From: Amphirosellinia nigrospora
Lineage: Eukaryota; Ascomycota; Sordariomycetes; Xylariales; Xylariaceae
Length of the DNA: 64,000 bases
Direction of reading: 5' to 3'
NCBI GenBank assembly: GCA_004123355.1
Contig: SCHM01000002.1
Location: 1,488,001 to 1,552,000, forward strand
Position numbers and translations under genes: made by a program. Under the pieces are notes generated by a model. The model ran no database searches, was not told where the DNA came from, and saw only the letters and a list, made by a program, of their open reading frames with translations. Each line of letters starts with the position of its first letter. Position 1 is the stretch's first letter. Positions 1-64,000 of the stretch are shown in pieces.

Positions 1-818
1 CCTTTGAACGGTTAGCATAGACACGCAACCCATATGAGTAGGGGCATGGAAGCGTACCAAGGCGTGTGTCTCGGCTTTCTGGAAATTGTAGCTTCGGTAC
101 AGGGGTTGAACCATGTGTCAAGAAAGAACTTGGCCCATTCACCATTTCTGAGGACTAGGCTACTCGTCGCCAGGCCGTCATTATCCTGCGTGATGACGAG
201 GTCGATGTCACGAGCCTTGAGGTGGGAGAAAGTCTTTATGATGCTCTCGGGCGGCACAATTGGATGATCCTTCAACATCATGTCTTCAAGCCTCTGGGCG
301 CCCATCACATGCTCTTCTACTTTGGAGTGGGGATTCATAATGAGTGCATGCTGATCGAGGTACCATATGTATTTGCAATCGGGGAATTTGGTGATGGCAT
401 GTCTCATGGCCACTAACTTGGACCAGGAAGCCGGTGCCCCTGATAAATCGTAGTCGCCCGCCTTGGCTATAAATGTGCCATATCCTAGAATATGTTAAAG
501 AAGTTGGATGGGGAACTATGGACAATGCTTACCATGCTTCTCTGCGTACTGTATCCTATTATCTTGGATATGTTTCGAGTATGCAGTATTGTCGTACTTG
601 TCGTCAAAAACAGTCACCACAACCACAGGCGGCTTGCCCGCTATGGGGTGAGGGCCCTTTGGTTTGGAGCCAGAAAAGAGCCATATAAAGCCGACGATAG
701 CCAGGCCGAACAGTATTATCGTCTTCAAATGGCTTCTCCGTATCACCGGCAGACGTGATCTGCGAGGCCGAAAGGGCGCGGGATGGGAATCTTTTCGCGG
801 TGGATAAGCGTAGTGCAT
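1..818 (-). CDS. GT34 alpha-1,6-mannosyltransferase-like protein (MNN10/GMA12 family), 3-prime end cut by window
   Basis: Golgi type II glycosyltransferase of the GMA12/MNN10 (GT34) family, expected to extend mannan chains from GDP-mannose. The ATG at 818 opens a short basic cytosolic tail followed by one membrane anchor near residues 32-48, then a luminal catalytic domain. Exon 1 is 533-818; a 48-nt intron (485-532) joins EKHG to YGTFIAKAGDYDLSG. WYLDQHALIMNP supplies the DxD-like metal/sugar-nucleotide site. Exon 2 runs to 58, where a donor, a GCTAAC branch site and an acceptor at 2-3 define a second intron, so the C-terminal third lies outside the window. Near 102-105 (a CCCC run on the coding strand) the frame slips: FFLDTWFNP is continued by LYRSYNFQKAETHAL only if one C is added. 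Family assignment is firm; the exact mannan step (MNN10 or MNN11 type) is not known. Confidence 0.85.
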
Positions 819-2273
819 CGTGCGGTTTGGCTCGTCACCTCGATGTAAGGAAAGCGGAACTCGGGCTAAACGGGATAGTCGAAAAAGTCACGGTTCGCTT
901 CAATATGCGACTCGTCGTATATACGTAACAATGGTTACACGTTCTCAGCCCGAAGGACTGCCGTGTGAGCACCGAAGCGAATGGGAGGGCTGGGTTTATC
1001 GGGTATGTGTTGTTGTTTGTCGAGTAAATAGTCGTCTTCGGCCCGGATAAAATCTGGTCGGGCAGCGCAAGCGATGTTTGAGTATCTCGAACCGCAAGTA
1101 GAGGACTGCGACAATTAACAGTGGACGGGCCGGAGCGGTGCATGTGACGGACGGACTGGTTAGATACACGCTTAAGACCTCGGCGGTCATCAAAGGGTAT
1201 GTATTAATTCATAAACTCAATAGATCGCCAGACACAAATACAATTCCGATCCGAAGAGAGATAGATGCGATAGATGCCGCAGGCATTTTAACGAGATCGC
1301 GGGAACAACTTGTCAAGGCCAAATTGCAGGGAGTCCAGATCCAAGGGTGGTGAACTGACTTGGCTCTATTAGGCACTGATAGACCGACAGGGGCAGCCGA
1401 TTGAGAAGGTCTCCACCGAGATTAGACTGCGCTACGGGGTTCATATGCCGCTGCCGGAATTGATCTCGTATCACATTGATCGCCAGGCACAATAGTCAAC
1501 CTTTACTTCAATCTTTACTTCAACCTGCTCCATGAAGCTATAAAACCTTGAGAAAATACTAAACGATATCCTAGCGGGGCTTAGGGACTTGGAGAGACGG
1601 CCAGTGTGAATGACACGGATAGCTATATCTACAGTAGCCCAAGTTCATAACTGTTTATACATGTTTCGGATGGCTGCAGCATGTCAAATGCTACTGTACT
1701 ATATCTTGCAGAAGTTACAAACACTACCTACCTAGGTACCTAAGCAGCTGTCGTTACGAGTTCCTATTCAACAAAGGGAACAGAACCTTATTCTTTAGTC
1801 ATTTGAACACCGTCCAAATACTCTATCTTCTACTAGTCACCGAAGAGTTAAGTTTATCATGTTCTAGTGAAAAGTAATATTAAATCTATATTCTGCTATA
1901 TGGACACCAGACGTTGAAACAATCAACTTAAGAATATATCAAGCTCTTCCAAAACACACCTCCACTCAGAAAGATGCCTAGAACGGCGAGGGTTGGTTAT
2001 ATCCATTTAAACAGCCCCGAAAGACTGACGTGAATACTTGGTAATATGCTTGACTTCCCAGAGTTACTGCTTGAGTATAGACAAGACGTCCGTACTCCAC
2101 AGCTAGATCCAGAGTATCAATCTCTGCACACAGACTAGTTGACAAGGCATGGAAGAGCAGCTTCTAGGCAACTTAAGAGTGTGCAACGAAATGGCATGGT
2201 ATCATTGCGGAATACTTGGTCAAAAAGGGAAAAAAAGGGAGGAACAGCGAGACGATCATTCATGAGATATTTC
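819..2273. other. Intergenic, 5-prime region of the mannosyltransferase and 3-prime region of the RING-CH gene
   Basis: No gene can be supported here. Long stretches are AT-rich, and there is a small ACCTAGGT-type repeat near 1725-1742. A GC-richer patch at about 1138-1497 is listed separately as a possible coding remnant. Confidence 0.6.
1138..1497 (+). other. Possible coding remnant, unidentified
   Basis: From ATG 1138 an open frame reads through to a hydrophilic stretch containing EIDAIDAAGILTRSREQLVK and stops at about 1353. A second frame from about 1370 reads ALIDRQGQPIEKVSTEIRLR and ends at a TAG near 1497. The two pieces could be one peptide if joined by a frame change or a very short intron. 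I recognise no family. Its amino-acid composition looks protein-like against the AT-rich surroundings, which is the only support; it may equally be chance. Confidence 0.2.
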
Positions 2274-3262
2274 CTAGTGGTTGCCGACATCATCGTCCTC
2301 GTCATCACTATCTTCATCAGTAGTCTGAACATTAGGATTTTCTGGCTGGCCCTATCGAGCGTCCGTTGAGTGTATTTCCTGGTAGCTTTCCACACAGTCT
2401 GTGTCACCTGTTAGTACATTGCTATAAAGGGGAGGTAGTCAACTTACATAGAGAAAGGTCAAGACACCAATGAGGACCAACGTCAAGTTGATATTTTCCA
2501 TCCTCTGTCGTCCTGTACCCGCTCTGCGGGCTCCTCCACTTACAATCCCACTGGTGCGTAGATTCCACCATTGCCAAGGGCTCATGGCAAGAAATGCCTT
2601 AACAAAGCCTAAAAGACCAAGTGAGAAAACACCTTTGAGTAAATGTTCAAACCATCCATCTACTTCGCTAAGGTCGATAACAGCTTCATCTGCAAATCTA
2701 CCGCCGGGAATGACTGAGTCTGTGATGGTGCCAACAGGGTCAAGCCAGAGGCCAAGGATAGGATCAGCGACAAAGCCAAGTATGAAAACGGTGACGAGGA
2801 GAATGGCCAGTGTCATCATCAGAGAGATGAACGGGCTTCGGAGTCGCTGGGCCCAGGACAGCCGCTCCATCCGGTATCGGTACTTGCAGATATCACAATT
2901 GTATCCCTTTGAAGGGTTCTCGTTCATCCAAAGCTTCAAGCATCCTTCATGCATATATTTGATAGAGCCTTTGCACAAGCACGGACTAATTAGTCGATCT
3001 CCATCTTCAGATATGTACTGCCTCCTCGGGCGCCGATTGCGGATTCCGCCAAGTACCCCAGCGTCTTCATATGTGGGAGGTACCCATTCCAGGCATATCC
3101 GACATTTCCGGCTGTGTTTTGGTTCGCCTTCTGCGTTGGTTCCGGGAGGCGATGTACGTCGCCTAGCACGGTCGTTGTTATGTGGAGAGGCGGAAGGGTT
3201 TTGAGGGGATCCAGGAGAAGGGGGGATATCCCCCAGCTCCAATTTGACGAAGCGGCTTGCAT
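2274..3262 (-). CDS. RING-CH (MARCH-type) membrane E3 ubiquitin ligase
   Basis: Membrane-embedded E3 ligase of the RING-CH/MARCH class. An N-terminal disordered basic segment precedes the C4HC3 RING-CH domain: CRICLEW, then CLCKGSIKYMHEGCL, then CDICKYRY, roughly residues 55-135. Three hydrophobic segments follow (around LMMTLAILLVTVFILGF, GVFSLGLLGFVKAFLAM and NLTLVLIGVLTFLY). The best start is ATG 3262 (MQAASSNWSW), which enters the domain frame if the C run at 3230-3234 (G run on the coding strand) is one base longer. Exon 1 is 2448-3262. A 40-nt intron with a TACTAAC-like branch leads to exon 2 at 2274-2407, whose acidic tail (QTTDEDSDDEDDDVG) is reached if the A run at 2338-2341 is one base longer. 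With both adjustments the CDS is exactly 317 codons including stop. Substrates cannot be inferred. Confidence 0.85.
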
Positions 3263-4225
3263 TGTGGACGGTAAGCTGTAGGGCCAGCTCAAGACAGGTA
3301 GTTCAAGAAGAATGAGATTCAAAACAGTGAAAGCTGTTGATCCGTATCGGGCTGGTAAGCTGATAACGGCTATATTTGACTGGGGAATTTGAAAAGCAAG
3401 AACACACGACAGTTGAACATGTGCAGACTCGGCGCAGATATTAATAATGTAGGGCTGAAGTAGCCGAAGTACAAACCATTGTTCGCCTGAGCCGCGCTCA
3501 AAGGCCACGTGTGATCCTGATTAGTAGGCTCTAGTCGCGGCTCAAAGACTTGGCGAAACTTGAGGAACCCGAAGAATGGTAAAATGACCAACCAAAGACT
3601 CACGAGGAGGTTCAACCTCGTCCTAGCTAACAAAGCGTGCAAGGAAACTCGAAACACAATCGAATAGTGGCCCTTAGAAGAAACCTGTGTCGCCTAGTTC
3701 GCTTGTTCCTCTATAACAATAAGCGAAAATGAAGCAGAAGAAGTTGTCCAATAAGAAAAGTGAAGGTGATTGTCAGGCAGGCCTGACTCCTTAGTTTGGA
3801 ACATTCGATGTGAAAGCCAGAGCCTGAATGATCATTATACAGTACAAAGGTAAGTGAAAAATGAAAGCTGCTAATGGGGAAAGCCCAAAAAAATCACACC
3901 CAACTCCAGAATGGGGTGGTCCACTTTTTATTGCTTAACTAATACAGGTAGCTGCTGTCAGTGGTACACTAAAAACAGGTACCTGGGTACTCTGCTATGA
4001 GGTAAGGCGGGTGGGTAGCTGTACTGCGACTGGAGCTTTGACGCGCACTGGCGATGCCTGGAGATCGGAAGCTGGTAAAGCAAGCAGACCACACCAGCTC
4101 TATCAAGCAAGGCTACACAGCCGCGTGCACCTCATTCTTCAACCAAAAACACCCCCAAACTAGACATTCGCCTACTTCTATAGCCTCGAAACTTCCGATC
4201 TTCCTCTTCCTCTATCTAGGTAGCC
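3263..4225. other. Shared upstream region of the RING-CH and proteasome genes
   Basis: Divergent intergenic region. It holds open frames without family signal (for example a GTG-initiated hydrophobic frame at 3370-3657) and a few ACCTGGGTAC/CTAGGTAG repeat fragments (3975-3990, 4214-4223). No regulatory element could be assigned. Confidence 0.55.
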
Positions 4226-5335
4226 ATGGCAGACCGCTACTCATTCTCGTTGACCACTTTTTCCCCAAGGTAGACTCACTGCCCTTGCCAGCACCTGGCC
4301 GCCGTTTGATCCAGCCCAGCTAATTAGTTATATGACAGTGGGAAGCTCGTACAGATTGGTACGTCTTTCTTTGGTCGTATCCTCGATGCATGCACCTGAT
4401 ATCTGTAGAGAAGTGTCCGGCCGGCTATGACGGTGCTAACAGCGCGGGGAAACAATAGAGTATGCTCTAAACGCCGTCAACCAGGGTGTGACAGCCCTTG
4501 GCATCAAAGGTGAGCCTATCCGCCAGTTCATGCTGTTTCTTAGCCGTATTAACCGTAGCAGCCACCAATGGTATCGTCCTAGCGACGGAGAAGAAGTCAT
4601 CGTCGCCGCTTACCGACCCCGCCTCCCTCTCCAAGATCAGTCTCATCACTCCCAACATCGGCATGGTATACGCTGGCATGGGCCCAGATTACCGAGTCTT
4701 GGTCGACAAGGCCCGCAAAGTCTCCCATACCAACTACAAGCGGGTTTATAACGAGTACCCTCCCACCCGCATATTAGTGCAAGACGTTGCGCGGGTTATG
4801 CAAGAGGCGACACAATCTGGTGGTGTTCGACCCTACGGTGTCAGTCTCCTGATTGCCGGCTGGGACGAGGGTATCCTGCCGGATGAGCAAGCTGCCGTGG
4901 AGGCCGAGACGCCCGAGGGTGAGAAGAAGCCCACTGGCAAGACCGGCGGAATACTCAAAGGCGGCCCTATGCTTTATCAAGTCGACCCCTCGGGAGCTTA
5001 CTATCCCTGGAAAGCCACCGCCATCGGCAAGAGTGCCACCACTGCCAAGACATTTCTAGAGAAGAGATATACCGACGGCCTCGAACTAGAAGACGCCGTA
5101 CACATTGCATTGCTAACACTGAAGGAGACGATTGAGGGAGAGATGAATGGAGAGACGATTGAAATCGGTACGCTTCTTCCGCACTCTTAATGATGGCGTT
5201 TGCTAACAATTACAAGGTATCGTTGGACCACCCGCAGATCATCTCCTCGGCGTTGAGGGTGTCGAGGGCGCGACAGGTCCTCGCTTCCGGAAGTTAACAC
5301 CACAAGAAATTGAGGATTACTTGACGAACCTGTGA
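4226..5335 (+). CDS. PRE8: 20S proteasome subunit alpha type 2
   Basis: Alpha2 subunit of the 20S proteasome outer ring, in cytosol and nucleus. Five exons: 4226-4269, 4339-4358, 4459-4509, 4559-5167 and 5217-5335, all with GT-AG introns. They give [20 protein letters not shown], the N-terminal alpha signature that forms the gate, then [20 protein letters not shown] and the conserved alpha core ending [10 protein letters not shown]. Predicted length is 280 residues, longer than yeast or human alpha2 because of a charged loop around [13 protein letters not shown]. The reading frame is intact throughout, including two very short 5-prime exons, unlike many neighbours. Identity is certain from the N-terminal motif and the [20 protein letters not shown] block. 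Confidence 0.97.
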
Positions 5336-5487
5336 TCAAAGGCGCTCTAGACTCCGCGCAATGTTACATGTATCACACATATCAGCATCATAGAGGGCTA
5401 AGATGGACTTGCTAAGTAGGACAAGCATTCTTTGTCACGATAAAAGAGCTTCGCTGTCCTGCTTTGACACCTACAATAGCCTCTTCC

Positions 5488-6482
5488 CTAAGAGACAAGA
5501 GGACCTTTTCCCACCGGGGTACTCTCCAATGGCACTCCGAGCTGGCCATTGGTATTCTCGCCAATGATATACACATCATTATCCGTAGTTAAAACAATCA
5601 TGTGCGTTTCGCCCACCGAGCAATCTAGTACATCGTGTTCCTCCACATCTACCGGACTAGGACTGCTTCGTAGCGTATCAAGCATTAATCGGCGTGCCGG
5701 ATGACCGCCCCAGCCATACAGATCGTGGCCGTCGGTCAAGGCGAGCGCTATATACCCACCCGCTGCAATTTTCTTAATCTTCCCTGAAGGTAAGTTCTCC
5801 AAGTCCTCCACAAGACCAGGCCTTTCTGCCGGGCTACGAAATGTCAACTATTAGATCTCAACAAAACATAATGTCTGGTCTTCCTCACCTAGAAGTTGTA
5901 ACCTCCCTTCCTAGAGTAGCACTGTATCGCTCATCACCCCACGTCCACACTTGGCCATCCCTCGACAGGGCTACAAAACCTGTCTCGCAGGCCACTAATT
6001 GGATGACGTTGCGCATGCCGGAGAATGTTTGGCTCTTTTCTACCTCACTGTACCGAAGCAGAGTGGTGTACTGGACAATTGAATCATGCCCATCGTATAC
6101 TTCACTTTGGTCAGTAAGAGTGGCTTGCCTACAAGAGTGTGTAGAAACCGACTTGCAACAACTCCGTTCCCCGCAACAGCAGCGGTGGGAGACAGCAGCT
6201 TCTGTGTATGCTCTAGCTTAAGAGCCTCGTCTACACAGCCAGCATATCGTAATCCAGCAGTAGTATTGACTTGTCATATATAGTTATTAGACACAGAACT
6301 TAGGCCACGGCAACATTCCCACTCACCCACGGTATAAGTTAGGGACGCACACATAATCTCGATAAGCTCGTCTGAGAGTATTTTTTGGAAGGATGCGATA
6401 TCGTCTGGTTCCTTGCATGAAACTTCAAAGGATGAGAATTCTAGTTGCCCCAGGCATTGAAGCCGGCGGCGTACAAATTCAT
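5488..6482 (-). CDS. RCC1-repeat (alpha-tubulin suppressor-like) protein
   Basis: Beta-propeller protein of the RCC1 superfamily, a small fungal type beginning MNLYAAGFNAWGQLEF. Repeats are visible in GFVALSRDGQVWTWGDERY, GYIALALTDGHDLYGWGGH and ETHMIVLTTDNDVYIIGENT. Exons are 6327-6482, 5889-6269 and 5488-5833. Both introns are GT-AG; the first uses GTGAGT and the second ends CGTAG. Two G runs on the coding strand (opposite 6448-6451 and 6169-6172) are each one base short for the frame. With them restored the CDS is exactly 295 codons including stop. RCC1-like proteins of this size often act as regulators of small GTPases or as substrate receptors, but the sequence does not say which. It lies tail-to-tail with PRE8 at 150 bp. 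Confidence 0.82.
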
Positions 6483-7009
6483 GTTCTATTATGATTGGTT
6501 TATTGATGTTTGCGTTTGTGCTCCCTTGGTACTTAATGTACGAAGAGATTCGGGCATTTTTCTATTGGTGCATACAGTGTATACACTGTCTGCCTCTTAC
6601 TGTACGGTATTACAGCCCAGTCCAAAGCAGCCCAGTCTTCATCTTCCAGCATGCAAAGGTGTAACCTCGTTGCCTAAGTAGGTATGCACCAAGTCTCACG
6701 GTTTTATCACTCATTGCGAAAAACCAAAGTTAAGGGATAACCCATAATCACAAGCCGCTTACTTAGTCCAAGTTCTGCTATGACGCTTGCATTTAGCAAA
6801 ATATCATAAAACTTGGGCCCCTCTGCCTCCAGCCTTGCCCTGCTAACCTTCATCGTCAATAATTGATGCCCAAGTATCTCGAGACGTGCTTTTAGGTGTC
6901 TCGCCACCTCGAAACTTTACTTTAAGCCGTTGCCACTATCGCAGCCTACACTGCCACTCAGCTTTGAAGGACCTAACAAGAGCCGACTTTATGGGCCCTA
7001 GTTACTGAG
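6483..7009. other. Shared upstream region of the RCC1-like gene and DCL2
   Basis: Divergent promoter interval of about 530 bp. A minus-strand open frame at 6707-6907 shows no family signal. Nothing else is assignable. Confidence 0.5.
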
Positions 7010-10000
7010 ATGTACTCACCTATGCACGGCGTTGTTACGCCAGCGACCGAAGATGATAACTATTCAAGTGACGAAGACTTAAGCTCTCTTGACCTTACTC
7101 CTACCCCTAAGGATGTATCCGATCATGTCTCTGAATTTGTTGATGAAGCACGTATCACATCTTCTAGCGTCGATACTCCTAATGAAGACATAGACGAGAA
7201 TATAGTTATTCACGCTCGGGCGTACCAAACGGAGATGTTTGAGAAAAGCCTCAAGCAGAACATCATTGTTGCAGTACGTCAAATTTTGCTAGCTATCTGT
7301 GACCTAGACTCCTAACACGTGCCACAGATGGATACAGGAAGTGGCAAGACACAGGTGTTAGTCATTATCGAGCATTTTGCATAAGAGTTCAACACACCAC
7401 TAATTTCCTACAACTTTCGTGTATGGGTAGCTTAATAATTATGATGGTGTAGTGCGGTGCTCCGCATCCAGGCCGAACTCGAGAACTGCTCAGACAAGGT
7501 TAGAATTGTACCATTAAATCGATTTAATCAGGCTGACCTGTGTATCAAGATAATTTGGTTTCTCGCCCCCACTGTTGCCCTGTGTCAGCAACAATTCCGA
7601 GTGCTAAAGTCTCAAATCGGGGCGGCCCAGATCAAGCTCCTTAGTGGCGCCGACGGTGTCGATACTTGGTCCGATACCCGCATCTGGGATGATTACCTGA
7701 AGAATGTTCGTGTTGTGGTGTCAACTTATCAGGTACTTCTTGATGCCATAACGCACGCGTTCGTGCAGTTCAGCCGACTCTGCCTTATAGTCTTCGATGA
7801 AGGTGAGCATATCGACAGCTTTATAGATCGTCTGCCAGATTAACGTGTATATAGCACATAACTGCGTCAAGAAGCATCCCGGAAGCAAGATCATGGAGCG
7901 ATATCGCATACACAAGAACAATGGCATGCCATGCCCAGCGATACTTGGCCTCACGGCTAGTCCTATCATGAGGTCAAACCTTGAAGGCATTGAGATAATA
8001 GAGCAGACATTGGATGCTGTATGCCAAACTCCTACCATCCACAAGGAAGAGCTCCTGTCAACAGTAAAGCAACCGGTCTTGTCATCTATAACCGTTCCCG
8101 AATTTGGCGATCGCCCTTCCACGAACAGCATGATTAGCCTGGCGAAAGCCTGTATGAGCCTTGATATTTACCAGGACCCATACATATTACGACTTCGAAG
8201 TGAAGGGACCGAGAAGAGTTTATACAAGCTTAAGAAGGCACTGGAAAAAAGAGACACTTATACCATAAAGCAGATGCAATCCTTATACCACAAATGCACA
8301 GAACTTCATCAAGAACTAGGTCCTTGGGCTTCCGACTACTTCATCTACGAGGCTATAACCCGTTTTTAGAATCAATTGATCAAAGTCTCACTTGGTTCGA
8401 GACGTGGGACACGGCGGAAAAGCAGTATATTTCTACTATACTCCGACAGGTCGACATCAAGTTGCCGCGGCCATTGGGAGACGCTACCGAGCTCGACTTG
8501 TCTAATAAATTCATTGCTCTCGTTCAAGAGCTACAATCAGCACCAGACGATACCCGCTGTATTATCTTTGCACTAGAAACAGTTACTGTCGCCATGTTAG
8601 CTCGCATGCTATCTTCAACTACATCAGTTAGCAACCGCTTCCGAGTTGGTACTATGATCGGGTAACCATGCGCAACACAAACGAGACATTGGAGATCTCA
8701 ACAACACGAGGGATAATTTAGATCTAGAAGACTTCAGAACGGGCAAGCTGAATCTACTTATCGCCACTAGCGTTGCAGAGGAGGGTATTGACGTTCCTGC
8801 CTGCAACTTGGTTATTTGCTTGAACGCGCCACCAAATGTGAAGTCTTTCATTCAAAGGCGAGGAAGAGCAAGGATGGAGAACTCAAGAATCGTCCTACTA
8901 ACGGAAGGGTCTGTAAATCAACACGATGTATGGGTGGAATTGGAGATTATGATGAAGGAGTGCATCGAAGACGATACGAGAATTGCTCGTGAACTAGCAG
9001 AACTCGAAGAACTAGATGCTAACCAAGGTATTCCCCCTTGAGAATCCCTCACACTGGAGCCCAGCTCGATTTCGACCAAGCTAAATCGCATCTCGAACAC
9101 TTCTGTCTAAAGATGACATCTAGACAATACATCGACCACCGCCCTTTTTATATTTCGGAAAAAATTGACAGTTCTTCCGATAGCCCCCAACATTCAGTGC
9201 AGTAGTCCACCTACCGCCATCACTGCCCCGGTCTATCAGCCGGGTGAAAGCCTCAGGCAATGGTACTCAGAGAAGAACGCCTTCAAAGACGCGGCGTTCC
9301 AAGCTTTTAAAGCAGTCTACGAAGCTGGCCTAGTTAATGATAGCCTAATGCCACTAATAGATGATATTTTAGAGGGCATCGAGACACGAAGTTCAATAAT
9401 TGAGGTTAATGATCTCTGGAGGCCATGGCGGGAAGTTGCTCAGTTATGGGGACAATGTAACGAGCGAGTGCAGCGCGAGCTTCTTTTGAAAGATGGGGAT
9501 AGAGTGATCGCCAGGTTCCAAGCATCGCTTCCCTGTCATTTCCCGAAGCTGCCCACATTCAACATTTACTGGGACAAGGATAATACGTGGACAGTCGAAA
9601 CAAGCGAGCATGCCAACCTAATCACGGTGCCTCCCTTGAAAGAAGATCAGAGTGCAGCTTTGATCGATTTAGCATATGGCCACCGCTGGCCAGTTGAGGA
9701 CTCGGCGCACATCTTGCATCTCCAATCCACTGAGCAAATCGCGTTTCGCCAGCACGTGGGAAAGCGAGCGGCCGAGAAAAGCGCTCTTGATCCCGAGTTC
9801 GTGGTTCGAAACAAAACTGGAAGGCCTCACTTGTTTATAGAATGGTTGCCTTGCAAGCCGTCCCTGGAGTTGATAGCACGTATTGAAAAGGATGCGCGGG
9901 ATGACCCAGAAGACGTCCCATGGTTGGCTGTCGATAATTGGCCACGGCGTCAGACTTACTTCATCCCTTCCAGATTCTCCGAAGCCAGACAAGCGATACC

Positions 10001-11592
10001 CCCGTGTACTACCTGTATCACACTGTACGCTGGATGCCATCGACCGTTCCAAAGCCTACTTTGGCACCATCATTCCGTCGATCATTCATATGCTCGAGAT
10101 TTACCTCATTGCAGAGGAGTTATGCCGCACCATCCTAGAAAAAGTTGGCTTTTCTGATACTTCGCTTGTCGTAACCGCCATCAGCTCGCGTGCCGCCCGT
10201 GAAACATCTGACTATGAGACACTTGAATTCTTGGGAGATTCGGTCTTAAAGATTCTAGCGACGGTGTCCGTCATGATCCAGCGTAAGTCTAGTAGTTCTC
10301 TTTTGTAATCGCTGTGCTGATCTACGTGGTAGGCCCAAACTACCCAGAGGGATACCTCTCCGCGATGAAAGATCGAATCGTGGCGAACTCCCGGCTATCT
10401 CGTGCCTCGGTTGAGAAGGGGCTCGATAGATTTATCTTAACAAAGCCATTCACGGGTCAAAAGTGGCGGCCCCTCTATATTAAAGACTTAGTTTCTTGCG
10501 AAGATGAGCCCTTGGCCAAAAGGGAAATGTCGACAAAAACTCTTGCAGATGTCGTCGAGTCGTTAGTTGGGGCTGCGTTTATAGACGGAGGCATACCAAA
10601 AGCCATAGCTTTGCCTGCGCATCTTTCTACCAGAAGTAGTGGCATGACTTGACCGATGCCCACACGATACTTTCTGACAGAAAAGACATCATCACGCAGT
10701 TGCGGCCCGACTATGAGCCCTTGGAAGAACTCATTGGCTATAGATTCCGCAACAAAGCCCTGTTGATGGAGGCCCTAACACATGCCTCCTGGAGTCTTAG
10801 TACATCCACAGACGTTTGTATGGAGCGACTTGAATTTCTCGGTGACCCGATACTAGACAGCATCATTGTATCGGCGCTATGGACGCATGAAGGAGAACTC
10901 TCAAACAATCAGATGCATCTTCTACGCACGGCATCCGTCAACGCTGACTTGCTTGGCTTCCTGGTTATGGAGTGGTGTACTACACAAGAGATCACTGAAA
11001 TCTCGCCAACTGATCTCACTACTGTTGTTACTCAGAAATCAGTACCTTTCTGGAAGTATATGAGACAGAGTTCTGGCCACATCGTTGGCGTCCAACGAGC
11101 CGCAGAAGAGCGGCACAGAGCAGAGAGAGAAGCGATCCTCGACGATATAGCGCGCAGCAACGAATACCCCTGGGCTAAGCTCGCCCATATCGACACCCCC
11201 AAATTCTTCTCTGACATGTTTGAGAGTCTTATCGGTGCCGTGTGGGTTGATTCAGGTTCTATGGAGATATGCACAGATATCGTGGAACGGATTGGAATTT
11301 TGCCCTACTTGAGACGTATGCAAGCCGATAATAGCTTCCAAGTTCAACATCCTAAGGGCAAGCTCGGCGAGTTGGTTGGTAGAGGTGGGAAAAAGGTCAG
11401 GTATGAGACAGAGGTGCGGATTGAAGCCGGTGCAAAAGACCTGTTCTGTAAAATCTTTATCGACGACCAGCTTTTCATAGAAGTGAATGGTGGGTTAACC
11501 CCGAGGAGGTCATGACGAAGGCGGCTCACGAAGCATATCATAGGCTGGTTGACGGAGTAAATGAATTTGGGGATGGGGAAATGACTGGATGA
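7010..11592 (+). CDS. dcl2: Dicer-like protein 2 (RNA silencing endonuclease)
   Basis: Large RNase III enzyme that cuts double-stranded RNA into small RNAs; fungal DCL2 is mainly antiviral and anti-transposon. Exons: 7010-7273, 7328-7356, 7453-7498, 7550-7802, 7855-10282 and 10333-11592. Order: helicase ATP site MDTGSGKTQ, DEAH box split by an intron (DE/AHN), LGLTASP, the second helicase half with ATSVAEEGIDVPACNLV and QRRGRAR, a Dicer dimerisation domain around NAFKDAAFQAFKAVYEAGLV, RNase IIIa (ETLEFLGDSVLK) and RNase IIIb (ERLEFLGDPILD), then GELVGRGGKKVRYE. Key acidic residues of both RNase III sites are present. No PAZ domain is obvious, as usual for this class. About eight single-base slips occur (near 8365, 8661, 9035, 9162, 10001, 10611, 10641, 11500). 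Allowing for them gives exactly 1426 codons including stop, the normal DCL2 size, so sequence error is favoured over decay. One intron uses the donor GTTAGT (7357). Confidence 0.93.
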
Positions 11593-11791
11593 TTTCATGA
11601 CCAGCGAGGATTTCAAGTACTTCCGATAGATTCGTTTTCACACTTTTTAGGATACTACTTTATACGTCGGCGAATGTACTGAATTACTGCATACCCAACA
11701 GTGATAACAACATTATGTGAACAGGCGTGTAGGAGATCAATCACAATTTTTTGTCTATCGTTCTACATAGGATAGGAAGATCCTATGACAG

Positions 11792-12091
11792 CTATGATCT
11801 GAGACTATCCTGCCTCTGATTTCGTATTAGAAACACCTCGTAGGGGATGAAAAGCGCAAAACCCAACGCAACGAGTAGTGATGTGACATCTCCCTCTGAG
11901 GATGTCTTGACCACCCACCAGATCAAAGAAGAGAATCCAGCCTCAAACCCCAACAACCTGAAAACCGGATGTTCTGGTTCGGCTAACCTACGCACGTGCC
12001 TTGCAAGATATCCCACAAACGTTGCGGTGATGTCTCGTTCTAGACCATGCCATGTTATGCAGTCCACCTCGTACAGCGCAGCTCTATCCAT
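11792..12091 (-). CDS. Small predicted membrane protein, unidentified
   Basis: An uninterrupted 99-residue frame from ATG 12091. The N-terminal half is hydrophilic (MDRAALYEVDCITWHGLERD). The C-terminal half has two hydrophobic segments, about LLGFEAGFSSLIWWVV and SLLVALGFALFIPYEVFLI, followed by a basic end. This looks like a two-pass membrane hairpin. It is convergent with DCL2, 199 bp away. I recognise no family. The alternative is a chance frame, but a strongly biphasic hydrophobicity pattern in an ATG-initiated frame argues for a real gene. Confidence 0.45.
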   Translation of the reverse strand: MDRAALYEVDCITWHGLERDITATFVGYLARHVRRLAEPEHPVFRLLGFEAGFSSLIWWVVKTSSEGDVTSLLVALGFALFIPYEVFLIRNQRQDSLRS

Positions 12092-12126
12092 CTTCTCTTA
12101 GTTTCCCCGTTAACCCCTCCCAGCTG

Positions 12127-14313
12127 CTATAACTTTCTGTTTTCTTTTCTCTTTTTTTTTATTACAATATATACCACACACCACCCCCTGCCGGTGCACT
12201 GATAGCCCTTATATTCACCATAATAGCCCAGATCAGTCAGATAATTCGATGATCTCGCGCTCTTCGCTCGTCTTGGGTTTCTTGAGGGGCGAGTATCATC
12301 GGTCGAAGGACTGGGCGAGATACCAAGTATATCCCTGTGTCTACGCTTGGTTGTGTCGCTTGCGGGAGCAACACCCAAGGCTGATGAGAAACTAGATGGG
12401 GAAAATGCAGGCTTGGCTTGATCCGATGCAAGGGCGCTACTGTCAGTAGTGGCGAAGGAGGCGGAGGTGGTAACATGCTCTTAAGCGGAGTAGTAGCACT
12501 GACAGCACGTGCTTGAGGGGGGAAAGAGGAGGGACTCGGTGCACTGCGATTGATGAGGTCGGCTAGATTACGAAAGTGATTTGGGTCAAATATAGTTCGT
12601 GGTCCCCGCAACTTGCTTTCCGGTTCCTCTTTGCGTGAACTGATGGGCTCTTGATGCTCGTCCTTGGTTTTCGGGGGCGTCTTGGGACTTTGGGTTGTGA
12701 GGTTGGGAGCACCGAGCCCGGGACGAAGGCCCCTGGTCTCGTTCACGGTGGAATCTGGAGTTCCGTTTGCTGGGAACGCTCGGCTCGCCTGCGTGATGAG
12801 TGGCGGTCTTGTCACTCTTCGATCCAGTCTTTTCCTTGGACGTGAACTTGTGTCTGATGGCACCAGGGGCTGCATGCTCAACGCTTGGGCGAGCGATATC
12901 ACAGGAACGGAAGCCAAAGGGCACTCTTGTTCCCCAAGCCGACGTGACACTAATGCCGTTGTCCTTGGCTTTGTCTTGGGGGCTCGGTTTGCTGAGAACT
13001 CTCTTACTCGCTGAAGCGGTTTTGTGTGAATTATGGGCTTCTTCCTTGACTTGTAGTTTATAATCCTCGCTTTGAGGATACGTGCTGCTAATTACAGGTC
13101 GAGAAATATTGTAAGGTGGAACAGCACCGAGGCGAGCTTGACCGTCTATGCTTGAGATCGTGGAAGGGGTGTACCAATTCCCGAACCACTCCTTTTCAGC
13201 ATGGGATTATAGGGAGACCAAATTCGATTTCTCTTTAGAGGATAGTATAATTGGAGTTTGGGAGCAATCGAACGCTCAGGTTTCTGTAGTTCTGTTAGCT
13301 ACAGTCTTGAGTTAGTCGTCATACGGAATATGTTTGATTCGCCACTCACCTTACTGCTAGAAATGCCTTTCTCGTCCCCCTTCTTCTCTTCATTTAATAT
13401 CGTCGCAAGGCAATTGGATGACTGTTGAGGATCAAACGTGACACCTTCCAGTTTTAGAGCCTCTGGGCATAGTTGTGTTAGATCAATCAAAGCTTGTTAG
13501 TTCTGAGTGTGATTGGAACATCTTACCTCGAGATCGATATTGAAACCGAAAAATGGCAATGGACCCATCGTCCTCAGCGAGCGTCGAGCAGTTGAGATAA
13601 CTAAGCCTTGCTGTAGATTTCATATTTGTGAACCTAAACCGAAGATTAATTCATGCCGACTTGAGATGTTGACAACCTGGCTTACTTGGTGCCGTGAGAC
13701 TGCGCTTTGCCTTTCATTGCTTCTCGGGACACAACAAAGTCTTCAGGATGGTTACCGCTGGGCACTGAGATTGATCTATTTCCTTGTGCTGCAACGCGAT
13801 ACACCTTAACCTCTATTGTACCGAGTCGTTTCATTTTTTCTACATCAGATTCAACTCGTTGATGCGTGGTGTCGTCGGCTTTGAACTATCGTTAGCAGGG
13901 AGCATACACAGAAACGATAGGTACTTACTTTTGATAATGGTCGAGAAGGCAAATTCTTGAAAGAAGAAAGGTGCATGGTCGTTAGGATCCCATGCTGCAC
14001 GGTAGCTAATCACCTGCTCCCAATCTTCTTCCGCAGTATATACCTGTTGGCAGGATACATCTCTGACCCAAATGCCATCAATCAGTGCCTCGAATTTGAG
14101 GGCGTGGTCTTTGAAACCCCACGAGTACTCGTTGGTCGCCTTGAGGGCAGATCTTGAAGTGCTCATTATCTTTGCATTCGATGTACTTTGTGACCGTTCG
14201 TGGTGCGTGCTGAGGTTCTCGCCCGTCCCGATGGTCGTTGTATTCCTTTGCAGTACGACACACCGGTGACGATGGTGACCTCGAGGCCGGGAATCCCTTG
14301 GATGATGCGCCAT
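12127..14313 (-). CDS. DUF7918 domain protein with long disordered tail
   Basis: The N-terminal part matches the fungal DUF7918 layout: GIPGLEVTIV near the start, then EYNDHRDG, RTVTKYIECKDNEHFK, the FEALIDGIWV strand, RLGTIEVKVYRV, the SHGTKFTNM link and DGSIAIFRFQYRSR. Exons are about 13929-14313, 13686-13878, 13527-13633, 13350-13492 and 12127-13283. The long last exon encodes a Ser/Pro/Lys-rich, probably disordered region ending in a short block YLTDLGYYGEYKGYQCTGRG. Molecular function of the domain is not established. At least six single-base slips break the frame, so the start (ATG 14313) and the exact C-terminus are provisional. Intron 13493-13526 is only 34 nt, which may also reflect a lost base. 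The family call rests on the ordered motifs, not on any single one. Confidence 0.68.
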
Positions 14314-16632
14314 CACGAGCGCCCGGGGTCGTAGTAACTATGCGTCGACTTGAAATATTAGGTAAATTCAGTAAGTACTACTCAGAGCCTTGTGATTACG
14401 ATGCTTGGTATACCTAGTAACGAGGTTGTAGTAATCTTGGAACTTGGTGTTGCGAGTTGGGTAGCTGTAATTTTGGCAAGAGCGGTTAGTCGTATCGCAA
14501 ATGCGATGATGCCAATCGTACAGCTGTGTGTTTATTTATATTGCAGCTGTAGTTCCGCTTAAACGTCGCGCAGTGAAAGAGGGGTGAAGAAAAGCCGTCG
14601 TGGGCATGAGAACGCAGCAAACTAGAATGTTATGCGAGTGGGTAGAAGGGAATGGGCTTAGGAGCTGTGGGAAGGACCGCAGGTATGTGCTTTTGTTATA
14701 ACCTGCTAATCAAGTACTGCATACCTTACGCGCCGGCCGCAATAGGAAATTGATGATGTCGGTAATGTTGAAGATCTGGTGTGTGATGAAGGGCAGTGAT
14801 TCGTCGAAGGATATTATCGTGAGTTGAAAGGTTGTTGGTCAAAAGAAGGAGTAAGCCGGAGAAGTTCTGGTGCGAACGGTCATCTCGCGGCGTCAGACGA
14901 GCAGCTTTGGTGATAGCGAAAACACAGCGGAGATGAGATGGGGTTGACAGTGTTTATGATAAAGTAGGAAAGGCTACCTAGAGGCAACAACACATTTTAG
15001 GTCCTTTCTTTTGGGAGGGCGGGAAGAGCTCTGTAATTTCAAGTCCAAAGCTCATTGAGCTCTTCGTCCCAGCACTAGTCTCAAAAAAACTTATCAAACT
15101 GTAGGTACTAAAAGAAGGAAGAGGCACTACCTAGGTAGTATATTGCCATTGCCAGTATCAAGCTATTACATGATTGTCATACGCTGTTGCCGAAACCGTA
15201 TTGCGGAACAGCCTACCTTACTTCCGCAACTGCGTATAAATATAGAGGCTATTTAGTTACCATTCGGGTTATACGGACACCAATGATTTCTCCTAGAGAA
15301 AAAAGGGCAGTCTGGTCTTTACCAACGACCACTTTCTTTTCCTCGGCGCAATACTTCAGCATCTTATACTAGCGCAAGAAAGCGTATAGCCTTCTTGATT
15401 GCTACTCGAGCCACTGTTTTACTTTGCTGTCCCCAAGCGTTCTTAGTTCTTGTTTGCTCTAACATCATTCCGACTATGGATACTATTAGCAATCTGGCTT
15501 CGTTATTTCTATCACTAATGCTAGTTTGGATACAATCTTAGCCTCTGACTCCCTTTAAAGTATGTATAATAATTTATTTGCGCTATGGTTAGCATTTTTA
15601 CATCCACGAACTTGTTTCTCATGTTTTTGAAGTCGCGATTCAAAAAACCACGGCGCTGCCTGGTTTCAAGGTACAAATAATACCTTGCTAGGACCTATTC
15701 CTCCATTGAGACGGGCCTTGCTAGTTACATCACCAGACGGGGTTGAAAATACCTGTGGCTGTAAGACTACAAACTTTAAAGTTAATAGAGAAATGACAGG
15801 GGAGACGGTGCCTTTAACCTATTGTTCAAGACGTTAATAGAACATATAAATACTTCTGGGTTGACAGACTTGCGAACAAAGGTAATTTGATTCTCTCCTT
15901 TCCCGCGAAAAAAATTATCGCGCACGGTTATTCACATTCAACATAGGGCAGGGACTGACAAGAGAATACCAGCGCTCGGTAACCCCTCATGTCATGGCGC
16001 CGATTCTAGTTCGCCTTTTTATGATGTTGCGAAACGAGGACTTCCGACAGATGATGCAGAAGATCTGGGTGACACTTGATTATTAACACCACGCCCGTGA
16101 ACATCATTCTCATTGAATGATCTCATTCACGAGAATAAACACTGCCAAGGAATGAATGCTACCTAAGCTTGACCATGACAGAGTCATAGGTTCCTATAAG
16201 GCCAACGCATGCTTGTGGGAAAAGAACGACCAAAAGTACCGTTAGTTTAGAAAAGCGCATGTTGAGGTTGTAACGTAAGAGTTGCTTATGAATATTCCGA
16301 CAATAACAATTGTCCAGGCCGAGAACAGCAAATTAAATTTTGAATATAGTTTTCTAGCAGAACAGAAAGATATAAGCTATTAACTTGATATGATACTTAC
16401 GATTTTAATCAATAAAGATATATGACCTCTTGTTTGATCCCAATTCTCTTTATAGTAGCATTACTACTAGCGTGGTCTGCTTTCTAAAAAGCACTCCGCC
16501 ATTTAGTGAGTTAATAATACATTAGGTACATATCAGTATACATATCCTTGAGTGGTTTGTCTAAGCCGCCATGTACTTCTATCCTCCACCTTTCATCTTG
16601 ATACATAGAACCAAACAATCTTTAGACCATGC
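14314..16632. other. Gene-poor, AT-rich interval
   Basis: About 2.3 kb between the DUF7918 gene and the 3-prime end of the Zn2Cys6 gene. From about 15,000 on it is AT-rich with many TpA steps and no frame with recognisable motifs. A patch at 15,187-15,372 is open but unrecognised. Repeat-induced point mutation of an old insertion is possible, but no element family or terminal repeats could be seen. A CCTACCTAGGTAG-type palindrome lies near 15,128-15,140. Confidence 0.45.
16106..16136. repeat. Near-perfect 31-bp palindrome
   Basis: Outer arms ATTCTC and GAGAAT flank inner arms TGAATGA and TCATTCA separated by two bases. All arms pair exactly, with only a 2-versus-1 base asymmetry between inner and outer arms. 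No function is assigned. Confidence 0.6.
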
Positions 16633-18596
16633 TCAAACGCTAGGATCCTGAAAATGATCGATGAGAAAATCATATTCATTGAAGAAATGATTGAGCACCT
16701 CGTCGGCAAACATATCACCAGTGTCCATCTGATTATCGTGTATAATGTGGCTTGATGTATCCTGTAGAGAATCGTTAATACTGCCGGTTGCAGGAAGCGG
16801 TATTTGATAGCTTTTGTGTAAGGCATCCTCGGCGCCTTTCGTGATGGTGACTAGAAGGTGCCGCGGGTGCATTGTCTTTGAGACCTCTTTCAGTACAACT
16901 ATCAGCTTAGTTATTAGGCGCTGCACCTCGTGGACGTCTATTTCGCCCACGCTCGAGAAGCGCGTCGAGATCTTGATGAGGAACACGACAGTAAATGCGA
17001 TCATGACATGGAAGTATGTAGGTAGGCCGTTTAGGTAAGACTGAAACTCGGGGTCCGAGGTTACTATTCGTAATATAGCGATGGCCGAAAGCACGGCAGA
17101 GCTCCCCATCTCATAAAGTTCTAATTCGACTCCGCAATCTCTATTTTGAGTATGACTGGAATTTAGACTCCGAAAGACGTGCGAAAAGAGGAAGAGCTTC
17201 GCAAAGTGGTGTTGCATGCCCACACCCTTGCTGGGATAATTGCCGATGTGGCTATCAGGGCCGAACCGATCCCCCCATTCCACGCGTAGGCTATCGAGCG
17301 CGATGCTGAAGCGCCTGACCTTGGGCAATTCATCAGGCGTAAGAGGTCGGTCAATGTTGACGCCCATGGTATCATATATTTCGGTACAGACTCGCCAGCG
17401 CAAGACGTGACTTACTAATCTGGCGTCGTTCACATTCGCATATTTGCAATCAAGAAACTGGCGCACTTTCTGCACTGCCTCGCAATTCCGCGTAATGGGC
17501 GGTCTACCATATGGGATGGATATATGATGATCACAAGCATACACCAGATAGTATAAACGGGCGCACAAGTAGCTATCGCGATCACCCTGTAGAGCTTTGA
17601 AGAAACTTCGAAATAGTTGCAGCTCAGTAGAAATTCGGACTGCGAACGAGACCAAGGACGAGGACAAATCACTTATCCAAAAAGCGCCGATTAGGAGCGC
17701 TTGGATGTCGTCGGTGGTGTTCCTTTTGGAGAAACTCATCGCCGTACTCAAGACAACAAACTCCTCGTAGAGCGCCTCAAAATCAGAAGACGCTAGATGC
17801 AAGGCACCGACGGCACAGACAACAGTGCTGAGAATTGGTGATCTCTGCTGAAGTTGCTCGAATGTCGCATTACTGTGATCGCCTAGAATCCCGTATGGAA
17901 AGTGATCCAACCTGTCTTGATAGACAGCTTGATACTTGCGGGCGTTCTCGAGGGTGATGATGCCGCGAGAGATCATGTCTAAAGGAGATTCTGGTCGCAT
18001 CCAAGCAGCGTGGTAGAGGCGAATGCCAGGGACGCTAGCTGGGTTTGACTCCAGGTCAACCACAATGCGTACCCCTGCTCCATCGTTCGACTTCGTACTC
18101 GAAGCGGCATTTGGGAAACTATCAGGGGCAGCAGCCTCGCCGGCTACTAATTCGGTTTCTGTATTTTGTGAAGCAGTGCTAACAGTTGTCGCGCGATTCA
18201 AGAACGTGGCAAACTTGTCTTCAACGTCTTGAATCTTTTTCTCAATAGCCTCCTTCCATCTGCGACCGGACATCTTTAGGTAGGTTCAAAACGGGCTTTC
18301 GGTGCAATACACTCACGCGATATCATCCAACTGCAAGCCCCGATTCACGACACAAGAGAGACCCTTTTTCCTACATCGTTCACATGGTGGAGTGTTGTCG
18401 GCCATGTGACATCGAATCTAAGCCCGATTTATCAGAATCATGCTTGCCAATCGGGTAAGCTACCAGGACTTCAGACCTTCTGTTTGCGACAACCTTCACA
18501 GGCTGTGGCCTTGCGGCTGATGTCGGGCAGCCTCGACGCTCTGACCGCACCACGTAGCCGGTTTAGCGATGCGGGTGAACTACCCGAGCTGGCCAT
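16633..18596 (-). CDS. Zn2Cys6 fungal-specific transcription factor
   Basis: Nuclear DNA-binding regulator. Exon 1 (18477-18596, MASSGSSPASL...) carries the first cysteines CEGCRKQK. Exon 2 (18317-18417) adds IRC and the second triad CERCRKKGLSC. Together they make a complete C-x2-C-x6-C...C-x2-C-x6-C cluster. Exon 3 (16633-18273) has a linker/coiled segment (RRWKEAIEKKIQDVEDKF) and a long fungal_trans regulatory domain (about residues 150-500, with PLDMISRGIITLENARKYQ and VCAVGALHLAS). The 1.6-kb third exon is uninterrupted, but the junction from exon 2 is one base out of phase, and donor 1 (GTCTGA) is weak. It is divergent from an MFS transporter 664 bp away, which is a common arrangement for a pathway-specific regulator. 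The regulated pathway is unknown. Confidence 0.87.
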
Positions 18597-19260
18597 ATTC
18601 ACTTTGTCCTGCATTCAATCTCTCTGAACTTGCCAATTGTTCGGCGTGAACCAATACGACCGGGGTACAAACGTTGAAGACTATCCCCGGGGTCTGGTTT
18701 CTTACCGTTTACAAAATCACTGGCTATTTGCGTACGTGATACGTAGCTCGACTTGGCAAATGCAATCCAGAGAAATCAGTATGAACCTCTTGAGCAACTT
18801 ATCAGGCAAGCTCGCTTTTGGTCGCTCATACCATGCCGAAAAGAGATGGGAACGGAGTGGCAACCGAGACGGCAATGGCTATGAATATGCTAGTCATGTA
18901 ACATGCCGAGTTTGTTTCTCAACAAATTAGTTGATTAATAAGAATCCTTTGCCTGACTCGATCATAGACTACTTTCTACTGTCTGAATATACATGCCGCT
19001 TTGGCCAGCATCTATCTCGGAGCATCTCGGAGCATCGCCGGTGTGGCCAGGGTATGTGGGTCTTCAAATACCCAGACTAGTAACAATCATCTCGGAGGAC
19101 CGCCGATGTTACCAGAATACACTATTCGCAATAACTTATAAGTACTAAAGAGCAAGAGAATTGAAAAAGATTTCTAACAACTGAATATGATCAGCGTAAG
19201 AGAGATCCTTCTGAAATCAATTCACAGTGCGTTTTTGCTCAAGGAGTGACAAGTGCAAAT
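18597..19260. other. Divergent promoter region between regulator and transporter
   Basis: 664 bp between the start codons of the Zn2Cys6 gene and the MFS gene. The CGGAG repeat cluster in it is listed separately. A TTG-initiated open frame at 18637-18930 has no family signal and was not called. Confidence 0.6.
19013..19104. promoter_or_regulatory. CGGAG repeat cluster, candidate Zn2Cys6 binding sites
   Basis: TCTCGGAGCA occurs twice in tandem (about 19014-19033), giving CGG triplets 7 bp apart, followed by CGCCGG. A third copy, ATCTCGGAGGACCGCCG, lies at about 19088-19104. Zn2Cys6 proteins characteristically bind paired CGG/CCG triplets, and this cluster sits between a Zn2Cys6 gene and its divergent transporter. 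That the neighbouring regulator binds here is inference. Confidence 0.4.
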
Positions 19261-20955
19261 ATGGAATCCAAAGACCCAGGTCAACTCGAAGCTGGCACGC
19301 GGGAGGTCATGGACGCATCTAACATAGAGAAGGGTGCAGCACTGGAAGCACAAGAAAACCGAGACACACTTGAACCAAATCCACCCTATTCGGTTTTCTC
19401 AACAGCCCAAAGAGACTGGTTGTCCTTATCGTTGCGCTGACTACCCTGCTACCCCTCTGACAGCAAGTATATTTACCCCGTAATTCCTTTATTAGCGAGG
19501 GAGCTGCACGTCTCTATCTCGGATATCAACTTGACCATCACTATCTACTTGGTACGTATCTTGGAATAGAATGATCTTAATTTCTTCGGATGTTGACTAG
19601 ATATTCTATAGATAATTCAAGGTATCGCCCCTTCGTTCGTTGGCAATCTGTCTGACGAGAGCGGCCGAAGACCGGCTCTCCTGATCGCTCTTGTCGTATA
19701 TATCGCCGGATCTATAGGAGCAGCGGTCGGTAATAGCTATGGAGTTCTTTTTGGCACGCGTGCTCTTCAAAGCGCCGGTGGTAGCGGTACTATTGCGCTG
19801 TCACTCGCAACCGTGTCCGACATCGTAACATCGGCAGAGCGAGGGACTTACACATCATACGTCCAGATGGGCTGGATGCTCGGACCGTCTTTGGCGCCGG
19901 TAAATATTGCCCTCCCATTTTTCATAAACAATCCCGAATAATGCTTGCAAGATGCTAATCAGGATAGTTAGATCATTGGTGGTCTATTGGCTCAATTTAT
20001 CAACTGGCATGCGATCTTCTGGTTTCTGACGATATACGCCGTAAGTGTATGGACTATTTCCCTAGTTTTCCTGCCGGAAACTAGTCGGAACATAGTTGGC
20101 AACGGTTCTATCCCACCTCGCCGGTGGAATAAGACCGTATACTCATACATTCGACACGCCCCAAGCTTAAGCAGGATGTTGTCCAGTCGAACAAGCCAGA
20201 AGTTAAGCCAGCGTCGAAAAGACAGAGTATCAATCCGCTAAATTCGCTTAAGTTATTCCGTGAGAAAGAGACGTGCCTCTTGTTGATATACAGCGGCCTC
20301 GTCTACGCGAGTACTTATTCGATACTATCTACACTATCCGACCAACTCCAGGAAAAATACGGCTTTAATACGATACAAGTCAGCGTCAGCTTCCTGGCGT
20401 CGGGACTGGGCACAGTCACCTCGGTTCTTTTGACAGGGCGAATATTGGACTGGAACTTTCGACGACAAGCTCGACTCACCGGCCTGGGAAATCTCCAAGC
20501 AGAAGCAGCAAGACTTGTCAAATTTCCCCATCGAAGTCACCCGGCTCCAAAGCAGCATTCCTGCCCTAATCTTGGCCAGCGTCAGTCTGGTCGCGTACGG
20601 GTGGACGTTGCAGAGCAAGACGAATCTGGCCGCACCACTCATATTCCTATTTCTTCAGTCGTTTGGCAGCGCCAGTGCGTTTTCGGGGCTGAATAACTTG
20701 ATTATGGACATCAATCGCGACAGACCTGGGACTGCATCTGCTGCAATGAACCTGACCCGCTGTTGGCTGGGCGCTGCGGGGACTGCGTTTGCTAGCCCGC
20801 TCGTTAAGAGAGGAGGTATTGGGTGGTTAGGAGTGGTCATCCCGGGTATTTGGTTGTTATTTAGTCCAATGCTTTTCATGGTAATTCGGAATGGCCCAAG
20901 ATGGAGAGAGGCAAAACGTCTGAAAGCGATGAGAAATGCCGATGCCTCGTCATAA
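19261..20955 (+). CDS. MFS drug:H+ antiporter-like transporter (DHA1 type)
   Basis: Plasma-membrane major facilitator, 12-TM DHA1 type. Start ATG 19261 (MESKDPGQLEAG). Exons are 19261-19551, 19612-19899 and 19972-20955. Motif A appears as GNLSDESGRRPALL between TM2 and TM3. Further conserved parts are GTRALQSAGGSGTIALSLAT and GWMLGPSLAPIIGGLLAQF (motif C region), a central cytosolic loop rich in Lys, and a C-terminal half with VSFLASGLGTVTSVLLTGRI and GLNNLIMDINRDRPGTASAA. Three single-base losses in exon 1 and one loss plus one gain in exon 3 disturb the frame. Allowing for them gives a 521-residue protein, normal for the family. The substrate is not predictable; the divergent regulator suggests inducible export of a metabolite or toxicant. 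Confidence 0.85.
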
Positions 20956-22909
20956 GAGACGGCAGTACGGTACCCAAAGAGCTTCATGCTGCGCTCTCTT
21001 ATATTGCAGGACGTCTAGAAGCTAATCTTGTTACATAGGAGACCTGTTACAATATGGTTTACGGTCAATGGTCACGTAACTACCCCTATTACAGATAGCT
21101 AGATGATTTGCGGTGCTTTTCATCTCCGAGGATCATCAATAGACATCAGCATTGTTTTTTATACAGACACTTTAGATGTATTATAAATCCTATTAGGTGT
21201 GATCCCCAGCGTAATTATCCGGTAGGTAGATAGGGTCGCTGAGTTGTCGATTCTCGTGGGTCTATTTCATCGTGAAGTCATGTCATTGTCTCTTTACAGC
21301 GTCCATTAGATGGACGACCTACATACACATTTCACAGCAGCGAAACTCTATGTGGTGTGAAATTATGTGGTTATATCTTCAGAGAATCAAGGCGAGTTCT
21401 GAAGAAGGTGTAGAGAGTCAGCCAAATGTCAAAATCTTAATTTCGGTCTCGGCGAAGCAAGCTACCAATTTTGAGGCGATATCTTAAGCATCCTGTGGTA
21501 TCTGCTAAGCAGAGGTATCCGCTGACGTTGTCGTAAAAACAAATAAGGGGGTTGCTATAGGTGTGACACCACTCCGAAGAAAGTGGGGACGATCTTAAGC
21601 GTACCGGAGGATGGCCGAGCTCAGCACGGCGCACCCCCGAGATAAAAATACCTGCTCTGCCCCAAGGGTACTGTTCTATACATGCAAGAATAGTAATGGA
21701 GGCGCGTATTCACACCGCTATTATAAAACCTGATTACACTGTGTATCCGGCCGATCATCGCCCATCGACGAAACATGGCTCGGTGTATCTGTTGCCTTAT
21801 GAAACCCCGGTTTACTCGCAAAGTAATTTCCGACCTACGGCCGAATAAGTACTAACTAATTGACTTTGAATGACTTCGAATTCGTAGGAGGGGTTCTTGT
21901 TATAGAACAATTGTTCGTTGGCAAAATGTTTGTGCTACTACGGCCGCAGAAGGGGTTCAAGTGTTCCAAACTTAGAGGAAAGATATAAGATTTCGTCATA
22001 CATTTCACGTTGAAAAGAGCTAATCACTTTTAGACGCTCATGGTACAATGCAAGGAGCTACTATGGAAATAAGAGACGTAATAAGAGGATTTCATGGTAG
22101 TATATCAGCGAGATAAAGATAGAGAATTTGAGTGGATGTCTTGCCATCTCAGAACAAATATGACTATAGGCTACCCTCACTCGTCGGTACATAGATAGAC
22201 GAGATTGAATCTTATTACGTTAGAATTTATTCTATATGATCTTGTAATCTAGTACTTTTTTTAGAGGTAGATTTCAACCCCGCGTCTTCAACTAGATTGC
22301 AACATCCGACTACAACAGGAAAAGTTGAGAAGGATTCGCTTAGCGAAGGGGAGTTACCACCAGCAAAATTGCAACATTGCCTGCCGGAACCACATCAGAT
22401 CATCCAAGTATGCAAGGCGTCACGCCAACGTTGAAGGAGCAGTCTGGAAGGATCATGACTCTGCAGATCATTCAGCTAGTGACACAAAAAAATCGTAATT
22501 GAACACAATAAACACTCCATCTCTGCGCCTTGGTTTGTGTGAACAAACTTGAGAGATGAAGTTGTGCTATAACCGAACGAGATCTGCGAAGACAACTACG
22601 GAGTTTGGGTTAGAGCGCAACTCCTTCAAAACTGAATATCATGTTGTTCTCCAGTAAGCGTTGTCATATTGTCGACGCCTCTGACGACAATACGGAACCA
22701 GAGTAAAAGTCTGAAGCAAGAGACGATGGTTACTCGACAAGTAGAACGAAAGATCAAGAATTGAACGGCTGGGACTGCCGGGACGCAAAGTATAAAGCCA
22801 TGCGTTTCCCGCCCTCAATTATCTCGAAGTCGCTCTTTAGACACGCTCCTCAAGAAGCATCAAACAGAAACTCCATTCATACCACATTTCGTAACACCAA
22901 CAATTCACA
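20956..22909. other. Intergenic, no gene recognised
   Basis: About 2 kb with only short frames. There is no tRNA, transposon motif or conserved protein. The last 120 bp form the promoter and leader of the secreted-peptide gene. Confidence 0.5.
22791..22796 (+). promoter_or_regulatory. TATA box of the secreted-peptide gene
   Basis: TATAAA 119 bp upstream of ATG 22910, followed by a C/T/A-rich leader. Position and sequence fit a strong inducible fungal promoter. Confidence 0.5.
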
Positions 22910-23200
22910 ATGAAGGCCGTTATTGCTATCGCTGCCCTTTTTGCCTCTATTGTGGCCGCATCTCCCACCGGTAACGGGAACGTTCCTGCCTACGACCCCC
23001 GAGATATTACGCCCGACGGGCTCTGGAAGCGCTGGTGTGATGGCTCGCCAGTCGAAGACCCCATCTGCCCACACGGTGCTTTCTGGGTAAGATTCTGACG
23101 CCTGGAGTTATATTGAAGGTGAATTGACTAACTCCTCCTCATCCAGTGCGGCCCTGCCGATGGCCCTGGTCAGTGCATTCCGTGCGGTTCAGCCTGCTAA
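22910..23200 (+). CDS. Small secreted cysteine-rich peptide (candidate effector or antimicrobial)
   Basis: Two exons (22910-23086 and 23147-23200) joined across a 60-nt GT-AG intron encode 76 residues. Residues 1-17 form a clear signal peptide (MKAVIAIAALFASIVAA), then a short pro-segment ending in WKR at 39-41, a dibasic site suited to Kex2 cleavage. The predicted mature part (about 35 residues) has six cysteines at 43, 53, 60, 69, 72 and 76, spaced C-9-C-6-C-8-C-2-C-3-C and ending at the terminal Cys. Six cysteines suggest three disulfides. I do not recognise the spacing as a known named family. The frame is intact. Prepro organisation and size fit secreted effectors or antimicrobial peptides; which of the two is not decided by sequence. 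Confidence 0.8.
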
Positions 23201-24376
23201 GAAACCATACGGGGTCACGCATAAAAATAAGGTGAGTGGTAATTAGTGCCCATGCAGCTTCGTTGCTAACTCTATCTAGTTCCGTTGGATGGAGCAGGGG
23301 TGACGATGTTGGTGATTGGATGACTGCTTATCCTCTGGCTGCGAGGACGCTTGCCAGCCCGGTGTTTTTATCTTCTGATTAATCTCTCTTCCTGTTTCTC
23401 TGTAACTCGTTGGACTAGCCGCTCGTTTAGCTCCCAAATACATATATCTCGAGGTCACCAAGCTGTTTCAAGTGACGTTATTGTACTCGTTTGTAGCACG
23501 AGTCCATGGTATGAGCAATTTGAGTGACGCCACCCTGATATAAGCACACAATAATACACGTGGTGTTATACAGGATACTCGAGCCAACCCAAACCTCACC
23601 TAAATATGTCAGGCCGACCTTGGTTTAAAATAAAGTGAGTATGTAATACTGAGAGGAAGAGCCATAAGCTCTCGAAGTTAGTTACATGCTGTCAGGCACA
23701 CCGCTTTAGAAATACCATCACCGCTTTCGTAGATCGCTAGTATGCCTCGCTGGGACTGACAAAGGGGCTGGGATTTGTGTATGTAGCTAGGAGGGGTACT
23801 GGGTATTAGAACCCTCGCGCAACAATAGATGTCATGCCGTATCTTATGGGCAGCTCACACGAAGGTCCTGGCACACGTTCAACTACGCAGCATTAGTAAC
23901 CACAGCTACTTTGTGTGTGTTAATAATACACCCCGAACTATAGGGATGTAGACGAGCGCCCCGCGGAAAACATATTTCCAACTGTCTAATCAATCACCCA
24001 TATTAGATATGGAAACCGGTCTGTTTCGCTGCATGTACCGCGTAGGCCAGTAATAGTATTGCATCGAGGACCAAGAGTTGGCGGGCTTAGGTAGTTACCT
24101 ATAGCTAAAGGTCGGGGCAATTGTTGTTTACTCTGAATGAGATGTTGTAATATGGTTTTGCGGAAGCAGCACGTGGTATCGGCAGCCACGTGCGTGCTAA
24201 CCCACGCACAGACCCTGCAGGATAGGGGCCCACTGACACCAAATTAAAGCTGAAAAAAAAAGGCAACGGGGAAAATCGCGAAGAAAATAAAAAAGTTGCT
24301 TGAAAGGAAAGATAAAAAGAGGGGGAAAAAAAGATGGGTTGCTGCTCTCAGTTGAACTGGGAGGCATCAGGAATTG
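23201..24376. other. Intergenic between secreted-peptide gene and tRNA gene
   Basis: No gene recognised. On the minus strand, downstream of the tRNA, a run of seven T residues lies opposite about 24326-24332 and could terminate RNA polymerase III some 45 nt after the tRNA 3-prime end. Confidence 0.5.
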
Positions 24377-24508
24377 AGCCCGATGCGGGGGTCGAACCTG
24401 GCAAGGGATGTCAGTATAGGTCGAACGTGGTAGATATGACGATGATAAAAACTCACCCGCAACCTTGAGATTAAGAGTCTCACGCTCTACCGATTGAGCT
24501 AACCGGGC
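24377..24508 (-). tRNA. tRNA-Lys(CUU) interrupted by a 59-nt intron-like segment in the T stem
   Basis: Removing 24398-24456 leaves a 73-nt tRNA with every stem paired: acceptor GCCCGGT/ATCGGGC, D stem GCTC/GAGC with loop AATCGGTA, anticodon stem TGAGA/TCTCA with loop CTCTTAA (anticodon CTT), variable AGGTT, T stem GCGGG/CCCGC with loop TTCGACC, and discriminator T. The A box is intact and the B box (GGTTCGACC) lies after the insertion. There is no intron at the usual position 37/38. A minus-strand open frame covers the locus, but its beginning (ARLAQSVERETLNLKVAG) is just the conceptual translation of a tRNA-Lys. The tRNA identity is certain. Whether it is functional, processed or dead depends on the insertion. 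Confidence 0.9.
24398..24456 (-). other. Intron-like insertion within the tRNA T stem
   Basis: 59 nt beginning GTGAGT and ending CCTTGCCAG, with TACTGACAT placing a branch-type CTGAC about 12 nt before the AG. Length, donor, branch and acceptor all match spliceosomal introns of neighbouring protein genes. It falls between tRNA positions 52 and 53; a G at both ends makes the exact cut ambiguous by one base. It holds an 8-bp copy of the B-box core (GTTCGACC), also present just after its end, and a TTTTT run that could weaken Pol III read-through. Confidence 0.75.
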
Positions 24509-25930
24509 GTTGTGATGTGGCGTCGCGGAACCAGTGGTTATCATTCCGTCCCGGACTGGATTGGGTTTGGAATTTCGGATAGCGAGAGAAAGACTGGGGC
24601 TTTTTTCAATTGTTTGATGAATTTTGCACGTGTAAGTACACTACTTGTAGGGAGACGGGTGCCTGTGCCTTATACTACCTCTACCTAAACTAGTGCTACG
24701 AACCGCATACGGTTTCCAGCTCTCTGGCCAAACGAAACGTACATAGTTATGCTTGCTCTGCTATTCAATTCTTGGGTTGGTTCCATTTTGTAGCCTCAAT
24801 AGTAGCGCCTGGTTTAAATGAATCTACATGGGATCCCCAGGTCTTTGAGGCTCGCGGACGAGGTTGTAACCTGTATGAGACTAGTAGGAATGAATGATGC
24901 TGGCAAATTGATTGATTTCATTTTCATCATCTCTCGCATACTGTACTGTGTGTAGAGTCGCTTAACAAAAGTCATCTGTCTGTGAAAGCCATAAAAGGCT
25001 AGGCGACCATCCGAGACCCTCCCGGAAGAGCTACTTATTAGATCTATCAGATCCTATGTCGAGGGTGAAAGCGTATACTCGGTACCGTACGCTCGTTACC
25101 AGCTGTGGGCGGGATTCGTTAGTCTGATTGCCACGCGAAGCGAGAGCATGGTTTGGAAATGGGAAGATCCGGGGTTGTGCTGTAGTGTACAGCAATTACC
25201 GAAAAAAAAGAACAAGCCCATTTCATGCAACAGCTTCTGACATCTTATGTTATACGAAACTGGTGGCTTTTTTTTTTGGTCGAGCTGTTCTTGTTTCAAG
25301 CCACAGCAGTAAGCAGGCAGATCGATTTACCCTATACTTACATGGTCGACATGGCGGCGGCTGTTAAACATTTCGGGGCCAACTTCTCGGCGTGTACAGC
25401 CATTGGAAATAAGTACTGTACAGGGCCGAGGCAGGCAAGCATGGGTTACAGATTTATTACAGATCCCACTACACTCCGCTATCTGACTAGTGCAAACAAG
25501 CCTTGGTCTGTGAGTCGGACCCGTCGGATCTTACGGGAGTTCCCGACCTGGTACCTAGTATAATAGAAGTCTAGGGTACGAGTAAGTCGTGCTATTACAT
25601 TACTTACTTGCGACACTTACATTTACTTAAATACACGAGAGAACAGACAAACAGATGACGCTAAGGCCTAGGTAGTTTAGCCACGGCTACCGAAGCCGAC
25701 AGCAACAGTGTTATCTTTCTAAATTTGAAACGGCCATCTTACTTACCAGCTCCTCCTCCTCCTCCAGCGCAGTTCCATCAGCTGAAAGAGCGCCGTGCCA
25801 TAGTAATTCCCGCCTCGCTTGTCATCAGCCACACAGGGGAACGAAGGACCGACCAGTAATAAGCGACACCTGCTGAGGGTGGCATGTTAGACAAGCTTGA
25901 GCCGCAACGACGCATCACGCCTATGTAACC

Positions 25931-25931
<1 letters not shown>

Positions 25932-25963
<32 letters not shown>
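25932..25963 (+). repeat. T32 homopolymer (A32 on the minus strand)
   Basis: An uninterrupted run of 32 T. On the minus strand it would read as a poly(A) tail, but no matching target-site duplication was found in the flanks, so retroposition is not supported. It is far longer than any other homopolymer in the window. Confidence 0.9.
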
Positions 25964-25964
<1 letters not shown>

Positions 25965-26004
25965 GTTGATAACATGTATTGCAAATGAGTTCGCAGGTAG
26001 TGCT

Positions 26005-26059
26005 TCGTTTTCGACCTCCAAAACGATGGCGTGCAGGCCCCTTTATAGGGGCCCGCACG
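26005..26059. repeat. Two adjacent hairpins
   Basis: Hairpin 1 (26005-26026): TCGTTTT pairs perfectly with AAAACGA across an 8-nt loop. Hairpin 2 (26030-26059): CGTGC-A-GGCCCC pairs with GGGGCC-C-GCACG across the loop TTTATA, with one A-C mismatch. They lie 40 nt past the T32 run. A structured RNA is possible; nothing identifies it. Confidence 0.5.
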
Positions 26060-26445
26060 TGCGTTAACGTGGTGTTGTTTTTGACTTCTGACTAGGGCCT
26101 TGGTAGCCCGCCTTGCTGACTGTTTTCTAGAAGCGTACCCTGTCGAAGGATCGCCTCATGGGGGCGACTAGTACTAATCATATAGCAATCTTGACAAATC
26201 ACGTTGACATGTGGTAGAATAAACTGAGAATGAGTTCGTAATCGGGCAAGGCGAATTCTATTAAACTTGATAGCCTGGGTGTGAAAAGTGGGAATTAGCT
26301 GGCGTGCTAGTGTGTATGTGTCTTCTGTTCGCTGCGCGCTATCGTAGTTGAAACATTTCCTACTCTTCTTGCGATCACAGGTTTCTGATCGTCATCGACT
26401 CGGAACTACAATAATGTGGCAGAATCCACGACAAGCTGAGAAAAA

Positions 26446-27927
26446 ATGGATGCATCTGGGGCCAGCACAATGAGACGACTACATCCAAACGGCATGCCAG
26501 CGGCGCGCCCGGTTAGTTGGAGCGCCATTCCGGCCGACGACCCAGCTGCCCATGAGCAAATGATCAAGTTCGTCTCCGAGTCGATAGTGTGCGATATCCA
26601 AGGCAACATTAGCAGCGGTTTCATGAGACAAGTACAGGCCTCCAAGAAGAGTGCCATGTCCCCTCACGATAAGGCAGAACGGATGCGCATAGTTCGCAAT
26701 ATGCGCACGACACTAGAGCGCCTCACGGAGGAATTAGGCCAGAAATTTTTTGAGGAATTCCGCCAGAGGCCGGCTGTTGGCCGTTGGTACGACTCATGGT
26801 TATCCAACGAGACACCGCAGTTTCTTCGCTGGGAACAAGAATGGGCTCTCACGCCCGAGGAAAGCTTGGCCACCATCGACGCGCGCAGCGGTGGCGGTAG
26901 CATCGACGGCCGAGTATTTGGTTCCGAAACCACCCTGAAGTTAGAGTGGAGTTTGAAGAGGACCTCGAAGAGTTTGAAGATACCCAATCGTTGGCGCCAA
27001 TCCCAGAGTATAGGCCGGATGCGCCGGTAACTGAGGTAAGCTACACGGCATCTGCCTTTCGTGTCGGCACGAGACCTCCACACACACTTTGTCAAGCTAT
27101 GGTTCAATTAACGTAAGTTGGGCAGAAAAAAACGGATGGCCCTGCACCGTCCTGCACTGGTTGCCAATGCGAGAATGGGCATGATAGTTCTGACCCGAGC
27201 ATACCCATCTCTGCCAGACCTGTGCTTGCAGCAACCAGGGTTATGGTTGCATTGCTCTTGTGGCTGTGACGAGACATGCCAAAATAACTTCAACGATATC
27301 GCACTCGACAACATCCTCGGCCCTGATGTTAAACTTGGCACTTGTTTCATCACTTACTTGCAAAAGCACAAACAAAGCAAAACATCACGCTCGATTTTCT
27401 CTTCGACCATCTTCTGACAGGTCTAGACTACGTCCCGGATGGCAACGATGCGGCAATCGACGCGTGGCGGGCGAAATGGGAGACAAGCTATAGTGGGCCG
27501 GACCCAGAAGCCCAAACGGAGAAGCTGGAACGCGAGCTACTCCGCATCGGCCTCGGGCTCGGTGACCACAACGGAGAGTGGTTCTTCTCATTCTGTTACA
27601 ACAATAGTGAGCGGATCGGAAGCTGGCAGCAAGGCCACCAGATATGGCACTGCAGAGAGTGCGGAAGCTGCAGTGAACGGCAAGAGTGGCATTGCGGAAA
27701 ATGCAACAAGTGCACATATGGGAGCGAAATCCCCTGCGCTGGTTGTGGAGGTGTCTCGGAGTCGTACCACGAAGAACACAAGAAGAACACGGGGGTAACT
27801 GGATCTAACTGACACTATCGTCTTGATCTAGCGAGGAGCGAGGAGTGTAGGAAACATGGGTGGCGGAAGTCTGGGCAAAGGCACCGGACCGACACAACGA
27901 TTTTGGAGACTCGATGCTCAGGAATAG
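26446..27927 (+). CDS. Unidentified protein with cysteine-rich, zinc-ribbon-like C-terminus
   Basis: ATG 26446 starts a 190-residue helical region (KAERMRIVRNMRTTLERLTE, then RWYDSWLSNETPQFLRWEQE) that continues into an acidic stretch (VEFEEDLEEFEDTQ) if the C run at 26933-26935 is one base longer. An intron follows (from about 27036). Then come frames with CTGCQCENGH, and, after further frame disturbance, an alpha-helical part (LDFLFDHLLTGLDYVPDG) and a cysteine-rich end with paired motifs CRECGSC, CGKCNKC and CAGCGG, probably zinc-binding. A short last intron at about 27793-27829 would add an exon to 27927. No family is recognised, and internal exon boundaries around 27115-27345 are unresolved. 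It is almost certainly a real gene given conserved-looking Cys spacing and helical composition. Confidence 0.55.
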
Positions 27928-29160
27928 GCATACGGCCACGAGGTTTGTATATATAAAAGCATATGGCCCACACTCCTTGATACATTTTCCTTTCAGCGTC
28001 AGTTATGGATTTGAAGCGGGTGGACTCGGGAAGTCGAGGGTCTTTTGTATAACTCAGGTGCATAGGGGAGGAGTCCTGTGTCGAATAGCTTTTTGCTGTC
28101 GAGGGATGGAACTGTAGATACTTCGTTATCGTTACCTACTTGTCGTATAAACACTTTTCTTTTTACGAATATCTTGTTTTTAATTCGAGTGTCTGGTCCA
28201 GGTAGATAGATACTTGTGTAAGTATAAGAAGTTCTATTGTTGTGAACGAAGTTAAGAGAGATATCATTGATAGTCAAGTTAGCGAGAAATCGCGAGTTGA
28301 TGGTTGTAAACCGAAGGCGTCGACCACGTCATCTTCTTAGTCTATCGGAAGGACGAGGATGAGTAGATCGATCCAAGGTTGGCGATGTGTGGGGTCGATG
28401 CCATGGATCAGATGCTTGTGCTGTAGGGGTGTTACCAGCCCTCAACGTCTGAAGTGTACCGTATCACAGCGCTCCACCCACTGTACTACTGTAGGTTACA
28501 TACCTAGGTACGTAGAGTTCAGCATTCCAGCCTCTACCAGGCAGGTATCTAGGTACTCCTTCCTAGATGGGTAACCATAATTGAACAGAGCTACCTATGC
28601 TCCAAGCCAAGTCTGGACTCGTAAGCACCATCAAGGATGCAACTTGAAGTATTACTACGTCGACCTGAGTCTTGTGGATGAACAATCGCAATTGTCTCTC
28701 ATGAATTGACATATACTGGCACTGCCATTTGAAAACCTCCAATTGTGCATTTCATGGCTAATAAATAAATAACTACATACCCGTTAGAACAAGACGTCAC
28801 CTTTTAACGCACGTCGAATAGGAGGCGGCTATCACGGCTCAGCACTCAAGTCTGGACCCCCTCCGACCTCGACCCACGACTCCCGACTAGCACCACGGCC
28901 AACCTTAGACTACCTAGATAGAGCTTACATATACGTAGCACTACATCACTCTAAGAGTCCTTCGCAACTGAGCTATCGCCGTCACCATCAGACCACGACC
29001 ACGACCGCGCCTACGTCTACGATACACGTCCTCTACGCATTCTGATCGAGGTTGAGCATCATCGTGCTGCGAGCGCGGTCCCTTTCCCCCCAGGCTCGAG
29101 CATCGACGACAATGAGGTCGCGCTCATGATTCCTCTCCTTCGTCTGAAGGAGTGACATCA
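27928..29160. other. Intergenic upstream of RGP1
   Basis: No gene recognised. It contains ACCTAGGTACGTAG and GGTATCTAGGTACT repeat fragments (about 28,500-28,560) and, near 28,905-28,925, a CTACCTAGATAG copy. The final 150 bp are C-rich leader-like sequence. Confidence 0.5.
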
Positions 29161-31679
29161 TGCCGCCCGAAGGACGCTCCACTAACATCCGCGTCTTTGT
29201 AAAATGGGATGACCAGACTGTGTTTGCCGGCGAGGAGATCCGGTGCCAGATCACCTTCAAGAACGTCGCCCCTAGTGCCAGCCAGCTCACCCCGAACCCA
29301 CGTCAGCCCTCGCAGTCGTCCCGAGATCCGATCGAACGAGACAGCCTTCGCCGTTGCTAAGCCCTCGAGGGGGCTAGGGTCTGCCAACGGCTTGACACCG
29401 CCTGGGTCTGCTCGTAGCCACCGCTCAACCCTGTCTCTCAACGTGCCCTCTACGGGTTCGCGCCTGAGAAACAGCATTCTGCAATGGCCTCCACCTCCTC
29501 CTCAGCTGCCTCCACCCACGCAGGTATCCGGCCATGCCCATAAACGTTCCCTCTCAATCGTGTCCATGGGTTCCAATGCCACCGTCGATGATCAAGTGTA
29601 TACCAATGGCTCCCAAACGCGGCCCCAGCGCCCTGGTCGCGGCCACGGACGATCTGCTAGTCTCCAAATCGTACCGCGCCATGTCACGACGGCGAACGGG
29701 CCTCAGTCGGCCGCCCTACCACGTCGGCCGCCCTTCGGCTCTGATGCCTCTCCCATGTTCAACAACCATTCATTTCCTCCTCAAAGCTTGGACTTGGTCA
29801 AGGGCTGGGGCCGCGACGGCCCTAGCACCCCGCGTTTTAATAAATCGCCTACAAGGAGGAAGGCCTCCGGCCTAATGCCGGATTTTAAGTTTCCTATGGC
29901 CCAACAGCCTCCGCGGGCGACGGTAGTGATTCTGCTGATATGGATGACTCTGCCGCAACACCTACCGCGGAAACGATGCCCCAGGTCGCCCTACCCGTCC
30001 GCTCGAAAGAGCCGATACCAACCATCTCGGAGCATTCAGCGCCAGTCGCGAGAGTCCTATCCACTACAAGCATGGCAGGTGGTACCCGGAGAAGTAGCGG
30101 GGATTTTTACTCCTTGAGTAATAACTCATCAGAAACTTTGGCTTCAGAATATGTAACTCATCCATTCTTGGGAGGCCGAAAACCTGCCCACTTACACCGA
30201 AGCTCCGTCTTGTCTGGTATCGGGTCGGCGAAGCTACCGGAATCCTTGATGATGGGCTACGCCCAGGTGCAGGGTTCCTTCACGCTAGACGGATCACTCG
30301 TTAACTTGGGTCCGTTTGAAGCCGTCAAACGTAAAGCAGTCCTAGGTGGACAAGGGGTGGTGTGATCGGAGTCGAGTCTTCAAGAAGATCAAATAGCTTC
30401 TTGACCGGTTTTGGATGGGAGGTCTCGGGAATTCCATCGGTGAGCTTCTGGGCGGAGGCGAATTTAGCAGTATAAAAGACATGCGGGGTGCGGCGAGCTC
30501 CAAGTCTATCCGCTGTTGTCTACTCCTCAATCGATATTGTTCGTGGATCTACAATTGGGCCCCGGCGAGAGCAAAACCTACGAGTATTCATTCAAATTAC
30601 CAAAAGGATTGCCTCCCACACATCGAGGCAGGGCGATAAAGATAACGTATGGCTTGGTTGTCGGCACGCAACGAGCTGGCGGCGCCAAGGAACAGCAAGT
30701 ACGGTCTGTTGATGTTCCCTTCCGGGTCCTTGGAAGTGTTAATAGCTATGGCGAGATCCTAGGTCACGACTTGCTATCTCCTTACATCATACTTCGCGAT
30801 CAAGCTAGAGTCCACCCACACGAAAAAAGACGCAACTCTTCAACATTTAAGAAACAGACTAAGCCGGAAACGCCAAGCTCAACAATAAATGATTTTCTGA
30901 CCTACGTCGATGAATTGCTTGATCGTCCACGAGACGGCCTAGGTCTACTCTCGCCCACAGCTACAGCGGCACCGTCACGTCGCTCCTCTTTTGTAGGAGA
31001 CAACTACTGCGAAGCAGGCAATTGACCTCGCTATCATCCGCTCAAATATGTCATCCGAATCTGGCCAGAGCAGTAACCGTTTCGTGATAGCGCGCAACGG
31101 CAAACGCGTGGGCGTCGTCATGCTAGCACGTCCGGCCTATCGTCTCGGTGAGACCGTCACGATGGCTATAGACTTCACCGACGCCGAGATCCCTTGCTAT
31201 GCGGTGCACGCCGCCTCGAGACCAGCGAGCGTATCGACCCATCTTTGGCCTTACGCAGCGAGGCAAGCGTACACCGTGTCACACGCAAGGTATACGCTAG
31301 TTCGTCCGAGGCTACACTATTTGCGCGTCGTGTTGTCTTCACCCCCGATTCCTATCGCCGCGACTCCCGAGTTTATGACCAGCGGTCTGAATCTCGAGTG
31401 GAAGATTCGGGTCGAGTTTGTGATCCCCTCTTCCACGTCCGCGGATGGCCCCGCAAACGACCAGGAAGACGCCAGGGAAGAGACGACTCCCAAAGGGGGC
31501 CACCCCTGCTAGAAGAGATATCCCACAATGAAAAGAGCGGTCTCATACTCGTCGCCGCCGAGAACCTCGAGTGTGAGAGCTTCGAGGTCGCCGTCCCCCT
31601 TCGCGTCTACGGTGCTTTGTGCAATGGCTTAGAACGGCTCGAACGGGACGAGGCACTCGAGGAAGGCCTCATAGTATAA
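29161..31679 (+). CDS. RGP1: Rgp1, subunit of the Ric1-Rgp1 exchange factor for Ypt6/Rab6
   Basis: Golgi-associated arrestin-like protein that with Ric1 activates the Rab GTPase Ypt6. It starts MPPEGRSTNIRVFVKWDDQT and FAGEEIRCQITFKNVAP, the first arrestin-like strand set. A long Ser/Pro/Arg-rich disordered insert follows (about residues 50-280, HKRSLSIVSMGSN, GRSASLQIVPR). The conserved core returns with MGYAQVQGSFTLDGSLVNLG, SILFVDLQLGPGESKTYEYS, THRGRAIKITYGLVVGTQRA and RFVIARNGKRVGVVMLARPA, ending with the DPSLALRSEASVHRVTRKVY and TPEFMTSGLNLEWKIRVEFV blocks of the Rgp1 domain. No intron is needed. Several single-base slips force frame changes (around 29,250, 29,930, 30,370, 30,490, 31,030, 31,215 and beyond). 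Stop at 31677-31679. Identity is firm; exact length, about 840 residues, is approximate. Confidence 0.88.
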
Positions 31680-32723
31680 ATAAAGAGACGATCTATTCCT
31701 ATAAAGACAAGAAAAACGAGGTCGACCAGATTCTTTAATGTACATGTATATGTAGGGTGTTCGTGAGGCTCGATTGGCAGGCAGTTCTCTCTCTCGCTCA
31801 AGCATAAAAGTTATGGGATGGATAAAAGCGAAAAATATACGTTTAGCGAATGGGGGAGAGACAATAAGTAGTAGAAGAAGGGGCTGAAGGGATCGTTACT
31901 TGCTTCACTAATTCTGGATAGAAAGCGGCTAACAAAAAAGTTCCAAATGCAAAAGAATCGACCAGGGTAGAGAGATATCATCATCGTATCCGTGACAATC
32001 GGATGGCTAGTTTTGTAAATAACTTGTGTAGTTTTGTGTGTAGTCTAGTAATGGGAGTGAAATGGAATGTGGCAAACAGGACGAATTGGATATTGTATGA
32101 ACATAACATAGCATGTTTGTCGCCAATACGGCTGCTGATTACATGTAATGACTGTATTGGTCATCTTGGACGTAGCACGATAGAACAAAGGAAGTCTGCG
32201 TTCTTTTGATGCTTGGCTAAGAAAACATCGAAGCGTGGCCGCTCATCTGTCAAGATAAGGGCATTAGTATTTTGTCTAATAACAGGTTATGTATGATAGC
32301 TCTGGCTAAAGGGCATCTACAAGTGAATACAACAACTTGAAGCACCTAAACCCCCAATCTCGGCAGCCCCTCGCAACCTAGTGCAAACCCATTAAACTCC
32401 GGCTTTTCCCTTGTGAGCCCCTGGATATGTATGGTATCATGGTTAAAGAAGTGGCTTGCCTCAAAGATAAATCCCACAACGCCGACGCCGACCTTCGGTC
32501 TGTTATCTTCAGACGTATGCTCCGAGTTATGAAAAGAAAGATGCCAAGTAGTCCGGACGCCTGGCCCGGTGTAACGACAATCAACCGTGCGATAGCCTTT
32601 CACACCTATTCCACTTTATTCCCCATCAAAACTCCCCATTATTAGCTATACAGTATTGTCCATAGCTCCCTGACGAAAGAAAAAGTACCGAAAACAAATG
32701 TAAAACTAAAATGAATGTGTGAT
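31680..32723. other. Intergenic, convergent 3-prime regions
   Basis: About 1 kb between the 3-prime ends of RGP1 and the WD40 gene. Only short, motif-free frames are present. Confidence 0.55.
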
Positions 32724-35700
32724 TTATGTCGAGGTGTTGCTAGACCCGGTCCCCGACGATCCAGGACGTTTATCAGTAGAATCCGTCTCTTGATCAGATA
32801 ACCGACGATATTTACCGAGGCGAAGTTTCTCATCAAGTAGTGACATCAGGCGTTCTGAATATTGATCTAAGAGGCCGCTGAGCATTGTATCGCTCATCGC
32901 CTTGCTTCGTGTTGCCCGGTCTCCAAGAGCAACTGCTGTAAGACGGAGTTCCTGGTCTAGTTCGGCTAGGACCTCCTGGCTAATGGGATCTGTGGAAGTG
33001 AGCTTCTTCCGATAAGCCCGTAAGGTTCGGCAAGTTTGTTCAGTAGACATATTGAGTGACCCAAAAGACCTCAAACTGTCGTTGCTCTTTGTTTTAGCCG
33101 AGTTCAGCGTCTGCCTAGAAGGACGTCGCCTTACTTTAGCTTTGGGGCTGACCGGGGGCTACCAGAGGGTGTGCCCGGTCGTCGCCGTGACGGTGTATCG
33201 TCGGCAATGGCAAGAGCTGGACTCAATGGTGGTGCGGGTATGGGCGTTTTCGTGCCAGATGCGGATGAGAAGTTCCCCGGAAACAGTGATCGCCTCTTAG
33301 ATGCTGGTCGTGGAGGCGACCTACGGCCACCAGCTGCAGATGGGGGTCGTTGAAATTCTGCGAGTTCGGTTTTCGATAGAACACGTCTCAAGGTTGGTTG
33401 GTTTATGGGAGTAGTAGTTTCTTTCACGGGTGAGGAATCGCGACTAGCGGAACCCCATGCCCGATCTTGAAGGTCTATCTCCCAGATCATGATAGTCCCA
33501 TCAGACCCAACACTCACAACCTTTCGATTAGAATCATCTTCCTCAATCAAAGCGACACCTTGTATCGCCTCCGAATGTCCCCACTCTCGGGCCAGGAAAT
33601 GACCTGTCTGGGTGTCATACATTCTGATTGATTTGTCGGTATTGGAAAGACCGAGAAGAAATCCCGGTTCTTTTTCGGTGGCCGAATGGGTTGTGAGGGA
33701 ATCCAGGATAACGGAATCTGCACCACCTTCATCGAAGCACTTAAAAGAGCTTGATAGTTTTCCGGTATCTAGGTCGAATACAAAAACGGATCGCTCAGCC
33801 TGAGATACGAAAAGGGTTTTCCCATCGGTGCTAACCGCCATGGATGTTGGGGATGCCTTCAAAGAAAGTGTTCGAGAAGGAATAGCTGCCATGACATTAG
33901 GATCGCCTTCTTTCGTCACTAGGTCATGTATTTGCACCGTCCTGTCTAATGAGCAGGTGATTATTTTATCCGATGATGGGATCAAAACCTGAGACACCCT
34001 GGCTGCAAATTCGAGTGTCTGAAAATGCTCAAAATCTCCGTTAGTTAGCCGATGAAATAGTTGAGTGGTGCGATCACGACCGCATGACGCGATGAGGATA
34101 TTAGATTTATCCTCGTATGTCATGATGAATTGACAGTCTGAAGAGTGTGCTTTCATAGATGACACACACTCCCCAGTAGTAAAGTCAACTACCTTGACAA
34201 ATCCTAGTTTATCTCCGGCAATGAAGAACTTGCCATCCCTTGTTGCGCGAATCGTGACCATCTGGTTTACTAAGTCGGAGTCCTCATCGAAATAGGCCTC
34301 ATCCAGCGGTACTTGAAAAGACGATTTTATTGTACCGTCGGTAGACCATAGTATCACGTGGCCGGATAGCGACCACGTGTAGAATTGGGCTCCTGTTACA
34401 TTTGACTGAGATAGGCTTCCAACACCCATAACCGCATCTCCGTGCCCCAGTATAGGAATCGATGTCGATTCGATCCTTGGCGCTCCGGGGATGTGATCTT
34501 GATTCCAGATATCAATAGAGCGTTTAGTGTCAACCGTGACCATTTTGTCGTTCAAGAATCCCAACGCAAGTACCCCCGCACCACTAGGTCCTTCAGTAGT
34601 CGTCCGAATACAGTTAGGTGATACCTTTAAAAAGGAGTCCAAGTCGAGTGTTGTAAAGTTGCCAGATTTGCCACCGATATAGATGAGGCCGTTGCGGATA
34701 GCAACGCATGTTGTCACAAATCCACTTTCGAGGACATGTATTAATTTGATCTGCTTCCCAACCTCGTCTAATAAGCATATATCTCCCGTCTCAGAGCAGA
34801 TGATGGCCTTGGTGTCGTCAATGGTGGCAGCGCACGAAAATGTGGCCTCGATCATATTGCCGAGCACAACGTTTCTGCCTGGTAGTGTCTTCCGCGTTTG
34901 TGTCGTAGGCGTTACGTCTCCAATGAATTTCTGCTTCACCGGAGAGGTCGCCTGCGTTTCATCGATACGCCAGACCTTGACATGACGTACGCCCAGGGTA
35001 ATGAGGTTGTTGCCTACCCAGATCATTCCTTTGATGTAAGTCGTGCATCTATTTTGCTGAAACAACTTTGCCGCGCCAGTTCTCGGATCTATTTTCCATA
35101 CGTAAAGGAAACCATCGTTCGAGGATCCGAGGGAGGCGAGGAATCTGGAATCGGGAGACCAGGCAACTGCTTTCACACCGTAGGCATGTTCACTAATGCA
35201 GACCAGCGGAGTATCGGACGAGCTGTCCTCAAGGCTGTAGATAAGGACTCGCGGGCGTAGCCTGTCTCGCCCACAGCTAAAAACTTTCCCTCCTTGCTTA
35301 AAGCAAGGCACGTTGCAGCCTTGATGCGCTCTCGACTGGTCCATGTCTTGGAGGTGGGGGATTCTCCCCAGTCGTTCGAACTGTAGGTAGAATCTCGTAG
35401 GGAGATTCTATTTCGACTGTCATTCGCTTTTGGGGTGGATGGTGACGATGTTGAGTTTGAAAGGGCCGGGGTGCTGTATATAGGCGTGGCCGTCGGGCGT
35501 GCTCTAAAGAATCTCTGTCCGCAGCTATCGCCATTCACATCTACCACCACAACAGCTCCGCCGGCGATGTACGCAAACGAGGATTTAACGGCATCGAAGC
35601 CGGTGGGAGAAACACACGTGGTCCCGATTACACGTTTCAAGGAGAGTCGAGAATCATAGAACGAGGGCGCTCGGCCACGGTGAGGGGACCGAGGAGGGCG

Positions 35701-35760
35701 CGGTAGAAAAGGCGAGTTTGCAGGCGTCAGCTTCAGCCGATGGGAAGGAGTGGAGGCCAT
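32724..35760 (-). CDS. MABP1/WDR62-type WD40 protein
   Basis: Single-exon gene from ATG 35760 (MASTPSHRLKLTPANSPFLP). After a basic, Ser/Pro-rich N-terminus comes the MABP1/WDR62 signature: SLKRVIGTTCVSPTGFDAV, YIAGGAVVVVDVNG, then LALSKEGKFLAVGETGYAPR and SEHAYGVKAVAWSPDSRFLA. Around twelve WD repeats form two propellers (for example ITLGVRHVKVW, GHGDAVMGVG, SVGSDGTIMIWEIDL). The tail is basic and proline-rich and ends with a helical segment (TLRAYRKKLTSTD, SERLMSLLDEKLRL). Two single-base losses (opposite 33135-33137 and 35253-35255) shift the frame; with them restored the CDS is exactly 1013 codons including stop. Animal homologues scaffold JNK signalling and spindle poles. The fungal role is less clear, so I give no symbol. 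Confidence 0.85.
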
Positions 35761-37395
35761 CTTAGTGCCATGGACCGGAAGAAGAGCAGCGAATATCGGG
35801 TAGTGAATTAGGTCCAAACGATGCTAGGTATCCTAGAATAGTCTGTAAAAAGCGAGTAGAGAGGCATGGATGTAGGACCTTTGTTTCCACTGATACCATA
35901 GGGTAGGGCGCAGACCTAAGCGGTGTAAAGGAACCCGCCAAGCGAGGCCGGAACTGAGTTGGCTACTTTGTGCTGTTACCGCTGGCTGAGACAACAAAAG
36001 GAGCGGAAGGTACAAGTACGAAGTCTCAGGCGGGGACGCAGGTGCAAGACAATAGGAAGGTATGGTTTAAGAGCTGATGAATCGTTAATTGGAAGGTTCA
36101 AGGCTCTAATGCAGGTACGGAGTCTTGACTTACAATGACGTGAACAATTGTTTGCTAGAAGAGAGTGTGAGAGGGCTAAGTGAGTGTTAGTAGCAAGGGC
36201 AGCAAACACAAAAGCAGTAGGTAGTCTAAGAGTCTAAGAGTCTAAGACAGCCGACGTGTGCGTTGCGGTGTACTGGCTCTGACGATACCTACCTACGGAA
36301 GGTAGTGCAGGCTGGCCGGTACCCAGGTAGCTCCCGTCCTCACCTCGAAATCACATATGCGCTGTTGAGAATTGATGATTGACATCGAGCATCGAACATC
36401 GAGGAGGGAGGAGAGGCGGGAGACGACAAGAGGGGACCTTGTTCCTCAACCCCCATGATGATCTATCTAGTATCGGACTTGCAGATATGGTGAGAGACAA
36501 GCTATGTGCACTAGACTAGACCCCATGGTGCTGAGCCAGCCCCCATCCATCACAGTATATTTTGTTTTTGCAAGGATTTGGTGTTGTGAGGCAGGGAGCT
36601 GACAGGGGATCCAACGGGGAGCAACCGAAGCCGAGTTCAGATTGGCTGGTACCTGACCCACAGTGGGGAATCAAATGGGCGACCACAACGCATTCGGCAA
36701 GGTTAAATGCGACCACCGAACCCGGGATCCAATGATAAGATAGACAGTTCCAAGACCGGCGCGCTCTCTGGGCTGCTTTTGGACTCATCCATCCCGCAAG
36801 CTGCAGGTTAGACATGACTTATCACATGAGCAATAGTCACTTATCAACGCCTCTGCAGCATGTCTTCGCAACCTGTTCGCAGACGACCCGGCTCGCATGC
36901 ATCGTTTATTTCCAAGGGAAATTAAACCGTTATTTTGAACCGTCAGTCAGCAAGTACCTTATGCTTTTTTTTCTCCCTCCTTGCATCCAGAACCAGGCTC
37001 GGCAATGCATCACCTACTTCGCGAACCAATGCAAATTACGCTAATCTCTAACCGGCATGATCGCCCACGATCCCAAATATAGGAAAATAAAAAGAGGTCA
37101 TGCATACACTCAACGCGATAATTAGACGCGAATGGACATGGGTCAACACAACACCTTATTTCTTAATGCATGCAGCTATCCAGGCGAAACCCGGGAAAAG
37201 TGCCGGTGTGTAAAGCAAAGGTACCAGACCAGAGGGGTCCCAGGGGGTTTAGGACAGCAATGGTCCATGGTGGACGGAGATGGTACCACAGTATACATCG
37301 GAACAATAAAATGATGTCTCATATGCAAAATATAGTTTCTCGGTAATGTACATGTCTTAGTTGCTTACCCTATGCCACAACATGCGCAAAGCGCG
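35761..37395. other. Intergenic, WD40 promoter side and RRG9 3-prime side
   Basis: No gene recognised in 1.6 kb. It holds a short tandem repeat (36224-36247) and ACCTACC/GGTACC/CAGGTAG repeat fragments at about 36,290-36,335. Confidence 0.5.
36224..36247. repeat. Three tandem copies of an 8-bp unit
   Basis: GTCTAAGA is repeated exactly three times. Minor microsatellite. Confidence 0.9.
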
Positions 37396-38462
37396 TTACA
37401 AGAGGTTACCCGATAACTTCCGCTGCGTACTCTCCCCCGAGATCGCCTCCTCCGGCTCCAGCTGCTTACGGCGCGGCACGTAGGGGTACTCGGTACGAGG
37501 GCCCCTCTTCTCGTTCCAATGGGGCTCTCGGACAATGCCTTCCTGCCTCCACCGACGAGGAGGCTTCTTCCCGAGGGCCGCCATGTGGCCCCAGATATTC
37601 TTGCCACGGTTGAACCAGCGCTCTTGCCGATTTACCTCTTCCTCGGGATTTGGGGTCCAGTTGGTCCTGAGAATACGCCGGACCGCCTCCACGGACACCC
37701 CGAAGTTTTTCGCAAGCACTTGGGTCGGGTACTGCTCCGGGAACTGCTTGTGCAGTGCCCGGATGCCATCCACCGCATCAGGCGACAGGCGTTTACGCGG
37801 GCGCCAGCCTTCCGGGAATTTCTCCTTCAGGGCTTGCTTCTGTATCCGCCAATCTTCTCTTCGCGGCATAAACGTATTCGCCTCTATGGGTTGCGATTTG
37901 ACATCGTCTTTGATGATCTTGCGTCTCTTGAGTTGGCTATACATGATGGGCGGCTTCGACCGTCGTCGCGATCCGGATTGCGCATCTAAGTCGTTGTTGT
38001 CGTGCTCATATTTTGTCTTGTGTTTTGTAGGCACTTGGTCGGTTATTGATGTTTGATTCAGGTTTGCAATAAGCGAATCGAGGGACTCGTCACTAAGGTC
38101 GAGAATAACCCATTCTGTTTCGCAGCGTCAAGGTCATTGCTAGAGGCAAACGTTGTCTGCGCAGGCAACTCGTTCAATATTTCGCCACCCTGTGTTAAGT
38201 GATGCATGAGACGGCTCCTCCTCAACATTGCCCGTCAATGGATTGTCGGCGTTCTCCGCCCTTCTTGTGTAGGAGTGCAGGCAGCCGACGTAGAACTGAA
38301 AAATCTAGTAGAGTGATATGCGGGCGCAGTGCGAAAGGTAACTGGCGAGGTTGCGAGACGATGTAGTTGGACGGGTCTCGGGATAGGAGAATCAGTGACG
38401 CGAAATTCGGCGAGGCTCTGGACAAATATCCTGAGGGATTTCGTTCGGCAAGCGCATATCAT
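37396..38462 (-). CDS. RRG9: Rrg9/neugrin-like mitochondrial protein, required for respiratory growth
   Basis: Mitochondrial protein of the neugrin/Rrg9 family, needed for maintenance of the mitochondrial genome and respiration in yeast. ATG 38462 begins a basic presequence (RIFVQSLAEFRV, then RTAPAYHSTRFFSS) typical of matrix import. The conserved core is REDWRIQKQALKEKFPEGWR, PRKRLSPDAVDGIRALHKQF, VLAKNFGVSVEAVRRILRTN and ERWFNRGKNIWGHMAALGKK, a helix-turn-helix-like neug domain. There is no intron. Three slips (one loss, one gain, one loss, all between 38,050 and 38,250) link the presequence frame to the core frame. The net change gives exactly 356 codons including stop. Because the gene is important for respiration, these slips look like sequence error rather than inactivation. 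Confidence 0.88.
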
Positions 38463-38887
38463 CTTCGCGGCTTAGGACGTACAAGAATGTAGTCGTGTGA
38501 CTTGATTTTTCAAAGAGACCAACACAACTCTCGATTTTTGGGTCCTGTCCAGATCAGATGTATACAGGGATTGTATGGTCCACTTATTTTAACGCCTTGA
38601 TACTATCTTATCGGGAGTCTCTCACATGTCAGTCGTCCAGCACTGACGTCGCCTGTCAAGGTGGGGGTTCATCAGTCCTCTAACATCATGATCAAGCCGT
38701 ATTGACCCATTTATTAGCTTCATCCTTGAAGATCGACCCAATGCGTACCTTGTAGAGTAATTCCATGAGGTAGGCAGCAAGTATAAGGTAACCGGTTTGT
38801 CTCGTAACCATGCACACCTCCAAGGTCACCATCTCTCACATCTCCCTGAGCAGTGCCATTTTCAAGGCTTCTATTCACAAGAATTCA
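38463..38887. other. Divergent promoter region of RRG9 and the MpaB-like gene
   Basis: 425 bp without recognisable genes or motifs. Confidence 0.5.
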
Positions 38888-40423
38888 ATGTCAAACACCA
38901 TCGTGAAAACAAGTGACGATGACTTACTCGCCAGCTATGACAGGCTCATTGAAGGGACGTGGCATGAGCGTTGGGGATGAGATTTAAATGGACATCCAAA
39001 CATGCTACACCACAACAGCTAGAGTCATTGATCCACTCATATGACACAGTTGCAACAGAAGCTATAGAGAGATTAGACGGGATCATCACCTTCCACATGC
39101 TAAATTCCACCCGAAGCAGAAGAAGAAAAGAAACCGCGCAGGAACACGTATGAATTGATGCAAGAGCACGCTTCCGATGACGAGAAGATTGGAAGTTGTG
39201 GACTGAGATTAACAACGTTCCGGAATGGGTAGACTGGGATCAGATAGAAAGGGGCCAGAAGGTATTTTTCGTTATGCAGGGCCCGCTATCACAACAGTAA
39301 GTAAACGCAAAGATACGGTTGTGATTGCTAATATAGTATATAGTTGACGTTTTTCTCATTGCTGGGTGGTATGGGCAGTGCAAGGACAGTCGAGACACTC
39401 GATCGTACCGGCGGCTTTGATGTTAAGGTTGTCCGCCGCCGCCTTCTGGAAACCGTACAGCACACACTTGAGGTTCACCGAGATCTTAAGTCCATCCAGC
39501 CAAGGGTGATGGGTTCGTAGATTCGGTGAGAGTCCGTCTGCTCCATGCCGCTGTCCGGCGACGGATCATGCAAATGGCATCGCAACGGCCGGAGTACTAC
39601 GACATGGCCAAGTACGGCGTGCCGATTAATGACCTTGATAGCATAGGTACCATCAGTACATTCTCAACAGCCTTGGTGTGGGTTGGGCTACCTCGGCAGG
39701 GAATCTACTTGCGACAACAAGAGATAGCTGATTATCTTGCCCTTTGGCGGTACGTGGCGTACATCATGGGTGCACTCACGACTGGATGGCAACGCCTGAA
39801 TCGGCGAGGAGCATGATGGAATCGTTAGTCTCAGAGATCCAGCCTTCGCCAGCCTCGGCCAACCTGGCCAACAACATCATAACAGGCCTCAAGGGCCACG
39901 CGCCCACATATTCCTCACGCGAGTTTTTGTGCGCTCAGACGTACTGGCTCACTGGCAGGGATCTCTCCGAGAAGCTGGAGATCGACCGACCTAGCTTATA
40001 TTATTCCTCTTTTTCTTGGACAGTGTCTTCTGTTTATGACGACATGCTATATCAACAGGAGCTTTACCTGGCTCGATGAACGTAGCATAAACGTAGGTTA
40101 TGCCCCTTTTCTTTGCTAATCTACTAGCCAAGCTGTGTAATAAGCTAATAGAGAGATAATACCAGCTTGCCCGCAAAGTCTTCTACACCGTATTTATAGA
40201 GAACAAGTCAAGAGGCGCACTTGGGTACAAGAATAAATTCCTCTTCAAGTACATCCCGCAATTCGAGAAGATGTCGACAGAGCGAGGCGCTGCAACCGCC
40301 GGGTCTGGTGTCAGCAAACCGGGCATCGAACGCACGGCTTTACTATCTCTCATCTCATTCTCGACACTTGCAATGACTTGTGTTTGGTATGGTTGTAAGG
40401 TCGTGACTTGGGCACTAAGATAG
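38888..40423 (+). CDS. MpaB-like ER-bound oxygenase (DUF2236, rubber-oxygenase/Lcp superfamily)
   Basis: Haem b oxygenase superfamily that includes MpaB (mycophenolic acid pathway, oxidative chain cleavage) and bacterial latex-clearing protein. From ATG 38888: HERWGMRFKWTSKHATPQQL, PEWVDWDQIERGQKVFF, SLLGGMGSARTVETLDRTGG, VVRRRLLETVQHTLEVHRDL, DSVRVRLLHAAVRRRIMQMA, the HAAVR stretch typical of the haem pocket, then GVPINDLDSIGTISTFSTAL and GLPRQGIYLRQQEIADYLAL. Introns at 39297-39343 and 40093-40165. A C-terminal membrane segment (LLSLISFSTLAMTCVWYGCK) fits ER anchoring. Several single-base slips occur (about 38,975, 39,130-39,200, 39,510, 39,770, 40,005). No biosynthetic core enzyme is nearby, so a secondary-metabolite role is only one option. 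Confidence 0.85.
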
Positions 40424-42015
40424 ATACTCATTACAACCCCAAATACTTGCGGTCTTGGTTGCTATTGTAGCAAAGTTATACTCTCAATTTGAAGAACTAA
40501 ATTTTGGTCGAGGATAGCGGCGAAAGCAACGCCTCTTGTTTGAGAACGGTACATTAAAAGCTGCGGTCTAGTTCGGATAACCTTTTGCTGATGGCATATA
40601 TGAGCAGACCAATAAACAAGAGGCGAGCTGTTTCGCCTTCGGGGAGTTGCCTAGTCAATCAATTACCTAGTCAGTGTATAATCATACGAGCAGACCAGAT
40701 ATAAAAAAAAAGGCAGTAGCCCATTTACTCTGGTCGTTTCTTCTCTTAAGAATTTTCAAATGGGATGTTAAGCTCCTTGTTATTTTAGTGCGTCAATAGA
40801 AAACCTCAACTGATTATACTTAGAGCTATAACACCTAGACAGGCTGAGACAGAGGCATATTAGAAAAAATTACTGAATGAATTCAGGAGTAAATTTAGAA
40901 CATGTGTCCCATCTATCAAATATATAAATAGTAGGATATAACTAACAATATTGCGTCATATGCCCATGACAGGTGTCCAAAGGTCGAATTATACATTGAA
41001 CCATTTCCCGCCTCAAATGAAGCGTTGCCAGACAGTGTCCGGCTGCCTACTAGGCACCAAGCAGTCGTGTTTGCGTAATCCTGGCCTGCTTCCTCATTGA
41101 CATCCCGCAGCAATTCCAATGCAGCCACCGTATCCAAGGCAGCCTTTTCCTGTTTCGTCTACCCATCCGGCCACTTCTGTTAGTATGGGTGTGAGTCAAG
41201 TGTAGATCCAAGGCAAAGTTTGAGCAACGCAATGGCTAACATGCTTAACGAATATTGACCTTCTAGACTAAACCCGCTGTGAGAAGGAGAGCTGAGTGGC
41301 TCTGGCTTCGGCTGCTCTAACTTCCGGCAGACATAGAATAATAAGGATATACAAAGGAAGTTGAGGGTGAGAGTGGGTTTTAATTGAAGGAGAGAGGTGG
41401 ACGTTCGATCGCGAAATGTCGAGGCTCTTATGATCGTGGGATTCCAATCGGTAGAACTGGGCATCTCCTCATGATTCGAGTTCGGCTTACGCACCAGGTC
41501 GACTACGTTACCTCCCTCGTGACTGTAGAACGTAAAGATTGGTGACCTTATATGTGTAAGATGATGAACGGCAGTTTAACTTAATTATTTGTTGTAGGTA
41601 TGAGGGACTATCCTAAGACGGTTAACATTCAAGTTGCGGAATTTTGCTTTCTTTTCATGACAAGTTATTCCATCTCATTGAGTTCATTTACTATATATCC
41701 TTGAACATGTGTCCAAGCATCATACGTTTCTTGGTCCCGTTCGTTAGGGAACCCAACTGTTTCCGTTCATCTATCTCTGGGGCCTAAGTAAACCCCGGCC
41801 TCGTTGTCCGTCTAATGCACGTTTTATAATGTAATGATGTTGTGTGTGATCAATCAAATGCAACCAACCTCGGCTAACGAGTAAGCTGCTCGTGGCCGAA
41901 ATTCTCCTAAACGCCATACTCGCCTGACCAAAAGGAACATAATTAATGTGAGTGATAGAAGTACACTTTTTAAAATGGCGCCAAATCTTGCCAACATTGC
42001 CTCGGCAAGGCACAT
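40424..42015. other. Intergenic, with a weak minus-strand gene candidate
   Basis: AT-rich region between the convergent MpaB-like and calcipressin genes. Apart from the candidate at 40916-41464 nothing is recognisable. Confidence 0.45.
40916..41464 (-). CDS. Possible small membrane-anchored protein, unidentified
   Basis: ATG 41464 starts MPSSTDWNPTIIRASTFRDR, followed by one hydrophobic segment (LTLNFLCISLLFYVCRKL) and a short stalk. A GT-AG intron with a TACTAACAG end (about 41,178-41,262) would lead to EVAGWVDET. A second open frame then reads KAALDTVAALELLRDVNEEA and GNGSMYNSTFGHLSWAYDAI, with potential N-glycosylation sites, down to 40916. Joining the two needs one base of frame correction, as in confirmed neighbours. 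No family recognised; it could be chance. Confidence 0.3.
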
Positions 42016-42779
42016 TTACTCCATCAGCTCCACCGGAGGCCGTGCTGTGTGTGCCATGATCGGTTTCTCGATAAGCACCGGCTCATCCGTCATGTCGTCC
42101 ACTGATATGGCGGGCAGATGAGGGCTGCCGCCGTGCTCTTGAGGCTGATAGATCAAGGTGCTACTTCTGCTGCGTGTTTGCCTAGGTGCGGTATCCGTGG
42201 GTGACACGGGTGAGAAATCAGCCACAGGACTCTTGCGCTGGTGTAGCTTCGCTAAGGCCTCCGCTAGATCTTCAGCGTGAACTAGCTTGTTAGGTGCGTC
42301 TTCGAGGCGCATCTCCAGCCGTGAGGAGGTGATGGGGTGGGCTGATGAAGAACAGCTTGCCCGCATCCGGTAGGTCCAAGTGATTGTTTTTAGCCAAGTC
42401 TAATGGCGTGTGCTGCCCAAAGTACACTCTGCATCGGTTGCCCAAGATAGCCTCTCCGTCCCATATTGAGCGTATCTTGATAGCGGCCTGCTCGTCTAGA
42501 AACGACACCACGATGCGACGGAAGGACTTGAGAGGTGACCATGTATATGGGAGCGGAAGCTTCGATGAGCTCCCGAATCGTTTGTAAGTTGTCGGGGCGG
42601 AAAATATCCAGATCATCCAAGTTCGTGATCAGAAGAGTGTTGGTGGGTGGCGTTGGTTGTGTGAGTGGTGGTATACTGGACAAGTCTAAGCTAAGAGATG
42701 AACTTCGGCGCTCGAAGAGGGGGCGTTGGGGCGACGATGGCGAGCCAGGAGATGTTGTAGGTGACAGATTGCCCGCCAT
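42016..42779 (-). CDS. RCN1: Calcipressin (regulator of calcineurin, RCAN family)
   Basis: Cytosolic calcineurin-binding regulator. ATG 42779 (MAGNLSPTTSPGSPSSPQRP) opens a Ser/Pro-rich N-terminus. An RRM-like fold follows: NTLLITNLDDLDIF, SPLKSFRRIVVSFLDEQAAI and NRCRVYFGQHTPL. The calcineurin-docking core is LFFISPPPSPPHGWEMRLED, the fungal form of the ISPPxSPP motif phosphorylated in animals and yeast, then APNKLVHAEDLAEALAKL and a disordered tail. One gain (42549-42551) and two losses (about 42,325-42,337) disturb the frame; allowing for them gives exactly 255 codons including stop. There is no intron. The upstream sequence is also open to 43,037, but the ATG at 42779 matches family N-termini. 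Confidence 0.88.
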
Positions 42780-44092
42780 GATTGATGTGGACGATGTGTG
42801 ATTTATTCTTCTTTGTCGAAGTGCTGTAGTTGTAAAGTTGTCCGATGTCGACCTCGAGGTACTGATAGAACTAGAAGACTGGTTGCAATGGGAGAATTCC
42901 TTTGTGGTGTCAAATTTAGTGTTGAGTTGTTGTGGTCGTTTGTTGATGGTGTTTGGAGTGGAAGGTGAAAGAAATATACGTCGTGGAATGTTCGCGATGG
43001 CAAATAAGTATCTGGTATGGGAGTGGCTGCGCAGCAAAGAGGGATGAGATAGCGCTGGGTCTCGGATAGGATAGACTTTCGTTATGCATCCACTCCGGCG
43101 CTAGTCAAGCATCCGGCATGCTGCGCCTGCAGGGGGTTGGCGGTTGGTAGGGAACAAGTTGCTGGCCTTAGGTACTGAAGAGGTCCACTAACTAAACTGG
43201 GGAAGGGAGCTTGAATGGCTTTGAAGATTTCGTTAACCAAATCGCCTGGTACTACGTATCAGGTCACCTGTAGCTGTTGGCCTGTACTCTGTAGTTTGAT
43301 CCTTATTGGAACCCTTACCGCTACACGAAACAAAACCTACTAGGTAGTTGGCATTGGTCATGATCTGTTGTTTGTTGATCGTGTCCTCAGCTGATCCACC
43401 AGCAAGATAGTGCCCACGACTTGTCCAGTTTCTACCTGCTCAGCCGGGTTAGGTTGACCCTGTGTAAGTGGTCAAGAGCTGGGGTCACAAATTCAAACAA
43501 AACACGGGATACATGAAATCGTTCCTATCCGGCAGGTTCTGGAATTGAAATGATGGATGCGGGGGAGATTGCTGTCGTGGCGATGCAGGCTGGTACGGTA
43601 GATAGTATCTGCGTCATGTCCACCTAAGAGGGCTATGTACCTTGCCATGTGATGGCGCAGCGATACTTTTGATTACGGTTTCCGCCCACCACCGCAAACG
43701 CGATCGTTTTGGTTGGCCTAACAAAAGTTCTGCCTTCATCGGTCTTCGTGACAATCTATCGTACGCCTTACAGTCGGCACCGTCTAGGCAAACCACAACT
43801 GTTGATAAGATATGCCCATACTTACATTTGTCCTATCCATAGCTATCACCTAACTAGCGTAGGACTAGCGTGCTGCTGTAGAAGGCTCTGTCTTAGGAGA
43901 TGGGATGAAATCATAATCATACACTGACATTGAAACACCAAGTTCCACGTGGACAACCTCTGATGGATCTTGATTAGTTCCGGAGGACTGGTTTCACGAT
44001 ACGGTGAAAGCGAGTCGCCTGTGATCCCGTACAGCCTCATTGGCCTCTCTCGGATTTGCGGGTGATTGTTAAGACGGCCTAGCACGATAGCC

Positions 44093-44108
44093 ACCTACCT
44101 AGGTAGGT
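44093..44108. repeat. Perfect 16-bp palindrome ACCTACCTAGGTAGGT
   Basis: Exact self-complementary 16-mer; the clearest member of a dispersed intergenic palindrome family seen at about 20 places in the window. Confidence 0.9.
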
Positions 44109-44270
44109 ACTTACCACACAATTCCCCTGCATGTACTGTACCTAAGGAATTGATCTGCATGGGCACCTTAGTTACAGACCTGTTGTCTGCCGCGTCAACT
44201 GTTGAGATTGATACCTAGGTAGCTTTCCCCTTCCGTTACACAGCCTCTTCTTGCGCGGCTCTACTAAACT

Positions 44271-44295
44271 ACCTACCTGTACTAAGTAGGTAGGT
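44271..44295. repeat. Hairpin of the same palindrome family
   Basis: ACCTACCT and AGGTAGGT arms pair exactly around a 9-nt spacer, a split version of the 16-bp palindrome 160 bp upstream. Confidence 0.85.
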
Positions 44296-45530
44296 ACAAA
44301 ACCTAACGATACAGTAAACACTGCGCCGTTGCTGGCCGGCTGACTGGGACCCTCTTTCATTTTACCAATGACCTTTGCACGCCAACCTTGTGATTGCGGA
44401 AGCGAGGGTCTGACTAACAACACCTAGCTTTCTCTAAGGCGAGGTGAAATTGTAATGCAGAGCAGCTATGTACGCGCATAAGCATGCAAGTTAATATACC
44501 AAGCCCGTAGCTGAGTGATGAGACGGGATGATAACCTCCAGGCTTGAAGTGCATGAATGCATACAGAAGTATTATACAGGTAGGTATATAGGTAATTGAC
44601 AGCCTCAGTGCATTGCCATAAACGCGGTATTGAAGTTCTAAGCTACTTTATTCTAGCATTTAAACTATTCACACCTCCACCTTACGTATATCTCTGCGCC
44701 TGGTATAACACGCCTTGAGTTGTACTTGTACGCAGAGAAACATAGCCAAACCAGCCCATTCCATTTCACGATGGCACGTTGGCGGTGCTAATACCTTCAA
44801 CCTGGCTACGCTACCAACTTCGGACATAACAAAACAGGAGACCGCCTAAATCCATACTGCAGTGTGGTCAACAGGCGACAACTCTTCGCATCTAAATTAG
44901 AACTGACGAAACACTAAGATAACATCTCACAACGAAGGAATCATTTTCCTTTAAAGTACTGACATCTCGCCTTGGGTGGTATAGCATCTTCCTCTTGCAT
45001 CTGACATAAACACGCAATCTCTTACGCGAGCATTAGCACTCTGCCCTCTCTATGGGTAGACGAACGAGATGCAGTAAGCGATGACGCGAGACATGACAAT
45101 AATTCAAAGGCGTAATGATCGAGTGATTGCAAACTACGCCATATGACTTATAATTCTCTAAGTTATCTTACATCTTTTGGGTATACCTATGATTTTTGCG
45201 GTTGGTAAACTTCGGCGCCAACCGACTGCTTTACAGGTATTGTTTACAGTAATAGTATAGCACAGCGCCGCCCTAACGGTCGTCATAACGTATATACCTC
45301 CTCTCCTTGGACACAGATTCTTGTGAGTAGGCAGATAGCCCAATAAAGGGTGTCTGAACATCGACACGATTTGTGTCCTAGTAAACCGCACCGCTTGTGA
45401 CATGGGAAGCTGACAATCATATTCATGTGTTTGCGTCAACCCATAAAAGTCACAATACATGTCATATTACGAAGCTCGACCCAAGTTTCTCAACCAACGC
45501 TCTCTGAATCTCTTGTGAACTTCGTTGGCC

Positions 45531-46999
45531 TTAGTATTGGTAGAGTGCGCTCATGACTACGATAGGTGATGCGATAGCACATGCTCTTTCGTCCGGTTGT
45601 GGATGCGTGAACTCGTCCGACAGCTTGACGTCTTCGACGTCGTCGTCGGCCACACTGCGCACAATCTCCATCACGTCGTTCTCGTGGAAGTCGTGCACAT
45701 TAGCCTTCGTATTGCCACCAGCTGCCGATGTTGGCTTGAGCCAGAACGCCACGTCCTTGTAGCACGATGGGTGCTTGGAGAAACGCTTGAAGCGCTTTAA
45801 CAAGTCCAGGTTGTCTGAGACTCCTTTGAACTGGTTGGTGAACCGGCTGTCTTGTGACCAGAAAAGCCGAATATCGGGAATCTTGAACAACAACATGGCG
45901 ATGCGGTCGAGGCCTATGCCGAAGGCCCACCCGACCTGGTTAGGCACGCTTGCATTGATATAAATGTCCTGCTTAACCACACCACAGCCCAGAACCTCGA
46001 GCCAATCACCGTCATAATACACTTCGAGCTCCCATGACGGGCTTGTGAAGGGGAAGTATGCCTCGACCCAGCGAACCTGGAGCGGCTCGTCGACGAATTC
46101 GGGGCTAGCTTTGGCTGCAGCCTGAGCTCTCGTGAATATTTCCACCACCATGAGCTCCAGGGACCTCTTCAAATGGGCTGCGATGGCCTCGGCCTCGGCC
46201 GCCGAGTGGTGGTCTTCCTGCAGCGGGTTCCGCTCGTGGTGGAACGGCGGGTTGGGGTCCTGAACCTCCGATGTTGTGTTTCGGTAGTTTTTCTATATCC
46301 GACCACACGGCGGCCGCGATGTCGCCATTGGGCACCTTCGTCCGGTCCCACGAACGCGCCCCTTCCATCTGGTGGAATATCGGGTAGTGGCTGCGGTCGA
46401 TTTCATCGCGGCGGTAAACGTCAGCGCTGATTAAGTATCCGTCGCTTAGGTTCGCCCGAAACGTTTCAGCCTGATGCGCACTTGTGTGAGTCCGCAGTAG
46501 CGTGTTGCTATTGACATAGTATGTATCCGACTTGGCGCGGCCGGGATGATCTTTGGGGAAGCCTAGTGAGTCGAAGTTTTGGTGGGTTGTCACGACGGGA
46601 TTGAGGTCGTTGTGGTATTTGTAGGTGGGCGGTGGGAAGACGGACTCGATGATCTGACGGGTGATATACAGGGGGTGGTCCTTTTGTAAATGTAACCGGC
46701 GAGGGACCTTGTCTATAATGTTTGGCGGCGCATTGAACCATGAGTCGGTTGTATATCTCTTTCCATTGATCTCGGTCAATCTCGATTCTGTTTGTTGATC
46801 CGAGGCTATTATCGGCGCTATAGGCGAGGTGGATTAGTCTAGCTGTGACTCGAGCTACTGTATTTTTCGGTTCATGGTGATAGCGGACATACTCTTAGAC
46901 AGAAATCTGCGACCCGACCAGCAGGATTGGCAGGTCCGAAACAGAACCAACTATTCTCCTGGCGCTTCCAGAAGCGACGCTGAGCCGTGACGACCACAT
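45531..46999 (-). CDS. MSF1: Mitochondrial phenylalanyl-tRNA synthetase
   Basis: Monomeric mitochondrial PheRS, which charges mt-tRNA-Phe. ATG 46999 (MWSSRLSVASGSARRIVG) gives a basic presequence. A probable intron ends near 46,818 before APIIASDQQTESRLTEINGK. The catalytic domain follows: YTTDSWFNAPPNIIDKVPRR, RTHTSAHQAETFRANLSDGY, the class II motif 2 region YRRDEIDRSHYPIFHQMEG, LELEVYYDGDWLEVLGCGVV-type strands, and motif 3 GWAFGIGLDRIAMLLFKIPD. The C-terminal FDX-ACB anticodon-binding domain is FKRFSKHPSCYKDVAFWL. One extra G near 46,267 links the two halves. The exon 1 junction is one base out of phase, so the 5-prime structure is approximate. Confidence 0.92.
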
Positions 47000-47572
47000 C
47001 GTGCGCAAAACCCCGATGGTTATCGAGGCTATCGCGAATGCTAGGTTAGCCAATTAACTTTTATTATTTCTTCATCGATTTGCTGGCCTGTGCGTTCTCA
47101 GCACTTGTACATAGTATGCGCTTCGGCCCTCTCGGTACACTAAAGGCCGACTACTGCACAATGAGGTAACACGGACCCTTTGTGGGACGTGGGCGCCAAA
47201 GCTGGTTCTTGACTTCAGATGCAGGCCGTCTCCAGTTTAATATTCCCGATCAGATGTGAGCCGCTTGAAAAACAATTACCGTTCGTCTCATATTTTATCG
47301 TTCCCCCAAATCTCGTAGGGTAGTCAATTGCAGCGCCAACTCCCTAACCTAGTAGTATTCTCTGCTTATTCCCCCGGTTTCTTGTCATTTAATGGCTAGA
47401 CCTGGTTATCGTTTGCTGTTGCTAGCGAAATTCGGCTTGATACTCAGACATTGCTGATTTTTCATGCTGCGACCTCGGAGATATCGGTTTTGCGGTCACG
47501 ACGGCTACGCTGGAGATACAAACACGGCACCGCCGGAAAATAGCGTTCTAATACCCTTAATATAACGCTGTA
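47000..47572. other. Divergent promoter region of MSF1 and the mitochondrial carrier
   Basis: 573 bp without recognisable genes. Both flanking genes encode mitochondrial proteins, so shared regulation is conceivable, but no common motif was identified. Confidence 0.5.
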
Positions 47573-48702
47573 ATGACACAAGCGACAATGTCACAGACAT
47601 CCAGCAATTCGGCCGTGGTGTCGCCGCCGTCGACACTGCCGAGCCCCGGCGTCAAACCGAAGCTCCAGAAGAAGCAGATTACTCTCAAGCAGATCGCATA
47701 TCCCTTCTGGTTCGGCGGCAGTGCCAGTAGTATGGCCGCCTGTGTGACGCACCCACTTGATCTCGGTAGGTTGTATTGGGTCAGCCTTAGTGGCTAACTT
47801 TTTCGGCTTCAAACTAACCAGTCCTTTTCTTGCGGTGTAGTTAAGGTCCGGCTGCAGCTGCGCTCGGGTGATGCGCCGAAGAACATGAGCGGCACTTTCA
47901 TGCACATCGTGCGAACATCAGGGCCACGAGGTCTCTATGATGGGCTGACAGCGTCGCTACTGCGGCAAATGACGTACTCGACGGTCCGATTCGGTGTATA
48001 CGAGGACCTCAAGCGACGATTCACGCCGGAGGGGCAGAAACCAGGGTTACCACTTCTGATTGGGCTGTCAGCATTCTCTGGTCTTCTTGGTGGTGTATCA
48101 GGAAACGCGGCAGATGTGGTGAACGTGCGGATGCAGCAAGAGGCGGTGCAGCCAGCATCACACAAGCGGTACTACAGAAATGGTCTGGACGGTATGTTCA
48201 AGATGGCGCGGACGGAGGGCCTGTCGAGCTGGTTTCGGGGCGTGTGGCCTAATTCAACCCGCGCTGCGCTCATGAACGCCAGCCAGCTCGCCAGCTACGA
48301 CACTTTCAAGGTTATGTTGATGACGTATACGCCGCTTGGAGACACGACGACGACGCACTTTGCCAGTTCCCTTCTCGCTGGTTTTGTCGCCACCACCATC
48401 TGCTCCCCGTTGATGTCATCAAGAGCCGTGTCATGAGTGCGCATACGAACAAGGGCCTCCTGAGCCTTATCACTGAAATCTACGCCAAGGAGGGCGCCGG
48501 CTGGATGTTTAAAGGCTGGGTACCAGCTTTCTTAAGGCTAGGACCGTAAGTCACCCTCTCATCTCTCTTAACTCATTTTTATGTTATGAATAGAAGTGCA
48601 AGTGCGGTGCTAATGGCGTGTGGCAGACAAACGATATGTACATTTTTGTTCCTCGAGGCACACCGCAAAGCATATAGACAATTCAAGGATATCGAGGAGT
48701 GA
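47573..48702 (+). CDS. DIC1: Mitochondrial dicarboxylate carrier (SLC25 family)
   Basis: Inner-membrane carrier, six TM segments in three repeats. Exons 47573-47765, 47841-48545 and 48627-48702. Signature 1 is HPLDLVKVRLQLRSG, with the intron inside it. The second repeat reads GNAADVVNVRMQQEAVQP, the asparagine-containing variant typical of dicarboxylate carriers. Signature 3 is SPVDVIKSRVMSAH, reached if the C run at 48405-48408 is one base longer. The C-terminal RLGPQTICTFLFLEAHRKAY closes the third repeat. The corrected CDS is exactly 325 codons including stop. Substrates in yeast Dic1 are malate, succinate and phosphate; this is by homology. Confidence 0.92.
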
Positions 48703-49326
48703 TATCCCTCACACACCGTTGGCCATAACAGCAACCAATGGATCAATCAGACACCCAGCTTCCCATACGAATAGAATGCGATAGACGGACTAGACAGGAA
48801 CGCGATGGTCGGCATACACATACACATGTATATATAGACCCGGCCGATTTGGAGGATATGGCGTTCATAGCGGCATCAGATAGCGTTTCAGGGTACCGGT
48901 GATGTATGTATGATTAGTGCATGGCATTCCCTTCTATTTTGGAGGTATGGTCTTCCTTTTTTCTATTTTGCTGGATATAGTACAGTAATCGAGACTACAT
49001 TAATCAGCGTTTGACTCCTATCGGTGTTCTACCACCTCCCCGCTATGCCGTTTATTGGTATAACATCTCAAGCTGAGAGTCATAGGCCATATTTCATGGC
49101 CACCTTCTACATGCTTGATGTATAGAATGCAAATGCTTAGTGCCTCGTTTTCACTTTTCAAACCCCCCAACTCCGTGCGACGACGAGTCATGCCTTGCAA
49201 AGCCACAGACCAACAATCGTGTGTTTACGTCAGGTGTTGCTTGTAGTACAGAGCGGTATGTTAACACACGGCCGCTCAGGTATTATCGCCATTGTTTCGA
49301 ACCTCATCCCTCGTAATTGGCTATCC
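48703..49326. other. Intergenic, convergent 3-prime regions
   Basis: 624 bp between DIC1 and RPB3 with no recognisable feature. Confidence 0.55.
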
Positions 49327-50487
49327 TCACCAGCCAGTCGATCCCGAGTTACCATATGGTGTAGTGCCATATGCAGTAGCACCTCCACCCCATGCACTTG
49401 CATTGCCAGCGTATGGGGTAGTGTAGCCTTGATCTTGCCACGGTGTACCTCCATCCATACCGTCGGGGCTTCTCGGCCCATTATAGTCACCGTTCATGTC
49501 ATCATTCTCGCCCAGGCCGTGAATCAAGCCGGCTAGTTTGCGTTGCAGTTCCTTGATGCCTTCCTGAATGATAGCGTCGGGCTCGATATTTCCCGCGCTC
49601 TCCACCTCGAAGTAGAACCGGTTAGGGACAGCATCGTAGTCAAAGGGCTCGCCTTCCGCTGGCGGCTCTTCCCATTCTGCGTATTTACTCTTGGGCCTAT
49701 GTCTCGCAATTAGTGCCAAGCACAGGGAAAGGTAGGCGATGGAAATCGAAACTCACCATTCTGCAGCCGCATCTGTCTCATACCACAAGTCTAGGTGATG
49801 TAGTTTGTTATGGGGGTCGTACTCGAAACCCACAGCAGCAGTTGGTGACCATTTCGCATGCTCCTTTGCGATGCCCTTCTTTGCAATGCAGGTGAGCTTC
49901 AGCTCTTGACCCTTGCGTAGTTTTGCTATTAAAGAGCCCTGGCCCTCAGGGTCTGTGATAACGGGATTTCCGATGTGGTTATTCGGGCGATCGATGCCGA
50001 CGATGAGATCTCGTGCGTAGACCTTCATGACCTCTTCTGAAGAGCATTTAGCATGCAGAGTGAGGGTGACGGTGCATTTCCCGCAGGACTGGTCGCAGTC
50101 GCAGTCGCGGGTGTAGTTCAGCTGGTCGATCTCGCGCGAGTCGAGTGGGATGAGACCTAAGCGGTGTGCAATGAATTCGTCGGCTAGTACGGACGTGTTG
50201 GCTTCGATTTCGACTAAATCGATGGCGATCGTAGGCACCTCAGCCTGTATGACGCGTCGCAGCGAATTCGCGAAAGAGAGGTCGACGTTGCTGAGCTCGA
50301 AATCGACGTGGGTGCTATCAGCCTACAACCAGAACCGACCATTTAGCACATCTGGACGGTAGAGAAAGCGCTATTGCTGCTATGCAAATCGCAGCAATCA
50401 GTGTCTGCCGCATCATCAACCTACAGCCGAAATCTTGACGGACGGTCCCAGGGACTCGCCGTCCATCATTATAGTGTCGTACTCCAT
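49327..50487 (-). CDS. RPB3: RNA polymerase II subunit Rpb3
   Basis: Third-largest Pol II subunit, the alpha-like partner of Rpb11 in assembly. Exons 50425-50487 ([20 protein letters not shown]), 49757-50322 and 49327-49696, all with good GT-AG junctions and no frame disturbance. The alpha-dimerisation motif is [20 protein letters not shown] followed by [28 protein letters not shown]. The zinc site is [10 protein letters not shown]. The C-terminal part keeps [20 protein letters not shown] and ends in a Gly/Tyr-rich disordered tail ([18 protein letters not shown]). Length 332 residues, within the normal range for filamentous fungi. It serves as an internal control that some genes here read cleanly. 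Confidence 0.97.
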
Positions 50488-51620
50488 CGTTGGCAAGGCG
50501 CAATGATAATAAAAGTAGATTATGCAGTAATTAGAGTACCAGGCGTATGATATCAGGGATCAATAGGAAGGAGTGTCGGGCGCTGTGCGCAAACATGGGC
50601 ATGGGGCGTAAAAGAAGTCAGGGTGGCGGTGGTGGTAGGAAGAAAGGGATGCGACCTCTAAGGCTGAGAAAGATTACCCATGTTGTAGTGTAGCGTTTAA
50701 ATGGTGGCTAATGCAAGGCTACCTACAGACTGGAAGCACTGGGGCGCTAAGAGGTATGCACAGCGTTACAGTTAATGAATGACAACGTAACCTACCTATC
50801 TACATTGCCAAATGCCAGTAAATCAAATACATCAATGGCAATAATGTTGACTTATCTCGGGGCTTACGCCAGTGAATGGTGTCCCGGGCGAATCAACTAG
50901 CTTCTTCTGTACATCTACACCTAAAATAGCAGCATCAAGCCTCATTTCACTGAGCCTAGCCAGCTGACAGGCATTATTCCACATAGCAGAATTGCATGCA
51001 CATTACGGTATTTAATACCATTCACTCCACTCCACATTTTACGTTGCAGATGTCGGGAGCATGGAATGAATATCTTCTTCGCCACCCTGGACTCGCCAGG
51101 TATGGAAATGAAAACATGGGAGTTCGCGTCGCCTGGAGGCAGTGTAATACCAGGGACACGGTGGAGGTGATCATGCGCAAGCACAGAGGATACACTTCCT
51201 GGAGAAAAAAATTAGAATAATCACGATTGAGTCCAAGTAGGACTCTTTCAGAGATTAAACTGAAAAGAACAGATACTACACTTGATCTAAGCCAGGCAAA
51301 GAGAGCTAAAGAAGAAAGGAAAAAACCATCAAAGGGTGGGAGGAGGGCAAGGTTTATATAGATATTCTAAGGCGGTGTGCAGGGCGGTCAAGAATTCTGC
51401 CGCATAGTTCTGCCTGCAAGGTGGGGTACAAGTACAGTGAATAGCTTCCGCCACACTTAGCCACGATCTACGCGCTGGCGGTAGGGGTCAAAAAAATATT
51501 TGACTTACCCCGGTCATATGAGCAGTGACAGCTTGCACACGCGACCCTCATTTCGACTTCCGCATAAACTATTAATTTTCTATATACATCGTACATCATC
51601 TGACAGGTATCACTACTACG
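50488..51620. other. Divergent promoter region of RPB3 and MGE1
   Basis: About 1.1 kb. A few ACCTACC repeat fragments occur near 50,730 and 50,790. Short frames on both strands lack family signal. Confidence 0.5.
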
Positions 51621-52437
51621 ATGTTCCAAAGAGCATTTACTGCATCTTCCAGAGCCATTTCCTCTGGCTCAAGAACAATTGCGCAACGTCCTTTAGTACG
51701 ATCACAATTCTCCCCTGCACCCTTAAATCCTTTGCGCACTACATCACCCGCGAGAATAAGATGGTATAGCGACCAGCCAGACCCTGCGGCAAAAAAGGAC
51801 GGCGAGGAGGCAACACCAGAAGCTGAGGCCAAGGAGAGCCAAGATGCTGATGCGCCGTCAAATGTTGAGGCCGAGCTGAAGAAGAAGCTCGAAGCCAAAG
51901 AGAAAGAAGCAATTGACTGGAAGGTTGGTAGTCGCATCATAATCTCGCACCGTTGCCCATCGACGTGAAAATACTTAACTTACGCTTGTCACGATAGGAC
52001 AATACCTTCGGTCCGTGGCTGACTTTCGCAACCTTCAAGACCGTACTCAGCGGGAGGTGAAGGCTGCTCGCGACTTCGCCATCCAGCGATTTGCCAAGGA
52101 TCTCGTCGAAAGTGTTGACAACCTAGACCGCGCCTTAACCATGGGCCAAGAGAAGATGAAGGTCGAGGAGGGCAAGGAACCAAATGCGGACCTCAACAGT
52201 TTCTATGAAGGTGTCAAGATGACAGAGGGCAGTATGCTCTCTACCCTATCAAAACACGGTCTCGACCGATTCAGCCCCGAGGGCGAGAAGTTCAACCCCA
52301 ATGAGCATGAAGCTACCTTCATGACGCCGATGCCTGGCAAGGAGGAAAACACAGTTTTTCATGTCCAGCAAAAAGGCTACAAGTTGAACGGAAGGATACT
52401 GCGTGCCGCCAAGGTCGGCGTCGTCAAGAACCAATAA
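51621..52437 (+). CDS. MGE1: Mitochondrial GrpE nucleotide exchange factor
   Basis: Matrix co-chaperone that releases ADP from mitochondrial Hsp70 during import and folding. Exon 1 (51621-51923) has an Arg/Ser-rich presequence (MFQRAFTASSRAISSGSRTI) and an acidic/Ala-rich helix leading to AEAELKKKLEAKEKEAIDWK. After a 74-nt intron, exon 2 (51998-52437) gives the GrpE core: YLRSVADFRNLQDRTQREVK, FAKDLVESVDNLDRAL, GVKMTEGSMLSTLSKHGLDR and the GrpE signature HEATFMTPMP through VGVVKNQ. One A is missing at 52001-52002 (DKYLRS). With it the CDS is exactly 248 codons including stop. Confidence 0.95.
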
Positions 52438-53319
52438 GTTCACCACGTCATGTCTAATTGCATGATATCTAGAGCACTAGGTGCTCCCTGTATAAAGACC
52501 TACTTGTATAACAAGCAACAACTTCAACGCTTGGATGACCTAAATTACGGGGCCTGGCGTTGGGTGTTACTGCATTGTGCATAAAGATGCTCCTCTCACG
52601 ATAAAAAAAATCCGGTCGGTAGATGTTTAATTATGACTTTAACACGGCACGGTTGACGGAAGCGATAAAGCAATAGCATGGACGGGACCTGGACAGGTAC
52701 TGGGACATGAGAGACTATAAACGACCGATTAGGACTCAAAACATAACCGTTATATATGTATATATGAAATGGATCTGATAATGACCACGCCTATGAATGT
52801 CACACGCCGAATAATTGATCCATCCAAACCATTGTAGTAAAGTAGCATATTAACTAAGACATTGCATCTGCAAGGGGTCGGTGCCTTAGGATACGGCGAT
52901 ACAGTGTCAGTGCACTTGAGACACAGTACTGGATACATTCCGAATAGTTCAAACCTTTAGGTACCCATCCCTTCAATGGCATCACCTACCTAGGTAGACA
53001 TTCGATTTGACTGAAGGGGTTGCTGGTAGGCACTCGTCAAAGATTGTTTGTACCTAGGTAGTTGGCTACTTTATGTACCCAAGGTACTCTAAGGTACCTA
53101 CCTCCTACCTACCTACCTACCTGTACCTACTATTTTGTGAAAGGCCTGAGTTGCCCGGGTTGTTGTTCTGGCTGCCCATTTAGTTTCCACGGAGCCGGGA
53201 ACATTGCGCACCTGAGTAACCACCTGAGTAACCCTCCAGTATCAGACGCCTATAACTTGCGCAATAGTTTACCTGGTGTCACCTCGCCCTCTTTCATTTG
53301 TTCCACCGTCCCGCGCACC
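52438..53319. other. Intergenic with dense ACCTAGGT repeats
   Basis: The right half (52,950-53,131) is crowded with members of the palindrome family, including CTACCTAGGTAG at 52986-52997, GTACCTAGGTAG near 53,051 and four to five tandem CTAC units at about 53,105-53,125. They lie 190-370 bp upstream of the next start codon. Confidence 0.7.
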
Positions 53320-54710
53320 ATGTCTCTCGCTCCGGCCGTCTCAAAGGACGGCTTCTCCTTTGCGGGGACCTGTACGTGGAGGCTAGTGGCCACAACCGTC
53401 ATCGTCGCGCCGCCGTCTCCGAGCTCAAGGAGCACTTCAAGTCGGGCTCCGACAAGGACCACCCAGCTCACTGGTTCGAGGCGCAACTCATACACTATGG
53501 TCTGCAGCCCTCTAAGACCAAGTCGGTCGCGCGCATGCGCTTGTTCGACGCCGTCAACTCGGGCAAGCTCGCCGTGCCCTCACACGTCAAGAAGCTAGAG
53601 ACGGATCTGAAGAAGGAATGGACCAAGAATGAGCGCGATGCGAAGAATGCGTTGAAGGCGGCCGGCTCAACCTCGACGGCTTCTACTACGGCTACTGGCA
53701 AGAAGCGCAAGGCTGATGCCTCTAACGTCGATATGACGATTAACGTTGGTGGTATCAACATCACCGTCTCCGCCAACAATGCATCGACAAGTTCGTCAGC
53801 TGCGAAGAAGGCGAAGACAACTACGACGACTGCAGCCCCAGCTAAAGCCGTAAAGCCGGCCAGTAAGGCAGCGAAGGATAGCCCTAAGCCAAAGAATACT
53901 GCTGTCCCCAAAAGTGCCAAAGCTGCCCCAAAGCCGAAGGCATCGACGGCGAGCAAGGCAAAGCCAGCCACCCCTGCAGCAGCACCAAAGAAAGCAGCCT
54001 CCGCCACCCCTGCCAAGAAGCAGACGGCCCGTCGTGGTGGAATTTCCCAAGGACCCAGTCGAGGAAGCCCTTCCACGTCCAATGCAGCAACCACCAGACC
54101 TTCTCGTCCCCTACAGACCGCACGACGAAGTGGTGCTTTTGTCGCCAGAGGCAGGATCCCTAGTTCAAGTGCATATGATCCAGACAATGACCTCGATGAA
54201 CCTCCGCCGCCTTACAGTGAATATGACGACCGCCACGACGATAGCGACGGCCCGCCTTCGCCGTCTTCCCTAGGACCCCTCGGCCTCTTAAACGGCCGCT
54301 ACGACATCTTCTCACGCGAAGTCAACAACCAATGGGGTCACGACGACTTCGATCTTGTCCTCACTCTTAGCGGACGCGAGCTATGGGGAAAGTTCGACCT
54401 GGGTATCATCAGCGGGATCCTACGCTTCAACGAGCGACCCTGGGAGTCATCTGATGATCGCATCCCCTTCACGTGGCGCGGAGAGGAGGCCGACGGTCCG
54501 ATCTGGTACGGCAATAACCACCACGGCTGGATCAAGTTCCTGGGCAATGGACGCATCGAGGGCGAACTCGACTACATGAGCCTCGACTTTGACGGCAAGA
54601 GAGTCTCGGGTCAGAATACGCGGAGCGAGATCGATGCTCATACTATGCGACAAGAGTGGGATGGGTACACCGAGGCCGAGTATGAGAGACTGAACCGCGC
54701 CCGTTGGTGA
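53320..54710 (+). CDS. Conserved fungal protein with SAP-like N-terminus and Lys/Ala/Pro-rich linker
   Basis: ATG 53320 (MSLAPAVSKDGFSFAG) joins the main frame if the G run at 53364-53367 is one base longer, giving exactly 464 codons including stop. The N-terminal part (about residues 17-90, DLYVEASGHNRHRRAAVSEL, DHPAHWFEAQLIHYGLQPSK, ARMRLFDAVNSGKL) resembles a SAP-like helical DNA-binding fold. The middle is a very basic histone-tail-like linker rich in AKPK, SKA and TPAAAPKKA. The C-terminal domain (from about residue 325, GRYDIFSREVNNQWG, FDLVLTLSGRELWGKFDLGI, WIKFLGNGRIEGEL, NTRSEIDAHTMRQEWDGYTE) is a beta-rich region I believe recurs in ascomycetes without assigned function. A chromatin role is inference from composition. 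Confidence 0.75.
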
Positions 54711-55110
54711 TGGGTTGATCAATCTCTTGGCTTCTCTAGTTTGATGGTTTGGTGTCTTCCACCTTTAATGATTTGAGGCATGGTTGTGTTGAGGCGTTCG
54801 GCAATCTTCCTTTGCCTCAGATATGTACTTGTATAATAAGTTTGTCTACTTCACAAGCTGGGCCGCGCAGGCCATCGTTCTCGTGTACTTTTGCCAAAAA
54901 GCAGGTCAGGACACCCGATCTCGGTAATGGTGGGGGCATGGATATTCATCAATGTATATCCGGTTAATGAGTTCTTCGGACTTGATATGTAGGTATCTGC
55001 TTAATTGAGACTACTAAAGAAAATTGTTTCGTCGCTGCGACGCAGACAGCCCACCTAACCCTTTACATGTACTAACATCCGTTATACTTGGTCATGCCAT
55101 AGTATGTACA
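54711..55110. other. Intergenic, convergent 3-prime regions
   Basis: 400 bp with no recognisable feature. Confidence 0.55.
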
Positions 55111-58100
55111 TCATCCCACTGAATTCGACTTTATACTAAATTTCCGCCAGACGCCATATGTATATCTGTGTGATAGAGCTTCTTTTAGGTATCTGGCACG
55201 AAGATCTGGACAACTTTGATGCTTTGGAAATCCATCCCTGTACCTGATATTAGGATAGACTTGGGGCAAAGCCGTTGGCTCTAGGCTAGTCACGTCTTGT
55301 ACCTCAACTGCGACTCGTGATGCGTTGTGCCATCTCAGGATCTTATCAATCTCAGTAGTCGGGACCCTAGCGCCTTTGACTCTCTCAAAGCTAGTCCCAG
55401 CTAGCTTGAAAAACTCGGGAAAGGGGGTTTTGGTTCGCCTCATGATCATCTCCGATTTTGAAACATACAATCCCAATTCAGATAACTCCACAATTTGTAT
55501 TGACAGGACACATGATTATCAGCCCGTAGTAGCATAGATCCACACAAAGCGAGTGCTTCTTGGCTTCTGAACTCGAAGTGTAAAGAGATAGCTAAATAAT
55601 ATAGACTCCATTGAAACGAATCAAGCTGTTTTCTCTGCAAAGCGTACGAGATCAGATATCGACTGACGACGGCTGCAGCTTTGTAATTTTGTTTTCGTGC
55701 ATATGTGAGGCGAATTCTTCACATCCAAAGGCAAATCCTGTATATCTGCGGTAGACAATTCCTGTGTTTTCGGAGGCTTCTTCCTTATGCCCAGAATTGC
55801 CTTCCTCATCTCCAGAGTCGTTTTCATAGTTCTCATAGTCGGGAACTTCATGTTCAAAACGGCGAAGATATATCGCCGCATTTCTGGTATAGTTATCATT
55901 GTCTGTTAGAGCAAGGTATCGAATGTAGAATATGTCCACAACTCCTGGAAACTGAAACTGTGAGGCAAGTGTACAACCATCGCATCTATGTACCAGAAGT
56001 CTTGTTCGTGTACAAACTTCGAGATTTTTATAGAATTGCAGAATCGATGACATAGAGACACAAGCAGCCAGAGCTTTACAATCGGACGAACTTTAGTTAA
56101 GGCCGTAATGAGATTTGTGATATGTTCGCATTTTAACGGTAGCAAGGATGCCTGTTGACCCTGAATTGTCGAGCCAGCCCGCTTTAATAGAGTCTCACTA
56201 GTTTCGAAGTCTCCTAGGCATGCTGCTGTTGCTGCGACGGCAGTAACGGAGTACTCGCAAGTTGTAGGCAAAAAATTAGCGACAATTCGGGATAGTAGCT
56301 CCTTTGCTTCATGATGGCGGTGTTGTCCGTACAATATGGTAAGCAGCGTCTCAAGCACCACCCATTGTTCGCTAGTATACTTACTCAAGTTTGGAAACCT
56401 GGCAAGTCGCAAAGCTTCGCGGCAAGCTGCCTCAGCACTGTTAGCTAATTCACAAGGTATTTTGCTGCCGCCATTAAGCCACTGCCGACTTAACGCTTCA
56501 GCTTTTGCACAGTGCGCTATTATAGAAGATTCTACCCTCCTGTGCCCCGGGTCCTTGTATAGTTGTATGTTGGAATCAACTATACTCACCGCTGTTGCGT
56601 GGCAGGTGGCGGTCCACTTCCGGGCATGTTCTTTTGCAATATCTGCTAATAACTTCGCTTTCCAGTCATCCCAGAACAATGGGCGGTATAACTTGCGTTC
56701 CATGCGTGTGCTTATATAGCCCTTTGTAGGCCCGCTGGAAAGGCGTTGCTGAAGCTCAGAGACGATCGCTTGCGCCTCCAAAAATTCATTATGATCCACT
56801 AGAAGCTCTATGAGACACGTTAACGTAGAACAGAGTAATACGTCCGCGTGAAGTGATGCTGGAAGACTTGTTGCGACTTGTCTGCTACGATTAGTAAGCC
56901 CTTAACTGTTTCATCGCAAGTATACTTGTCGAATCGACAGATTCCTAGCTGAAATGTGCAGTAAGCCTCAAGGAAGTTATTAGCTCCAGCCAATCTTTCC
57001 ACTGCGCTGGACCAGTATTGTTCCTCGAGGACCTGGTCGGTCTCTAGTAATGCTCGGAGGACCACAAACGGAATGGGCAGAAGCTTTGGGACGAGCGACG
57101 TAAATTTAGGTACTACTCTGACAAGAGTCTGTATAACGGGTTTTGGCGACTAATCATGTCTCCAATTTTCAACATAGCAGAGTTTTCTGCGTTTCTCCTG
57201 GGTTCGACCTTGTTTGTTTCATATTGCCTGTTGAAATGATTACTAGAAACGACGTCGTGCGGCCCTGCCACTGTTGTTTGTCCGTCTTCGGACGTGACAA
57301 TGAATATATCAACAACTGCCTTCCAAGTACGGGATCGATCATGGTCAGGGCCATACATCTTTTCCCGACGGGCTAGCTCCTTTTTGAATCTCGTTTCTAA
57401 AACTGACCGTGCGATTGGTAGTTGATCATCGAGACTGACTGTCATATACGCCCAGCAGATGAATTTCAATACTTCTGCATGTTGCTCTGGAGATACAGCA
57501 GACTCATGTTTAAGAATGAACAATAAGTACTCTACCAGACAACAGAATTGTGGAGTTCTCATGAAGCCCTGGAAGTATTCCCAGGCTCTTTTATAGTGCT
57601 CGGGTTCATCGCTTGCCGTAGTATAAATAAGTAAAAATTTCAAGGCGCATGAAAAGATTGGACGATTGAGATGCGACATCGCAACTGATGTGTCAACCAA
57701 AGGGTAACATAAATCGACGCGTTGAAAGTATTTGATGCATCCGAGGCACATAAGGCTCTGTCCTCGTGAGACATCGATATGAAAGTAGTCGATTGTTTCA
57801 TCTTCGTATTTCCAGAGCTCGATCGGTCGGGTCAAGAATTCTACAATGGAGGCATGTGCTATGTGATAACGGCCGTTGGAGACTCGGACAAAGTCACCGC
57901 AAGTGTCCATTATGCCGTCGTCACTAATCATGTTTTGTTCATATCCATCATCCGGACACTGGGAGATAGCGAATGCGCAGCGTAACTCTTCCAATGTGAG
58001 CGGCTCCGGGGCAGCGATGATCCAGGTCAACAGACATTTCGCTCGTTCCATCGACAATGAAGGTGAATTCCTCGCCCCCCCAGACGGTCTTGCAAACAGA

Positions 58101-59491
58101 CAAAAAGCCGATGGTACTCTCGATCTAGGTCTCTGGGCACTTGATGTAAAGTACGGATTATTTCGCAAGGAAGCTGGCAACGTTTAAGTTCACCAAAAAT
58201 AAGCGTCACCCATAAGAACATGACCCTGGAGCTCTCCTGTAGAGTCTCTTCGACAAGCTGCCGCGTAGCCACGTCTTGTATCTTGAGAGAGCTATCCAGG
58301 TGATAGAGGATGAGCTGGTTGATGTCGGGCCGAATCAACTCTTCTGTCACCTCTATTCTCAAGGGTGTTAGGCTAGTGGCGGTTCGCATAGACGCATCTC
58401 GGCCAAGAAGAACGACGCGGAGGTTCGCATGTGTTTTTGCGAGTCGAAGACCAACCGTAGACCACCAGCATCAGGCCGTGCCCAATCATCGACGGACTCG
58501 TCGATACCGTCGATGATGCAATAGATAGGAGACTTGATGCTCTTGGCCGCAATTAATATGACGTCCTCGAGAGTTTTTTCCGTCAGAGGTAGGCTTTCTA
58601 GCAATGGCGTTGAAATCTGAGCTAAGTTGTCATCCGGAATTTGTTGGACCACATGCCATAAGAATGTGCGAAGGAAGGCAAGCAATTCCCGCTGGCTGTG
58701 GCTGCCGGCCCAAAAAGAAAAGCCAATTGCAAGTTTAGCTTGTGATTTCAGTTTGTGCACAATAGATGCTGCAAGCACCGATTTCCCGCAGCCCTTTGGT
58801 CCATATATACACATAATTCGGTGTTCATGGCCAACCGGCGATGAGGGTGCGGCGTCTTTCAGCCATTCGTTGAATATGGCATGGGACCATATCCATTCGC
58901 AAGTACCTTGAAGGTTTTGGGGTATGAAGTTGTATTCACATGGAAGTAGAACCTCATTGACCTTTAGTCGCAAGTTTGATCGAGATATCCTCAAGTTTTC
59001 TGCCATTTGGTGAGCCATCATGCCTCTAACACTAAAGTAAAGTCTGATTTGATGCATACCTTCAACAATCGCCGCGTTCCGTGCAATAATTACTAGCATT
59101 AACGCCGATTTTGCTTTGTCGAGCTGCTCATGATACTTTTTGATCTTCCTTTCAAGGCCACATATTAATAGTCGAACCCTATGGAGAGCCCTCGTTGTCC
59201 GACCAGGGCCGGCTGTCAGTGGCTGAAATAAAGTCTTAGCCCTATCAATTCGTCCTTCAGGCTCCGCGTTACCGTGGTCAAGCGATGAAAGTTGGAGTGG
59301 TGTATGGTCGAGGATTTGAGGCGGCTTAGGATCTCGTGGAGAATCTTTTCGATCAACTCAAGCTGATCCAATAGCTCGGTTATCTGTTTCACAAATAAAT
59401 TCTGGTCGATGAACGCCCGTATCACTGATATGGTCTTTTGGGTGATCTCAATCAGCCCAGGAACCGCGGCAACGAGGCCAATAACTTCCAT
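55111..59491 (-). CDS. NACHT-domain STAND receptor (NLR-like) with helical-repeat C-terminus
   Basis: Signal-transducing P-loop ATPase of the fungal NLR type, expected in non-self recognition or regulated cell death. ATG 59491 starts a helical N-terminal domain (MEVIGLVAAVPGLIEITQKT, LLDQLELIEKILHEILSRL) of the HeLo/SesA-like class. A linker carries ERKIKKYHEQLDKAKSAL. The NACHT domain has Walker A GPKGCGKS and Walker B IYCIIDGIDE, then LRVVLLGRDAS. A winged-helix region follows (ERAKCLLTWIIAAPEPLTLE). The remaining half has TPR-like helices (WSSAVERLAGANNFLEAYCT, HHEAKELLSRIVANF, SLYYLAISLHFEFRSQEALA) instead of WD40 or ankyrin repeats, plus a CDGC motif near 55,980. Several single-base slips and perhaps introns (around 55,500-55,650) make exon limits approximate. 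One gene is favoured because frames join smoothly. Confidence 0.75.
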
Positions 59492-60636
59492 TTTAGGGTT
59501 GATGTGCCCGGCTATTCGTGAACATTAATAGATAGTTGTTAGTAGATGGGGAGAGAAAATAGAGCTGTCATGGAGATAACAGGTAGTGATAGATTGAATT
59601 TGACAAGAGATATCCTTCTTCGGAATTTCTGCCTAACGATCGCTGCCTTTCCGACGTGCAGTGGCTATGCAGCAGGCTGTCCAATGATGCTGTTCTAAGT
59701 CGTCATGGAATCTGGGCATAAGCAAAAACTATAGCCATCAAGGTCGCTTATTTCAACCACCTTTGTTGCCTGACAAAGAGCACTGGTCTTGAACGCCGCT
59801 CATCGAATGATGAGCTACTAGTTAGGTAGGTAATAAATCCCACGACCTATTCTCCTAGTTGTTATGAAAAGGTCACTGTGCCTTGCATCCAATATCATGA
59901 TATTGATCATTTCAAGGCACTCGCTGCAAAGATCGATGGCGTACTAAATTTCATAAAGCTACTTACGTACGCCTCATGATTAGACAAGTCATTGCTTACC
60001 CGGGCCTCACATGCAGAACGTCGGGCTACTCGATTGATTCATTGGCTGATAGCATAGTAGGGTGGTGGTACATCCTGCGGAATGCTGTGCTTGATACCAC
60101 CTAATACATTGACAATGCACTGTATGGTAACGCCCTAAGGAGTTTTTCGTATCTATTCTGCCTAAAATAACGACATGCTGTGTAGCCAGGTAAAGATCTC
60201 TAGGAACCCTATGATGTTAAAGGGAAATCGTAATGTGAGACTCGACCTGACAACTAATTAGGCAGCCTACCATTAGACTTGATTCTTTAACTTTTCCCCA
60301 TGCATCCTATCCCTAATAACACAACATTCCTTTTTCTTAGAAGCTTGGTGGCGGTACTGGACGACAAGAGTAGACACCGGCTTCCTCCACAGTGAATAAA
60401 AACAAACACATCTTGACAGGCAAGTACTAAGAGACTTGCTCTGAAGGAGAAGTAAAATACACAGGATCATAATTCATCCGCTCAGACAGGTCGGATCGCA
60501 CCCATCAGAGAAGAACAATGATCCACAGCGTTTTCCACACAAACAGACCGTCAGTGATAGCCGTACAGTCAACACCAAGGTCAACGCATCACCAATGACT
60601 GGCTGAATGAACGTTTCCTCCAAGGACAAAGGCGTT
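59492..60636. other. Intergenic upstream of the STAND gene
   Basis: About 1.1 kb, AT-rich, with no recognisable gene; a minus-strand frame at 60,273-60,470 is motif-free. Confidence 0.5.
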
Positions 60637-62919
60637 TTAAAGCGAATAGTGAGTCTGGACCACGGAATCAACCGCGATATCCCATACCGTTCGGACCCCG
60701 ATGTCGGACCAATACCAATCGCAAACTCCAACGCCAGCAACGCCACTGTCACGAGACTCTTCCTCGTCATAGCGCTTCTCCCACTCCCTGATATTTGCTC
60801 TTGTCCTGTTCTGCATTTCCATGTCGGCGAGGAAGCGATCGTATTCTTCCTCAGCACGTCCAAGCGAGGACGGGGACCAAGGACCCATGGGGCCGCCATT
60901 AGCATAAGTATTACCATCAGCACCATTATATCCATATCCGTAACCGCCATAGCCATAGACGTAGCCGTTGGAATTGGCATTAGCATTAGCATTAGCATTA
61001 AAATCGTCCCCAACGCCTGCAGAAGCCGGCGCATCATTCCCATCCTCAGAATCATCGCCCATGAGCACCGCGTACGCATGGTCGGGATCACGAACACCGC
61101 CCTGGAAGCAGAGCCCACGAATCTCGTTCTCCAGAGCCGCGATACGGAGCATGTTCTCGCTGACCTTCGCCTGGGTGGCGTGGAGGTGACACCAGGCCGT
61201 GTTGAGGCGGGACTGCGCCTCGAGGGCGTGCTCGGCGACGTAGGAGCGGATCCTGGCGCCCCTGCGCATCTGCGATTCAGCCTTCTCGCGCGCTCTCGCC
61301 TCCCGCATTTCGCGACGCACTTTTAGCGCCGGGAGAAACTCGTTCATGTGGTACTGGTGATACTGTAGGCGCGCGATGTGGTTGCGCTGCTGCTCCGCCT
61401 GCAGGTAGAGTGCCTTCTCGGCCTCCTCGGCGCGCTGGATCGCGGTCCATTGGTCACGGAATGCGGCCTCGATCTCTGGGCCCCGGCGCCCGTGGAGCTC
61501 GGGTACCGCGGCTACGGCGGCGTTGACTTCGGTCTGTGTATTGTTAGTACTAGTGGCAGATATCGACAAAATAGAAGCAAATAGGTGCGTGAATTAATGA
61601 TAATCCATTGCATAACTTACGCAAGAAAAGCGATCGTTCTCGTTATCTGATAATTGAGAGGGATTTCCTCGCAGCCATGGAGCTTACGGTGCAGGTCGCG
61701 TTCCGCGAGAGGGGCCATGCGTGTATACTGCCGGTGGAACTTAGAACTTCCGAAGCCTACGAAATCGACGCCTGGCGGGGTGTAGATAATGGAGGGGTTA
61801 CTCGGGACGTAGTAAGCGGGCGTCAACTCCTCTCCCGTTTCGGCGTCCCATTGAGCCTCTATATGATCTGGGGGGCCGTGATTGTGTTGTTTAGGGGGCA
61901 CGGGGCCGTCGACGGAAGGGGACGCACTCGCACATACGAAGCGGTATCCTAAGAGCGAATGAGTAAGTGCACGCGAGTTAAATGGGATGGGGTATACAAA
62001 GGGGGACTTAATTCCATACCTTTTTATGCGGACTCTCGTCGGCATTCCAACGCACGCAGTCCTTCGACCACTGCAGGAAAGTGCAAGGTGAGATACGGCC
62101 GCTGGGTACTTGGGCTTCTTTCGTCCGAGTCGTCGTTCCATTCGAAATCGTTGCAGCAAGCAGAGAAAACGTTGGCAGACATATCCATGTCCTGGGGAGG
62201 CTTGATATGCTCAAATTCGGGCCGGTATACTTCGAATACGCAGTCACGGGGCGAATCGCCGCCCATGTTGGAAGACAACAGGGCGTGATCGATGAGCTCT
62301 AGCATTCTAAGAAAGGGTATATTAGCTTAGCTTCGAAACTTACTATCTCGGATATGAACGCGGTAATATCGTACTTCGAGACTTCTCGCTTTTTATGAAT
62401 CTTTGGTTTGGAGGCTTGTGCCAGCACCTCTCGTTGCTGGATCCATTCAAATAGAGGGTCATTCTCACCCCCTTTCCCCATATTGTTTCCACGCATGCTG
62501 ATATATGCTTGCATCATGGCATTCGAGATGACTTGGATTTCTTTGGGCTTCCCGAAGGAGCAATTGGGAAGATACTGAGTGTGCGGTTTAGGTGTCAACT
62601 TCACATTGGCCTCTTTCTCAACCATATTACTATGCATAAAACCCCGCTCAGTAGTGGAATCGCGGTTCTCTCGACGAGAGAGGAACTTATTGGGGATGCG
62701 AGGGACCTCTGGGACTATGCCAACACCGTCCTCATCGTATGCAGAGCGGTGTCGGCTGTGTTGACCACGGGTGGTCTTGACTGGGGGTTGATTTTCGGCT
62801 GACCCGATGGTGCCTGTTCATAATTAGCTTTGAATACGAGGGCCGGATATCTTGTAGAACTAACGGCTACGGCGAGGACGACCAATGATCGGTTTGCCGA
62901 TAGGGCTGCGAGCCGACAT
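60637..62919 (-). CDS. Unidentified multi-exon protein with coiled coil and Asn/Ala, Gly/Tyr repeats
   Basis: Best model: ATG 62919 (MSARSPIGKPIIGRPRRSR), intron at about 62,813-62,864, exon with GSAENQPPVKTTRG and KPKEIQVISNAMMQAYISMR, intron near 62,306-62,340, exon from MLELIDHALLSSNMGGDSPR with FEHIKPPQDMDMSANVF, intron near 61,950-62,020, exon with GPPDHIEAQWDAETGEELTP, intron at about 61,540-61,620, last exon 60637 to about 61,540. The last exon has a long helical coiled-coil part (RDQWTAIQRAEEAEKALYLQ, ARIRSYVAEHALEAQSRLNT) and low-complexity (NA)n and GYGGYGYGY runs. No family recognised. Single-base slips probably occur at two or three exon joins, so the upstream and downstream parts could also be two genes. 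Confidence 0.5.
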
Positions 62920-63446
62920 GTTGAGGTGGGCGAAAGATCAAGGTCGGGAGCTCAGACGGCGGCGAGGTGTTAAATAGTCCCAGAACAGAATGCAACATCA
63001 ATTGGACAGAAAATACAAGCAATAATCCCATAAGCCCTCAGAGCAAGATTTTCAAGGTTGAGATGGTCAAAGACGATGTTGTAATGAGCGGCAGATTCAA
63101 ATGATCACCTCCATTATATTTTGGCCAATGGAGAATGGGGAAGAAGGTAGTATATCCTGCGCGCTATTCTATGAGCTTGATTGTATTGTTTTGTTTTGTT
63201 AGAAAGGAGCGCGACTGCAATTGAAGTAGTGGTACTTAGGTAGTGAGTACACCTACATCCCTTGGGAAACCAGCCTACAGCAAGGCCGTATAAACAATAG
63301 CAAGTCTTATTCCCTTAAGTACAGAAGCTTATAACCCTGACATTAACTTTCCTACTAACTATATACTGAGGTCCTTGTGAGGCTGGTGCAACGTGCTTAA
63401 CCATCATTCATTGTAAGCTTCCCCAACTAATACAAAATCTAGCTTC
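62920..63446. other. Intergenic, RFC1 3-prime side and promoter of the unknown gene
   Basis: 527 bp, AT-rich, with one ACTTAGGTAG repeat fragment near 63,235. No gene. Confidence 0.55.
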
Positions 63447-64000
63447 TTACTTCTTGGCTTTTCCTTTTGCTCCACCAGCCTTGCGGCCCTTGCCTTTCGG
63501 TTTGCCGTCATCGCCGTTATCATCAGCTTCTGCCTTGGACGCCTTCTTCGGACCCTTCTTCGCCCCCTTAGCTTTGGGTTTCTTGATGTACTTATCCTTG
63601 GTAATATCTTCGTCTTCTTCGTCATCAACGACTTCTGCAGCTTCAGGAACTTCGGCATCATCATCTTCCATAGCTTCCTCAAGATCGGGCTTGTCCTTGG
63701 TAACCTTCTTAGAGCCCACGACGGCGCTGGGTTTCATAAAGGGTACTGGGTGAGACATGGTATTGTACCTGAAATACGATTAGCATAGTGCTTACAAGAA
63801 TATGTATACTATCTTGACTCACAATCTTGTGAAGGTGGATTTTGTCTGTGAGTCGATTGAAACGGCCTCTTCATGCTGAGGGCCAACGCCAAGTTCTTTG
63901 ATAGAATCGAAATCTTCTCTAGTGAGGTAGTAGCTGTCCATGAGCTCAATGACATCTTCAACAGATTCCTTTCCCTCATCGGCCAACCTGTTGATGAGCT
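63447..64000 (-). CDS. RFC1: Replication factor C subunit 1, C-terminal part (runs off the window)
   Basis: Large subunit of the RFC clamp loader, which loads PCNA at primer ends. The visible C-terminus reads LINRLADEGKESVEDVIELM, DSYYLTREDFDSIKELGVGP and IDSQTKSTFTR, then a 54-nt GT-AG intron (63769-63822, branch GCTAAT) and YNTMSHPVPFMKPSAV, KDKPDLEEAMEDDDAEV. It ends in an acidic stretch and a Lys-rich tail (KPKGKGRKAGGAKGKAKK). The DYYYLTREDWD-type helix bundle followed by SHPxPFMK and an acidic/basic tail is the standard RFC1 ending. The visible 178-nt exon starts before the window edge, and the frame is intact. Confidence 0.93.

Follow-up and report, generated by a model that had tools for sequence, protein, structure and literature searches.

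The window, by which we mean the whole 64,000-nt stretch of Amphirosellinia nigrospora DNA that was analysed, carries on its minus strand a tRNA-Lys(CUU) gene in two pieces (L010). The gene starts at 24508 with a 52-nt exon 1 (24457..24508; tRNA positions 1-52) that comprises the 5' strand of the acceptor stem, the D arm, the anticodon arm, the variable loop and the first four nucleotides of the T stem. GTGAGT follows directly, and after 59 nt the tRNA resumes with GTTCGACCCCCGCATCGGGCT in a 21-nt exon 2 (24377..24397; positions 53-73) that holds the remaining T arm, the 3' strand of the acceptor stem and the discriminator T. The 59-nt insert (24398..24456, minus strand) reads as a U2-type intron: it opens with GTGAGT (24456-24451), ends in CCAG (24401-24398) and contains, as its sole CTRAY, a branch-site-like CTGAC (24410..24414) whose predicted branch A (24411) lies 13 nt before the intron end.

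A retained insert precludes the T stem. The joined 73 nt fold computationally into a cloverleaf and match three intron-less genes of the same genome base for base (100%). No tRNA is called by ARAGORN anywhere in the 64,000-nt window, and the Rfam tRNA model gives the locus 31.3 bits for the 5' part and a forced end only, versus 70.3 bits for the intron-less copies. A preliminary description of this DNA had given the same letters, coordinates and strand for both exons and the insert, had seen a flawless 73-nt tRNA-Lys(CUU) once the insert is removed and a T stem blocked while it stays, and had named the signals GTGAGT, CTGAC and CCAG; all of this is borne out here.

The same strand shows TAGCTCAATCGG (24490..24501) and GGTTCGACCCC (24388..24398), which we take by name and consensus to be the A box and B box of an internal Pol III promoter. 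Within the intron, GTTCGACC (24419-24426) repeats the first eight letters of exon 2 and may be a B-box mimic, a partial duplication or chance, and a TTTTT (24447..24451) is a candidate premature Pol III terminator. Behind the tRNA lies a conserved trailer of 44 nt (24333..24376) that reaches to a run of seven T (24326..24332), the presumed Pol III terminator. This trailer contains a hairpin of its own (24345..24363) and could also take part in an alternative hairpin (24364..24386), made from the acceptor 3' strand GCATCGGG (24386-24379) and trailer CCTGATGC (24371-24364) and mutually exclusive with the acceptor stem. Further on, GCAACC (24337..24342) is the complement of GGTTGC in exon 1 (24464-24459).

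Five introns at one position of a tRNA family

A DNA search of the A. nigrospora genome (48.1 Mb in 11 contigs) with the joined tRNA returns nine matches: three are full-length and intron-less (L001, L002, L003), four extend up to the split only (L009, L010, L011 and L012), one is weaker (L013) and one is a relic (L014). The named proteins closest to a conserved protein of the window come from Xylaria, at 86% identity, in keeping with a Xylaria-like genome. An independent pattern search with the D-arm and anticodon-arm region finds eight places, the same loci minus L014. In L009 to L013, as read at the loci, the 3' exon resumes after 55-63 nt, so that five of the eight tRNA-Lys(CUU) genes detected share one split position, 52/53 in L009-L012 and the corresponding place in L013. 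The observation made in the preliminary description at one locus holds, but that locus is not single: it belongs to a family of five split genes plus one relic, and the other tRNA-Lys(CUU) genes come to three intron-less genes, four further split copies and this relic. The tRNA-Lys(UUU) gene (L102) is separate, and ARAGORN puts an intron in its anticodon loop.

Exon 1 is identical at 52/52 positions in the four split copies L009-L012 and the same in the three intact genes, and the exons of these four copies show 2 differences in 4 x 73 nt. Intron removal completes a cloverleaf with a CTT anticodon: L010 and L011, once joined, are the exact 73-nt tRNA of the intron-less genes, L009 has C68 changed to T, leaving a G-U pair in the acceptor stem, and L012 has one C fewer in a C run of the T arm. 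The anticodon arm is identical in 8/8 genes. L013 carries three exon-1 changes (one in the A box; two break pairs) and a trailer that misfits the shared hairpins, and the relic L014 matches at 85% over 54 nt, with no 3' exon seen by eye in the following 246 nt; both look like decaying members of the family.

All five introns, 55-63 nt long, have U2-type signals. Their 5' sites fit GTRAGY throughout (GTGAGT four times, GTAAGC once), each contains exactly one CTRAY at the usual distance (branch A 13 nt from the intron end four times, 9 nt once), and each ends in AG, preceded by a pyrimidine in four and as AAG in L009. In a set of 2022 Fusarium introns, 91% contain CTRAY and 93% have a pyrimidine ahead of the AG (PMC5677156). 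The two strands of the window contain 4434 GT..AG stretches that are 55-63 nt long, of which 2, one of them the insert, combine GTRAGY with a CTRAY placed 8-15 nt from the end; a chance match at one place is ruled out by the five loci. Joining in silico at GTGAGT gives a 73-74-nt tRNA-Lys in 4/4 copies with a YAG end, as judged by ARAGORN, which passed five joins at other GTs as well, each with at least 4 surplus bases. The preliminary description had seen the same signals in introns of nearby protein genes. Our check of this claim covers two placed introns of the proteasome alpha-2 gene in the window (its third intron and the WD-repeat and PheRS genes contributed none), one of 52 nt with GTGAGC..CAG, which has TTAAC instead of CTRAY, and the other of 49 nt with GTACGC..CTAAC..AAG.

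An assembly artefact is implausible, since sequencing errors would hardly produce five different inserts at one site; single-base homopolymer errors are possible. In two protein genes of the window, encoding a WD-repeat protein (35230-35290 and 33134-33158) and mitochondrial PheRS (46249-46268), homology to intact relatives shifts frame with no room for an intron. These frame shifts, like the loss of single bases from C and G runs in tRNA copies, may be homopolymer indel errors in the assembly.

The intron cores are mutually unlike, with 0/10 pairs clearly above shuffles and the best pair reached by 28 of 300 shuffles, and the window intron with 4-5 nt of flank, searched in the genome, finds itself only. 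A propagating intron family was rejected on these grounds, and the stwintron pattern of two nested U2 introns is absent from the tRNA-Lys introns, each of which has one CTRAY in 55-63 nt. The search for the same split in other tRNA types covered introns at the 52/53 position only. A pattern of YAG plus B box occurs at 112 places in the genome (72 for the same pattern reversed), and 100 of the 112 were listed; the test took in 30 of these and 60 of 64 others, making 90 loci, with 6 left aside (two tRNA-Lys and four tRNA-Ser, all previously identified). At the 94 distinct sites joined in these 90 loci and six tRNA-Lys loci, a tRNA across the junction appears for tRNA-Lys only, apart from one artefact in which an intact tRNA-Ala was joined to a neighbouring gene. 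The tRNA list of the genome rests on the scoring of 63 of 1644 candidates.

The split genes could be dead copies, descended by duplication from one tRNA-Lys gene that an intron had broken, with the intron-less genes making all the tRNA. Three intact genes do exist and could supply all tRNA-Lys(CUU), L013 and L014 are damaged, and the window intron contains T5; however, exon 1 has stayed the same in all 52 positions of four split copies whose introns have lost detectable similarity, the splice signals are kept in 5/5 introns, and the relic L014 shows how decay looks in this family. Gene conversion from the intact genes would be expected to erase the introns along with the class-specific trailer letters, and we infer that it would have had to halt at both splice sites every time. 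Drifted introns beside fixed exons argue for selection on the joined product and are not explained by neutral decay. We consider dead copies improbable and disfavour the killed gene that the preliminary description had offered as an alternative; the split-gene arrangement is real, repeated and probably functional. As to its origin, intron loss in the line of L001-L003 and intron gain before the duplications both fit the sequences.

Promoters, terminators and trailers

An A box, a B box and then a T-run can be made out by eye in all eight tRNA-Lys(CUU) genes, with one A-box change in L013. The B box is complete in the split gene because the last G of the intron substitutes for G52, from which we infer that an AG-ended intron at 52/53 keeps both promoter boxes whole; the site would be tolerated because such an intron, lying just before GTTCGA, leaves the B box intact. 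Given both boxes and the T-run, a Pol III transcript is the simplest reading, and these elements suggest Pol III transcription of the split tRNA-Lys genes. As far as sequence alone goes, the genes have what characterises the U6 class, namely a Pol III promoter, a terminator and a U2-type intron in a non-coding RNA.

T4 or more occurs in none of the other four tRNA-Lys introns, and the window intron has T5. Among the tRNA genes read, 59 are followed by a T-run within 200 nt, the first such run being T5 in 24 of them, and T5 or more is found in 0/60 gene bodies (T4 in 3/60), which suggests that Pol III may often stop in the window intron and that transcription of this copy may be poor even if the sibling copies work. 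A claim of T-run avoidance by Pol III introns in general was given up because the numbers are too small.

The distance from tRNA to first run of T4 or more is 39-44 nt in the eight tRNA-Lys(CUU) genes. In a limited sample of the genome's intact tRNA genes, from which one spurious ARAGORN call was excluded, this run begins 38-41 nt past the ARAGORN end in 3/3 intact tRNA-Lys(CUU) genes, 32-37 nt past the tRNA in 5/6 tRNA-Ala(AGC) genes and within 16 nt in 44/50 others. In five tRNA-Ala(AGC) loci with the first run of T4 or more at 32-37 nt, the trailer can form a second T-arm-like hairpin, GGAGGTTCAATTCCTCC in L091 and a variant of it in L090, L092, L093 and L107, with a B-box-like motif.

Upstream of the genes, similarity extends over -76 to -22 in L001, -60 to -6 in L003, -100 to -53 in L012 and -47 to -30 in L002; a TATA-like stretch precedes L001, L003 and L012, and CAACA-CAGCAGC precedes all four. 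L012 and L003 have the TATA-like stretch and CAGCAGCAGCA in common, a match that 0 of 200 shuffles equals, and the CAG-rich part of L012 has a fainter resemblance to L001 and L002. For L009, L010, L011 and L013, the 150 nt ahead of the gene have no clear likeness to those of the other copies.

mRNA-type introns normally belong to Pol II transcripts, and the tRNA might thus lie within a longer Pol II non-coding transcript from which the spliceosome and tRNA enzymes would free it, a reading to which the upstream block with its TATA-like stretch in L001, L003 and L012 would lend itself. Against this, 8/8 genes have the A box, the B box and the T-run (with the one change in L013), the upstream regions of L009, L010, L011 and L013 show no clear likeness to those of the other copies, and the 115-aa ORF that runs across the locus is a mechanical reading only. 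We therefore hold it to be highly improbable, and the Pol II transcript of the preliminary description is unsupported: the two boxes and the T-run terminator point to Pol III, for which a U6 gene offers a precedent in this genome.

The trailer hairpin, with compensatory changes, is common to seven of the eight genes, split and unsplit. Five of its seven pairs are changed on both sides across the eight genes, or four of seven without L013; one both-sides pair depends on L013, which misfits the register, so four pairs are solid. For the structure containing this hairpin, 5/500 shuffles reach the count of both-sides pairs, 3/500 the covariation score and 0/500 the share of paired cells, but 172/500 reach the number of further pair types; slid versions score lower. 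Since the structure was derived from the same eight related genes, this covariation is support rather than proof. The trailer of L012 is of the split type despite its upstream kinship with the intron-less genes.

The acceptor strand GCATCGGG can pair with trailer CCYGATGC in all genes except L013, and GGTTGC of exon 1 with trailer GCAACC would form six pairs in L009-L012 and five in the genes without an intron. The acceptor-trailer hairpin is the favoured computed fold in 3/4 unspliced and 3/4 spliced precursors and, in part, in intron-less precursors too; the L001 trailer, placed behind four introns, gives it in 4/4 (0.72-0.97). Because this trailer of an intron-less gene folds alike behind introns, the case for a trailer switch peculiar to split genes loses weight, and what these models leave is the possibility of a splicing switch that is not specific to them. 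The unspliced RNA in its trailer-held fold might itself be the product, a non-coding RNA with the tRNA as by-product; the folding of the unspliced precursors and the covarying trailer hairpin could be read this way, but the intron sequence is unconserved, the anticodon arm is the same in 8/8 genes, and the intron-less genes have the trailer as well, folding alike behind an intron. The chances of this reading are very slim.

Proposed spliceosomal removal and known systems

The Rfam U6 model, applied to the genome, marks two places, with 47 of 2335 candidates scored. One is a U6 snRNA gene (L181; G000:C4:5776774-5776924, minus strand) in which the ACAGAGA box is intact and a 51-nt insert with GTAAGC...CTAAC...CACAG, an mRNA-type intron, separates GAAGAU from UAGCA; the other (L182) is U6-like, lacks the insert and has an altered ACAGAGA region, which makes it a possible pseudogene. 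In S. pombe the B box of U6 lies in the intron, and the L181 intron contains a B-box-like GTTCGAGTC. U6 of S. pombe is described as a Pol III transcript spliced by the spliceosome (PMC8917221; PMC10484740). Should L181 be the functional U6 gene, the spliceosome of this fungus would be at work on a Pol III transcript, and such removal from Pol III RNA is probably practised here already. Among 5S rRNA matches, 33/33 (115-132 nt; 47 of 2127 candidates scored) are without an intron-sized insert. The window also contains a complete U2 spliceosomal RNA gene without an intron (51118-51309, minus strand; 147.8 bits).

Taken together, we put a probability of roughly 0.84 on these being working tRNA-Lys(CUU) genes, made by Pol III, whose U2-type intron at 52/53 is removed by the spliceosome. 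Pol III, directed by the internal A and B boxes, would transcribe as far as the T-run past the trailer, giving a precursor with the intron between positions 52 and 53; the spliceosome would excise it, and the T arm would form only afterwards, whereupon RNase P and RNase Z would trim the ends of a tRNA that is presumably charged with lysine. The spliceosomal intron proposed in the preliminary description finds good support in the occurrence, at a single site, of five dissimilar introns whose signals are intact. Less easily fitted are the missing C of L012, the three exon-1 changes and odd trailer of L013, and a trailer that in computed folding competes with the acceptor stem in 3/4 copies even when spliced.

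A bolder version, which we find unlikely, would make Pol III transcripts regular substrates of the spliceosome here and the trailer a switch: by pairing with the acceptor strand and exon 1 in the unspliced RNA, it would keep RNase P and RNase Z away from the precursor as long as the spliceosome has not acted. As U6 itself needs splicing, the supply of this one lysine tRNA, and hence translation of AAG codons, would then track spliceosome capacity.

That the tRNA-splicing endonuclease and a ligase cut out a non-canonical tRNA intron, as in archaea and some algae, is barely conceivable: T-arm introns are known in archaea (53/54 and others) and nucleomorphs (PMC4090602), but reviews put nuclear introns cut by this enzyme at 37/38, except in unicellular algae and nucleomorphs (PMC3978253, PMC4090602), the introns here lie elsewhere and have ends of the U2-type consensus, and a simple pairing script finds all three 4-bp helices of a bulge-helix-bulge in 0/15 junction registers (5 introns x 3; the central helix alone forms in two), so an intron of this kind is not supported.

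For the preferred reading, splicing of Pol III-made tRNA-Lys by the spliceosome, our literature search, with most subscription journals outside its scope, turned up no description of a nuclear tRNA gene with a spliceosomal intron, in line with the preliminary description, which knew of no fungal nuclear tRNA intron at 52/53; a text search of papers for the tRNA sequence also found nothing. Three papers describe nuclear tRNA introns as endonuclease-type (PMC4090602, PMC3978253, PMC13149111), and one of these assigns tRNA splicing to enzymes distinct from the spliceosome (PMC13149111). The case would thus join known things, tRNA genes and the mRNA-type introns of Pol III genes, in a combination that we did not find described. 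If true, five mRNA-type introns in one tRNA family would amount to a new class of tRNA intron, the spliceosome would handle Pol III transcripts beyond U6, and such genes would be overlooked by gene finders, as ARAGORN does in the window. Split and unsplit copies of an identical tRNA in the same cell also offer a natural experiment on intron gain and loss.

Canonical nuclear tRNA introns, which follow position 37, likewise sit inside a nuclear tRNA that becomes functional only on their removal, but they differ in position, in signals and in enzyme (tRNA endonuclease and ligase). The non-canonical introns of archaea, nucleomorphs and red algae can lie in the T arm (PMC4090602), but they depend on a bulge-helix-bulge and the tRNA endonuclease, and this motif was not found in the tRNA-Lys introns. 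Xylariaceae and Hypoxylaceae gain U2 introns at new gene positions, recently so in Xylariaceae, according to two papers (PMC12403724, PMC8469720) in whose main text the word tRNA is absent; unlike the stwintrons and related new introns of these papers, the tRNA-Lys introns are single, short and mutually unlike. U6 with an mRNA-type intron, in S. pombe and in L181 here, resembles the tRNA-Lys genes as a Pol III type gene with a short U2-type intron, and in this genome both have split and unsplit copies side by side (U6-like L181 and L182). The intron of U6 is thought to stem from reverse splicing near the catalytic nucleotides (PMC10484740); U6 is a component of the spliceosome, whereas a tRNA has no such link, and the B-box-like element of L181 lies in its intron, whereas tRNA-Lys has its B box at the start of exon 2.
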